A stretch of DNA of 47,903 nucleotides from an uncultured Bacteroidales bacterium (GTDB lineage Bacteria; Bacteroidota; Bacteroidia; Bacteroidales; Bacteroidaceae), in NCBI GenBank assembly GCA_902760965.1, contig CACWIN010000022.1, positions 1 through 47,903 of the forward strand. Reading direction: 5' to 3'. A program made the position numbers and the translations under genes. The notes beneath the pieces are model-generated. The model searched no databases. It was not told the origin of the DNA and worked only from the letters and a program-made list of their open reading frames with translations. This document shows positions 1 through 47,903 of this stretch, one piece after another. Positions within the stretch are counted from its first letter, which is position 1. Each line of letters begins with the position of its first letter.

Positions 1-132
1 GGACCACGCACATGTTTTCAACTTCTTTTGAGTAAATCATAAATGGAATATGGTTTTTTATGATGATTTCTTAACAGGATGCAAAAATACTCTTTTTTCG
101 TTTTTAATGAGCAGAACTTATGTTATCTTTAA

Positions 133-140
133 TAAATTTG
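133..140 (+). promoter_or_regulatory. Bacteroidetes-type -7 box (TAAATTTG)
   Basis: TAAATTTG matches the TAnnTTTG -7 box of Bacteroidetes primary sigma factor promoters. It lies 33 bases before the ATG of the NigD-like lipoprotein gene. No clear TTTG -33 box is seen at the usual distance of about 20 bases, so the call rests on the -7 box and its position. Confidence 0.55.
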
Positions 141-172
141 CAACCTAAATAATCACGATAAATACAACAGCG

Positions 173-994
173 ATGAAAAAGAACCTCATAAACATATTGT
201 TTGTCGCTTTCTTGTCAGCAATAATGTTCGTTTCATGTGATCCCATGGAACCTTCAACCCGTACCGAGACCCTGGCAAGATATGCAACTGTAAGTCTGAA
301 CGGAACCAAAGCCAATCTTTTGTTTGACGGAATTACCGAAACCCTGCGTATTAAGAACTTCAGCACGGAAAGTGACATGGAGGCCTTTAACGTGAAAGAC
401 GGTGACAGGGTTCTGGCAACAATCTCTGTAAAAACCATAGATAATACCGTCGGTGAGGTTATTACCCTTGAATACCTTTCAAAAATCAACGTACTAAAGA
501 TTGCCACCAAACAGCCATCGGACACGTTGAATTACCTTTTCAACTTTTCACAGTTTCAAGTTGGCAGGACACTTTACCCCGAAATCTGGTCACAGGGTCA
601 TTTTGTAAATATTGCTCCGGTGGTATTTGCACGCAATTCAATAAAAAAAGCGCCCAAATTCTCCCTTTACCCTCTTTCAATCAAGAAAGACACTCTGATT
701 ACCCGTCTGTATTCATATTTCCCCGAAAGTGACTGCGGCAATGATTACAGTTCATATCAGGATGTTTGCTGTTTTGACCTGTCATCGCTCAGGGATCCTG
801 TAGGTGACCAGAATGAGCAGGTACTGCGCGACACCCTTCTGGCTCGTCTTGGCCGTATAGGCAGCAGCTTTATAATCAAGGTATTGCCTCCTGACTCAGT
901 GCGCACCAAATACACAAAGACCGACTCTGTCTACACAATAAAGAGAAAAAATCTGAGCGATCCCGTTTCGGCTTCGGTATCATTTGATTTCTAA
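173..994 (+). CDS. NigD-like lipoprotein
   Basis: This predicted surface or periplasmic lipoprotein has 273 residues. Residues 1-21 form a signal peptide ending in a lipobox-like FVSC, with Cys22 the likely lipidated residue. The remainder resembles NigD-like proteins of Bacteroidales: an N-terminal OB-like strand-rich part (about 30-110) followed by a beta-sandwich region with no catalytic motif. The biochemical role of the family is not established. The gene ends 8 bases before smpB, so the two are probably co-transcribed from the promoter at 133. The family call is from recalled sequence character and is moderately sure; secreted lipoprotein is the safe part. Confidence 0.7.
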
Positions 995-1002
995 TCCCCC
1001 CA

Positions 1003-1473
1003 ATGGCAAAACGTACCGCCTCAAAGAGCGTAAACATAAAGAACAAACGAGCCACGTTTGATTACGAGCTGCTTGATACCTACACAGCCGGCATTGTGCT
1101 CACAGGGACCGAAATCAAGTCCATCCGTGACTCAAAAGCCAGTCTGGCCGATACGTACTGCACGTTCATAAACGGAGAGCTGTGGGTAAAGGGAATGCAT
1201 GTGGCACAGTATTTTTACGGCTCGTACAACAATCACGAGGCCAAGCGTGACCGCAAGCTGCTTCTCACAAAAAAGGAGCTAAGAAAATTAACGTCGGACA
1301 GCAAGAATCCCGGTTTTACAATCATTCCTACCCGACTGTTCATAAACGACAACGGTTTGGCAAAACTGGTAGTTGCCCTGGCAAAGGGTAAGCACCAGTA
1401 TGACAAGCGTCAATCAATCAAAGAGAACGAGGACAAGCGCGAAATGGCTCGAGCATTCAGTGTTTTGCGCTGA
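1003..1473 (+). CDS. smpB: SsrA-binding protein SmpB
   Basis: SmpB binds the tRNA-like end of tmRNA and delivers it to stalled ribosomes for trans-translation. The 156-residue product has the usual family length and fold order: a [10 protein letters not shown] start, the [14 protein letters not shown] core strand, [20 protein letters not shown], and a basic C-terminal tail ([18 protein letters not shown]) that enters the decoding centre in known structures. It follows the NigD-like gene by 8 bases. Its stop codon overlaps the 3' end of the convergent kinase gene by 17 bases, so there is no room for a dedicated terminator between them. The tmRNA gene itself is not in the window. Confidence 0.95.
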
Positions 1474-2944
1474 GCATTACGGCATGTACTGCCTGCAACC
1501 ACCCCTGACGGTTACGGATGCGCTCATCGGCCTTCATCTCCGGCAGACAAATCTCACTGATCTTACGCATTTCCTTAATCTGACTGATTGAGGTATAAAT
1601 GCCACATGCGCAGCAGTTTAGGATTGCCGAACCAAGGCCCGATGCCTCTTCAAGACCCAGGCGTTTTACTGGGAATCCCAGAATATCGGCCTGGAACTGC
1701 ATAAGGAAATCATTCTTGGCCGATTCGCCGTCAATGCAGAGCTCCCTTAAAGGTGTGGTAAGGTCACGGGTTGCCAGTTCAACCACATCGGCCACCTGAT
1801 AGGCAATTGATTCCAGAGCCGCGCGTACCACATGTGCCCTGGTTGCCTGCATTGTTAGACCGCATATCATGGCTTTTGCATCGGGGACCCACCATGGTGA
1901 GCCAAGTCCGTTGAATGCCGGTACAAAATATACTCCGCCGTTATTGGGAACACTCTGTGCCAGAGTCTGTGTGTCATCGGCCGAATCAACCAGACGCAGA
2001 TTATCGGTAATCCAGTCCAGTACAGCCCCTGATGAATGCACGTGGCCCTCAAGCACGTAATATGTATGGTCAAACAATGAGAATCCAACCGAGCAGACCA
2101 TTCCGTTTGGAGCCGTAACCGGGTTCTCTCCAATGTTGAACATTACCGATGAGCCGGTACCGTAAGTGGTTTTTCCCTCACCGGGATCAAAGCAAAGCTG
2201 ACCAATCAGGGCACCGTGCGAATTTCCAAGCACGCCTGCAATCTGAACCGGTTTAGGCAGGAATCCTTCAATATCGGTCTCACCAAACACGCTGTCTGAT
2301 GGCTTTACCTCAGGCATCATGGATGAGGGAATCGTGAACACCCTTAATATATCGGGATCCCACTCCAGTTCATTTATATTGAACAGCAATGTACGTGAAG
2401 CGTTCGAATAGTCAGTTACATGCTCCTTGCCTTTGGTAAGATTCCAGATAAGCCAGGTATCTATTGTGCCCAACAGGATATCACCCCGCTCGGCACGTTC
2501 CCTTACACTCTTAATGTTGTCAAGGATCCACTTTACGCCGCTGGCCGAAAAATAGGTATCCGGAATAAGACCGGTCCTCTCCTTGATTGTTGCCTCGTAA
2601 CCCTTGTCTATCAGTTCCTGACAGAATGCGGCACCTCTGCGGCATTGCCACATGATGGCCGGATATACAGGCTTGCCGGTATTCTTATCCCAAACAACCA
2701 CAGTTTCACGCTGGTTGACCAACGAAACCGAAAAAGTGGCATCGTCATCCTTGGGCAGCTCCAGTTGCTTGACGGCAGCAACTGTGTTGGCGTATATTTC
2801 TTCGGCATCGGCCTCAACCCAGTCTTCTCTGGGATGATTTACCTTATGCGGAATTATCTTATGGTCAATAAGATTAAGCTTCTCATCAAACAACAGAGCC
2901 TTTGATGATGAAGTACGCTGGTCTATTGTAATAATGTATCTCAT
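1457..2944 (-). CDS. GlpK-like FGGY-family carbohydrate kinase with altered active-site motifs
   Basis: The 495-residue protein aligns along its length with glycerol kinase, which phosphorylates glycerol to glycerol 3-phosphate. Kept motifs include NQRE (78-81), WQCRR (99-103), DTYFS (129-133), DTWLIW (162-167), YGTG (261-264), and LESIAYQ near 378. Three usually invariant spots differ. The first phosphate loop reads DQRTSSSKA instead of DQGTTSSRA (Gly to Arg10). The catalytic-base motif reads GNSHGAL where E. coli GlpK has GDQQAAL (Asp to Asn241). The ATP-site DGG reads DGE (405-407). Two of these need one base change from the canonical codon. The start overlaps the transglycosylase stop by 4 bases. 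It may be a divergent or inactive kinase, and glycerol is not assured as substrate. Confidence 0.8.
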
Positions 2945-3654
2945 TCCTTACAGTTATCCATTAGTTTTTCGGCTGCCCTGAAAGTTAGTTCAAGGCTCCT
3001 GTATTCATTGTACTTTCGTTTTACTCGCCTTACATACTGCAGAGACTCGGTGGCATCGAACGGTCCGAATTTGCACACGCTGTCATTGTAAACCTCCGGT
3101 TCCGATAAAGATGCCAGGATCGGGGTCAGACTGTTCCAGTTGAAACGGTTTACGCCTCTTTTCCGGGCTATCCTCATTGCGTCAAAAACGTGGTTTGACC
3201 CGCCGTTGTAACTACCCAATATGTAATTTATACGTTCTTCCTTATTTATAAAGCTGAACAAGCCGCTCAGTTCGTCCATATATCGGACTGCAACCCTGAT
3301 ATCCAGCTCAACATTCTGGGCCATAGTATCGGTAACACCCATCTTTGCCAAAGTATGTCTGTATGTTGCAGGCATAATCTGCATCAGGCCCTGTGCTCCC
3401 ATGTGCGAAGCGGCTGCAGTGTCAAACTTTGACTCCACATATGCAATGGCAGCCAGCATCTTCCAATCGCACACACTGTCGGCATACAATCTGAAAAGTG
3501 AGTCAAAAGGAGATATATAAAGGTATTGCTCCCTGGCAGGAGTCACCTCATCCTCTATGTCAATGGAGTCTTTTAAACTCCTGGTTCTGGTGAGGAATAG
3601 AGTCAATATCAGAGCCGCCGATAAAAGCAGGATTATCAGTTTCCTTGCCGTCAT
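2941..3654 (-). CDS. Membrane-anchored lytic transglycosylase (SLT domain)
   Basis: This is a predicted peptidoglycan lytic transglycosylase that cleaves MurNAc-GlcNAc bonds from the periplasmic side. From the chosen ATG it has 237 residues: a hydrophobic anchor (MTARKLIILLLSAALILTLF), a short linker, then an SLT/lysozyme-like domain. The catalytic Glu sits in AYVESKFD, followed by MGAQGLMQIMPAT and the substrate-cleft motif YILGSYNGG, as in MltF-type C-terminal domains. In-frame upstream starts exist (TTG at 3711, ATG at 3684), but they would put a polar stretch before the anchor. A strong minus-strand promoter lies just upstream. The stop codon overlaps the kinase start (ATGA), so the two are translationally coupled. 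Confidence 0.85.
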   Translation of the reverse strand: MTARKLIILLLSAALILTLFLTRTRSLKDSIDIEDEVTPAREQYLYISPFDSLFRLYADSVCDWKMLAAIAYVESKFDTAAASHMGAQGLMQIMPATYRHTLAKMGVTDTMAQNVELDIRVAVRYMDELSGLFSFINKEERINYILGSYNGGSNHVFDAMRIARKRGVNRFNWNSLTPILASLSEPEVYNDSVCKFGPFDATESLQYVRRVKRKYNEYRSLELTFRAAEKLMDNCKE

Positions 3655-3728
3655 CTCAGGCCCGTTGTATCTTGTTTCGACCATTGCAAACGTCGCTTCA
3701 ACGGGCGACAAATATCCAATTTCGGCTG

Positions 3729-3760
3729 CAAAGATACTGCATTTTTATAAACCCTCCAAA
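3729..3760 (-). promoter_or_regulatory. Promoter for the transglycosylase-kinase operon
   Basis: On the minus strand TTTG (3760-3757), exactly 20 bases, then TATCTTTG (3736-3729) matches the Bacteroidetes promoter consensus very well. It diverges from the his promoter, whose -33 box lies about 30 bases away. Confidence 0.8.
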
Positions 3761-3791
3761 TCGGTCCAAAGCGGAAAAAAGGAACCGATTG

Positions 3792-3823
3792 TTTGGATAT
3801 ACCGAATAATGAGTGTACTTTTG
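3792..3823 (+). promoter_or_regulatory. his operon promoter
   Basis: TTTG (3792-3795), 20 bases, then TACTTTTG (3816-3823) is a near-perfect Bacteroidetes promoter. Transcription should begin near 3828-3830, only about 2-4 bases before the ATG of the His-rich leader peptide at 3832, so that peptide is probably read from a nearly leaderless end. Confidence 0.8.
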
Positions 3824-3831
3824 CAGTCAGA

Positions 3832-3879
3832 ATGAAACAGATAAGCTCATATCACCACCATCATACCTGCAGATCCTGA
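3832..3879 (+). CDS. hisL: his operon leader peptide (MKQISSYHHHHTCRS)
   Basis: This 15-codon reading frame has four consecutive His codons (CAC CAC CAT CAT) and ends with TGA 88 bases before hisG. A run of regulatory codons ahead of a terminator and a biosynthetic operon is the hallmark of ribosome-mediated attenuation, as in the enterobacterial his leader. Stalling at the His codons when charged tRNA-His is scarce would free the downstream segment at about 3879-3888 to pair with the terminator's 5' arm. The promoter, the peptide and the competing hairpins are all visible; the switching itself is inferred. Confidence 0.85.
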   Translation: MKQISSYHHHHTCRS

Positions 3880-3942
3880 TCGGTAGGCTGATATTGGCGT
3901 ATAAATACATAAGGCTTGCCGATTAACGGTGAGCCTTTTTTT
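3879..3942 (+). terminator. his attenuator: antiterminator and Rho-independent terminator
   Basis: The terminator is an 11-bp stem, AAGGCTTGCCG (3911-3921) with CGGTGAGCCTT (3927-3937) including two G.U pairs, and a T run to 3942. The segment ATCGGTAGGC, near 3879-3888, can pair instead with GCTTGCCGAT of the terminator's 5' arm, giving an antiterminator of about 10 bp. CCTGC (3866-3870) can pair with GTAGG (3883-3887) to block that antiterminator when the ribosome completes the leader peptide. Confidence 0.85.
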
Positions 3943-3967
3943 GTTGAATGAATCAATTAAACAAGAT

Positions 3968-4819
3968 ATGTTAAGAATAGCTGTACAATCAAAAGGCCGT
4001 CTGTACGACGAGACCATGGCCCTGCTTCAGGAATCAGGCATAAGCCTGGGAGTATCCAAAAGAACACTTCTGGTACAGGCCGGAAACTTTCCGGTCGAGG
4101 TCCTGTTCCTTCGTGATGACGACATACCCCAGTCCGTTGCAGGCGGCGTGGCCGATGTAGGCATTGTAGGTGAAAATGAATTCGTGGAGCGGGCCGAGAA
4201 GGCCGATGTAATAAAGCGTCTGGGATTCAGCCGCTGCCGTCTGTCGCTTGCCATCCCCAAGGCCATTGACTACCAGGGACTTGAGTGGTTCAACGGCAAA
4301 AAGATAGCTACCTCCTACCCCGGCATTCTCAAATCATTCCTTAAGGAAAAAGGTATTCAGGCCGAAACCCACGTCATTACCGGCTCTGTAGAGATTGCTC
4401 CCGGAATAGGTCTGGCCGATGCAATATTTGACATTGTAAGTTCAGGCTCCACACTGGTAAGCAACAACCTGCGTGAGGTAGAGGTTGTAATGCAGTCCGA
4501 GGCTCTCCTTATTGGCAACCCCAATCTGGATGCTGAGAAAAAAGCCATTCTTGAGGAACTGCTGTTCCGCTTTGATGCAGTCAAGGCCGCCCAGGGTAAA
4601 AAATACGTTATGATGAATGTTCCGGACAACTGCCTCAGTGAGGTAATTGCCGAACTCCCCGGCATAAAGAGCCCCACCGTAATGCCTCTGGCACAGAAAG
4701 GCTGGAGCTCGGTTCACGCCGTTCTTGACGAGAAACGTTTCTGGGAAATAATAGGTAAGCTCAAAGCCGCCGGCGCCGAGGGCATTCTGGTTCTTCCCAT
4801 TGAGAAAATGATACTGTAA
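3968..4819 (+). CDS. hisG: ATP phosphoribosyltransferase HisG (long form)
   Basis: HisG catalyses the first step of histidine synthesis, ATP + PRPP to phosphoribosyl-ATP. The ATG at 3968 gives 283 residues starting MLRIAVQSKGRLYDE. An earlier in-frame start would lie inside the attenuator stem and is rejected. The PRPP-binding loop is FDIVSSGSTL (about 154-163), and VADVGIVGEN (61-70) is typical. The length and the C-terminal ACT-like segment (about 205-283, ending GILVLPIEKMIL) mark the long form, which carries its own histidine feedback domain and needs no HisZ. It is the first gene of a hisGDCB operon under leader-peptide attenuation. Confidence 0.96.
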   Translation: MLRIAVQSKGRLYDETMALLQESGISLGVSKRTLLVQAGNFPVEVLFLRDDDIPQSVAGGVADVGIVGENEFVERAEKADVIKRLGFSRCRLSLAIPKAIDYQGLEWFNGKKIATSYPGILKSFLKEKGIQAETHVITGSVEIAPGIGLADAIFDIVSSGSTLVSNNLREVEVVMQSEALLIGNPNLDAEKKAILEELLFRFDAVKAAQGKKYVMMNVPDNCLSEVIAELPGIKSPTVMPLAQKGWSSVHAVLDEKRFWEIIGKLKAAGAEGILVLPIEKMIL

Positions 4820-4954
4820 CAGCGCTACGCGCTGGCTGTTGGCTGTTGGCTATTGGCTATTAGCTTTTAGCTCAATACGATTAGATTGGGCCTACGGCCC
4901 GAAAGCCAACAGCCAAAGTAGGGACTTTAGTCCCGTAACAGCCAAAGTTATGAT
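4820..4954 (+). repeat. Modular hairpin repeat between hisG and hisD
   Basis: The 135-base gap is filled by repeats rather than spacer. In order: a mini-hairpin AGCGC-TAC-GCGCT, a run of GGCTGTT/GGCTATT heptads, a mini-hairpin GGGCC-TAC-GGCCC, AGCCAACAGCCAAAGTA, a hairpin GGGACT-TT-AGTCCC, then CGTAACAGCCAAAGT just before the hisD start. The same modules return in the other his gaps and between V-ATPase subunits B and D. Confidence 0.85.
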
Positions 4955-6238
4955 ATGAAAATAGTAAAGAAAACAAACAAGTCCGAATGGCCCGCCCTCC
5001 TATCCCGTCCCGCCCTAAGCGTGGAGGGCCTCTACGAGCGTGTCCAGGCTGTGCTAGACACCGTCCGCAATGGCGGTGACAAAGCTCTTAAGGACTACGA
5101 ACTCCAGTTTGACAAGGTGCAGCTTGATTCACTGGCCGTAAGTCAGGCCGAACTTGACGAGGCTGCCGCACTGGTACCCGCACAGCTACGCGATGCCATT
5201 GACCGCGCGGCCGTGAACATCCGCAAGTTCCACGAGTCCCAACTGCCCTCACTCGGTAAGATTGAGACCACACCGGGCGTATTCTGCTGGCAGAAAGCAG
5301 TGCCAATCACCAAGGTTGGACTCTACATACCAGGTGGCACGGCTCCGCTATTCTCAACAGTGCTCATGCTGGCAATTCCCGCCCGCACCGCAGGCTGCAA
5401 GGAGATAGTTCTCTGCACTCCTCCGGGACAAAACGGCAAGGTCAACCCCGCCATACTTTACGCCGCACAGGTGGCAGGTGTGAACCGCTTCTTCAAGCTG
5501 GGCGGATCACAAGCTATAGCCGCCATGGCATACGGAACCGAGAGCGTGCCCAAGGTATCCAAGATATTCGGCCCGGGCAACCCCTACGTAACCGCTGCCA
5601 AGCAGATTGTGTCACTCAAGGATGTGGCTATCGATATGCCCGCCGGCCCGTCGGAGGTTGAGGTTATTGCCGATGCCAACGCAAACCCCGCATTCGTTGC
5701 AGCCGATCTGCTTTCACAGGCCGAGCACGGACGTGACAGCCAGGTGATACTGCTCACCACATCGGCAGAACTAATTGACAAGGTACAGGCTGAGGTTGAC
5801 CGTCAGGTTGCCTTGCTGCCCCGAAACGAGATTGCCGAGGCTGCCCTGCAGAACAGCCGCATGATACTGCTCAATAATGACGATGAGATCATTGAGATGA
5901 CCAATGAGTATGCTCCTGAGCATCTGATTATCCAGACCGCCAATGCAGAGGAACTTGCCGAGCGCGTTGTAAACGCAGGTTCCGTATTCATCGGTCCCTG
6001 GTCACCCGAGAGTGCAGGCGATTATGCATCGGGCACCAACCATACGCTGCCCACAAGCGGCTATGCCAAGGCATACTCAGGTGTGAATATTGACAGTTTT
6101 ATGCGCAAGATAACATTCCAGCAGCTCACCCGCCAGGGTCTCAACACCCTAGGTCCCGTAATAGAGACCATGGCTGCCGGCGAGTATCTGGATGCACACA
6201 AGAACGCAGTTAGCATCCGCCTGAAAGCGGACGCTTAA
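4955..6238 (+). CDS. hisD: Histidinol dehydrogenase HisD
   Basis: HisD performs the last two oxidations of histidine synthesis, from L-histidinol through histidinal to L-histidine, with NAD+ and a bound zinc. The 427-residue length is standard. The zinc and catalytic residues are present: Gln255 and His258 in LSQAEHGRDSQ, the Glu322-His323 pair in APEHL, Asp356 in SAGDYASGTNH, and His415 in YLDAHKNAV. The NAD/substrate segment GPGNPYVTAAK (206-216) is intact. It sits between hisG and hisC, separated from each by hairpin-repeat gaps, with no internal promoter of the usual type seen. Confidence 0.96.
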   Translation: MKIVKKTNKSEWPALLSRPALSVEGLYERVQAVLDTVRNGGDKALKDYELQFDKVQLDSLAVSQAELDEAAALVPAQLRDAIDRAAVNIRKFHESQLPSLGKIETTPGVFCWQKAVPITKVGLYIPGGTAPLFSTVLMLAIPARTAGCKEIVLCTPPGQNGKVNPAILYAAQVAGVNRFFKLGGSQAIAAMAYGTESVPKVSKIFGPGNPYVTAAKQIVSLKDVAIDMPAGPSEVEVIADANANPAFVAADLLSQAEHGRDSQVILLTTSAELIDKVQAEVDRQVALLPRNEIAEAALQNSRMILLNNDDEIIEMTNEYAPEHLIIQTANAEELAERVVNAGSVFIGPWSPESAGDYASGTNHTLPTSGYAKAYSGVNIDSFMRKITFQQLTRQGLNTLGPVIETMAAGEYLDAHKNAVSIRLKADA

Positions 6239-6418
6239 CTTTGGCTTTTAGCTATTAGCCATTGGACTCCATCCGGTGCGTAACAGCCAATAGCCAACAG
6301 CCAAAGTAGGAGCTTTAGCTCCGTAATAGCCAAAGTAGGAGCTTTAGCTCCGTAATAGCCAAAGTAGGAGCTTTAGCTCCGTAATAGCCAAAGTTTAAAA
6401 AGTACAGAGCAACAAAAT
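6239..6418 (+). repeat. Modular hairpin repeat with three tandem 29-bp units between hisD and hisC
   Basis: The gap begins with heptad-like GGCTTTTAGCTATTAGCC, then ATCCGGTGCGTAACAGCC and the complementary AGCCAATAGCCAACAGCC. Three identical 29-bp units follow (6299-6327, 6328-6356, 6357-6385). Each unit holds AGCCAAAGTA, a GGAGCT-TT-AGCTCC hairpin and CGTAAT. A partial fourth unit (AGCCAAAGT) ends at 6395. It is the expanded form of the element found in the neighbouring his gaps. Confidence 0.9.
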
Positions 6419-7453
6419 ATGAAAGAGTTAAAACAGTTAGTCCGCCCCAACATCTGGTCCCTGAGCCCGTACACATCGGCACGCGATGAGTATCAGGGCA
6501 AGGACGCCAAGGTGTTCCTGGACGCCAACGAGAACCCCTACAACGACCCGGTAAACCGTTACCCGGACCCGTTGCAGCGTGACCTCAAGAAGCGCATTTC
6601 CGATATAAAGGGCGTGCCACAGGAGAGCATATTCCTGGGCAACGGCAGCGATGAGGCCATAGACCTGATGTACCGCATATTCTGCACACCGGGCAAGGAT
6701 AACGCCGTGGCCATCGAGCCCACCTACGGAATGTACGGTGTATGCGCTGATATCAACGACGTGGAGTACCGCCGCGTGCTCATGGATGATGATTTCCAGC
6801 CCGATGCCGACAAGATTCTGGCCGCCATTGACGCAAACACTAAACTGGTGTTCTTCTGCTCACCCAATAACCCATCGGCCAACAACATAGACCGCAAAGT
6901 AATTGACCGCGTGCTGGACAATTTTGACGGAATAGTGATTGTTGATGAGGCCTACATAGACTTTGCAGGTGTGCCTTCATATTTGAGGCAGCTGGCTGAC
7001 AGGCCCAACCTGGTTGTGCTACAGACATTCTCAAAAGCTTGGGGAATGGCCGGAATCCGTCTGGGCATGGCATTCGCGCAGCCTGAGATAATTGGCATAA
7101 TGAACAAGGTCAAATATCCCTACAACGTGAATCTGCTCACACAGAAACGTGCCATGGAGGAGGTAATGCAGTATGACCGCGTACAGGGTTGGGTTGAATC
7201 CATTTTAAAAGAGCGCACCCGCCTTATGGCTGAGTTCGCCAAACTGGATTGCTGCATCAAGGTATATCCATCGGATGCAAACTTCTTCCTGGCCCGCGTA
7301 AAAGATGCCGCCGCCACCTACAACTACCTTGTTGACTGCGGCATCATAGTCCGCAACCGCAGCAAGATAGCCCTTTGTGGCAACTCCCTTCGCATTACCA
7401 TCGGCACAATAGCCGAGAACGATGCGCTCATGGAAGCCCTGCAAAAATTTTAA
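6419..7453 (+). CDS. hisC: Histidinol-phosphate aminotransferase HisC
   Basis: HisC is a PLP-dependent class I/II aminotransferase that converts imidazole-acetol phosphate and glutamate to histidinol phosphate. The 344-residue protein has the family's [11 protein letters not shown] opening (34-44), [12 protein letters not shown] (75-86), SPNNPSANN (148-156), the cofactor Asp in VDEAYIDF (175-182), and the PLP-lysine motif [10 protein letters not shown] with Lys206. Arg in the C-terminal NSLRITIGT motif would bind the substrate phosphate or carboxylate. It is the third gene of the his operon and is preceded by the triple 29-bp repeat. Confidence 0.95.
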
Positions 7454-7588
7454 ATAGGCTATTGGCTATTAGCTATTAGCCATTGGCTGCCATCCGGTGC
7501 GTAGCATTCACAGCCATCAGCCAACAGTCAATAGCCAATAGCTAAAGTAGGAGCTTTAGCTCCGTAACAGCCAAAGTATAATAGTAAT
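7454..7588 (+). repeat. Modular hairpin repeat between hisC and hisB
   Basis: The gap holds GGCTATTGGCTATTAGC heptads and TAGCCATTGGCTGCC, then the marker ATCCGGTGCGTAGC, then CAGCCATCAGCCAACAG and AATAGCCAATAGC, which are complementary to the first arm and could fold as a long hairpin. TAAAGTA, GGAGCT-TT-AGCTCC and CGTAACAGCCAAAGT follow. The order and orientation relative to the operon match the other his gaps. Confidence 0.88.
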
Positions 7589-8704
7589 ATGAAAAAGAGA
7601 GTCCTATTCATAGACCGTGACGGAACCATAGTAACCGAGCCGTCCGACGAGCAGCTTGACAGTTTTGACAAACTGCAGTTTGTACCCGGAGTATTCCGCA
7701 GCCTCACGTTTCTGCGCCAGCACACCGACTATGAGTTCGTAATGGCCAGCAACCAGGACGGACTGGGCACGTCATCGTACCCCGAGGCCGATTTCTGGCC
7801 CACACAGAACTTCATCCTCAACACTCTGAAAGGTGAAGGCGTGGAGTTCAGCGACATCCTCATTGACCGCCACTTCCCGCAGGACAACGCCCCCACCCGC
7901 AAGCCTGGCACCGGCATGTTCGGAAAATATATGACCGATGAGTATGACCTGGCCGCCAGTTACGTCATTGGCGACCGTGCCACCGATGTGGAGCTGGCCC
8001 GTAACCTGGGCTGCCGTGCCATCCTGCTGCAGGACAGTGCCGATGGCTTATCGGACGAACTTAAGTCCGTCTGCGCCCTCTGCACCGCCGATTGGTGGAA
8101 GGTTGCCGAGTACATATTTGCAGGTGACCGCCGTGCATCGGCCCACCGCGCCACGAAAGAGACTGACATACTGGTAGAGCTTAACATAGACGGCACCGGC
8201 CAGTGCGACATCAGCACCGGTCTGGGATTCTTTGACCACATGCTGGAGCAGATTGGCCGTCACGGAGGTATGGACCTTACCATCAAGGTAAAAGGTGACC
8301 TGAACGTTGACGAGCACCACACCATCGAGGATACCGGAATTGTGCTGGGCGAGTGCATACGCAAGGCTCTTGGCGACAAACGTGGCATAGAGCGCTACGG
8401 CTACGCCCTGCCCATGGACGACTGCATGGCACAGGTAGTCCTTGACTTTGGAGGCCGCAGCTGGCTGGTCTGGAACGCTGAATTCAAGCGTGAAAAGATT
8501 GGCGAGATGCCCACCGAGATGTTCCTGCACTTCTTCAAGTCCCTGAGTGACGCCGCAGCCATGAACCTGAACATCCAGGCCCAGGGCGACAACGAGCACC
8601 ACAAGATAGAGGCCATCTTCAAGGCCTTTGCCCGCGCCCTCAAACAGGCCGTGCGCCGCGACATCTGGAACTACACGCTCCCCTCTTCCAAGGGTCTCCT
8701 CTAA
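7589..8704 (+). CDS. hisB: Bifunctional histidinol-phosphatase / imidazoleglycerol-phosphate dehydratase HisB
   Basis: HisB carries two activities of histidine synthesis in 371 residues. Residues 1-165 form a HAD phosphatase with the nucleophile and acid in FIDRDGT (Asp9, Asp11), TRKPGTGMF and [12 protein letters not shown]. Residues from about 186 form the dehydratase, with its His/Glu metal motifs in [25 protein letters not shown] and NEHHKIEA. The zinc loop that in E. coli reads CPHLPADECDCRKP is here [14 protein letters not shown]: the His is kept but the three Cys are gone. Bacteroides HisB, as I recall it, shares this. It is the last gene of the operon, followed at once by a strong terminator. 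Confidence 0.95.
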
Positions 8705-8705
8705 A

Positions 8706-8744
8706 AAAGTGACGCAAAGGGGTCGTTTCCCTTTGCGTCACTTT
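8706..8744 (+). terminator. Terminator after hisB
   Basis: A perfect 16-bp inverted repeat (AAAGTGACGCAAAGGG with CCCTTTGCGTCACTTT, 7-base loop) starts within 5 bases of the hisB stop. The T run after it is short (TTTG), so the very stable stem carries the call. It ends the his operon here; hisH, hisA, hisF and hisI are not in the window. Confidence 0.85.
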
Positions 8745-8757
8745 GTGTCGTTTTTGC

Positions 8758-8765
8758 TAAATTTG
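8758..8765 (+). promoter_or_regulatory. -7 box of the fbp promoter (TAAATTTG)
   Basis: TAAATTTG lies 18 bases before the fbp ATG. A TTTG at 8732-8735, inside the 3' arm of the hisB terminator, is 22 bases upstream and could act as the -33 box, which would place the terminator and the promoter on shared DNA. Confidence 0.65.
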
Positions 8766-8783
8766 CAGTAAACATACAGGACT

Positions 8784-10637
8784 ATGGAGCGAAGCGTAGA
8801 ATATCTGCAGTTGCTGGCCAAGAGCTTCCCAAGCATTGCGGCTGCATCGACTGAAATAATAAACCTGGAGGCAATACTGAACCTGCCCAAGGGTACGGAG
8901 CATTTTGTGACCGATATCCACGGCGAGTACGACGCGTTTGACTACGTGTTGCGCTCTGCATCGGGCGTAATCCAGCAAAAGATTGATGCGGTGTTCGGCA
9001 ATGAACTCAGTGCCGATGACAAGCGCACCCTAAGCGCCCTGATCAGTTACCCTGAGGCCAAACTGCGTGCCATCAAGGCCGATAACGACAACCTGGACGA
9101 ATGGTACAAGGTCACGCTGATGCGCATGATTGCCGTACTCACCCGCGTTGCATCGCGCTACACCCGTTCCAAGGTGCGCAAGGCCCTGCCCAAGGACTAC
9201 GCCTACATCATTGAGGAACTCATGCACGAGACCCGCGGCACATTCATCTCCAAGCATAACTACCTGCAGGCCATCATAGACACGATAGTCAGCACCGGTC
9301 GCGCAAGCCATTTCATAACCGCAATAGCCGATGTCACCCGTGACCTGGTAATAGACCAGCTCCATATAATAGGCGATATCTACGACCGCGGCCCCGGCGC
9401 ACACCGCATTATGGACATGCTCTGCAATTATCGTGACTTTGACATACAGTGGGGAAATCATGACGTTGTCTGGATGGGAGCAGCCAGCGGAAGCGCAGCC
9501 TGCGTGGCTAACGTGATACGCAACAGCCTCAAGTATGCCGATATGAGCACGCTTGAGGACGGTTACGGCATCAACCTGCTCCTGTCACAGATGCACAAGG
9601 CGATAGCCGTTATACAGTTCAAGATTGAGGCAGAGGTTATTGCGCGTCATCCTGAGTTCAAGATGGATCATCGGCTCATGCTTGACAAGATAGATTTTCA
9701 CAAAGGCACTGTAATATGCAACGGGCAGGAGTACAAACTACGTGACACCAACCTGCCCACCGTTGACCCCAAGGACCCCTACAAACTCACGCCCGCTGAG
9801 CAGAACGTAATAAACCGTCTGGTACACAGTTTTACCAACAGCAAGGCTCTGGCGCGCCACATGGAGTGCCTCTTTGCACACGGTTCATTGTATCTGGTTC
9901 ACAACAACAACCTGCTCTACCACGGCAGCGTGCCCCTGAATGAGGACGGCACTTTTGCATCATTGGAGATACAAGGAGTGGAATACAAGGGTCGCGAACT
10001 GTTTGACGTGCTTGAAAAGATGGTGCGCACAGCCTATTTCTCCACTGATAATGATGAACTCAAGGAGTACGGCAAGGACCTGTTCTGGTATCTCTGGTGC
10101 GGCCCCGTATCGCCACCCTTTGACAAGAAGAGCATGGCTACGTTTGAGCGCTATTTTATAGCCGATACCAGCACGCACGTTGAGGAGAAGGGCAACTACT
10201 ACCGGCTCAAGAACCGCCGCGACATCTGCGAGATGATATTGCAGGAGTTCGGCATCACCGATATGGAGCACGCCCACATCATAAACGGACACATACCGGT
10301 AAAGGCTGCCAGTGGTGAGAGCCCCATCAAGGCCGACGGACGCCTTCTGGTTATTGACGGCGGATTCTCAAAGGTTTATCATGAGCAGACCGGAATAGCA
10401 GGCTACACCCTTATCTACAACTCACACGGCATGCGACTGGTGCGCCACCATCCGTTTGAGTCTATCCAACAGTCCATTGCGCAGGGAATGGACGTGATAG
10501 CCTCCACCCAGGTAGTAGAATACACTGAGAATCAGATTCTTGTACGTGACACCGACAAGGGCAAGCGCATCATGGCCCGCGTTGAGGACCTCAAGGCCCT
10601 GCTCCAAGCCTACCGCACCGGTCTTATCCGCAACTAA
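8784..10637 (+). CDS. fbp: Fructose-1,6-bisphosphatase, class III
   Basis: The enzyme hydrolyses fructose 1,6-bisphosphate to fructose 6-phosphate, the committing step of gluconeogenesis. At 617 residues it fits the class III (Firmicutes/Bacteroidetes) family, which has a metallophosphoesterase core: Asp44 and His46 in TDIHGE, GDIYDRGPG (197-205), WGNHDVVWMG (223-232), then NGHIPVK and a late SHG. It has its own promoter and a short leader of about 13 bases. It converges with pepD with a 28-base gap and no obvious hairpin. With the glycogen genes at 39-44 kb it indicates capacity to make and store hexose. Confidence 0.94.
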   Translation: MERSVEYLQLLAKSFPSIAAASTEIINLEAILNLPKGTEHFVTDIHGEYDAFDYVLRSASGVIQQKIDAVFGNELSADDKRTLSALISYPEAKLRAIKADNDNLDEWYKVTLMRMIAVLTRVASRYTRSKVRKALPKDYAYIIEELMHETRGTFISKHNYLQAIIDTIVSTGRASHFITAIADVTRDLVIDQLHIIGDIYDRGPGAHRIMDMLCNYRDFDIQWGNHDVVWMGAASGSAACVANVIRNSLKYADMSTLEDGYGINLLLSQMHKAIAVIQFKIEAEVIARHPEFKMDHRLMLDKIDFHKGTVICNGQEYKLRDTNLPTVDPKDPYKLTPAEQNVINRLVHSFTNSKALARHMECLFAHGSLYLVHNNNLLYHGSVPLNEDGTFASLEIQGVEYKGRELFDVLEKMVRTAYFSTDNDELKEYGKDLFWYLWCGPVSPPFDKKSMATFERYFIADTSTHVEEKGNYYRLKNRRDICEMILQEFGITDMEHAHIINGHIPVKAASGESPIKADGRLLVIDGGFSKVYHEQTGIAGYTLIYNSHGMRLVRHHPFESIQQSIAQGMDVIASTQVVEYTENQILVRDTDKGKRIMARVEDLKALLQAYRTGLIRN

Positions 10638-10665
10638 CTGTCCCTTTTGGTCATCGGACCCAGAC

Positions 10666-12111
10666 TTACGGGATATTGCGGAGGATAGCCACCAGATGAT
10701 CAAACACCATTGGGACGGTGGCCAGCTCCAGGCGCTCCGATGGGGAGTGGACGCCACGCAGTGTGGGGCCTATTGATATCATGTCCAGATCCGGATACGA
10801 ATCCAGGAACAGTCCGCATTCCAGACCGGCATGAATGGCTTTTACCTGAGGATCACGCCCAAACAGTTCCTTGTACGCACGCACTGCAATGCCCAGCAGT
10901 TCCGATTTGGGATTGGGAGTCCAACCGGGATAACCTTCGCTCTGCTCAACCTTGGCACCAGCCAGACGGAAACATGCAGCAAAAGTAGCCTGAACGGCAT
11001 ATTTGGCCGATTCCACCGAACTCCTATGGCTTGCCAGCATGGTTACCTTACCCTTTTCGGTACGGATACGTGCCAGATTGGAACTTGTCTCCACCAGTCC
11101 CGGAACATCCATGCTCATGGCATATACACCATTGAACGCGGCATATACAGAACGTATAATGTTACCAGCTACAGCCGGCTCAATGCACTCGGCCACAGCA
11201 TCGGTCGTTTCCATAAAGAATTTGGCCTCACGTTCCGTTACATGATATTCATTCTGTACATCCGATGCAAACACGTTAAAGTCCACACGGATATTCTCAC
11301 GGTCTGCAAAAGGAACGGCAATCACAGCCGTAGCATCACGCGGAATGGCATTGTGAAGGTTGCCGCCGTTTATTGAGCACAGACGCAAATCATACTTTTC
11401 CTGAGCGGTATTAAGGAAACGAGCCAGGATCTTGTTGGCATTTGCATAACCTTTCTCAATGTCATCGCCCGAATGGCCGCCATGTAATTTGTCCACGCCC
11501 ACGCGCAGGAACATATATCCGGCAGGTATCGGCTGGGGTTTATACTCAAATTCAATCATTGAGTTCATTCCACCGGCGCAACCTATATAAATCTGACCCT
11601 CGTCCTCCGAATCCAGATTAATCAGCATCTTGCCGTTCATCATGCCGGGTTTAAGTTGGGTAGCACCTGTAAGTCCGGTCTCTTCGGATACAGTAAACAG
11701 GCATTCTATTGGTCCGTGCTTTATCTCCTTGCTGTCCAGTACAGCCAAAGCCATGGCAACACCCATACCGTCATCGGCACCAAGAGTGGTTCCGCGGGCC
11801 TTGAGCCAGCCATCTTCAACGTAGGTATCTATAGGTTGAGTCATGAAATCATGATCCAAAGTGGCATCCTTTTCACATACCATATCCTGATGCGCCTGCA
11901 GGATTACAGTCTGACAGCTTTCATATCCGGGAGTTGCCGGTTTGCTTATCAGCACGTTTCCAACATCGTCCTTTTTTGCTTTCAAACCGCGTTCAGCGGC
12001 AAAATTCATAAGGTACTCACCCATCTTTTCCTCACGCCCCGATGGACGCGGGATACGGCATATTTCAAGAAATATGTCCATTACACGTTTTGAGTAATCC
12101 ATTTTTTCCAT
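10666..12111 (-). CDS. pepD: Aminoacyl-histidine dipeptidase (peptidase M20C)
   Basis: PepD cleaves Xaa-His and other dipeptides in the cytosol. The 481-residue protein shows the M20C metal and catalytic motifs in order: LQAHQDMV (His and Asp), LGADDGMGVAMA (bridging Asp), SEETGLTGATQL (catalytic Glu), INLDSEDEGQIYIGCAGG, GGHSGDDI in the lid domain, and near the end HAGLECG and RGVHSPSERL. A second ATG at 12102 (MDYSKR) could equally be the start. No signal peptide is seen. It is a single gene, transcribed divergently from the small membrane protein gene at 12190. Confidence 0.92.
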   Translation of the reverse strand: MEKMDYSKRVMDIFLEICRIPRPSGREEKMGEYLMNFAAERGLKAKKDDVGNVLISKPATPGYESCQTVILQAHQDMVCEKDATLDHDFMTQPIDTYVEDGWLKARGTTLGADDGMGVAMALAVLDSKEIKHGPIECLFTVSEETGLTGATQLKPGMMNGKMLINLDSEDEGQIYIGCAGGMNSMIEFEYKPQPIPAGYMFLRVGVDKLHGGHSGDDIEKGYANANKILARFLNTAQEKYDLRLCSINGGNLHNAIPRDATAVIAVPFADRENIRVDFNVFASDVQNEYHVTEREAKFFMETTDAVAECIEPAVAGNIIRSVYAAFNGVYAMSMDVPGLVETSSNLARIRTEKGKVTMLASHRSSVESAKYAVQATFAACFRLAGAKVEQSEGYPGWTPNPKSELLGIAVRAYKELFGRDPQVKAIHAGLECGLFLDSYPDLDMISIGPTLRGVHSPSERLELATVPMVFDHLVAILRNIP

Positions 12112-12148
12112 TTAGCGAATTCTTAACAACTCCAAAAATACAGTTTTA

Positions 12149-12181
12149 TTGAAAATATATCAACTAAAATCCCTAACTTCG
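12149..12181 (+). promoter_or_regulatory. Probable promoter for the small membrane protein and OmpH-like genes
   Basis: TTG (12149-12151), 22 bases, then TAACTTCG (12174-12181), one base off the TAnnTTTG box. It lies 8 bases before the ATG at 12190, so the 5' leader would be very short. Confidence 0.5.
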
Positions 12182-12189
12182 CGCCTTGT

Positions 12190-12402
12190 ATGTGGAAAAC
12201 GTTTCTGACAGTCATTCTTTTTCTTTTGGCAGCGGTGGTTTTATTGTCAGTAAGCATCCTGCTCAAAAAGAACGGTAAGTTCCCCAACATACACGTAGGG
12301 AGCAATCCGGCAATGAGAAAGCACAAAATAGGTTGCGTTGAATCACAAGATAAACAGGCTCAGATAATAAGTCCTCTGGCCGTAAACGAAAAAAGTAAAT
12401 AA
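12190..12402 (+). CDS. Small conserved membrane protein, function unknown
   Basis: A 70-residue protein with one N-terminal membrane helix (TFLTVILFLLAAVVLLSVSI, 4-23), then a basic segment and a conserved-looking motif FPNIHVGSNPAMRKHKIGC followed by SQDKQAQI. I recall similar short proteins in Bacteroidales next to other genes, but no function is known to me. A single Cys at about 49 follows the basic motif. It ends 14 bases before the OmpH-like gene, so the two probably share a transcript. It is accepted as real for its helix, its promoter and the tight spacing. Confidence 0.65.
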   Translation: MWKTFLTVILFLLAAVVLLSVSILLKKNGKFPNIHVGSNPAMRKHKIGCVESQDKQAQIISPLAVNEKSK

Positions 12403-12416
12403 CTAAAAGTAATTAT

Positions 12417-13010
12417 ATGAACATCAAGTCCGTTTCAACAGTAGTTTTGTCAACAGCAATAGTTCTTGGCTTGTGCCAGTGCAATCAGCAGACTACAAAC
12501 AACACCAGTACAGTCAATCAGGAGCAGGCTCCCGTAGCAGTGACCGGCCTTAAGATTGCTTACATAAACGTTGACTCACTTTTGGCAAACTACGCGTTTT
12601 ATCAGGATCTTGCCGAAGAAATGACCCGCAAGGAGGAAAACTACCGTCTGGTTCTGACCGAGGAGGGCAAAAAGCTCCAAAAGGAGATTGACGATTTCCA
12701 GAAAAAGCTTGAGAACGGAGTATATTCATCAAGGGAGCGCGCCGAGTCCGAGCAGAACCGTCTGGCCAAAAAGCAACAGGCACTTCAGGAAAAGACCCAA
12801 AAGTACAGCGTTGAACTTGACACCGAAGGCGCCGCAAATTCACAGAGAATAAGCGAGTCTGTTGAGAACTACATAAAGGAGTACAACAAGTCTCACGGCT
12901 TTAACCTTATTATAAGTAAGGCCAGCCTCCTTTATGCCGATGAAACCCTGAACATTACAGCCGAGGTTCTTGAAGGCCTGAACGCAGCTTACAAACCCGA
13001 AAGCAAGTAA
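12417..13010 (+). CDS. OmpH/Skp-family periplasmic chaperone-like protein
   Basis: A 197-residue exported protein. The N-terminus is a signal sequence ending in Cys residues (GLCQCNQQ), so it may be a lipoprotein, though the lipobox is irregular. After a Thr/Asn-rich linker comes the OmpH opening strand IAYINVDSLLANY (about 48-60), then two long charged helices (about 62-140, rich in Glu, Lys and Gln) like the tentacles of Skp, and a closing strand FNLIISKASLLYAD. Skp proteins hold unfolded outer membrane proteins in the periplasm; Bacteroidetes have several paralogues, so the client is unknown. A large inverted repeat follows the stop. Confidence 0.82.
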   Translation: MNIKSVSTVVLSTAIVLGLCQCNQQTTNNTSTVNQEQAPVAVTGLKIAYINVDSLLANYAFYQDLAEEMTRKEENYRLVLTEEGKKLQKEIDDFQKKLENGVYSSRERAESEQNRLAKKQQALQEKTQKYSVELDTEGAANSQRISESVENYIKEYNKSHGFNLIISKASLLYADETLNITAEVLEGLNAAYKPESK

Positions 13011-13011
13011 T

Positions 13012-13107
13012 CCCGCGCGGAAAAGAATATCACACGGAAATCACGGAAATCACAGAAATGTTTTCCGTGATTTCTGCTTTTATGTGTGACCTTATTCTAT
13101 CCGCGTG
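13012..13107 (+). terminator. Large inverted repeat, likely terminator after the OmpH-like gene
   Basis: The outer arms CGCGCGGA (near 13013) and TCCGCGTG (near 13100) and the inner arms CACACGGAAATCACGGAAA and TTTTCCGTGATTTC pair to form a long, interrupted stem. The 5' arm also contains a short tandem repeat (TCACGGAAA, TCACAGAAA). It lies between the OmpH-like stop and the next promoter and could be a terminator or a repeat element acting as one. Confidence 0.65.
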
Positions 13108-13121
13108 AAACAAAAAAGCGT

Positions 13122-13129
13122 TATCTTTG
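13122..13129 (+). promoter_or_regulatory. -7 box of the CE15 esterase promoter (TATCTTTG)
   Basis: TATCTTTG, a full TAnnTTTG match, lies 16 bases before the ATG. No TTG was found at the usual -33 distance. Confidence 0.6.
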
Positions 13130-13145
13130 AAAAAAAAATAAACTT

Positions 13146-14507
13146 ATGAGAGCTATAAAGATTATCCTTGCAGCGACCCTTGTGGCCTGCATTCCGTTTG
13201 CAGCAAATGCACAGTTCATGATGTTTGGAGGTGGCAACCGGGCCAGCCAGGACAGCCTGCGTAAGATTGCCGCAGCCGATTACGCCGATATGTTGGCAAA
13301 AGTAGGAGTTGACCAGCCCCGCGAAGGCCGCCAGCCCAACAGCCAGGATGAGAGCAAGCATCCCAATTATGACGAGCTGATTGCAAATCCCTACCCCTTC
13401 TATCCCGACCCACTCGTTACTGAGAGCGGAAAGAAAGTAAAGAATGCCAAGATGTGGACCAAGATCCGCCGTCCTGAGATTGTTAAGCTTTTTGAGGATA
13501 ATGTATATGGCCGGATACCCGACAATGTGCCAGGTGTCAAGTGGGAAGTAACCAACGAGGAAAAGAAAGATTTTGCAGGCACCCCCGTTGTAGTACGCAC
13601 CCTTAAAGGCGTAGTTGACAACTCCAGTTATCCCGCCATCACTGTTGAAATATCAGCCAACGTGGTATATCCGGAAGGCAAGCAGAACCTGCCCGTAATC
13701 ATAGAGTTCGGATTTGGCGGCGGCGACCCCACTCGTACCCGCGGCAACAGCAAATCATGGCAGCAAATGGTAATTGAACGCGGTTGGGCGGCAGCCAGCA
13801 TCAATCCCTCATCAATCCAGGCCGATGCAGGATCGGGCCTGACAAACGGTATTATAGGTCTTTGCAATAAGGGAGAGTTCCGCCAGCCCACCGATTGGGG
13901 CTCACTCCGCGCATGGGGATGGGGACTGTCAAGACTGATTGACTATTTTGAGACCGACAAGACCTTTGACGCAACCAAATGCGCCATTGAGGGTGTATCG
14001 CGTTACGGAAAGGCATCGCTGGTGGCAATGGCATTCGAGGAGCGTATTGCAGCCGGATTTATTGCATCATCGGGCAAGGCCGGTGCTGCAGGATGGCGCC
14101 GTGACTGCGGTGAGAGCATAGGCAACATAGTTTCCAACGAGGAATATCACTGGGTATGCGGTAACCTCATAAAATACGGAACCGACCCTCTGACCGAGAA
14201 TGACCTCCCGGTTGACCAGCACGAACTGATTGCACTTTGCGCCCCGCGTGCCTGCTTTATCTCTACCGGTAGCTGGAGTGGCGACAAATGGCAAGATGTA
14301 GTTGGTTCGTTCATATCGGCATCAAAGGCATCGCCGGTTTACGAACTGTTTGGATATAAGGGCGTTGGCACCGATCTTTTCCCTGGCATGGACAACGGTC
14401 TTATGGATGGCAGGCTAACATACCGCCAGCATCACGGAGGTCATGAGGCTGGTCCAAACTGGCCTTTCTTCCTGGATTTCTTTGAGCGCGAGGTGGTAAA
14501 TAAATAA
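13146..14507 (+). CDS. Glucuronoyl esterase-like protein (CE15 family)
   Basis: CE15 enzymes split the ester between lignin alcohols and the 4-O-methyl-glucuronic acid side chains of xylan. The 453-residue protein has a signal peptide (1-22, ending ANA), an alpha/beta hydrolase fold, and the family nucleophile motif GVSRYGK (Ser285; most members have GCSRxGK). It also has RRDCGESIGNI, CAPRACFIS, and the His motif HHGGHEAGPNW (His433). Where fungal enzymes place the acid Glu, this one has IASSGKAG; Asp357 in VDQHELIAL could serve instead, as in some bacterial members. It has its own promoter. No other xylan gene is nearby, so the substrate is inferred from family only. Confidence 0.8.
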   Translation: MRAIKIILAATLVACIPFAANAQFMMFGGGNRASQDSLRKIAAADYADMLAKVGVDQPREGRQPNSQDESKHPNYDELIANPYPFYPDPLVTESGKKVKNAKMWTKIRRPEIVKLFEDNVYGRIPDNVPGVKWEVTNEEKKDFAGTPVVVRTLKGVVDNSSYPAITVEISANVVYPEGKQNLPVIIEFGFGGGDPTRTRGNSKSWQQMVIERGWAAASINPSSIQADAGSGLTNGIIGLCNKGEFRQPTDWGSLRAWGWGLSRLIDYFETDKTFDATKCAIEGVSRYGKASLVAMAFEERIAAGFIASSGKAGAAGWRRDCGESIGNIVSNEEYHWVCGNLIKYGTDPLTENDLPVDQHELIALCAPRACFISTGSWSGDKWQDVVGSFISASKASPVYELFGYKGVGTDLFPGMDNGLMDGRLTYRQHHGGHEAGPNWPFFLDFFEREVVNK

Positions 14508-14571
14508 TCCGGAATTAACATTTCACGGTTTTGTGCATCTTAATAATAGGAAACCACAAAAAACTACAACG

Positions 14572-15345
14572 ATGAAAACAAAAGTGATGATGATTAGCAT
14601 TGCAGTTGGAATCCTACTGTTTTGCACAGACAACGTTCAGGCACAGTCCAGAGTTGTCAGGAGAGCAAGAACCGAACGCAGAGTACGCAATGAGCGTCCC
14701 AATGACCGCCGTCCCGAAGCTGTAGTAGCACCCGTACCTGCCAAACCTGTCCGTAAAAGGGTTGACCCCGATGCCATTCGTGCAATAGAACGCGAGTCAT
14801 TTGACTCCAACCGTCTAAAGATGACCCAGATGATCATCTCCACTGGCGGACTGTTAAGCACTTCGCAGATATATACAATATCAAAAGCATTTGATTTTGA
14901 CAGCAACAGGGTCAAGTTCCTTACAATGGCTTACCCCAATTGTATAGACAAAGCCTCATATTACCGGGTACTTGAAACACTTGACTTTAGTTCAAGCAAG
15001 GAAAAGATAACCGAGTTTGTGATTGGTTTTAAGCATGACAAGCCCGATATGGAACCTCTGGCTGCTATATCAAGCCACGACCTGAACGACATTGTAAAGG
15101 TGCTTAAGCACGAATCATTTGATTCAACACGCAAAAAGCTGGGTATGATGATCACATGCGGATGCGTACTCACTTCACGCCAAATAGCAGCTATGGCCAA
15201 GACCTTTGACTTTGACAGCAACCGATATGATTTCCTGCTGTTTGCGTACCGCAACTGCGTTGATCCCCAGAATTACGCAATTGCTGCCGGCACGCTCGAA
15301 TTCAGCAGCAGCCGTAGCGAACTTATGCGCAAAATCTCCAGATAA
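14572..15345 (+). CDS. Secreted DUF4476-type protein with two repeats
   Basis: The start chosen (14572) gives MKTKVMMISIAVGILLFC with cleavage after VQA, 257 residues in all; an earlier ATG at 14533 would bury the signal peptide. After an Arg/Pro-rich basic linker (about 25-60), two copies of a helical module of about 95 residues follow. Each contains SFDSNR or SFDSTR, a Gly-containing turn, QI..(S/A)K(A/T)FDFDSNR, and a closing L(D/E)FSSS motif. This matches DUF4476, common in Bacteroidetes and of unknown function. It lies 64 bases after the esterase gene and is followed by a strong bidirectional hairpin. Confidence 0.75.
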   Translation: MKTKVMMISIAVGILLFCTDNVQAQSRVVRRARTERRVRNERPNDRRPEAVVAPVPAKPVRKRVDPDAIRAIERESFDSNRLKMTQMIISTGGLLSTSQIYTISKAFDFDSNRVKFLTMAYPNCIDKASYYRVLETLDFSSSKEKITEFVIGFKHDKPDMEPLAAISSHDLNDIVKVLKHESFDSTRKKLGMMITCGCVLTSRQIAAMAKTFDFDSNRYDFLLFAYRNCVDPQNYAIAAGTLEFSSSRSELMRKISR

Positions 15346-15366
15346 TTCCAAACAGCCAGCAATAAC

Positions 15367-15399
15367 AAAAAAGGTTCGGAAAAAATCCGAACCTTTTTT
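15367..15399. terminator. Bidirectional terminator between convergent genes
   Basis: A 14-bp perfect stem, AAAAAAGGTTCGGA with TCCGAACCTTTTTT, and a 5-base loop. It has T runs on both strands and sits between the stops of the DUF4476 gene (15345) and the thioredoxin-like gene (15407), so it can serve both. Confidence 0.92.
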
Positions 15400-15406
15400 A
15401 TTATTC

Positions 15407-16522
15407 TCAAATTCCCAAGAGTTCCTTGAGTTTCTCCTCAAGCTCTCCCCCTCTAAGGTTGCGCTCAATAATAGTGCCCTCCGAATCAATCAGGAAAGTA
15501 CTTGGAATTGACCTGACACCGTAAACCAGCGAAGCCGAAGACTCACGTTCATCACTGTCCAGCAACTGGATCCAATCCATACCGTTTTCACTGATGGCCT
15601 TTTTCCATGCATCCTGATCGTCATCGACCGATACGCTTACAATCTCAAATCCTTTTGACTTGTATTTTTTGTAAGCAGCCTTAAGGTTGGGAACCTCGCC
15701 CATGCAGGGACCGCACCAGCTTGCCCAGAAATCAAGCAATACGTATTTGTTCTTTGCAATAACACTTGACAATGAGAGAGTACCGTTCAAGGCATTCTTT
15801 TTTCGGTCCAGAAGACCTTCCTCAAAATCAGTGTACTTTTGTCCAATCTGAATACGGACCTGAGACTCCATAGCGTCTTTAAGCATTATCAAAGCCTCAT
15901 TACCGCCAAAATTATCCTCAAATCCGGCAATCAGTTCCAGCACCTTTTCGGGGTTGAACATTGAGTAGTTCTCAATGAGCTGCTGAAAACCGAAAAGCTT
16001 GTCGGTATTCTCCTCAATGCTAGCCAGCACAACACTCTCATAAGAGTTTTCCAGTTCCCTTAACTGCTCTATAAGGTCACTTGTATCACCTTGGGTTGCA
16101 GCTGTTATCTTAATCTTGTCCTGCAGTTCCTCGGACTGAGTATTCATTGCATACATCCTGTCAAAGAAAGCCTGGAACGCATCGTTGTTCACGGTACCTA
16201 CAATATGTTGAGTACCTTCCAGAAGGTCGCAGTCCAGATCAATCACACCGTTCTCCAGGAACAGCTGGCATCCGTGAAGCTGACCCTCAATCTCAAAGGT
16301 AATGATACCAATCTGGCAGGAATCGGTAGTTCCGGAAAGCATAAACTTGCCGTTTTTGACCACATCCGAATCCTGAGCCACAAGGCCGTTGTCCTGAACG
16401 GTATTAAGAGTAACTACCATTCCGTCAGGGAGGCCCTCTATCCTACCCTTAATCTTATAGCCCGAACTGCCGCAGGATATCAGAGCAACTAATGCTAAAG
16501 CAATGAACAAGAATCTTTTCAT
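15407..16522 (-). CDS. TlpA-like thioredoxin lipoprotein with N-terminal DUF4369-like domain
   Basis: A periplasmic, membrane-anchored thiol-disulfide protein of 371 residues from the ATG at 16522 (MKRFLFIALALVALISC, lipobox Cys at 17). Upstream in-frame codons run into the prs gene and are rejected. Residues about 20-110 form the beta-rich domain (IKGRIEGLPDGMVVTL) seen before Bacteroidetes TlpA domains. A helical middle follows, then a thioredoxin fold from about 240 with WASWCGPC (the redox CxxC) and the cis-Pro motif SIPSTFLI. It likely reduces or oxidises exported proteins; its partner is unknown. It starts 13 bases after prs, so both are read from the prs promoter. Confidence 0.88.
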   Translation of the reverse strand: MKRFLFIALALVALISCGSSGYKIKGRIEGLPDGMVVTLNTVQDNGLVAQDSDVVKNGKFMLSGTTDSCQIGIITFEIEGQLHGCQLFLENGVIDLDCDLLEGTQHIVGTVNNDAFQAFFDRMYAMNTQSEELQDKIKITAATQGDTSDLIEQLRELENSYESVVLASIEENTDKLFGFQQLIENYSMFNPEKVLELIAGFEDNFGGNEALIMLKDAMESQVRIQIGQKYTDFEEGLLDRKKNALNGTLSLSSVIAKNKYVLLDFWASWCGPCMGEVPNLKAAYKKYKSKGFEIVSVSVDDDQDAWKKAISENGMDWIQLLDSDERESSASLVYGVRSIPSTFLIDSEGTIIERNLRGGELEEKLKELLGI

Positions 16523-16535
16523 GAATAGATAAGGT

Positions 16536-17483
16536 TTATCTGATAAGGTATTGTGAGCTGATTGACTCGTTTGATATAACCCTGCGGATAGTCTCGGCAA
16601 ACATCTGTGCTATTGACAACTGTTTGAGCTTTTTGCAGGGAATGGGATTGCGGTAAGGAATGCTGTTGGTAAACACAATCTCCTCAAGAGCCGAATTGTC
16701 CACACGTACGGGAGCATCGCCCGACATAACGCAATGCGAAGCTATGGCACGGACTGATTTGGCACCAGCCTCCATCATTACATCGCCTGCCTTGCAGATA
16801 GTACCTGCAGTATCAACAATATCATCAACAATCACAACATTCTTGCCCTGAACATCACCAATTATGCGGATATCATCAACAACATTGGCTCTTGTACGGG
16901 TTTTCTGGCAAAGTACCAGAGGCACATCCAGGAACTTGGCATATGCACTGGCACGCTTACTGCCGCCTACATCGGGAGCGGCCATAACCAGTTCTTCAAG
17001 CTTAAGGCTCTGAATGTAAGGCAGGAATACCATCGAAGCATACAGATGGTCTACCGGAACATCAAAGAATCCCTGAATCTGGTCAGCATGCAGATCCATT
17101 GTAATAAGTCTGTCAATGCCTACAGTGCTGAGCAAATCGGCCACCAGCTTGGCGCCTATTGAAACGCGGGGCTTGTCCTTACGGTCCTGTCTGGCCCATC
17201 CAAAATAAGGAATTACAGCATTTACTGATTTGGCCGATGCACGCTTTGCAGCATCAATCATGAGCAAAAGCTCCATAAGATTGTCCGATGACGGGAATGT
17301 GGACTGTACCAGAAATACATCGGCGCCGCGGATTGACTCCTCAAAAGAGACGGCAAACTCACCATCGGCAAAGTGAACCACATTCATGTTGCCCAGCGGG
17401 CATTTAAGGTAATCGCATATCTCTTTGGCCAGGTACATAGTGTTTGTACCGCAAAAAACCATGTAAGGATTGCTTGAATCCAT
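16536..17483 (-). CDS. prs: Ribose-phosphate pyrophosphokinase
   Basis: Prs makes PRPP from ribose 5-phosphate and ATP, feeding nucleotide, NAD and histidine synthesis; HisG in this window uses PRPP. The 315-residue protein has the standard class I motifs: FADGEF near the start, the flexible catalytic-loop signature DRKDKPRVSIGAKLVADLL, DLHADQIQGFFDVPVDHL, and the PRPP-binding loop VVIVDDIVDTAGT. It has its own promoter (17521-17528) and a short leader. The TlpA-like gene follows 13 bases downstream. Confidence 0.96.
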   Translation of the reverse strand: MDSSNPYMVFCGTNTMYLAKEICDYLKCPLGNMNVVHFADGEFAVSFEESIRGADVFLVQSTFPSSDNLMELLLMIDAAKRASAKSVNAVIPYFGWARQDRKDKPRVSIGAKLVADLLSTVGIDRLITMDLHADQIQGFFDVPVDHLYASMVFLPYIQSLKLEELVMAAPDVGGSKRASAYAKFLDVPLVLCQKTRTRANVVDDIRIIGDVQGKNVVIVDDIVDTAGTICKAGDVMMEAGAKSVRAIASHCVMSGDAPVRVDNSALEEIVFTNSIPYRNPIPCKKLKQLSIAQMFAETIRRVISNESISSQYLIR

Positions 17484-17520
17484 AAAGAAATGAGTGTATT
17501 TGTTTAATTATTTTGCTCCG

Positions 17521-17528
17521 CAAAGTTA
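17521..17528 (-). promoter_or_regulatory. -7 box of the prs promoter (TAACTTTG)
   Basis: Read on the minus strand this is TAACTTTG, a full TAnnTTTG match, 38 bases before the prs start. No good -33 TTG is visible; a poly-T tract lies just upstream instead. Confidence 0.65.
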
Positions 17529-17553
17529 TAAAAAAAAAGATTTGGACGTAATA

Positions 17554-17583
17554 AAAAAAGGTCACCTATTAGGCGACCTTTTT
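17554..17583 (-). terminator. Terminator after the beta-barrel gene
   Basis: AAAAAGGTCGCC, a 5-base loop and GGTGACCTTTTT on the minus strand, then T residues. One pair is G.U on the minus-strand RNA but would be A-C on the plus strand, so the hairpin is built for minus-strand transcripts, fitting the gene ending at 17604. Confidence 0.88.
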
Positions 17584-17603
17584 ATTATTACCTCTAATGA
17601 AAA

Positions 17604-18506
17604 TCAGAAGTAGAAACTCAGTGTAACGTTTGAACCTATATTACCGGTTCCAATGGTAATAGTGTTGCTCGAAGGCGATTTCAGCTCAGTCCACTCTCTC
17701 TTGGCAACATCAACAGTCGAGAAACCCTCAAGATCCTGATATTGAGGTCTGTCAAACGAAGCAAGTGCTGTAAAGTTAACCTCACCGCCTATAGACATCC
17801 TAGGTATGATGAAATATTCAACACCTACAAATGTTACTATACCCAGATGCCATGAAGCACCAAGATTATAATCCTTGATAAGACGGTTATAAGCAAAACC
17901 GTCCAAAGTAGCAGCAGTACCGCCGTTTGACTCCGTAGGAGACTGGTTAATATCGGTAATAGCATTACCATAGGTATATTCCTTAACCTGATTGTTCAGA
18001 GCGAACAATACACCTGCGCCATAAATACCCTGCAGTCTTGCCTTGCCTACTCTCTTCTCAAGACCGGCCATCAGACTCATACCGGTGTTCTTTGACAGGT
18101 ATGTATCAATAACCTTCTGCTGTGAGAATGGATTCAGAGCATATTCGGCATCATCACGAGCATAGGATTTTTTAAATTCACGCTGATAAATAAGGCCAAG
18201 GTTAACTCTGATGGCTGTCTCATCATCAAGAAAATACTTTCCCGAAATAGACATCATAGGATCAATCTTCTGGAACTGTGTAGTATTGACATCATTGCCG
18301 ATATATGCCTGACCGGCAAACTCTGAATAGTCGTTGGAAACTGCGCCATTAAAGAACTGACCTATATAACGTGTAAAAGGAATGGCGCTTACAGACAATG
18401 CATAGTCACCAGACTTAGGGGTATATTGTACCTCTGCCTCCTGAGATCTGGCAGTTGCGGTGGCCAGAGCAAGGGCCGCAAAAAACAATAACTTAATCTG
18501 TTTCAT
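17604..18506 (-). CDS. Predicted outer membrane beta-barrel protein
   Basis: A 300-residue exported protein (signal peptide MKQIKLLFFAALALATATARS). It is composed of alternating polar and aromatic strands and ends in a terminal Phe (VTLSFYF), as outer membrane barrels recognised by BamA do. Strand-like segments such as FVGVEYFIIPRMSIGGEVNF support a porin-like or OmpA-like barrel of perhaps 8-12 strands. No enzyme motif is seen. It is the second gene of a pair: the lipoprotein gene ends 28 bases upstream. Such lipoprotein/barrel pairs occur in Bacteroidales without known function. A second ATG two codons earlier (18512) is possible. Confidence 0.75.
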   Translation of the reverse strand: MKQIKLLFFAALALATATARSQEAEVQYTPKSGDYALSVSAIPFTRYIGQFFNGAVSNDYSEFAGQAYIGNDVNTTQFQKIDPMMSISGKYFLDDETAIRVNLGLIYQREFKKSYARDDAEYALNPFSQQKVIDTYLSKNTGMSLMAGLEKRVGKARLQGIYGAGVLFALNNQVKEYTYGNAITDINQSPTESNGGTAATLDGFAYNRLIKDYNLGASWHLGIVTFVGVEYFIIPRMSIGGEVNFTALASFDRPQYQDLEGFSTVDVAKREWTELKSPSSNTITIGTGNIGSNVTLSFYF

Positions 18507-18540
18507 AATCAATGTTTATCAGATAATAAAACAATAGGGA

Positions 18541-19599
18541 TTAATAAGCCCAAGTGCTATTAAGTTGACCTTTGTTATAAAGGGTTTTGCTGCCGTCTTT
18601 ATCTACCGAAGGATTACCAATACCCTTTACGCCTTCCTTGTCCTGCAGCTCGGGGCTAACAACCAGATCAGTTAATTTAAGAGGAACTATTTCATTGTTC
18701 TTTGTAAGAGAAGAGCTCTTATTCACAGACGGATAAAGAACCTTGCAGGTCTGGCTCTTCCATTCACTATCATCAATAACATAGTACTTTCCGGTAAAGG
18801 CGTTGTCAAGTTCAGCCTTGGTTGAAATCTTCAACTGAGGCATATAAATTCCATCCTTCCAGTTATCGGGCAGATTAACAGAGAAAGAGTACTCACCATC
18901 AACATTAGTCTTGATACCGGTCTTAGTATATTTCATATAAACATCATGGTTGTTATCCCAAGTGGTAACCTCACAGGTAACATCCCACTTCTTTTCGCTG
19001 GCCTTGTTCTTGATTACAAATTCTGAACCATCCTTAACCCACTGCTGAAGCAGGATCTTACCGGAAACGGTAACAGTCTTTGACAAGTTCTCTTTCAAAA
19101 CGTCATCCGATGTAACCTTGAAATCATAAGTCTTTACGTCCTTATTGGTAAAAGACTTGGTGATGGCATCACCACCAACGTTATACAGGGCATTGGGTAT
19201 TGAAACGATATTACCGTCCAAAAGAACACTCTTCTCTGCATAGAAAGGAACAACCGATACTTTTACGTTGGTAGCTGCCAGACCAAGCGGAAGAGTGAAA
19301 GAGTACTTACCTTCATTATTGATTTCAGCAAGGAATGTCTGATTGCCGGTTGAACCGCTTATGTAAGAATCGTTGCTAACCTCTATCTTAACCTGTTTTC
19401 CTGCGGCAGGAATAAAGTTTTCCTCAAATACAATTCCGTTAGCATCCTTGTAAGCACCTGCATCATACTTTACAGTACCTACAACTGTACCCTTTGGAAG
19501 AGCATCGTTGTTAAGATCTGACGATGTAAACTCTGATTGTTCTTTTGTGCAGCCCACCAGCATAAGGGTAGCAGCAGCGACTAAAAAATACTTTCTCAT
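18541..19599 (-). CDS. Secreted lipoprotein with repeated beta-sandwich-like domains
   Basis: A 352-residue lipoprotein: signal peptide and lipobox LVGC (Cys17), followed by acidic residues (SEFTSSD). Two similar beta-rich modules follow. Each opens with (V)GTVKYD or TVSGKILLQQW and contains NNEGKYSFTLPLG or NVDGEYSFSVNLP, the strand-turn pattern of carboxypeptidase-regulatory-like or Ig-like folds. This suggests a surface-exposed adhesion or structural role, not an enzyme. It precedes the beta-barrel gene and is driven by a well-formed promoter. It was not recognised as a named family. Confidence 0.7.
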   Translation of the reverse strand: MRKYFLVAAATLMLVGCTKEQSEFTSSDLNNDALPKGTVVGTVKYDAGAYKDANGIVFEENFIPAAGKQVKIEVSNDSYISGSTGNQTFLAEINNEGKYSFTLPLGLAATNVKVSVVPFYAEKSVLLDGNIVSIPNALYNVGGDAITKSFTNKDVKTYDFKVTSDDVLKENLSKTVTVSGKILLQQWVKDGSEFVIKNKASEKKWDVTCEVTTWDNNHDVYMKYTKTGIKTNVDGEYSFSVNLPDNWKDGIYMPQLKISTKAELDNAFTGKYYVIDDSEWKSQTCKVLYPSVNKSSSLTKNNEIVPLKLTDLVVSPELQDKEGVKGIGNPSVDKDGSKTLYNKGQLNSTWAY

Positions 19600-19626
19600 G
19601 TCTAAAAGTTTAAAATATTAATTAAA

Positions 19627-19666
19627 GGAATAAGGTCACTATTATTTAATGGAATAAGGTAACTAT
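19627..19666. repeat. Direct repeat in the 5' leader of the lipoprotein gene
   Basis: GGAATAAGGTCACTAT (19627-19642) and GGAATAAGGTAACTAT (19651-19666) are 16-bp direct repeats differing at one base, 24 bases apart. They lie in the untranslated leader between the promoter and the start at 19599, where they could act as a protein or RNA binding site. Confidence 0.55.
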
Positions 19667-19678
19667 CTAAAATTTCCG

Positions 19679-19710
19679 CGAATTTAGACTATATTAATTT
19701 AAAAAACAAA
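19679..19710 (-). promoter_or_regulatory. Promoter of the lipoprotein/beta-barrel operon
   Basis: On the minus strand TTTG (19710-19707), exactly 20 bases, then TAAATTCG (19686-19679), one base from the TAnnTTTG consensus. The DNA between ruvC and this promoter is very AT-rich. Confidence 0.75.
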
Positions 19711-19752
19711 AAAATATAAAAAATTTTATACAAGCCCGACTAAAATAGCTTG

Positions 19753-20334
19753 TTATTTTTTGCGAACCGACACCTTACCGGGGTTACTGCTTACGTACTC
19801 CTTCCAGCTTTTGGGACCTTTAACGCCGGTATCGGGACGCCCCATCTGAAGGTAATGGCAGTAGGCGGCGGCAAGGGCATCGGTAGCATCAAAAAACTTG
19901 GGCATATCATTCTCATCAAGGTGCAATATGCGCTGAAGCATGCCCGCAACCTGTTCCTTGCTGGCCGAACCGTTACCAGTTATGGCCATCTTTATCTTGA
20001 GAGGAGCATATTCTGTTATTGGAACGCTGTGGTTTATTGCTGCTGCAATGGCTACGCCTTGAGCACGGCCCAGTTTGAGCATGGACTGGACGTTCTTGCC
20101 AAAGAAAGGCGCCTCAATGGCCATCTCATCGGGCAGATAGGAGTCAATAATGCCGTTCACGCGCTGAAATATGTGGCCCAGTTTAAGATAAGTGTCATCC
20201 TCCTTGCGCATGTCAATAACGCCCATCGTGATTATTGAGGCCTTGTTATCTTGCACTTTGATAACGCCATAACCCATCACGTTGGTGCCAGGGTCTATTC
20301 CCAGTATTATTTTTTCGGCCAGCCCTTGAGTCAT
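19753..20334 (-). CDS. ruvC: Holliday junction resolvase RuvC
   Basis: RuvC is the endonuclease that cuts Holliday junctions during recombination, working with RuvAB. The 193-residue protein shows the RNase H-like catalytic acids in order: Asp14 in [14 protein letters not shown], Glu in [23 protein letters not shown], and the late [13 protein letters not shown] with the final Asp pair. The C-terminal tail is slightly long and basic. It has a minus-strand TATCTTTG promoter box 20 bases upstream and stands alone here; ruvA and ruvB are not in the window. Confidence 0.95.
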
Positions 20335-20353
20335 TGCTTAAATTTTCTTTTGC

Positions 20354-20361
20354 CAAAGATA
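20354..20361 (-). promoter_or_regulatory. -7 box of the ruvC promoter (TATCTTTG)
   Basis: The minus-strand reading TATCTTTG is a full TAnnTTTG match, 20 bases from the ruvC start. It diverges from the tRNA promoter box about 23 bases away. Confidence 0.65.
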
Positions 20362-20383
20362 GCAATTATTCAATCCTTATCAT

Positions 20384-20391
20384 TACCTTTG
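20384..20391 (+). promoter_or_regulatory. -7 box of the tRNA-Ala promoter (TACCTTTG)
   Basis: TACCTTTG matches TAnnTTTG and ends 20 bases before the first tRNA base. Transcripts from here read through the tRNA 5' part into the inserted DNA. Confidence 0.6.
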
Positions 20392-20411
20392 CAGCCGAAA
20401 TCATCAACAAC

Positions 20412-20477
20412 GGGGCATTAGCTCATCTGGCTAGAGCGTTTGACTGGCAGTCAAGAGGTGACGAGTTCGAGTCTCGT
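20412..20477 (+). tRNA. tRNA-Ala(GGC), 5' part; acceptor 3' strand displaced to 26745
   Basis: The bases form the 5' acceptor strand GGGGCAT, a D arm (GCTC/GAGC), an anticodon arm (TTTGA, loop CTGGCAG with anticodon GGC, TCAAG), a variable loop and a full T arm (ACGAG/TTCGAGT/CTCGT). The next seven bases should be ATGCTCC but are GTACTAA, which give two mismatches at the end of the stem, an internal C-A mismatch and two wobbles. The matching ATGCTCCA lies at 26745-26752. As it stands this tRNA cannot form a normal acceptor stem and is probably non-functional unless the 6.27 kb insert is lost. Confidence 0.9.
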
Positions 20478-20494
20478 GTACTAATATGTTACTA
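20472..20494 (+). other. Left junction (attL-like) of the insert in tRNA-Ala
   Basis: TCTCGT (20472-20477), the last bases of the T arm, is the stretch shared with the right junction at 26739-26744. It is followed by GTACTAATATGTTACTA, which resembles GGTACTAATATGGTACTAA at 26614-26632 near the right end. The crossover probably took place within TCTCGT. Confidence 0.7.
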
Positions 20495-20597
20495 TATTTT
20501 CCAGTGATGCCTTAAAATTTGCGGAATTGCAGGAAATAATCTTCCATCTGATTACAATAGATTATATCCACTTGTCTTTTTAGAACCCTTTCTAACA

Positions 20598-20633
20598 AAA
20601 ACTGCCAGTGCCCATACCGACACTGGCAGTTTT
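20598..20633 (-). terminator. Terminator after the first DUF4143 ATPase gene
   Basis: A perfect 13-bp stem (AAAACTGCCAGTG with CACTGGCAGTTTT), 42 bases past the ATPase stop; the T run is longer on the minus strand. A near-identical hairpin with related flanks is found at 26423-26459. Confidence 0.8.
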
Positions 20634-20674
20634 CATATCACCAGGTTATAATCCTAATATCCGCTGCTCACACT

Positions 20675-21988
20675 CTAATCTTTAAGACAGCCTACCGGTA
20701 CAACCAGCACGCCGTCTTCGGGGCGTTTGTATGCATAATCTCCTATTCCGGTCAGTACCATCAGGAAAGAAGGTTTCTTCATCCTGGTAGTGTCAATCTT
20801 GTCAGACAGATCCTTTAAACTCTTGGCACCGGCATTGATAAGGTCTGCACCGCCAATCTTGATTTCAACAAGTCCGTATGATCCGTTTCTTAGATGAACA
20901 ACGGCATCACACTCCAGATTATTCTTGTCGCGGTAATGATACACCTTACCATCCAACGCATCGGCATATACACGCAAGTCACGGACAGCAAGGGTCTCAA
21001 AAATGAGCCCAAATGTTTCCATGTCATTAATCAGGTCGTTAGGGCCCAATCCTAATGATGCGGTAGCAATGGACGGGTCAATGAAATAACGTGTATCCGA
21101 TGTGCGGATTGCAGTCTTGCTCCTAAGATTGGGATTCCATGCCACAGAGTCCTCTATGACAAAAATCTCCTTTAAAGCCTTTATGTAACTGTAAACGGTA
21201 CCGTCTGACATCTGCTCGTCTCCATTATTCCGGATATCTGCCAGTATGGTTCCGGCTGTCGCCTGACTACCTTGATTCCGGGCATAGGAACGCATAATCC
21301 GTTTTGCAAGTTCTTCATCGCGGTCAATATCATCAACACGCTTTATATCATTACTTACAACAGAGTCAAAGTAGTTAAACGCCTGGGCAAGAGCTGCCTT
21401 CACAGTCTTTTTCAACACAGCCTTGGGCCATCCGCCGCGACAGGTAAGATATGCCAGCCTGTCCAGATCTATATGACTCACTCCATCAATCTTATCTGCA
21501 TTGACAAAAAGATTCCCCAAACTCACATCGCCCGTAGAATCCCCTGACTCCCACAAAGACATTGTGCGTAGCTTAAGGCGTGATATGCGTCCTGTGCCGG
21601 TATGGAATATTTGCTCATCCCCAATACTGTTACCGATATCATCCTTACGGGCTTTACCAGGAACTGCTGAGCCGGTAAGCATAAACTGCCCGTCATCCTC
21701 ACGGTTATCAACTTCATTCCTTACAGCATCCCAAAACTGTGGGGCAATTTGCCATTCGTCTATAAGCCTGGGCGTCTCGCCCGCCAGGAGTCTGGAAATA
21801 TTTGTACGGGCAATAGCAAGATTCTGGCTGAGAGTATTCGGGTCCGCCATAGACAATACACTTTTGGCTTGCTGTTTTGCCAATGTAGTCTTCCCGCAGT
21901 ACTTTGGCCCTTCTATTAGAACTGCTCCAGATGACTCCAACTTATCAGTAAGCATCTGGTCTGCAATACGTTTTAAATATTCTGACAT
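20675..21988 (-). CDS. AAA ATPase with C-terminal DUF4143 domain (copy 1)
   Basis: From the ATG at 21988 the protein has 437 residues (MSEYLKRIADQML). Residues 22-38 carry the Walker A loop in IEGPKYCGKTT. Walker B is in ETPRLIDEWQ, and LTGSAVPG fits a sensor segment. The C-terminal half is DUF4143, with LECDAVVHLRNGSYGLVEIK, whose D...E-x-K pattern resembles a PD-(D/E)XK nuclease core. This family is widespread in Bacteroidales and its role is not established. The gene lies inside the insert that splits tRNA-Ala, has a good promoter, and is preceded by three 23-bp repeats. It is a paralogue of the ATPase at 26948-28234. Confidence 0.88.
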   Translation of the reverse strand: MSEYLKRIADQMLTDKLESSGAVLIEGPKYCGKTTLAKQQAKSVLSMADPNTLSQNLAIARTNISRLLAGETPRLIDEWQIAPQFWDAVRNEVDNREDDGQFMLTGSAVPGKARKDDIGNSIGDEQIFHTGTGRISRLKLRTMSLWESGDSTGDVSLGNLFVNADKIDGVSHIDLDRLAYLTCRGGWPKAVLKKTVKAALAQAFNYFDSVVSNDIKRVDDIDRDEELAKRIMRSYARNQGSQATAGTILADIRNNGDEQMSDGTVYSYIKALKEIFVIEDSVAWNPNLRSKTAIRTSDTRYFIDPSIATASLGLGPNDLINDMETFGLIFETLAVRDLRVYADALDGKVYHYRDKNNLECDAVVHLRNGSYGLVEIKIGGADLINAGAKSLKDLSDKIDTTRMKKPSFLMVLTGIGDYAYKRPEDGVLVVPVGCLKD

Positions 21989-22011
21989 ATTTTTAAAGGT
22001 AAAATTTGCAA

Positions 22012-22042
22012 CAAAAATAATACATTCCTCTCTGAAAATCAA
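22012..22042 (-). promoter_or_regulatory. Promoter of the first DUF4143 ATPase gene
   Basis: On the minus strand TTG (22042-22040), exactly 20 bases, then TATTTTTG (22019-22012), matching the consensus. The triple 23-bp repeat begins 19 bases further upstream. Confidence 0.75.
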
Positions 22043-22060
22043 TTATTTCAACAAAAATCC

Positions 22061-22129
22061 GATGCAACAGTTGGCCGGTTTTTGATGCGACAGTTGGCCG
22101 CTTTTTGATATGGCAGTTGGCTGCCAACA
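22061..22129. repeat. Three tandem 23-bp repeats upstream of ATPase copy 1
   Basis: Units at 22061-22083, 22084-22106 and 22107-22129 begin GATGCAACAGTTGGCCGG, GATGCGACAGTTGGCCGC and GATATGGCAGTTGGCTGC. They are joined by TTTTT after the first two, and the third is more diverged. They lie just beyond the -33 box of the ATPase promoter. They may be operator sites; alternatively, multiple short repeats with CATCAAAA-like cores (minus strand) recall the terminal repeats of IS21-family elements. Confidence 0.85.
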
Positions 22130-22268
22130 TCATCCACAAAACTAAACCCAAGAAAAAGCAACATCAAATCTTTGCAAGGTCTTCAAATCAAATTTATTTT
22201 TTTTCATTGTTTCAAAGACGCATTTTGAGTAATTTGCCGTCTTATTATAGGAAAGGCAGAATAGAGTG

Positions 22269-22844
22269 ATGAGTAAACCCTTTCTTTCTGAGAAAGAACT
22301 TGTGCAGGGGTGCATCCGCAGGGACCGTGATGCGCAACAGGAGCTGTATGCCCGTTATGCAGCCCGGCTCTATACGCTCTGTCTCAGATACATTGGTGAT
22401 ACTGAAGAGTCCCGTGACCTTATGCATGACTCCATGATAAAGGCTATGGACAGCATCAAGTCTTTCCGCAATGAAGCCGATGGTTCACTCTATCCATGGC
22501 TCCGTAAGATTACAGTCAACGTGGTATTTGACCGCTTCAGGCAAAACAGCAGGTTCATGGAGGTTCCTCTTGATACGGTGAGTGATAAGGAGATACTGGA
22601 TGCATCGGATTCCGATGCCGGACCTGAGCGTGAGATACCCGATGACGTGCTGAAACAGATAATGGCCAAACTTTCGCCCGTCAGGCGTGTGGTGTTCAAT
22701 ATGTACTACATAGACGGATTCAGCCACAAGGAGATAGCCCGGGCTTTGAACATAACCGAGAGCGGTTCAACATCCATTCTTGCCAAAGCCCGCGCCAGCG
22801 TGAGGAAAGCCATAACAGATTACCTTAAAGCAACAGGACAATGA
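22269..22844 (+). CDS. ECF-type RNA polymerase sigma factor
   Basis: A 191-residue sigma-70 family protein of the ECF group. Region 2 is at about 24-90, with LYTLCLRYIGDTEESRDLMHDSMIKAMDSIKSF and the -10 recognition segment WLRKITVNVVFDRFRQ. Region 4 is at about 128-180, with KLSPVRRVVFNMYYIDGFSHKEIARALNI and the helix-turn-helix continuation. No region 1.1 or 3 is present. A GTG one codon earlier is possible. It overlaps the downstream gene by 4 bases (ATGA), so sigma factor and membrane partner are translationally coupled, as is usual for sigma/anti-sigma pairs. It lies in the tRNA-splitting insert. Its targets are unknown. Confidence 0.9.
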   Translation: MSKPFLSEKELVQGCIRRDRDAQQELYARYAARLYTLCLRYIGDTEESRDLMHDSMIKAMDSIKSFRNEADGSLYPWLRKITVNVVFDRFRQNSRFMEVPLDTVSDKEILDASDSDAGPEREIPDDVLKQIMAKLSPVRRVVFNMYYIDGFSHKEIARALNITESGSTSILAKARASVRKAITDYLKATGQ

Positions 22845-23875
22845 AGGACTGGAGAGACAAAAGAATGATTGACTATCTGGAGGGCCTCAAAGTAGAGTTG
22901 CCGCAGTCTGACTGGGATGATTTCCTTTCCAGAAAGGCCGCTTATGATGTTGCCGCAAGGCGCCGCCGCCGGTTCCTGACCGTAGCCATATCCATTCCTG
23001 CCGCAGCTGCAGTCCTGCTGTTGCTGTTCCTGCTGCCAATAAACAGAACTCCCGCCGGACAGACCGCACAGAACAATCCTCATTCTCCACAAGAGGAACA
23101 GATGGCTACTACAGACAGCATATCCAATCCCGCTGACAGTGTCATGCTTGGCGGCATTCTTGCTGAGCCGGAACTAATTGAAAATAAAGTCGCAATGACG
23201 CCATCCATAACTCCTGTACGTATGTCCAATGATACCGTTTCATTTAATCATGACACTTACAGGCACCAGGTTGACACAATGTTAGCCCGGAATAACAAGA
23301 CCAAAGAAGAACTGGATAGTATCACGGCCGATATGATGGAGAGAGTCACGGCCTATGAACAGACAAAGGAAACGGAAAATGCTAATGTTAGAATGGGATC
23401 ATTAGAAATCACAACGGGTGCTACAAGCAATGGATCACTTTCAGAATCCAATCTTAACTTTGGAGGATTCGGAGGTTTTGGAGGCTTCGGTGGTTTTGGC
23501 GGTTCTGCCAATTATAATGTCGCAGGTGTTGATTATTATAAAGATTTTAATCAAAACGGTGATGATTCTATATCAATATATCCGTTGATACTCCTCGATG
23601 GTGAGATTATTTCTGTCGATGAAGCCAAACTGTCCACATTTGACTTTGGAGCGCCCATCCTTGACAGATATAAACTGGCTGATTTGTTAGGAATACGTGG
23701 TGACAAGATACAGGCAGTACAGAGATTGGATAATAAGGAGGCGGATAAAAAATGGGGTGATAAGGGTGCTGGCGGTTCCCTTGAGATACTTACCAGAAAG
23801 TACTATCGCAAGGCTCGTAAGGCCGGCAAACTGAGTGGTCACTATCAATGGGTGACAGACTTAAAAAACAGATGA
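22841..23875 (+). CDS. Putative anti-sigma protein with TonB-plug-like periplasmic domain
   Basis: A 344-residue single-span membrane protein. A charged cytosolic part (1-44, ending in five Arg) is followed by a helix (45-67), a Ser/Thr/Asn-rich stretch, a glycine repeat (208-222, GGF units) and a C-terminal domain (about 248-320). That domain contains IYPLILLDGEIISVDEA, LLGIRGDKIQAVQRLD and KGAGGSLEILTRK, closely resembling the plug of TonB-dependent receptors (usual pattern: VDG, then I..IEVLK, then GA.GVI.ITTK). The position after an ECF sigma gene, with ATGA overlap, suggests it holds the sigma factor and senses through the plug-like end. No classical zinc anti-sigma motif is seen, so the role is inferred from context. 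Confidence 0.65.
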   Translation: MKDWRDKRMIDYLEGLKVELPQSDWDDFLSRKAAYDVAARRRRRFLTVAISIPAAAAVLLLLFLLPINRTPAGQTAQNNPHSPQEEQMATTDSISNPADSVMLGGILAEPELIENKVAMTPSITPVRMSNDTVSFNHDTYRHQVDTMLARNNKTKEELDSITADMMERVTAYEQTKETENANVRMGSLEITTGATSNGSLSESNLNFGGFGGFGGFGGFGGSANYNVAGVDYYKDFNQNGDDSISIYPLILLDGEIISVDEAKLSTFDFGAPILDRYKLADLLGIRGDKIQAVQRLDNKEADKKWGDKGAGGSLEILTRKYYRKARKAGKLSGHYQWVTDLKNR

Positions 23876-23882
23876 AAAATTT

Positions 23883-23937
23883 CAACGATATTGCAACGCC
23901 TAATCCTTGGCAATTGTAAATATGAGAAATAATTTTG
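23883..23937 (+). promoter_or_regulatory. Promoter with upstream TTGCAACG-type repeat, first site
   Basis: TTG (23907-23909), 20 bases, then TAATTTTG (23930-23937) is a good promoter for the leucine-rich-repeat operon. Immediately upstream, CAACGATATTGCAACGCC (from 23883) is a direct repeat of (T)CAACG spaced by one helical turn. The same 22 bases, ending CCTAAT, stand in the same place before the promoter at 28769-28800. Confidence 0.75.
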
Positions 23938-23960
23938 CCAGCAAACAAATTGCTTGAGCT

Positions 23961-25070
23961 ATGAAAATAAGAAAGATTAAAATGGAGCTTTTACGTGGTT
24001 GGTACTACGTTTCTTGTGGCGTGATGTTTTTGTCATTCCCGTCTTCTGCATCAGGAGACTCTATAGTAAAGCACACCATTGATCCCTTCCATTTTGAAAA
24101 GGGCATCTATGTTATTAGCAGCGATTCAATCTTTGAACGCGATGAGCATGACGGGCTAATGTTCAGGATTCTATCGGAAAAAGAAGTGGAGTTTGCCGAT
24201 TACCGTAACGACACCATCAGGTTTGATAGGCTTGTTATACCGGAACGAGTGTCCATAAAGGACCGGCAGTATGATGTTGTGGGTATAGGCGAAGGTTGCT
24301 TGTCCAGAAATTATCATGACCTTATGCTTAGAGCCTATAATCCAGATACCGCAATTTCATACTTCGGGCCGTCTTATTTATACTTACCGTCATCGGTCAG
24401 ATACATATCGGATGGAGCTTTTTGCGACTGTGTGAACCTTAAGACCGTTATCTTGAATGAAGGGCTGGACTCTATAGGTTATGCTTTCTGGGGATGTGGA
24501 ATAACTGATATCCATATACCGTCAAGCGTAAGACACATAGAGGAAATGGGCGCATTTGAGAACTGCATGTCTTTAAAGAATATAACCGTAAGTGCGGACA
24601 ATCCTGTCTATGACTCCCGAGGCGGTTGCAACGCTGTAATTGATACAAAGAAAGAATATATGTTCATTACCTGTCAATGGACTGAATTCCCCGATGATGT
24701 AAAGAGGATAAAGATAACCAATAATGTTCCAAAGGTCAAACTGGGTAGTAAAAGCCAGTGTAAAAGCCTGCATGTAAATACATACACTCCAAAAACAATT
24801 AACACAAGAAGAAGCAATGCCTTGAAACGCTTAGGCATCAGTTTTAATTCTGAATCAAAGGCAATAAAGATTAAAAGAGTAACTCTGCCTCCGGGCCTGG
24901 ATTACCTTTCTGAATCAAGAATAGATCCTGACAGGATAAAAGGAAGAATAATGAAAAAGAGCGGATTGTTCAGTATGGATGAACGTTACACCGAAACAAG
25001 GAGTTACAATCCCGACGCTCAGCTACTTATTATAAGCATAGAAAGGAAAGACAAGGACCAACGAGATTAG
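23961..25070 (+). CDS. BspA-like leucine-rich-repeat (LRR_5) secreted protein
   Basis: A 369-residue exported protein. The N-terminus MKIRKIKMELLRGWYYVSC plus a hydrophobic stretch to about residue 32 serves as signal. Then come LRR_5-type strands: VIPERVSIKDRQYDVVGIG, LYLPSSVRYISDGAFCDCV, LKTVILNEGLDSIGYAFWGC, DIHIPSSVRHIEEMGAFENC, LKNITVSADNPVYDSRGG. These are the repeats of BspA surface proteins, which bind host or other surface ligands in some species. The C-terminal 130 residues are basic and without known domain. It is the first gene of an operon with the regulatory-domain protein 15 bases downstream. Its N-terminal RGWY motif recurs there. Confidence 0.8.
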   Translation: MKIRKIKMELLRGWYYVSCGVMFLSFPSSASGDSIVKHTIDPFHFEKGIYVISSDSIFERDEHDGLMFRILSEKEVEFADYRNDTIRFDRLVIPERVSIKDRQYDVVGIGEGCLSRNYHDLMLRAYNPDTAISYFGPSYLYLPSSVRYISDGAFCDCVNLKTVILNEGLDSIGYAFWGCGITDIHIPSSVRHIEEMGAFENCMSLKNITVSADNPVYDSRGGCNAVIDTKKEYMFITCQWTEFPDDVKRIKITNNVPKVKLGSKSQCKSLHVNTYTPKTINTRRSNALKRLGISFNSESKAIKIKRVTLPPGLDYLSESRIDPDRIKGRIMKKSGLFSMDERYTETRSYNPDAQLLIISIERKDKDQRD

Positions 25071-25084
25071 ATACTAAATTTGAT

Positions 25085-26305
25085 ATGAAAATACATAGAA
25101 TCAGAATCTGGCTTTCCCGCGGTTGGTACCGCACACTATGTAGCATATCCCTGCTGTTGCTGCCTCTTTTTTGCAATACCGGCAGGACCTTCGCTGCAAT
25201 CAACCATGTTCAGCAGGATACTATCAAGTCAACCGTTGTGGTGTCTGGCACTAAGCCCCAAGCGGGTGATATTATAAGCGGTACAATCTGTGATGAAAAC
25301 GGTCCAATGCAATTGGTTAACATTACAGAGAGAGATTCTCTTTACCGTATTGTTGCTCATGCTGTTTCTGATGTGAACGGTAAATTCGCTTTCAAACTCG
25401 TTAATCCGGCCAACCGTCTTTCTGTAACCTATGTGGGATATGGTGAGGCTATAACTGCTATTACCGGTACATCCTTTGATGTTACAATGGTTGAATTGCC
25501 AGACCTTCCTGTGGTTGATTTGAGCAGTGACGTAAAACAGACTACAATGTATGGCCCTCCAGCAGTGAACTACAACAGATACTATGATCCCAATGCACAA
25601 CCAGCCGTTAGGGATTTTATAGAAATAGGCGCACGCACTCCTGATGTCAGCGTAATATATGGTGTTCCCGTAAACAGGTTCTTTGTTTCAGACAACCCCC
25701 AAACAGCTAAGGTACTTGAAGACGGCACCATTACCGTAGATGGCAAGAAAATTACAAATCATAATTTTAATTTCCCTAATCCTAGTGCCGTTGATTCTAT
25801 TGTCAATATGCACGGTAAGGAAGTAAAGCAGGAAACTCGCGCCATTAGTCCAAAAGACCGTGGGCTTGTCACAAATGATAATTATTTGGCTCAGTTGCTT
25901 GAATATGCACCCGAAGGTCTTGTTTGCGGATATATTATGCGTAATGCATGGAGAAAGAACCTATGGGGTATATTCCTTGTAAAGGAGAAAAAACAATACA
26001 GCCTGGTTTATAAGGAAGAAGATAAGGTACAGAAAAGGAAGATAAAGTCTGATCAGGCAACCATTCTGGAGGCATCGGTCAACACCCGAATCTCCAAGAT
26101 TGAATTTGATATAAACAATCCCGCTTTCACAGAGGTTTATGGCGGATCACTAGAAATAGGCATGGTTTATGACGGTGATATAGTCTTTGCTGTCACTCCC
26201 TCTAAGGCAGCTCATTTCTGGGCTTTGAATGGTCATGAATACATTGGTATAAATGATGAATTCTGGCAGGCAGAGGTTGACCAGTTCAAGCAGGAAACCA
26301 AATAG
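25085..26305 (+). CDS. Exported carboxypeptidase-regulatory-like domain protein (copy 1)
   Basis: A 406-residue exported protein; residues 1-38 (MKIHRIRIWLSRGWYRTLC plus a hydrophobic run) act as signal. Residues about 58-140 are a CarboxypepD_reg-like beta-sandwich (AGDIISGTICDENGPMQLVN, VSDVNGKFAFKLVNP, VTYVGYGEA), the domain that precedes the plug in SusC-like receptors. A middle part holds a plug-like LEDGTITVDGKKITN. The C-terminal 150 residues (VCGYIMRNAWRKNLWGIFLV, KKQYSLVYKEED, FAVTPSKAAHFWALNG) are shared with the protein at 28819. There is no barrel. It is co-transcribed with the leucine-rich-repeat gene. Its function is unknown. Confidence 0.72.
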   Translation: MKIHRIRIWLSRGWYRTLCSISLLLLPLFCNTGRTFAAINHVQQDTIKSTVVVSGTKPQAGDIISGTICDENGPMQLVNITERDSLYRIVAHAVSDVNGKFAFKLVNPANRLSVTYVGYGEAITAITGTSFDVTMVELPDLPVVDLSSDVKQTTMYGPPAVNYNRYYDPNAQPAVRDFIEIGARTPDVSVIYGVPVNRFFVSDNPQTAKVLEDGTITVDGKKITNHNFNFPNPSAVDSIVNMHGKEVKQETRAISPKDRGLVTNDNYLAQLLEYAPEGLVCGYIMRNAWRKNLWGIFLVKEKKQYSLVYKEEDKVQKRKIKSDQATILEASVNTRISKIEFDINNPAFTEVYGGSLEIGMVYDGDIVFAVTPSKAAHFWALNGHEYIGINDEFWQAEVDQFKQETK

Positions 26306-26422
26306 GTAACTTCGTACCATCAATACTGAAAGCAATATCGGTAGTAACAATACTCATCTTAATTGCCCTGTTCTGCAAGCCATCAAAATAAGAATGAAGA
26401 TTATATCTCTCCTTCTAGCAAC

Positions 26423-26459
26423 AAAACTGCCAGTGCCCACAAAAGACACTGGCAGTTTT
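26423..26459. terminator. Hairpin duplicated from the ATPase 1 3' flank
   Basis: AAAACTGCCAGTG and CACTGGCAGTTTT form the same 13-bp stem as at 20598-20633. The flanking bases on the minus strand (GATTAGG...CCTGGT before it, GTT after it) are also alike. It would terminate the plus-strand operon ending at 26305 as well as minus-strand transcripts. Confidence 0.75.
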
Positions 26460-26479
26460 CACATTACCAGGCCAGAACC

Positions 26480-26629
26480 CTAATCCTCATCCGGCTCAAT
26501 CTCCTCCAAATAAACCATCAGGTCCAAATCCTCATAAACGTTAATATCCCTGTAGTCGCTGTCAAAATGTGGAATATAATTTCCTGTTCGTAGATACAAT
26601 AGATATTGGAACGTGGTACTAATATGGTA
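26480..26629 (-). pseudogene. C-terminal fragment of an unrecognised protein
   Basis: On the minus strand 49 codons run from an in-frame stop at 26630-26632 to a TAG, without a start codon. They include FQYLLYLRTGNYIPHFDSDY and an acidic end (LEEIEPDED). The composition looks protein-like. The bases after its stop match those after ATPase copy 1, so it may be the tail of a gene otherwise lost. The family was not recognised, and it could also be chance. Confidence 0.35.
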
Positions 26630-26738
26630 CTAATAATTTCCTAATCCCTCGGAAACACTCGGAATACGTTTTTGTGGATTTCTATCAATATCAACAACTT
26701 AACCCCATTTTTTATTCCTATAGTTTCCTGCCAAATGT

Positions 26739-26752
26739 TCTCGTATGCTCCA
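26739..26752 (+). tRNA. Displaced 3' end of tRNA-Ala (right junction of the insert)
   Basis: TCTCGT followed by ATGCTCCA. The seven bases ATGCTCC pair with the GGGGCAT acceptor strand at 20412-20418 (six Watson-Crick pairs and one G.U), and A is the discriminator base. Joined at TCTCGT to the 5' part, they give a complete tRNA-Ala(GGC) without an encoded CCA. A terminator follows at once, as expected for the end of a tRNA gene. Confidence 0.85.
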
Positions 26753-26757
26753 CATGC

Positions 26758-26784
26758 AAAAAGGTCGCCGATGGCGGCCTTTTT
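26758..26784 (+). terminator. Original terminator of the tRNA-Ala gene
   Basis: AAAAAGGTCGCC, loop GAT, GGCGGCCTTTTT: a 12-bp stem with one G.U pair and a T run, 5 bases after the displaced tRNA end. ATGCTCCACAT (26745-26755) and its exact complement ATGTGGAGCAT (26787-26797) extend it, so the tRNA 3' end could be drawn into the same stem. Confidence 0.85.
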
Positions 26785-26947
26785 GTATGTGGAGCATGTG
26801 CGACCTTGTTTTATTTTGCTTCGCAAAAGCGCTCGTTACACTCGCTTGGCGGCCCTCCGGGACCGCTCTCACCCTCCGGGTTCGCCCCAATACGTTCAAA
26901 CCTGCGTTTCTTAGCGGTACCAAATCGGCACCAAATGCTGCTCCTGT

Positions 26948-28234
26948 TTACCATTTCAAGCATCCTAGCGGGATGATCTTGACCCCATCGGGGCGTGTAT
27001 ATGCATATTCCCCGCCTGTAATAACCATAAGCAGGTCTGGTTCTCTCAGTGGCACCTGCTTTTCATTCTCGTTATGTTCCCTAATCAGACGGACTATCTC
27101 TTTCAGATGGGTGGCACCGTCTTCAATCTCATCACTACCCAGTTTGCATTCAATCAGGGCATATCGGCCGTCCTCCAGATGCAGCACAATGTCAGCCTCC
27201 AGTCCGTAACGATCACGGTAATGTGATATCTCTCCTCCCAGATGTGCCGAATACACCTTCAAGTCTCTTGCGCACATACATTCAAAAATAAATCCGAAAG
27301 TCTTGAGCTGTGTCATCAGTTGGGCTGGTCCCAAACCCAATGATGCAACAGCAACTGACGGGTCGCAGAAACTGCGTTTCTCACCACTCCTGATTGCTGT
27401 CTTTGACCTGATTGATGGGTTCCAGGCGCTTATGTCCTGGATAACATAAAGTTTCTCAAGTGCTGCTACATATCTGTCAAAAGTACTGCGTACCAGAGAG
27501 TCGTTATTTGCAGTAACATCAGCAAGAATGGTGGATTTGTCGGCCAATGAAGATACGTTTCTGGCGTATGAACGCAGTATCGCCTTGGCAATCTTAGGAT
27601 CCAGTTTCTCCTTGGCGGCCCTTGATATATCCTTGTCGCATACCGTTTTCACATAGTTTTTGGCAATCAGCAGTTTGCCTTTATCTGAAACTGGCTGTAG
27701 TGCTGCAGGCCATCCTCCGCGGCATGCTGCAAATATGATATCCTCAACACTCATTCTGGAGCGTGCGGCTATATCCATTTCTGGATCATTAAACAAGGCC
27801 TCTACAGATATATCTCCTGTTGACTCTCCAGACTCAAACAGGCTCATAGGATACATTGTAAGGCCAGCAATACGGCCGGTGCCGGTATGCGCGGTTTTAT
27901 CTGTATCTGCAGCTGATGATCCGGTCAGAATAAACTGCGATGGTTTCTGCCTGCGGTCGCAAGCTACCCTTACCGCATCCCAAAGTGCAGGAGCATCCTG
28001 CCACTCATCTATCAGTCGTGGAGTCTCACCTTCAAGCAGCAGTGATGCTTTGGTAAGCGCCGTAGCAAGGTACTCATCTCTCTTGTCCGTATCCTGTAAT
28101 TCTATGATACTGGCTGCCTTCTGCTTGGCAGTAGTCGTCTTGCCACACCATTTAGGTCCCTCAATATTCACTGCGCCGAAAGCATCCAGGTAATCCTGCA
28201 GCTGGTCATCAATCGCTCTTTTAAGGTAATCCAT
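26948..28234 (-). CDS. AAA ATPase with C-terminal DUF4143 domain (copy 2)
   Basis: A 428-residue paralogue of the ATPase at 20675. It opens MDYLKRAIDDQLQDYLDAFG, with Walker A in IEGPKWCGKTTTAKQ, Walker B in ETPRLIDEWQDAP, the LTGSSAADTDKT sensor segment, PMSLFESGESTGDIS, and a DUF4143 half ending DGVKIIPLGCLKW. The nuclease-like D...E-x-K triad is in LEADIVLHLEDGRYALIECK. It lies just outside the tRNA insert, in the same orientation as copy 1, and has its own set of three 23-bp repeats ahead of its promoter. Conservation of both ATPase and nuclease-like motifs in both copies argues that each is active. The biological role is not known. Confidence 0.88.
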   Translation of the reverse strand: MDYLKRAIDDQLQDYLDAFGAVNIEGPKWCGKTTTAKQKAASIIELQDTDKRDEYLATALTKASLLLEGETPRLIDEWQDAPALWDAVRVACDRRQKPSQFILTGSSAADTDKTAHTGTGRIAGLTMYPMSLFESGESTGDISVEALFNDPEMDIAARSRMSVEDIIFAACRGGWPAALQPVSDKGKLLIAKNYVKTVCDKDISRAAKEKLDPKIAKAILRSYARNVSSLADKSTILADVTANNDSLVRSTFDRYVAALEKLYVIQDISAWNPSIRSKTAIRSGEKRSFCDPSVAVASLGLGPAQLMTQLKTFGFIFECMCARDLKVYSAHLGGEISHYRDRYGLEADIVLHLEDGRYALIECKLGSDEIEDGATHLKEIVRLIREHNENEKQVPLREPDLLMVITGGEYAYTRPDGVKIIPLGCLKW

Positions 28235-28256
28235 AATCCTATATTTATTTGAAGGC

Positions 28257-28288
28257 GCAATTTAGGCATTCTGCCGTATTCTACCAAA
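28257..28288 (-). promoter_or_regulatory. Probable promoter of the second DUF4143 ATPase gene
   Basis: On the minus strand TTTG (28288-28285), exactly 20 bases, then TAAATTGC (28264-28257), a weaker -7 box. The triple repeat begins 13 bases upstream of the -33 box, the same layout as for ATPase copy 1. Confidence 0.6.
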
Positions 28289-28300
28289 TATTTTTTGCTT

Positions 28301-28369
28301 TTTCATCGGTAACATTTGTGGCGTTTCATCGGTAACATTTGTGGTATTTCATCGGTAACATTTGCGGTA
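28301..28369. repeat. Three tandem 23-bp repeats upstream of ATPase copy 2
   Basis: Units at 28301-28323, 28324-28346 and 28347-28369 share TTTCATCGGTAACATTTG and end TGGCG, TGGTA and CGGTA. The unit length (23) and number (three) equal those before ATPase copy 1, but the sequence differs. A role as operator or as remnant transposon-end repeats is possible. Confidence 0.88.
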
Positions 28370-28446
28370 GATATAAAAGGCAACCCTTAACTCCAACTCT
28401 GCCACAATAATATAATAAATTTGTGGCAAAACAAGCATTTCCCTCC

Positions 28447-28770
28447 TCAAAATACCATAATAACAAATGCAACAGAAATCCTGCACTGCCGCCCAGTCAT
28501 CTGGCTGTGATACCTTGTAATAACCTCATCCCCAACAGAGCTGCTTGCATCAAACACAATCTCTCCTCTGTTAAAAGTCACCGCCACCGTTACGGCAGGC
28601 CGATATAACTCCGCACGCACTATCATCAATGGTAAACTCCCTGCTTACCACAAGCTTCGCATCGTTGGTCTTTGTCCTTTTCTCTGTCATATCAAGTAAG
28701 ATTGAATCAACACAAAGATGTCGTTTTTTACTTAAAATGTCTTGCAACGATATTGCAACGCCTAATTGTT
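28447..28770 (-). pseudogene. Possible broken gene upstream of the second regulatory-domain operon
   Basis: Two adjoining minus-strand frames, one ending near 28571 (DAKLVVSREFTIDDSACGV) and one from 28629 (RPAVTVAVTFNRGEIVFDA), overlap by about 58 bases and would join with one frameshift. No domain was recognised, and a chance origin is not excluded. Confidence 0.25.
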
Positions 28771-28800
28771 GTTTTGACAATCTATCTATACTTACATTTG
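28742..28800 (+). promoter_or_regulatory. Promoter with upstream TTGCAACG repeat, second site
   Basis: TTGCAACG-ATA-TTGCAACG, then CCTAAT, TTG (28769-28771), 21 bases and TACATTTG (28793-28800). The 22 bases ending CCTAAT are identical to those at 23883-23904 and lie at the same distance from the -33 TTG, so both operons probably share a regulator. Confidence 0.75.
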
Positions 28801-28818
28801 TCACAAAAATAAAAGTAT

Positions 28819-29619
28819 ATGAAAACGTCAAAACTCATTTCTTTCATAGTATTGCTGTTTATTCAGGCAGTCGTAACCACAGTGTTTGCTCAGGACAAGC
28901 CTAAGGCGGGTGATACGATCTCCGGTATCATTAGTGATAAATATGGCCCCATGATTTGGGTAAACGTAGTGGAGCTGGATTCATCGGACAGTGTTGTGGC
29001 TCACACAGTCACTGATTTTGGCGGTATTTTTCATTTCCGTCTGGTCAACCCTGATGACAGGATGCAGATACCCTGCGTTGGTTATGAGACTGTAGTTCTC
29101 ACTATTGACACGACCTACTTTGAAATCAAAATGAAGGAAGAAGAGTTGATGCAGGATAATACCACAACACCTGATACCCGTCCTCGTGTCCGTGGAATCA
29201 TCAGGAGCGAATCATACACTATGGAGGAACTTCAGAAGAATGCTCCCCGGGATTACGTTTGCGGGTATGTCATCCAGAATCCATGGGGGACCTATCTATA
29301 CGGCATATATCTTGTCAGGGAAGGAAAACAATACAGTCTGGTGTATAAGAAGTTTGATTACACAGAGACCAGAAGCATCAAGTCCCGTCAGGCTAAGAAG
29401 CTGATAGCATCAGTTGAAAGTAAGATTGCCTATGCCGATGTTCCTAAGAAAACAGCCAATACAACTGGAAACAACGGATCGGGCATTCAAGTGATTACAT
29501 TTTATGATGGCAATACGGCATACGCAGTTACTCCAGATAAGGCGGTATATTTCTGGACGAGTGGATCTGAGGATGTTCCTGATGAAGTTTGGCAGGAAGA
29601 ATACCTTAAGTTCAAATAA
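28819..29619 (+). CDS. Exported carboxypeptidase-regulatory-like domain protein (copy 2)
   Basis: A 266-residue exported protein with signal peptide MKTSKLISFIVLLFIQAVV ending near FAQ. It is a shorter paralogue of the protein at 25085. The regulatory-like domain KAGDTISGIISDKYGPMIWV, DFGGIFHFRLVNPDD, and PCVGYETVVLTID is followed by the shared end VCGYVIQNPWGTYLYGIYLV, KQYSLVYKKF and AYAVTPDKAVYFWTSG. The plug-like middle part of copy 1 is missing. It is first in a run of four plus-strand genes, behind the TTGCAACG promoter. An internally deleted third copy lies at 32622. The function is unknown. Confidence 0.72.
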   Translation: MKTSKLISFIVLLFIQAVVTTVFAQDKPKAGDTISGIISDKYGPMIWVNVVELDSSDSVVAHTVTDFGGIFHFRLVNPDDRMQIPCVGYETVVLTIDTTYFEIKMKEEELMQDNTTTPDTRPRVRGIIRSESYTMEELQKNAPRDYVCGYVIQNPWGTYLYGIYLVREGKQYSLVYKKFDYTETRSIKSRQAKKLIASVESKIAYADVPKKTANTTGNNGSGIQVITFYDGNTAYAVTPDKAVYFWTSGSEDVPDEVWQEEYLKFK

Positions 29620-29691
29620 TTTCTACTTTAACACAAGACGTATTTCCCGTATATTTCAGTTTAGATAGCAGACAAATTAATTAGAAGCATT

Positions 29692-30891
29692 ATGAGAAAG
29701 AAAGTTTTATTGTTTGCATTGACATCTATACTAATGTCACTATGCATTACCACTAATGCTCATGAATCTGTCATTGCCTATTTAGAAGCCGGAAATTCGC
29801 ATTCTGATTCCATTTATTTCAATTCCGCTAAATTTGATGGAGATGAATTTAAGACTGCTGAAGATTTAGTCCGAAAAATTCCCGGAGCAGAAATGAAAAA
29901 TGATGGTAGTATAATGATAAACGGTAAGTCCATTACCAAAATTCCTGTAAATGGTAAACTGTATTTCCCGGAACATGAATACGTGGATTTGGGCTTGAGT
30001 GTAAAATGGGCCACATGTAATGTTGGTGCCGCCAATCCGGAAGAAGTGGGTGGATTATTCGCTTGGGGTGAGACTGAACCCAAATCGGATTACAGTTACT
30101 CAACGTATAAGTTCAGTAAAAACGGTGGTAAGGGAAGTTATACCAAGTACAGTGATAATGACAACAAGACTGTATTGGATTTGGAAGATGATGTGGCCCA
30201 TGTCAAATGGGGAGGCAGTTGGCGTATGCCGACATGGGAAGAGATGGATGAATTACGCAAAGAATGTACTTGGACATGGACAGAACTGAACGGGATAGAG
30301 GGGTTTCGTGTAACAAGCAAAAAGGTTGGTTATGAAGACCGTTCCATTTTCCTCCCGGTTAACAAGTATAGTGACGCTGCTGCTATTGCAGAAGGAATGT
30401 ACCCTTCATACGGTGCATACTGGTCAAGCACACTATGTTATCTTCCAAGTGGGTTTATGTCGGAAGATCGTGACCATGCATGGGGATACATGCTCTGTAG
30501 AGATTATCCCTTGGGGAACGGCGGCTACCGCAACGCCGGTGAGTCCGTCCGTCCCGTCTGCCCGCAAGTAGACATCAAGCATATTGTTGACACAGTATAT
30601 GTACCTGATTCCTTGTTATACATAGAGAAGAGAGTCGTGCTTCCTGTTAAACAGGCAGAACAGATAGCTTTATTACGTAAACTCCCATATTTATGGGTAT
30701 CAGATGAAGGAGATGTTTATGTATTTGGAAGAAAGATTTCTGGTATAAATTTCAATGGGAAAGATGGTATAGAGTTCGTTCGCTCGCCGGAATACTCCAT
30801 CGTGTATCTTCCGTTCCCACCAATTGGGCCATTAGATACTAATGTACAGGCTGTTACTGTAAAAATGGATGGTAAAGGTCCCGTCCGTTAA
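29692..30891 (+). CDS. Exported plug-like / FISUMP-domain protein
   Basis: A 399-residue exported protein (signal peptide about 1-23). Residues 45-92 (FKTAEDLVRKIPGAEMKNDG, IMINGKSITKIPVNGK) follow the pattern of the TonB-receptor plug segment (LL..IPGV.V..DG.I.VNGK...I.VDGK). Residues 94-300 are a FISUMP domain (YVDLGLSVKWATCNVGA, WGETEPKS, GGSWRMPTWEEMDEL, YWSSTL, AGESVRPVCP), a C-type-lectin-like fold of Fibrobacter and Bacteroidetes secreted proteins. The end after 300 looks plug-like again and stops at TAA in a place where the next reading frame continues naturally, so this may be the front part of a longer, frameshifted gene. Confidence 0.72.
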   Translation: MRKKVLLFALTSILMSLCITTNAHESVIAYLEAGNSHSDSIYFNSAKFDGDEFKTAEDLVRKIPGAEMKNDGSIMINGKSITKIPVNGKLYFPEHEYVDLGLSVKWATCNVGAANPEEVGGLFAWGETEPKSDYSYSTYKFSKNGGKGSYTKYSDNDNKTVLDLEDDVAHVKWGGSWRMPTWEEMDELRKECTWTWTELNGIEGFRVTSKKVGYEDRSIFLPVNKYSDAAAIAEGMYPSYGAYWSSTLCYLPSGFMSEDRDHAWGYMLCRDYPLGNGGYRNAGESVRPVCPQVDIKHIVDTVYVPDSLLYIEKRVVLPVKQAEQIALLRKLPYLWVSDEGDVYVFGRKISGINFNGKDGIEFVRSPEYSIVYLPFPPIGPLDTNVQAVTVKMDGKGPVR

Positions 30892-30902
30892 CTCCGGAAG
30901 AA

Positions 30903-31136
30903 ATGAGAGAATATGGCTTGATAGGAATACCCATTCCACTCCCTGAAGGAGAAACCGTCGAGTCCTATCTGCTTAAGCAACCCGGCGTTCATAAGGATGA
31001 AGAAGGTAATATCATATATCCTAACGGCAGGAAACAGACGCCTGAAGACATAAAACAGATAGAACGGTTTACACACATCTCAATTAAAGATTCCCTATTG
31101 AAATATCAGCAGAAATATCAGCAACAGAATAAATAG
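30903..31136 (+). CDS. Small plug-like protein or frameshifted C-terminus of the FISUMP protein
   Basis: A 77-residue frame: MREYGLIGIPIPLPEGETVE, then LLKQPGVHKDEEGNIIYPNG, a plug-like hairpin pattern, and a Gln/Lys-rich helical tail. Its frame is open upstream to about 30877 as RPLTPEE, so a one- or two-base shift in GGTCCCGTCC would fuse it to the end of the FISUMP protein (TVKMDGK). It has no signal peptide of its own, which favours the frameshift reading. If separate, it starts 11 bases after the upstream stop. Confidence 0.45.
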   Translation: MREYGLIGIPIPLPEGETVESYLLKQPGVHKDEEGNIIYPNGRKQTPEDIKQIERFTHISIKDSLLKYQQKYQQQNK

Positions 31137-31235
31137 TGGGCGCAAAGGTTGCTTTCAGCCTGGCGCAGATTCTTAATAATGAGGACGTATTTGGCCAATC
31201 CTGCCGTTATATCAGCAGATAAATAATAATGGCAT

Positions 31236-32174
31236 ATGAATAAGAAAACCTTTGCTATAGTCACAGCGGCACTTGCAGTCGTGTTGGCGGTATCAGCCGT
31301 AATAGTTTTTACGTCCAGAACTCCCCATGGAAACAACGAGTCTTTCATAGATTGTGAAAGCACGGTTTGTACGTCCGATGATATTCAGCCCGAGTTCCCG
31401 GGAGGCAGAAAGGCGTACCTGGAGTATATAAGAAGGAACATGAACTATCCTGCTGATGCCCTTAGAAACGGCGTAGAAGGAGGTGTTCTAGTAAAGTTCA
31501 TTGTAGAAAATGACGGCTCAATCAGCAATGCGGAGATATTAAGAAGTATGACGGAGAGTTTCGACGCCGAGGCGTTAAGGCTTATCTGCCACATGCCCAA
31601 CTGGACACCAGGAGTATGGAAAGGAAAAACAAGAAGAATGCAGGTTATCAGACTTGTTGACTTCCGAATAGAAGAAAAAAACGGTTTGGATATTGAAGCT
31701 GATGAAGCGGATGTACAAGAGTCACCCGCAACTACCGCGTTTACTCAGGATAAGCTTAAACCTGGTACTATCATCAGCGGCATAGTATCAGATGCTTCAA
31801 CTGGTGAACCAATAGGCAATGCATTAATCGTTGAGACTGTTATGAATGATACTGCTGCATACTATTATACCCGTACAGACAGAGACGGACGTTTTTCTTA
31901 TCCGCTTTTCGGAACAGGGCACGTGTTGAAGGTGATTGCAAACCAACGTGTGTATAAGATAGTAAAGATTCCTTTGGAAAATATGACAACTTACGAAATT
32001 AAGTTGGAAAAAGATCCTGACGGCGATGGAGGTGATGGAGTCATGTATTCCATAGGACCATTTGATATACGCGAAGGCTGGGAAAAAAGTCGTTCAGGCT
32101 CTAATATCAGTGTTGTAAAACCAGGTTCTCTGAGGGATGACGGCGAAGGTATCCTAATTGAAGAGATAGAATGA
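31236..32174 (+). CDS. TonB C-terminal domain protein fused to a carboxypeptidase-regulatory-like domain
   Basis: A 312-residue protein anchored by one N-terminal helix (FAIVTAALAVVLAVSAVIVF, 5-24). Residues about 50-145 are a TonB_C domain: PEFPGGRKAYLEYIRRNMNY, GVEGGVLVKFIVENDGSISN, FDAEALRLICHMPNWTPG, then the family's basic RRMQV. Residues about 178-262 are a CarboxypepD_reg-like sandwich (PGTIISGIVSDASTGEPIGN, DRDGRFSYPLFG). In ordinary TonB the last domain contacts receptor TonB boxes. Here a domain normally found on the receptor side is attached to it, without ExbB/ExbD nearby. It may be a fixed, self-contained periplasmic module rather than an energy transducer. Confidence 0.75.
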   Translation: MNKKTFAIVTAALAVVLAVSAVIVFTSRTPHGNNESFIDCESTVCTSDDIQPEFPGGRKAYLEYIRRNMNYPADALRNGVEGGVLVKFIVENDGSISNAEILRSMTESFDAEALRLICHMPNWTPGVWKGKTRRMQVIRLVDFRIEEKNGLDIEADEADVQESPATTAFTQDKLKPGTIISGIVSDASTGEPIGNALIVETVMNDTAAYYYTRTDRDGRFSYPLFGTGHVLKVIANQRVYKIVKIPLENMTTYEIKLEKDPDGDGGDGVMYSIGPFDIREGWEKSRSGSNISVVKPGSLRDDGEGILIEEIE

Positions 32175-32241
32175 CTGTCTTGGAAATGCATATCTCAAAT
32201 ACAAAAATGGGTAAATCGTTTTAATTGGCCGTTCTTTTTAG

Positions 32242-32249
32242 TAAGTTTG
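32242..32249 (+). promoter_or_regulatory. -7 box (TAAGTTTG) before the small overlapping frames
   Basis: A full TAnnTTTG match, 20-27 bases upstream of the two candidate starts at 32269 and 32276. The -33 box is not clear. Confidence 0.55.
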
Positions 32250-32275
32250 TAGTCGAAACAAAGAGATTATGAGTC

Positions 32276-32431
32276 ATGACATTCTTCAATCAATTCCACA
32301 AGGAGGCTACGGAGCGTACGATGAGGAAAATCGCAAAATCCAAGGAATCGCCGATGAACTCAAGAGACTTTGCCGAATACATGAAGAAGAATTTGGAGAC
32401 AGCCAAACAAATGGAGGCAGCCTCGAAATAG
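32276..32431 (+). CDS. Small basic protein (51 residues), overlapping an alternative 68-residue frame
   Basis: This frame begins MTFFNQFHKEATERTMRKIA, continues with KSKESPMNSRDFAEYMKKNL and ends ETAKQMEAASK: a compact, helical, Lys/Glu-rich protein with a conserved look (SPMNSRDFAEYMKKN). The other frame at 32269-32475 (MSHDILQSIPQGGYGAYDEE and on, 68 residues, acidic) covers it completely. Both lie behind the same promoter box. I prefer the shorter frame on sequence character, but the choice is unsure and only one need be real. Confidence 0.4.
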   Translation: MTFFNQFHKEATERTMRKIAKSKESPMNSRDFAEYMKKNLETAKQMEAASK

Positions 32432-32534
32432 AACAACGTATTACTGAACAATACGCAAACAGTTACGGAGCTTAGTCATCAATTCTCTTTCAAACATGAC
32501 AATCGACGTTTTAGATGCTCCAAAGATAGATTCT

Positions 32535-32621
32535 TTCTAAAACATAACCAACTTTTATAGCATTTTCTTCTAAAACATAACCAACTTTAGTGCCAAATTC
32601 TTCTATATCATAATCACGCAC
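32535..32621. repeat. Three repeats at 33-bp spacing
   Basis: TTCTAAAACATAACCAACTT begins at 32535 and again at 32568. A degenerate form (TTCTATATCATAATCACGCA) begins at 32601. The number of units (three) echoes the sets ahead of the two ATPases, though here no ATPase is adjacent and the spacing is 33, not 23. Confidence 0.7.
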
Positions 32622-32726
32622 AATAAGCCTAAGGCGGGTGAAACCGTGGATATTCCTATTGACACGACCTTCTTTGAGATCAAGATGAAGAAATGGGACT
32701 TAAGAACGGATCAATCTGAAAAATAA
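32622..32726 (+). pseudogene. Internally deleted copy of the regulatory-domain gene
   Basis: AATAAGCCTAAGGCGGGTGA matches the DNA encoding DKPKAGD near 28894, and CTATTGACACGACC plus TTTGA.ATCAA.ATGAAG matches the DNA encoding IDTTYFEIKMK near 29102. The roughly 180 bases between these in the intact gene are missing, and neither signal peptide nor C-terminal part remains. It reads NKPKAGETVDIPIDTTFFEI and stops at 32726. Confidence 0.8.
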
Positions 32727-32801
32727 TCAGTATGTTTACGGCCAATAATGCAGTATATGTATAGTTTGCTTTAATAACAATGTTTTTTTAATGGTATGAT
32801 T

Positions 32802-34160
32802 ATGAAAAAGTTTGGATTGTTTTTTGTTATGACTGCGGCATTTATGCTCAGTATGTCTTTTGCATCTTGCGACAAGCTTGATTCTGATGATAAAACATCC
32901 GGAGACGATCAAGCCTTCTTCCCTATCTCATATGCCGACAAGACTGTTGCAGCCTGGTATTCTCTTTCCCAAAAGGAAGACAACAAGACCAGGACCGAAG
33001 CTGTTTTCCTCTTTACTGACAGCACTTTGGTGGTGACCAAGAATAAGGTCTATTCAAAAGAGGATGGCCGAAATCCCGAGCGTTCAATTACGGCCGAAGC
33101 TAAATACAAATTTACCCAAGGTAGTGATTACACTAACGGCACAGCATTGGTTACACTCAGTGACAGCGCCAAAACCAGTTTTGAGGTTACCATTACCGAT
33201 GGAAAGCTGTCTGCAATGGGAGAGATTTTCACCAAGCAGGACAACTCAAAGGTACCTACACCTAAACAGCCTTCCGATAATAATGGGAACGGCGGTAATA
33301 ATCAGGGGGGCAACAATGGCGGAAACAATGGCGATGGCAACGACCTGGATCCCTTCTTCCCTAAGGCATATGAAGGCAAGAGCTTAGCGGCATGGTACTC
33401 ATATTCCGCAACCGAAGCAGCACAAGGATATGAATTTAAAAGAACAGCGGCAGTCTATTTATTTGAAGACAATACATATGTCGCTACCATTAACATGTCA
33501 ACTTCCAATCCGCAGTATGGGCAACATAGTAGTTGTATGATCGTATCAGAAGGTACCTATCAGAAAGTTGAGGGGAACTTTACCACAGGTAAGATTACAA
33601 TTACAGATGATAAGAATAGCATGACCGTTGAAATCCAGGACGGACAGTTAAAGATTAAAGATACAGAGACTCCTGAAGTGTCTATATATATCAAGCAGGA
33701 TAATACAAAACTCCCAAAGCCAAGCGAACCTACAGACATGGGCGGTGGTGACAACGGCGGTGACAACGGCGATGGCAATGGTACACAGGCTTTCTTCCCA
33801 ATCACATATGCCGGCATGACAGTTGATGCATGGTATTCAAATTCACACTCGGATGGATCAGGTACAACAGTGCAGGCTGTATTCCTTTTTGATAACGACA
33901 GTCTGGTGGTAACCATGGTTTATGTCCCCTCTCAAGAGGCTGGCGGTAGTATGGTGTGTGAAATATTATCCGAGGGTACTTTTACGCTCACCGGAAACTA
34001 CGATAACGGTACGGCCCAAGTATACGATACAGACGGCGAATTGATTTATAGAGATCTAAGTATTGTTAGCGGTAAGTTTTCTCTTATGAGTCAAACATTC
34101 ACCAGGCAGGACAACTCAAATGTTCCGACACCAACCCAGCCCACAAATATGGATAGTTAG
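32802..34160 (+). CDS. Lipoprotein with three tandem domain repeats
   Basis: From the ATG at 32802 the protein has 452 residues, with a signal peptide and lipobox SFASC. Three similar beta-rich repeats of about 115-140 residues follow. Each opens with FFP(I/K).YA.(K/M)(T/S)(V/L).AWYS (near 40, 187 and 335), continues with a strand pattern ending in G.(F/I)T.QDN(S/T), and closes with a PTP.QP or PKPSEPT motif. The repeats are separated by Gly/Asn/Asp linkers (GNGGNNQGGNNGGNNGDGN and a shorter one). The repeats resemble lipocalin-like small barrels of Bacteroidetes, but no family was recognised. It likely sits on the cell surface. It is followed by a terminator. Confidence 0.72.
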   Translation: MKKFGLFFVMTAAFMLSMSFASCDKLDSDDKTSGDDQAFFPISYADKTVAAWYSLSQKEDNKTRTEAVFLFTDSTLVVTKNKVYSKEDGRNPERSITAEAKYKFTQGSDYTNGTALVTLSDSAKTSFEVTITDGKLSAMGEIFTKQDNSKVPTPKQPSDNNGNGGNNQGGNNGGNNGDGNDLDPFFPKAYEGKSLAAWYSYSATEAAQGYEFKRTAAVYLFEDNTYVATINMSTSNPQYGQHSSCMIVSEGTYQKVEGNFTTGKITITDDKNSMTVEIQDGQLKIKDTETPEVSIYIKQDNTKLPKPSEPTDMGGGDNGGDNGDGNGTQAFFPITYAGMTVDAWYSNSHSDGSGTTVQAVFLFDNDSLVVTMVYVPSQEAGGSMVCEILSEGTFTLTGNYDNGTAQVYDTDGELIYRDLSIVSGKFSLMSQTFTRQDNSNVPTPTQPTNMDS

Positions 34161-34184
34161 GGCTCATCTATTAAGTAGTCTAAG

Positions 34185-34213
34185 ACAGGTCGCTTATGGC
34201 GGCCTGTTTTTTT
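34185..34213 (+). terminator. Terminator after the repeat lipoprotein gene
   Basis: ACAGGTCGC pairs with GCGGCCTGT (one G.U pair), followed by TTTTTT, 25 bases after the stop. It abuts the mnmA promoter. Confidence 0.9.
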
Positions 34214-34214
34214 G

Positions 34215-34222
34215 TACCTTTG
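34215..34222 (+). promoter_or_regulatory. -7 box of the mnmA promoter (TACCTTTG)
   Basis: A full TAnnTTTG match ending only 4 bases before the mnmA ATG at 34227. If transcription starts the usual 5-7 bases past the box, the mRNA would be leaderless. Confidence 0.6.
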
Positions 34223-34226
34223 CGGC

Positions 34227-35609
34227 ATGAAAGTGTGCATAGGTCTTTCTGGAGGCGTTGACTCCAGCGTGGCGGCTCTGTTGCTTAAGCAGCAGGGCTA
34301 TGATGTTTTTGCCATGTTCATGCAGAACTGGCATGACACCGAGGGCACGCTGCACGGTGACTGCGAATGGGAGGAGGACCGCCTGGTGGCCGAGATGGTG
34401 GCCAAAAAGATAGGCATACCTTTCCATTTTGTGGACCTGAGCGATGAGTACCGCCGCCGCGTGGTGGATTACATGTTCAGTGAGTATGAGCAGGGCCGCA
34501 CCCCCAACCCCGATGTGCTTTGCAACCGCGAGATAAAGTTCGATGCATTCCTTGACGCCGCCCTTAAACTTGGGGCCGATATGGTCGCAACGGGCCACTA
34601 CTGCCGCAAGGAGGAATTCAAGGCCGATGACGGCAAACCCATATACCGAATATTTGAGGGCACAGACCCCGGCAAGGACCAGAGCTACTTTCTGTGCCAG
34701 CTCAACCAGGAGCAGCTATCACGCGCACTGTTCCCCATAGGTCATCTGCTCAAGAAAGAGGTGCGCCAGATTGCGGCCGATGCCGCCCTACCCTCGGCCA
34801 CCAAGAAAGACTCTCAGGGCATCTGTTTTGTGGGCAAGGTGGATTTGCCGGAGTTCCTAAAGCAGAAACTCAAGAGCGTTGATGGCAACATAGTTGAGGT
34901 CTATCCCGATTTTTACACCGCCAACCCCCACTTTAAGTTCCAGCAGGAGACCCTGTCAAGCATCACATCCGATGGCTCCGCAGCCAATATGGTGACCGGC
35001 TATATCAGTGAGGACAAGTGTACCGACACGCTCTGTTCCAACCATTACGATGAGAGCAAAATTGCCGCTCTCACAGACGAGACCTTGGAGCGCCTTGCCA
35101 CACCCTACCGCTACGATTCCATAAAATTCATAACCGAGACCTACCGCTCCGGCCGCAAGCACGTAAAGATGACCCGCTTCAAGGCCAATCCTTGGGGCAA
35201 GATTATAGGTACGCATTACGGAGCGCAGTTCTTTACCATCGGCCAACGCCACGGTCTGAACGTGGGCGGACATGATGATTCACTGTTTGTGATTGCAACC
35301 GATATAGGAAACAATGTGGTTTATGCCGGCGAGGGGCACACCCACCCCGGCCTGTCACGCAGCTGCCTTAAAATAGAATCGGGACAGATCCACTGGATCC
35401 GCCCCGACCTAACCATGAAAATCGGTGAAATACGCCGTTACCGTGTTCGTATCCGCTATCGCCAGCCTTTGCAGGACGCCTGGCTCATACAGCGAGCATC
35501 GGGCCTCTTTATCATCTTTGACGAGCCCCAGCGCGGCATCACGCCCGGACAATTCGCTGCTTGGTACGCTCCGGACTCCGAAATGCTCGGCTCCGGTGTA
35601 ATACAATAA
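34227..35609 (+). CDS. mnmA: tRNA-specific 2-thiouridylase MnmA with a large insertion
   Basis: MnmA adds sulfur to U34 of tRNA-Lys, Glu and Gln. The ATG at 34227 (MKVCIGLSGGVDSS) gives 460 residues, about 90-100 more than usual. The ATP-pyrophosphatase loop SGGVDSS is at 8-14, and the two catalytic cysteines are Cys99 in NPDVLCN and Cys200 in DSQGICFVG. A segment at about 224-326 (VEVYPDFYTANPHFKFQQET onward, including CTDTLC) interrupts the chain between GNIVEV and the normal continuation HYGAQFFTIGQRHGL. The usual C-terminal barrel follows. It converges on the 1210-residue protein gene with a single base between the stops. Confidence 0.92.
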   Translation: MKVCIGLSGGVDSSVAALLLKQQGYDVFAMFMQNWHDTEGTLHGDCEWEEDRLVAEMVAKKIGIPFHFVDLSDEYRRRVVDYMFSEYEQGRTPNPDVLCNREIKFDAFLDAALKLGADMVATGHYCRKEEFKADDGKPIYRIFEGTDPGKDQSYFLCQLNQEQLSRALFPIGHLLKKEVRQIAADAALPSATKKDSQGICFVGKVDLPEFLKQKLKSVDGNIVEVYPDFYTANPHFKFQQETLSSITSDGSAANMVTGYISEDKCTDTLCSNHYDESKIAALTDETLERLATPYRYDSIKFITETYRSGRKHVKMTRFKANPWGKIIGTHYGAQFFTIGQRHGLNVGGHDDSLFVIATDIGNNVVYAGEGHTHPGLSRSCLKIESGQIHWIRPDLTMKIGEIRRYRVRIRYRQPLQDAWLIQRASGLFIIFDEPQRGITPGQFAAWYAPDSEMLGSGVIQ

Positions 35610-35610
35610 C

Positions 35611-38600
35611 TCACTTCACCTGGACTTTGACTGTCTTGCCGTCGACCACAATCATATAAGTACCGGGAGCAACGCTAGCCGACACTGACCCTACGCCCCA
35701 TGCTACACCTGCGCCAGACAGAGCAACAATCCTGATAATGGAATCCTGATTGGCCGAAACGCTAATCACGCCGTCATAAACGTTGATATCCAAATCAACG
35801 GCAGCAAAGCCCTCAACCTTGGTAAGAGTAGCATAATTGAATGTCAACCTTGCATTAAAGACCTCAGACCATCCTGTTCCATTATAGATCTCACTAGTCA
35901 TTGACTGATAATCTGTGTTTTTATCGCTTCTATATGCCACAAGTAAAGTCATGCGCGTATCAAGTTCCCACTTGGACTGAGTCTGGTTCCAGATTGACTT
36001 GGTTTCAGCTTGCTTTTGATACGTATCGGTGCTCTCATATTCTTCTAAAGCCTTGTAATCCTTAACCCATTGCCTGGTTGATTTGTTCCATTTGTAATTG
36101 ATCATCTCAAACGAATTCTCATTGTACTGACGCTCATATTTTTCTTCTCCTACCCAGCACCATTCATCTTCATCCCACTCATATGAGGCCGACATTTCAT
36201 AATCGGAGTTGTATTTGTAGCTGTGATCATGTTTGTTCTGGCCGCGCCATGCATCCTTTTCTGCATCCCAAGTATATGTCTCATAATAGTACACATCATC
36301 CAATGTGTAATTGACCTCCTTTTCGGATAGAGTCCATTCACCTGTTGTTTCCAAAGGTTCATATGTGATTCTTACAACTTGATTGCCCTCTTCATCATAC
36401 TCAAATTCCTCCTTTCTTGATGGAGCCCACGTCCACTTGTCATCGTCCCAAAAATATGTGGCCGACATTATCTCTCTTCCGTTACTGTCATAAGCGCTTT
36501 CTCTCTTTTCATAATCGCCACGCCAGTCATTCTTATTATAATCCCAACTGTATGTTGCAGAGAGTGTCTCTTTCTTGGAAACCGGATCAAAGTCACTTTC
36601 ACTCTTATAATTGCCAACCCATCGGGATTCATAGCTATCCCAGTAATAGATTGCATGCATTACTATATTGTCATTAGGTCCATAGGCATACTCTCCCTTG
36701 CCCGACCCAATCCAAGCAGCTGTATCGGCATAGTAATCGTAACCCATGCTGTATGATTCCGTATAGATAATCCTTCCCTTAGAATCCCTACGTTCCAAAC
36801 TCTTGGCCCTTTCTTGCCAACTATCACTATAAGAATCCCATTCCGAATACAGAACATTGACAGAGCCGGATTCATCATCGTATGTAAGTTGTTTTTTTGA
36901 ACTGGGAACCCATCTCCAGACAGTTTCATAGGTGTCGTAATTAAAAGATGCCTCATAAGCGCTGTCCACATACTCCGTAATACGGTCACCTGTAAAAATG
37001 GCCAGACTCTTCTCTACAAGAATAAGATCTTGAGCATTATCATCGAATCTATAAGCATAAACGTCCTGTTCCTGACCCGATGGAGTATAAGTATAGACCT
37101 TCTTGCTCACTAAAACCCAGTCTGAATAGTAGCGGTATTCCGAATGTTGGATCTGCCTGCCATTCTGATCATACTCATTTATGAACCTATAACTGCCAAC
37201 CCATTCACCCGTTGACCAATAATACTCCGAATGAATAGCCTGTTCTCCTGTTGCAGTATATTCGTTCTCTATTTTATCACCATAGTCCCAAGAACTTGTT
37301 TCCTGGTTCCAATCATTGTAATTTATTTGGCTCAAAATATTACCGGACTCATTGGTTACCCTCTCTGAATAAGAAGTTGGAATCCATTCAGTATCGTTAT
37401 TGTCATTAAGCGTACCATTGTAATAGGCATATACTTCTTTACCTGTACCATTACCGGTTTTAACCTCCATTCCTTCTCCTTGCCAAACTTTCTTTTCTGT
37501 ATTCCACGAATAATATACATACATGGTATCGTTACCATTTTGATCATATCCATGTGTTTCTTTGTATCCGTATGACCAAGTTTCAAGACTGGAATCCCAA
37601 TCGCTTCGGTATGAACTAAGAATCTGCCTACCATTGTCGTTATATTCACTTTCACGAATTTCCCAACATACCAGTTCGCCGTTTACAGGTTTCCAATACT
37701 CCTCTCTTAATATATGCTTATCAATATAACTGTACCATTCGGTATCAATAGTCCTGTATTCGTACTGGCATATCTTACGCTCAGTCAGCACATCATTCCT
37801 ATATGTGTCAACTGTTATCTCATCGCCATGATCATTATACTCATACTTGTAATCCGTAACACTCCAGTCCTGATTATAGCTGTCCCAATATGATTCCTTT
37901 TTGTCCGAAACAAAAAACTTGGGTTTTTCGCTATCCACTACATCCATTACAACATATTCGTACTCAGTCTTGTGTCGGGGTGTCCAACTTGTTGAACCGT
38001 CACCAGCTACAGCGAGATCGTAACTGATTTCATATTTTTTTGGTTGCGAGTAGTAATAATAATCCTCTTTTGACAATTTCAGTTCTTCCCAAGTATAATT
38101 CATGTATTCCTTTTTATCACCGTAACTGGGCACATAGTTACCGGATCCGTCATCGTAATAATAAATCTCCCAGCTTCCACACTCCAGAGTATCACCCTGA
38201 TAATCCCATCCTTGCTGTTCATACAAATAAAAATCCCGGGAATTATCGTCATATTCATAGTGTTCGGAATAAAACTTGTTTCCCTTGTTATTGTTCTGAG
38301 TTTTATTAATACCCGAAGGTGTCCAATCCTGTTTGCTGCTGTCCCAATTCCAATATTTTTGGATGGTTTGGGACCCAAAACTCTTCTCAGTAGTTACGGA
38401 TTCGTATTTGTCGCTGCCATACCAAAGGGTATCACTCTCACTATACCACATGTATTCATAGCATTCTATTCCTTCGCTGTTAACGCCTTTGGTATATCTT
38501 TGGTCATATACCCAAGTACCGTTGCCGTCCTTATCATAACTCATGTATGACTCTGTTTTGGTAACAAGATTGTCAGGCCTGTACTCATATTCATACTTTC

Positions 38601-39243
38601 TGCCCGGTTTAAGCACCCATGTCTCTTTACCGGTAATAGGATCCTGTGTATAGTGAGTACTCCACCTGATTACCTCAATTGGACGACCCTGGGAATCAAG
38701 AACCGATTCGGTCTTGTCCCATTCCTTATAATTGCCGAATTCATCCAAGCCACAGTTAATGTAGCTAATAAGCTCACCATCGTAATAGACCTCATTACGC
38801 AGTTCCAGAAAATGAAATTCACCTGTAATAGGATCAATATAATAGATCGAATCGGCTATAAGGTCATCGGTTTTGACACTTACGTCCTTAATAACGGCAT
38901 TCTCAGGAATCTTTACCTTATAACCATTATATTCGGACCAGACACCATCCGCATTCCGGATTGTCTGCTCTCTTTTGATACATTTGCCATTGGCATCGTA
39001 GGTATATACCACCCCACCTATATTCTGTTTTACACCTGCTTTAGTGTAAATCATATCACCACCTGTGAGTGTCAAATCGCCAAAAGCCTGGAACGGCTGA
39101 TTCATTTGCTCCAAATAGAACGACATGCCACCGCCTTTAGCTCCGGAACTGGCTGACATAATGCTCTTGACATTATCGTCTGCCCCAGCATTTATTGACC
39201 ATATGGTCAGAAACGCAACAAGAATGAGTAGATTTTTCTTCAT
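35611..39243 (-). CDS. Large secreted protein with many Tyr/Trp-rich repeats and a C-terminal sorting-like domain
   Basis: A 1210-residue exported protein (signal peptide MKKNLLILVAFLTIWSINAG). Most of the chain is a degenerate repeat of about 25-45 residues with the pattern W..S.K.E.EYDENGR.I...YS.WD (examples: EYEYDEEGNQVV, ENEYTATGEQAIHSEYYW). It resembles YD-type beta-hairpin repeats, but is richer in Trp and Tyr and lacks the usual RHS core. The last 70 residues (LDINVYDGVISVSANQDS, then ALSGAGVAWGVGSVSASVAP and GTYMIVVDGKTVKVQVK) look like a type IX secretion C-terminal sorting domain, suggesting surface delivery. The stop is one base from the mnmA stop. No enzymatic motif is visible. 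Confidence 0.7.
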   Translation of the reverse strand: MKKNLLILVAFLTIWSINAGADDNVKSIMSASSGAKGGGMSFYLEQMNQPFQAFGDLTLTGGDMIYTKAGVKQNIGGVVYTYDANGKCIKREQTIRNADGVWSEYNGYKVKIPENAVIKDVSVKTDDLIADSIYYIDPITGEFHFLELRNEVYYDGELISYINCGLDEFGNYKEWDKTESVLDSQGRPIEVIRWSTHYTQDPITGKETWVLKPGRKYEYEYRPDNLVTKTESYMSYDKDGNGTWVYDQRYTKGVNSEGIECYEYMWYSESDTLWYGSDKYESVTTEKSFGSQTIQKYWNWDSSKQDWTPSGINKTQNNNKGNKFYSEHYEYDDNSRDFYLYEQQGWDYQGDTLECGSWEIYYYDDGSGNYVPSYGDKKEYMNYTWEELKLSKEDYYYYSQPKKYEISYDLAVAGDGSTSWTPRHKTEYEYVVMDVVDSEKPKFFVSDKKESYWDSYNQDWSVTDYKYEYNDHGDEITVDTYRNDVLTERKICQYEYRTIDTEWYSYIDKHILREEYWKPVNGELVCWEIRESEYNDNGRQILSSYRSDWDSSLETWSYGYKETHGYDQNGNDTMYVYYSWNTEKKVWQGEGMEVKTGNGTGKEVYAYYNGTLNDNNDTEWIPTSYSERVTNESGNILSQINYNDWNQETSSWDYGDKIENEYTATGEQAIHSEYYWSTGEWVGSYRFINEYDQNGRQIQHSEYRYYSDWVLVSKKVYTYTPSGQEQDVYAYRFDDNAQDLILVEKSLAIFTGDRITEYVDSAYEASFNYDTYETVWRWVPSSKKQLTYDDESGSVNVLYSEWDSYSDSWQERAKSLERRDSKGRIIYTESYSMGYDYYADTAAWIGSGKGEYAYGPNDNIVMHAIYYWDSYESRWVGNYKSESDFDPVSKKETLSATYSWDYNKNDWRGDYEKRESAYDSNGREIMSATYFWDDDKWTWAPSRKEEFEYDEEGNQVVRITYEPLETTGEWTLSEKEVNYTLDDVYYYETYTWDAEKDAWRGQNKHDHSYKYNSDYEMSASYEWDEDEWCWVGEEKYERQYNENSFEMINYKWNKSTRQWVKDYKALEEYESTDTYQKQAETKSIWNQTQSKWELDTRMTLLVAYRSDKNTDYQSMTSEIYNGTGWSEVFNARLTFNYATLTKVEGFAAVDLDINVYDGVISVSANQDSIIRIVALSGAGVAWGVGSVSASVAPGTYMIVVDGKTVKVQVK

Positions 39244-39295
39244 AACGTTATGATTTTAATTAGGTTAGTCCAACAAAAAATAGTCCTCCAATTGG

Positions 39296-39303
39296 CAAAT
39301 ATA
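39296..39303 (-). promoter_or_regulatory. -7 box upstream of the large repeat protein (TATATTTG)
   Basis: The minus-strand TATATTTG is a full TAnnTTTG match, 53 bases before the start at 39243. No clear -33 box is seen. Confidence 0.55.
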
Positions 39304-39326
39304 TTAAAGTTTTTTAACGCGACATT

Positions 39327-39357
39327 AAAAAAGGCCCGGAATTTTCCGAGCCTTTTT
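39327..39357 (-). terminator. Terminator after the glycogen phosphorylase gene
   Basis: On the minus strand AAAAAAGGCTCGGAAAA and TTCCGGGCCTTTTTT pair with one wobble and are followed by T. The wobble is T.G on the minus-strand RNA but C-A on the plus strand, so it serves the glycogen operon. Confidence 0.88.
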
Positions 39358-39358
39358 T

Positions 39359-39391
39359 AATTCTCAATTCTAAATTCTAAATTCTCAATTT
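39359..39391. repeat. AT-rich AATTCTCAATT / AATTCTAA repeat
   Basis: AATTCTCAATTCTAAATTC, then TAAATTCTCAATT: short tandem units between the glycogen phosphorylase stop and its terminator. A related tract (TTCTCAATTTTCAATTATC, then AATTCTCAATT) lies between V-ATPase subunits I and K near 44219. Confidence 0.6.
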
Positions 39392-39406
39392 ATTATGTGA
39401 AATGGT

Positions 39407-41971
39407 TCAATAAAACCATTTCACATAACAAAAGTCTTGTCTGTGAGGCAGATCCGCATTCTTAGGATACATACGGTAAGCCACGCGGAACGAACCCGGC
39501 AGGTCATTCTTAATGTTGCCACGGAAAGTATAAAGGTTACCCTCGCGCTTAACAAGCTCCAGCGGAACAACCTTCATAAGTTTCTCGTTGCCATCGGCAT
39601 CAAAACCAGCAACCACCATCTCAACGCCAATTGCATCGTCAAGACCCTTCTCGTCAATCACATACTCCATCTGGTAGCTCTTGCCGGTCTCAAACATACC
39701 CTGCAGAACAGTTTCGGTCTTGTTTGAGCTTACAACCTCAATCTGATCCCAACGCTGGGCAACAACCTCCTTCCATGCAGCAATCTCCTTTGCCTTGGCA
39801 AAATCATTTGCTATCAGGCTCTTGGCACGCTCGCCCATCTTGTTGTAGAACTTGCTGTAATAGTCGTCAAGCTGACGTTTCATTGTATAATGAGGAGCAA
39901 TCTGGGCAATTGAGTTCTTCATTGTAGCAACCCAACCCTCGGATATGCCCTGAGCATTCTTGTTGTAGTAAAGCGGCAGAATCTCATTCTCAAGGATGCT
40001 GTAAATTGTTGCGGCATCCAGCTGATCCTGATAAGCCTGATTGCTGTATGTACGCTTATCGGTCAATGCCCAACCGGCACCCTCGCGATAACCCTCGTAC
40101 CACCAACCGTCAAGCACTGACAGGTTAACCACACCGTTCATCAAGGCCTTTTCGCCCGATGTACCCGATGCCTCCAGCGGACGTGTAGGAGTATTGAGCC
40201 AGATGTCAACGCCCGATACAAGACGGCGAGCCAGATGCATGTCGTAGTTCTCCAGGAATATTATCTTGCCCAGGAACTCCGGACGGCGGCTAATGTCAAT
40301 AATCTGCTTGATAAGTCCCTGACCTGCACCATCATGCGGGTGAGCCTTACCTGTAAAGAAGAACTGAACAGGATATTCAGGGTTGTTTACTATCTTGGCC
40401 AGACGGTCCAGGTCGGTAAACAGCAAGTGTGCACGCTTATATGTTGCAAAACGGCGGCCAAAACCAATTGTCAGAGCGTTGGGGTTAATCTTCTGCATAA
40501 GTGACATTACGCGCGAAGGATCACCCTGGTTCTTGAGCCAGCTATCCTTGAACTGCTGACGGATAAACTCAATGAGCTGCTTTTTAAGGTCATTGTGCAA
40601 ATCCCAAACAACCTTATCGGGCACCTTATATATATCCTCCCACATCTTCTCATTTGACTGGTCAGAGAGGAAATTCTTGTCAAAATACTTGGCATAAAGC
40701 TCCTGCCACTCCTTGGCTGCCCAAGTAGGCATGTGAACGCCGTTGGTAACATAACCAACATGGCTCTCCTCGGGATAATAACCCTTCCATATGCCGGCAA
40801 ACATCTTTTTTGAAACTTCACCGTGCAGCCAGCTTACGCCGTTAACCTCCTGGCAGGTGTTGCATGCAAATGTTGACATGCAGAAACGCTCGCCTGCATC
40901 GCCCGGATTGGTGCGGCCCATATCCATCAGCTCACCCCAGCTAATACCCAGCTGCTGAGCGTAACCACCCATATACTTGCCAAACAGGCCCTCGTCAAAG
41001 TAATCGTGACCTGCAGGAACAGGAGTATGAACGGTATAGAGTGACGAAGCGCGTACAACCTCCATAGCCTGGTTGAATGTAAGACCCTGCTTTACATACT
41101 GGGTCAGACGGTAAAGGTTGCAAAGAGCGGCGTGACCCTCGTTGCAGTGATAGATATCCTTCTTAATGCCCAGAGCCTCAAGGGTAAGCATACCGCCAAT
41201 ACCCAGCAGTATTTCCTGCTTAAGACGGTTCTCCCAGTCACCGCCGTAAAGCTGTGATGTGATGGGACGGTCATAATCACTGTTCATGTCAATATCGGTA
41301 TCCATAAGGTAAAGGGGCACACGGCCTACATTTACCCTCCAGATAGCGGCATAAACGGTGTAGTTCATATAAGGAACTGCCACAGTCATGGGCTGACCGT
41401 TCTTGTCATAAACGCGGTCAAGCGGCAGGGTGTTGAAATCCAGCGGCTCGTAGTTGGCAATCTGCTGACCGTCCATTGACAGAGTCTGTGTAAAGTAACC
41501 GTGACGATACAGGAAACCTACGCCAACCATATCAACGTTACTGTCGCTGGCCTCTTTCATATAGTCACCGGCCAGAACGCCCAGACCACCGGAATATATC
41601 TTGAGCACGTGAGTCAGACCATACTCCATGCAGAAGTATGCAACCGACGGACGCTTGCTGTCGGGCTTTACGTCTATATATTTGCGGAATTTGTCATAAA
41701 TGGCATTCATCTTGTCAAGGAACAGCTGATCCTTGGACATAGACTCCAGTTTGTCATATCCCAGACGCTGGAGCATCATGATAGGATTGTGGCGCACCTG
41801 TGTCCACATATCGGGGTCAATCTCCTTGAACAGGGCCTTTGCGTCCTCGTTCCATACCCACCAAATGTTGTGTGCCAGTTCATCTAGTTTCTGCAAAGCT
41901 TCAGGTACACTTGATTTTACGTAAAAATCACGCCATGACGGCTGATTTGAATTGCTAGCTTTAATCTTCAT
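39407..41971 (-). CDS. glgP: Alpha-glucan (glycogen) phosphorylase, GT35
   Basis: The enzyme releases glucose 1-phosphate from glycogen ends, with PLP as cofactor. The 854-residue protein has the features of the short bacterial TIGR02094 type: an N-terminal DUF3417-like part ([20 protein letters not shown]), [20 protein letters not shown] (about 117-136), [45 protein letters not shown], and the PLP-lysine region [14 protein letters not shown] (most relatives have GTSGMKA or GTSGEKA). A C-terminal beta-rich domain follows. It starts 21 bases after the glycogen synthase stop, so the two form an operon for building and using stored glucan. Confidence 0.93.
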
Positions 41972-41992
41972 ATTCTGTTTTAAAATAACGTT

Positions 41993-43654
41993 TCACATTT
42001 TGTCCCATGTTTTGTTCAAGGCAACGCTGTAGGCCTCAAGGTAATACTTTATAAAGTGTTTCCAGAGAGCCTTTTCGGCAATCTTGCCAGCTTTCTGACG
42101 AATCTCCTCTCGCTGTCGGAAATCCATCTCAACCCATTTCTGAATCTGGTTGCTTATATCGGCCGATGCCTCATTCCAGTTGCTGTCAGTACGGTGAACC
42201 ACCTTTACTCCATCCTCAAGTTCCGCATCATGCTTAAGTAAAGTGTTCACCCAAAGTCCAAATCCTGCCAGGTCCGATGTAACCGTAGGAACCTTGAAAG
42301 CCGCACTCTCAAGCGGAGTGTAACCCCACGGTTCGTAGTATGACGGGTAAACCGCCAGATCCTGACCAATAAGCAGGTCATAGTATGTCTTGTTAAAGAT
42401 ACCGTCATTGCCATCCAGATAGCATGGCACAAACAGCACCTTGATATTATCCTCGGGGGCATTTCGGAATCCCATAGCCTGCAGAGTGCATATTACGCGG
42501 TCCTCGCCCATATTGTGCAGCCAATGCGTTGTCAAAGGCATGGGTAGCGGAGTCTTGCCTGCATCCTGCATCATAACGCGGTCCTGCAGGTCACGGCGCG
42601 GTTCCATAACCCAGGCCGGCACATTTATAAGTGCCAGGATATGAGCGTTGCCTGTATTGCCGTTGTCGCGCAAATTCCTGAGCGACTCCAGGAACAGGTC
42701 AATACCCTTGTTGCGGAACTCATATCGGCCACCTGTAGCCACAATTACGGTTTCATCGGCCCACTCTGTTCCAAACAGTTTGTTTGCAACCCCCAGGATT
42801 GTGCGGCGGGCCTCGCAACGCGTTGTGTCAAATTTGGCCGGAGTTGGCAAAAAGCCGTCCTCAAAACCGTTCATGGTAACCACATCGGGGGTCTTGTCCA
42901 GCAGTTGCGTGCATTCACGTGCAGTTATATCACTTACGGTCGTAAAGCAGTCAACCTGATGCGCAGTCTGCTTTTCGATTGAGTGCTTGGACTCCATATT
43001 CAGCTCACGGGCCATCTGGTCGCCGTTGTAACCTGCAAAGAACTCATACAGAGCCTTGCCGTTTCCGCAAATAGAACGTCCTATCGATGTTGCGTGAGTG
43101 GTAAACACAGTCGATATCTGAGGAATAAAATGCTTAAGGAACAGTGCGCCCAGACCGGTCATCCACTCGTGGGCGTGATAAACCACCTTGTCGTTGGGGC
43201 CGATGTTAAAGTTGTAGAAACTCTTTACAGCCATTGCAGCGGTGTACGAGAACATTGACGCCTCGTCATAATCGCCGTAAGCATGCATGGAATCCACTCC
43301 AAACAGCTCCCAGGCGCGGCCGTAAATGCTGTTCTTTAACGAGAAATTGGACATAAAGTCCACAAGTATCACAATTGGACGCCCCGGAATGTTCCAATAT
43401 CCGGTACGTACAGGTATGCCATCGGTATCACGTGCGTAATCTTTCCAGATTGCGTACAGTGATTTGTCTTCAATAAAAAGCGGATTGTTTTTGCCCTCCC
43501 ACAAATCGGGGCCTATGTAAATGAGCGTGGCGTTGCTCTCTTCCTTGAGCGTCTTGGCCTGGGTGGAAAGTACGGTGTAAATACCTCCTATCTTGTTGCA
43601 GACCTCCCAGCTCACGGAAAAAATATAATCTGGTTTCCTTTTGGTACTACCCAT
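41993..43654 (-). CDS. Glycogen synthase, GT3 (eukaryote-like)
   Basis: It transfers glucose from a sugar nucleotide to growing glycogen. From the ATG at 43654 (MGSTKRKPDYIFSVSWEVCN) it has 553 residues. An earlier ATG at 43684 would overlap the promoter box and is rejected. Motifs of the GT3 family include EVCNKIGGIYTVLSTQA (sugar-nucleotide loop), HAHEWMTGLGALFLK, TTHATSIGRSICGNG, TVSDITARECTQLL, MNGFEDGFLP, and the catalytic YPSYYEPWGYTPLESAAF. GT3 is typical of animals and fungi but is also standard in Bacteroidetes. It is first in the operon with the phosphorylase. Confidence 0.92.
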   Translation of the reverse strand: MGSTKRKPDYIFSVSWEVCNKIGGIYTVLSTQAKTLKEESNATLIYIGPDLWEGKNNPLFIEDKSLYAIWKDYARDTDGIPVRTGYWNIPGRPIVILVDFMSNFSLKNSIYGRAWELFGVDSMHAYGDYDEASMFSYTAAMAVKSFYNFNIGPNDKVVYHAHEWMTGLGALFLKHFIPQISTVFTTHATSIGRSICGNGKALYEFFAGYNGDQMARELNMESKHSIEKQTAHQVDCFTTVSDITARECTQLLDKTPDVVTMNGFEDGFLPTPAKFDTTRCEARRTILGVANKLFGTEWADETVIVATGGRYEFRNKGIDLFLESLRNLRDNGNTGNAHILALINVPAWVMEPRRDLQDRVMMQDAGKTPLPMPLTTHWLHNMGEDRVICTLQAMGFRNAPEDNIKVLFVPCYLDGNDGIFNKTYYDLLIGQDLAVYPSYYEPWGYTPLESAAFKVPTVTSDLAGFGLWVNTLLKHDAELEDGVKVVHRTDSNWNEASADISNQIQKWVEMDFRQREEIRQKAGKIAEKALWKHFIKYYLEAYSVALNKTWDKM

Positions 43655-43681
43655 AATCCTTTTTATCGGTATTTCAGGCTG

Positions 43682-43689
43682 CAAAGTTA
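43682..43689 (-). promoter_or_regulatory. -7 box of the glycogen operon promoter (TAACTTTG)
   Basis: The minus-strand TAACTTTG is a full TAnnTTTG match, 28 bases before the glycogen synthase start. The V-ATPase terminator lies directly upstream, where the -33 box would be. Confidence 0.7.
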
Positions 43690-43693
43690 CAAC

Positions 43694-43732
43694 AAAAAAA
43701 ACGTCTTGCGTTTTCTTGCAAGACGTTTTTTT
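43694..43732 (-). terminator. Terminator of the V-type ATPase operon
   Basis: AAAAAAACGTCTTGC and GCAAGACGTTTTTTT form a perfect 15-bp stem with an 8-base loop, 16 bases past the subunit K stop. T runs flank it on both strands. Confidence 0.92.
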
Positions 43733-43747
43733 GTAATTAAGGATTGA

Positions 43748-44237
<490 letters not shown>

Positions 44238-46091
44238 TCAATTCTCAATTGCCTTGAACGGTTTGTACTCAACGCCACCACCCGTGTAGCCGGCATTCTT
44301 AAAGAACTCCACAAACGTAAGTCGCATAGGATGAACTATTGCGCCCAGAATGTTCATGAATATATTAAGAGCGTGACCAATCACAAAAATGAGCACCATC
44401 ACAATGAATCCAGCAACGGGGTTATCGGGCTTCATGCCTACAGCCATGCTGTTGAACACGTTGGCCAGGATGCCGCCGCTCAGACCCAGAGCAAACAGAC
44501 GCACATATGAGAGCACATCGCCCAGAAGGCCGGTAGCCATGTTGTAGGTATCCCACAGGCCCAGGCCAATGTTGAGCAGCGGGTTCTTGCCCGGGCTGTT
44601 GAACAGGAATATCAGCACCGCAGCGGCAATCAGTATAACCATTACCACAGGATTGCTCATTTCAATGCCTGCCAGGACCGATACGCCCACCGTAATGAGC
44701 AGAACCAGCCACCCTATCGTGCTCAGGGCATACTTGAATCCGCACTGGATTGCCAGGTTGAACGCCTTAACACCCATACCGAACAGGATTTGAACCACAC
44801 CTATGCACAACGATACCGTGAACATTGTGGAGTTATCGGTATAAAGGATTCCCTTCATCTTTTGGATAAACGGAATATCCAGGTCATACATGTTGAATCC
44901 AAAGAATGTACCTGACAGCAGGCCGCACAGCATGGTACTTGCGCCAAACAGCACAACCAGCCACTTGCTGAAATTTGGATTGATAAGCTGGAACAGCTTG
45001 GTGAATATGGGCAGAGCCACAATCATAAGCAGTCCGTAACCGGTATCACCCAGACACAGGCCAAAAAACAGCATAAAGAACGGAGCAAAGAGCAAAGTCA
45101 GGTCCAGTTCCTGATATGTAGGCAACATATACAGCTTGGTAAGCGGCTCAAACAGCTTTGCAAACTTGTTGTTCTTAAGCTGAATAGGTATATCGTCATC
45201 GGGCGTGGGGTCCGAAACGTCATAGAACACGCCCTTTATATCCAACGCCTTGCTGGTTTCATCCACCTTATCGGCTGGAATCCACCCCTCAAGCAAGAGC
45301 AGATGATTATCGGCCAGTTTCTCGCCAGTAAGCTTTACGCGGCTAAAATCTATACGGTTGTCCAGATCGGCAATGGCTTTTTCAAGTACCGGAATGCCTA
45401 TACCGGCCAACTGGGTCATCTTGGCGGGGTAACTGTCAATTTGGGCCTGAGTCTCAGCTATCTCCTTTTCTACAGCCGATAATGACATGGAGGGCAACTG
45501 AACCTGCTCCGCATCAATATCAACCGGATCATCGGTATGGGTAAGCGTAATAAAATTGACCTTCTGCTTGTCACGCAGAATCTCTACAACGCCGTACTTA
45601 TCGGTCCATTCATCCTTGAAAGCACGCAGCGGGCAGGTATAGAAACGGATCTTGTAGCCGGCCTTTGCCAGACGCTCTACGCTTTGCGGCTCAAAATCGC
45701 CCCAAGGCAGCAGTTGTGCGCGGTCACGGCTCAGTATCTGCATAGTCTGATCCAGCACCACCTTATCGGCCTCCAGAATGTCAAACCTCTCCATCACCTT
45801 CGAGGGGCACAAAAGGGACGGTTCTTTTTGTGCCCTTTTTACAAACTCATCAAAGGGTGACCCGGTCTCAAGGGCACAAAAAGAACCGTCCCCTTTGTGC
45901 CCCTCAAGAACTTTAAGAGCGCTCTTGTAGCGGGCAAGCAAGTTAATATCCTCCTGAAGGGCCGAATCCTGAACGGTACCCTGCTCCTTGCGGATAACGT
46001 GAACAACACCCAGCGCACGCAATTGCTCCAGGAACTGTTCATACTCCTTACTATATATCAGGAAGGAGAGCTTTTTCATCTTTGTAATCAT
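44238..46091 (-). CDS. atpI: V-type ATPase subunit I (a-subunit homologue)
   Basis: Subunit I is the stator membrane protein that forms the ion half-channels against the K ring. The 617-residue protein has a charged, coiled-coil N-terminal half (1-320) and about seven membrane helices after it, starting with LTLLFAPFFMLFFGLCLGDTG. Motifs include GLCLGDTGYGLL, GDVLSYVRLFALGLSGG with the key Arg, and HALNIFMNILGAIVHPMRLTFVEFFKN. Its start overlaps the subunit D stop by 4 bases. Residues about 63-97 are encoded by a long inverted repeat (45802-45905), an unusual insertion in the N-terminal stalk. Confidence 0.93.
   Translation of the reverse strand: MITKMKKLSFLIYSKEYEQFLEQLRALGVVHVIRKEQGTVQDSALQEDINLLARYKSALKVLEGHKGDGSFCALETGSPFDEFVKRAQKEPSLLCPSKVMERFDILEADKVVLDQTMQILSRDRAQLLPWGDFEPQSVERLAKAGYKIRFYTCPLRAFKDEWTDKYGVVEILRDKQKVNFITLTHTDDPVDIDAEQVQLPSMSLSAVEKEIAETQAQIDSYPAKMTQLAGIGIPVLEKAIADLDNRIDFSRVKLTGEKLADNHLLLLEGWIPADKVDETSKALDIKGVFYDVSDPTPDDDIPIQLKNNKFAKLFEPLTKLYMLPTYQELDLTLLFAPFFMLFFGLCLGDTGYGLLMIVALPIFTKLFQLINPNFSKWLVVLFGASTMLCGLLSGTFFGFNMYDLDIPFIQKMKGILYTDNSTMFTVSLCIGVVQILFGMGVKAFNLAIQCGFKYALSTIGWLVLLITVGVSVLAGIEMSNPVVMVILIAAAVLIFLFNSPGKNPLLNIGLGLWDTYNMATGLLGDVLSYVRLFALGLSGGILANVFNSMAVGMKPDNPVAGFIVMVLIFVIGHALNIFMNILGAIVHPMRLTFVEFFKNAGYTGGGVEYKPFKAIEN
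45802..45905. repeat. REP-like inverted repeat inside the subunit I gene
   Basis: Arms of 34 bases (45802-45835 and 45872-45905) differ at one pair and enclose a 36-base loop. The core reads GGGCACAAAAAGAACCGTCC in the second arm. Sequences of this type (CACAAAAAGAACCGTCCCC) recur as intergenic palindromes in many bacteria. Here the element is translated in frame as part of subunit I, giving GHKGDGSFCALE on one arm and KRAQKEPSLLCPS on the other. Confidence 0.88.
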
Positions 46092-46708
46092 GCCTCTACC
46101 TCCTCTTCTTTTTCGGCTTCACGGCGCTCAAGCAGAGACTTAAGAATCTTCTGGCTTGACTTGCTCAGGTTCTCCTCATCCTCCATGAAGCGTTTAATCT
46201 TACGTATGGCATCCTCATAACCCGGAATCTGCACCTTCTCGAACAGGTTCACCTTCTGGGTTGTCTTTTTGCGGGCCTTCTCCAGCAATCCCAGCTTGGC
46301 TGTGGTAAACTCAACCAGAATAGCGTCGTGGGCAAGACTCTGCAAAATGTTGATGCCGTCATAGTACCATTTGGGCTGACTAAACAGACTGAACTGAGCA
46401 ACCTCAAAGTCAACCTTGTCAAGCACCGGAATTCTGGTTCCGGCTATCTTGCGCACGGTCAGGTGCACGTCCTTAACCTTGACAAGATTGGGGTTGAACT
46501 CGTTCCAAAGCGCGAACATGGAGTCATAACGGCCGATGCCCTCCTCCAGCTCAGCTTCAAGTCTGACCAGGTCATCCTTGCATTTCTTGACCTCCATGCG
46601 TAGCGCACTCTCCTTGCTCTTAATGATGGGCAGGGTACGCTTTCGCACTTTCAACTGCTTTTCCAGCTGCTGAAGTGAGGTCTTGTTATATTGGAACTTT
46701 ATTGCCAT
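46088..46708 (-). CDS. atpD: V-type ATPase subunit D (central stalk)
   Basis: Subunit D is the rotor shaft of the V1 head. The 206-residue protein is nearly all helix, with the family start FQYNKTSLQQLEKQLKVRKR, a long first coiled-coil strand rich in Lys and Glu, a central RIPVLDKVDFEV hairpin, and the returning helix KTTQKVNLFEKVQIPGYEDA and IRKIKRFMEDEENLSKS. It follows subunit B after a 126-base gap filled with repeats and overlaps subunit I by 4 bases. Residue order and length fit subunit D and not F or E. Confidence 0.93.
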   Translation of the reverse strand: MAIKFQYNKTSLQQLEKQLKVRKRTLPIIKSKESALRMEVKKCKDDLVRLEAELEEGIGRYDSMFALWNEFNPNLVKVKDVHLTVRKIAGTRIPVLDKVDFEVAQFSLFSQPKWYYDGINILQSLAHDAILVEFTTAKLGLLEKARKKTTQKVNLFEKVQIPGYEDAIRKIKRFMEDEENLSKSSQKILKSLLERREAEKEEEVEA

Positions 46709-46834
46709 TTCTTTATATTTACATTACGGGCTTCGCCCTACTTTAGCTTTGGCTTTGGCTACCATCCGGTGCGTTTCTTTAGGGCCGAAAGGCCAACGCC
46801 AACGCCAATGCCAACGCCAAAGCCAACGCCAACG
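46709..46834 (-). repeat. Modular hairpin repeat between V-ATPase subunits B and D
   Basis: Read on the coding (minus) strand: (GTTGGC)n tandem units, a mini-hairpin GGCC-TTTC-GGCC, then CGCACCGGATGG (the his-gap marker ATCCGGTGCG in reverse orientation), AGCCAAAGCCAAAGCTAAAGTA, a hairpin GGGC-GAA-GCCC, and CGTAATG. The AAAGTA-hairpin-CGTAA order and its orientation to transcription are the same as in the three his gaps. Confidence 0.82.
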
Positions 46835-47903
46835 TTATTTAGGCCAGTATTGTTCTACCAGAGCCGCCTTGATGTTAACCTCATCGGGCTTAAAGTACTT
46901 GGCAAAGAGGCCCCAGGTAACATCAAGCATCTCGGTGGTATCCAGGTTCACGTCAATTGCCAGCAGCTTCTCGCTGTAGTCATGAGCAAAATCAAGAGCA
47001 CGCTGATCATAGTCTGTCAGGTCAAAACCGTTCTCAACCTTGGTCTTTGCGTTCGATGCATCCGCATACAGACGCACGGCGGCGTTCATAACCTGCGGAT
47101 GGTCAGCACGGGTCTTCTTACCGTTAACAAGCTGTTTCAGACGAGACAGTGAACGGAACGGGTCAACAATAACCTTACCTATATCACTGTCACGACGCAG
47201 GAACAGCTGACCCTCGGTGATATAACCGGTGTTATCAGGCACAGCGTGGGTAATATCGCCACCGGACAACGTTGTAACAGCGATAATTGTGATTGAACCG
47301 CCCGATGGGAACTGCACGGCCTTCTCATAAATCTTAGCCAGGTCCGAATACAAAGAACCAGGCATAGAGTCCTTTGAAGGAATCTGGTCCATACGGTTAC
47401 TAACGATTGCCAGAGCATCGGCATATGATGTCATATCAGACAGCAGCACAAGCACTTTCTCATCCTTCTGAACGGCAAAATACTCGGCAGCGGTCAGAGC
47501 CATATCAGGCACAAGCAGACGTTCTACGGCCGGGTCCTCGGTAGTGTTCATGAAACCTATGATACGGTCCATGGCACCTGCGTTTGAGAACACGTTCTTA
47601 AAGTAGAGGTAGTCATCATTGGTCATACCCATACCGCCCAGGATAATCTTGTCAGCCTTGGCACGCATTGCCACGGTTGCCATAACCTGGTTGAACGGCT
47701 GGTCCGGATCGGCAAAGAACGGAATCTTCTGACCGGACACAAGAGTATTATTAAGGTCAATACCTGCAATACCGGTAGCAATCAGTTCCGATGGCTGTTT
47801 ACGACGAACAGGGTTGACCGATGGGCCGCCAATCTCAACCTCAGTGCCCTCAACGGCAGGACCGCCGTCAATAGGATCACCGTAAGCGTTAAAGAATCGG
47901 CCG
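46835..47903 (-). CDS. atpB: V-type ATPase subunit B, partial (N-terminus beyond the window)
   Basis: Subunit B is the non-catalytic nucleotide-binding partner of subunit A in the V1 hexamer. The frame stays open to the window edge and begins there at GRFFNAYGDPIDGGPAVEG, so roughly the last 356 residues are seen. Motifs include RKQPSELIATGIAGIDLNNT, SGQKIPFFADPDQPFN (B subunits lack the Walker A Gly/Lys loop of A), VLLSDMTSYADAL, PSKDSMPGSLYSDLAKIYE, and the C-terminal helical TEMLDVTWGLFAKYF. An internal ATG at 47740 is not the true start. It is upstream in the same operon as D, I and K. Confidence 0.94.
   Translation of the reverse strand, partial: GRFFNAYGDPIDGGPAVEGTEVEIGGPSVNPVRRKQPSELIATGIAGIDLNNTLVSGQKIPFFADPDQPFNQVMATVAMRAKADKIILGGMGMTNDDYLYFKNVFSNAGAMDRIIGFMNTTEDPAVERLLVPDMALTAAEYFAVQKDEKVLVLLSDMTSYADALAIVSNRMDQIPSKDSMPGSLYSDLAKIYEKAVQFPSGGSITIIAVTTLSGGDITHAVPDNTGYITEGQLFLRRDSDIGKVIVDPFRSLSRLKQLVNGKKTRADHPQVMNAAVRLYADASNAKTKVENGFDLTDYDQRALDFAHDYSEKLLAIDVNLDTTEMLDVTWGLFAKYFKPDEVNIKAALVEQYWPK

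Follow-up and report, generated by a model that had tools for sequence, protein, structure and literature searches.

An integrated element of 6.27 kb that carries no integrase is present in the tRNA-Ala(GGC) gene of an uncultured Bacteroidales bacterium, and the broken acceptor strand of that gene is likeliest to be an assembly mis-join; the two statements taken together are given a probability of roughly 0.6. The window, by which is meant the whole stretch of DNA that was analysed (47,903 nt), is one entire contig of a draft genome that comprises 93 contigs and is 81% complete. Elements of this kind occupy the 3′ end of the tRNA (the shared stretch being TCTCGTATGCTCCAC) and supply a 3′ end and a terminator of their own, by which the tRNA is kept whole, as is seen in relatives. 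The element may have been moved by a tyrosine recombinase acting in trans. The absent acceptor strand would be a separate matter from integration, namely the loss of 57 nt at the left junction, where a short tRNA that is letter-for-letter common to sister species was probably mis-joined during metagenome assembly.

As assembled, the tRNA-Ala(GGC) gene (20412..20477, + strand) runs from its 5′ end through the whole T arm and lacks the 3′ acceptor strand, its body being followed by GTACTAATATG where ATGCTCC is expected. A core repeat of 6 bp, TCTCGT, is found on both sides of the insert, with the left copy at 20472..20477 and the right copy at 26739..26744 (both + strand). The displaced 3′ end of the tRNA, ATGCTCCA (26745..26752, + strand), comes directly after the right copy and passes straight into a terminator-like hairpin (26745..26797, + strand) that belongs to the original tRNA; the identical sequence is found after the intact tRNA of a related genome, G002. 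The insert itself comprises positions 20478-26744 (6,267 nt). The Rfam tRNA model aligns with the window's tRNA-Ala at model positions 8-63 only (35.7 bits), and ARAGORN still calls a 74-nt tRNA-Ala at the site as assembled; when the flanks are joined at TCTCGT, it calls a whole tRNA-Ala(GGC) of 75 nt. The description given in the sequence-only reading, of a tRNA-Ala(GGC) split by an insert of about 6.27 kb, left without its acceptor strand, flanked by a shared TCTCGT and made whole by joining at that repeat, is thus upheld.

The empty site, which that reading had proposed to seek in relatives, was found in several of them, including G002, where an uninterrupted tRNA is followed by the right flank of the window (99.2% identity over a 239-nt local alignment; 387 nt were compared and the remainder is unaligned). 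The upstream neighbour of the site, ruvC, is present in 34 of the 36 other genomes of the genus that were searched. Thirty ruvC loci were fetched, one per genome and including that of the window, and the tRNA could be read with a strict pattern in 25; the window is the sole one of these at which tRNA-Ala is not whole. Among the five unread loci, one leaves its contig within the tRNA, one has a whole but diverged tRNA, and three have none in the stretch fetched. An intact tRNA at this place in relatives had earlier been named as telling against the insert, provided that no insert-related variation accompanied it: the intact tRNA is indeed the rule (24 of 25 readable loci), but insert-related variation exists too, such that only the first part of this expectation stood. 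When the T-arm pattern followed by any base but A was used for searching, matches were obtained in 31 of 37 genomes, with G in the window's match only; the match in G026 has C and is part of tRNA-Gly(CCC), and the remaining matches have T and in this draft, where the identity was read, correspond to tRNA-Gly(GCC).

Elements of the same kind have been found in other genomes of the genus, with core-to-core lengths of 5,687 nt in G011, 5,866 nt in G017 and 4,049 nt in G008. In these three genomes the tRNA is whole: after its TCTCGT come ATGCTCCAC and then a terminator and repeats that belong to the element. The old tRNA 3′ end is found at the far end of the element after CCAAATGTTCTCGT (with one letter changed in G017). 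In G009 a whole tRNA is present together with the left end; the contig ends 378 nt on, and the right end is found on a separate contig. With up to three mismatches allowed, the right end is found in eight of 37 genomes and the left end in five of 37, the window's genome being counted in both, and two of the left-end matches extend over 50 nt only and lie away from any tRNA. Positions 20598-22345 of the window match the G011 element at 98.8% DNA identity over 1,748 nt, whereas the flanking genes of the two genomes are 83 to 89% identical, a difference that favours recent transfer. Little cargo DNA is common to the window and either G017 or G008. No viral contig matched either element end by exact pattern, seven plasmid records were returned from PLSDB (in the best five of the seven, the best places cover 17 to 21% of the query, approximately the length of a tRNA), and no autonomous or partner element with these ends was identified.

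The left end of the window element (20478..20602, + strand) opens with the repeat GTACTAATATG, a putative arm-type site, and the right end (26591..26744, + strand) contains GGTACTAATATGGTACTAATA repeats and CCAAATGTTCTCGT. Between them lie five cargo genes. The first encodes an AAA_14/DUF4143 ATPase (20675..22042, − strand) and the second an ECF sigma factor (22266..22844, + strand), both assigned by Pfam. The ECF sigma gene is overlapped by a gene (22841..23875, + strand) for a putative anti-sigma protein, in which a hydrophobic stretch was noted by eye and no Pfam or NCBIfam family was found above cut-off. The last two genes encode proteins with signal-like starts, namely a BspA-type LRR_5 protein (23961..25070, + strand) and a protein with a sub-threshold CarboxypepD_reg-like match (25085..26305, + strand). 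Transfer genes were judged by Pfam on these five cargo proteins only. The earlier statement that no integrase lies in the insert agrees with the absence of a Pfam integrase match among the five proteins and of any PF00589 gene on the window contig. The draft has three PF00589 genes, all on other contigs; over 37 genomes, none was found inside the elements of the window, G008, G011 and G017, and a tblastn search of the elements with the three integrases of the draft gave only a 23-aa match (E 0.58) in G011. The three integrase loci (L100, L101 and L102) and the locus L123 do not contain the arm or core strings of the element. A candidate integrase just to the right of the site (26948-28234) was rejected, as it was identified by Pfam as a second DUF4143 ATPase.

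Several known systems resemble this element in part. Cis-mobilizable elements (CIMEs) are described in PMC5704250 as elements that have lost their integration and transfer genes and kept attL and attR. The window element is like a CIME of that description in having att-like ends at a tRNA gene, in its lack of an integrase and in being stacked beside other accessory DNA; it differs in that its kind is found in several species with varying cargo and shares a 98.8%-identical piece, so may still be mobilised. Set against that description, its ends recur and it has no integrase, and its left junction is incomplete as assembled. Integrative elements that target tRNA genes leave one partial and one complete copy of the tRNA, and partial copies are common, according to the account in PMC9897764. 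As in that account, the tRNA 3′ end is present again at the far end of the window element, and the element in relatives supplies a restoring end; unlike the elements described there, the window copy lacks the restoring 57 nt and an integrase. Of the features by which tRNA-integrating elements are recognized, insertion in the 3′ part of a tRNA with a repeated core is seen here (TCTCGT on both sides, with the empty site in G002 and others), and a tyrosine recombinase encoded by the window element is not. Hitcher elements, in the description given in PMC11389934, require helpers; the window element would likewise need a helper to move, and in contrast to hitchers as described there no helper for it was found. 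It adds to this uncultured Bacteroidales genus a small, integrase-less kind of element that targets tRNA-Ala and carries a varying cargo of secreted proteins and ATPases.

When the left junction was compared with that of G009, the left 125 nt were found to be identical, but 57 nt are absent from the window, comprising the acceptor strand, the terminator and the seven letters TCTCGTG ahead of GTACTAA. In comparison with G011, 57 nt are absent too, between TCTCGT and GTACTAA. Since its left end is identical to that of a restoring copy save for these 57 nt, the window element is of the tRNA-restoring kind with the restoring piece missing. The sequence-only reading had taken the element for one that fails to restore its tRNA, and this does not hold for the kind: the 3′ end is restored in G008, G009, G011 and G017, and the window as assembled lacks exactly the 57 nt that restore it. 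The window junction as assembled would fit an element type that invariably inactivates its target and never bears a tRNA 3′ end. Such a type is very unlikely: in copies that do bear the 3′ end, the left end shows 100% (G009) and 98% (G011) identity to that of the window, and G008 and G017 bear one too. The suggestion that excision and reinsertion of the element switch the tRNA on and off found no evidence in its favour beyond the direct core repeats and recurring ends, and is highly improbable: in the four sibling genomes the tRNA is whole with the element integrated, hence excision would switch nothing, and no recombinase gene adjoins, the three PF00589 genes lying elsewhere in the draft. It is no more credible that the restoring cap (tRNA end and terminator, 50 nt), which in G009 is bracketed by two TCTCGT cores, could be excised by a recombinase, reversibly killing a working tRNA-Ala that carries the element, with the window representing a population in which the cap is off. 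An assembly chimera comprising the whole insert would be in keeping with a 93-contig draft where tRNA genes frequently lie at the ends of contigs; it is nonetheless hardly tenable when both ends are found again at this tRNA in G011, with an identical core, and related right ends are found there in G008 and G017.

The tRNA-Ala(GGC) gene is one of three damaged tRNAs in the draft. The acceptor strand of tRNA-Lys(UUU), on contig 3, is absent along with a portion of the terminator, approximately 27 nt by eye in comparison with G017 and G029. When this tRNA was searched for, 34 of 37 genomes yielded 39 match rows between them; of 20 loci fetched 18 are whole by exact string, one has a single letter changed where the locus ends, and that of the draft alone is broken. 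The tRNA-Gly(UCC) gene on contig 16 belongs to an ordinary cluster of tRNAs without an adjoining element; 23 nt are absent from it, beginning in its T loop and reaching into the spacer that separates it from tRNA-Thr. Among 19 loci, this gene is present in 17 and whole in 15; the two broken copies are those of the draft and G012, and at the other two loci the contig stops too soon. Each of the 43 tRNA matches in the draft was examined with ARAGORN, and they include no whole Lys(UUU), Gly(UCC) or Ala gene; as the draft is 81% complete, other copies of the damaged tRNAs may sit in the missing fifth. The tRNA-Ala(UGC) gene often adjoins 16S rRNA. A 16S rRNA gene was not found in the draft when 15 of 30 candidates were scored, and was found in one of 12 genomes. 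In ten genes of the window, AAA is used 106 times and GGA 63 times in 5,348 codons, so that a cell could hardly be expected to do without tRNA-Lys(UUU) and tRNA-Gly(UCC). Contig ends lie no more than 30 nt away from six of the 43 tRNA matches and no more than 300 nt from 12, whereas random placement of ends predicts 0.11 and 1.04; tRNAs are thus break points of this assembly.

Assembly error is ranked as the likeliest cause of the break in tRNA-Ala, with a real deletion second, because the same draft holds two further clipped tRNAs, one of which, Gly(UCC), is without an element, and because tRNAs are break points. Against an assembly error, such a junction could arise only from a scaffolding step or from chimeric k-mers, the Ala and Lys genes, two of the three that are damaged, are at element-like junctions, as with a biological cause, and the window's is the only broken one among 25 readable tRNA-Ala loci. 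A real deletion after integration, which is possible and distinctly the less probable of the two, would have removed the restoring 3′ end by slipped replication from the TCTCGT of the tRNA to a second TCTCGT just within the left end, across the intervening terminator hairpin; the tRNA would now be a pseudogene, tolerated as tRNA-Ala(UGC) reads its codons. The left end of G009 does have a second TCTCGT, 50 nt past that of the tRNA and just ahead of GGTACTAA, and short direct repeats that flank a hairpin are a classic setting for deletion. The product expected from G009 would, however, be TCTCGTGGTACTAA, of which the window is one G short, and slippage leaves unexplained the losses in Lys(UUU) and in Gly(UCC), which no element adjoins.

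If the break in tRNA-Ala is an assembly mis-join, as preferred here, it serves as a warning that, where co-occurring species have identical tRNA genes, metagenome drafts may contain clipped copies that mimic split, switched or missing tRNAs. Among the papers listed by a narrow literature search, none deals with the clipping of tRNAs in such drafts or with this element. Similar tRNA deletions are present in two other drafts of the genus, namely G012, in the tRNA-Gly(UCC) mentioned above, and G015, in which tRNA-Thr(GGT) lacks 35 internal nt.

The hairpin at 26745-26797, downstream of the insert in tRNA-Ala(GGC), includes the 3' acceptor strand of the tRNA itself, with ATGCTCCACAT paired with ATGTGGAGCAT. 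A matching GGAGCA lies within 90 nt of tRNA-Ala in 11 of 26 printed regions (a set that includes the insert side of the window), with letters changed on both arms. Directly past the tRNA-Ala site there is a second DUF4143 ATPase gene (26948-28234), and upstream of this gene a repeat is found three times, spaced 23 nt, at 28292-28367. The tail of the DUF4143 gene carried by the insert itself was also found in another genome of the genus, G021, where a 389-nt copy (locus L077; 99.7% identity) reaches the contig end and adjoins a whole tRNA-Ala with its own terminator.

Among the cargo proteins a similar N-terminal start (MKIRRIRIWLSRGWYR-like) is common to proteins with differing bodies, namely the products of the genes at 23961 and 25085 of the window and those of the elements in two loci fetched from the genus, L063 and L069. 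The window also contains two copies of a 24-nt motif, TGCAACGATATTGCAACGCCTAAT, at 23881-23904 and 28743-28766, positioned 56 and 52 nt, respectively, upstream of secreted-type protein genes; the motif was found in none of 100 shuffles, and its core is present in the fetched locus L061 too.

Elsewhere in the genus, the element's left end, together with its 3'-end piece, is found 3' of an open reading frame, not of a tRNA, in G021 contig 15 (L132) and G019 contig 38 (L133). A run of three tyrosine recombinase genes is located at 50997-53414 of G016 contig 8, approximately 5 kb beyond ruvC and tRNA-Ala.

Other tRNA genes are also clipped. On contig 3 of G000, the draft genome that holds the window, tRNA-Lys(UUU) is truncated 3' of the T arm (63860-63949; L010:3861-3950), whereas it is whole in the fetched relatives, and the truncated copy is followed on its 3' side by GTACCA repeats like those of an element end. 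On G000 contig 16, tRNA-Gly(UCC) (L011:550-610, minus strand) is missing 23 nt and reads on into tRNA-Thr; a similar deletion, of 24 nt, is found in G012 (L177), and the tRNA-Thr(GGT) of G015 (L170) has an internal deletion of 35 nt. In 6 of 43 cases in G000, on contigs 26, 35, 47, 68, 73 and 81, the distance from a tRNA gene to the end of its contig is no more than 30 nt.
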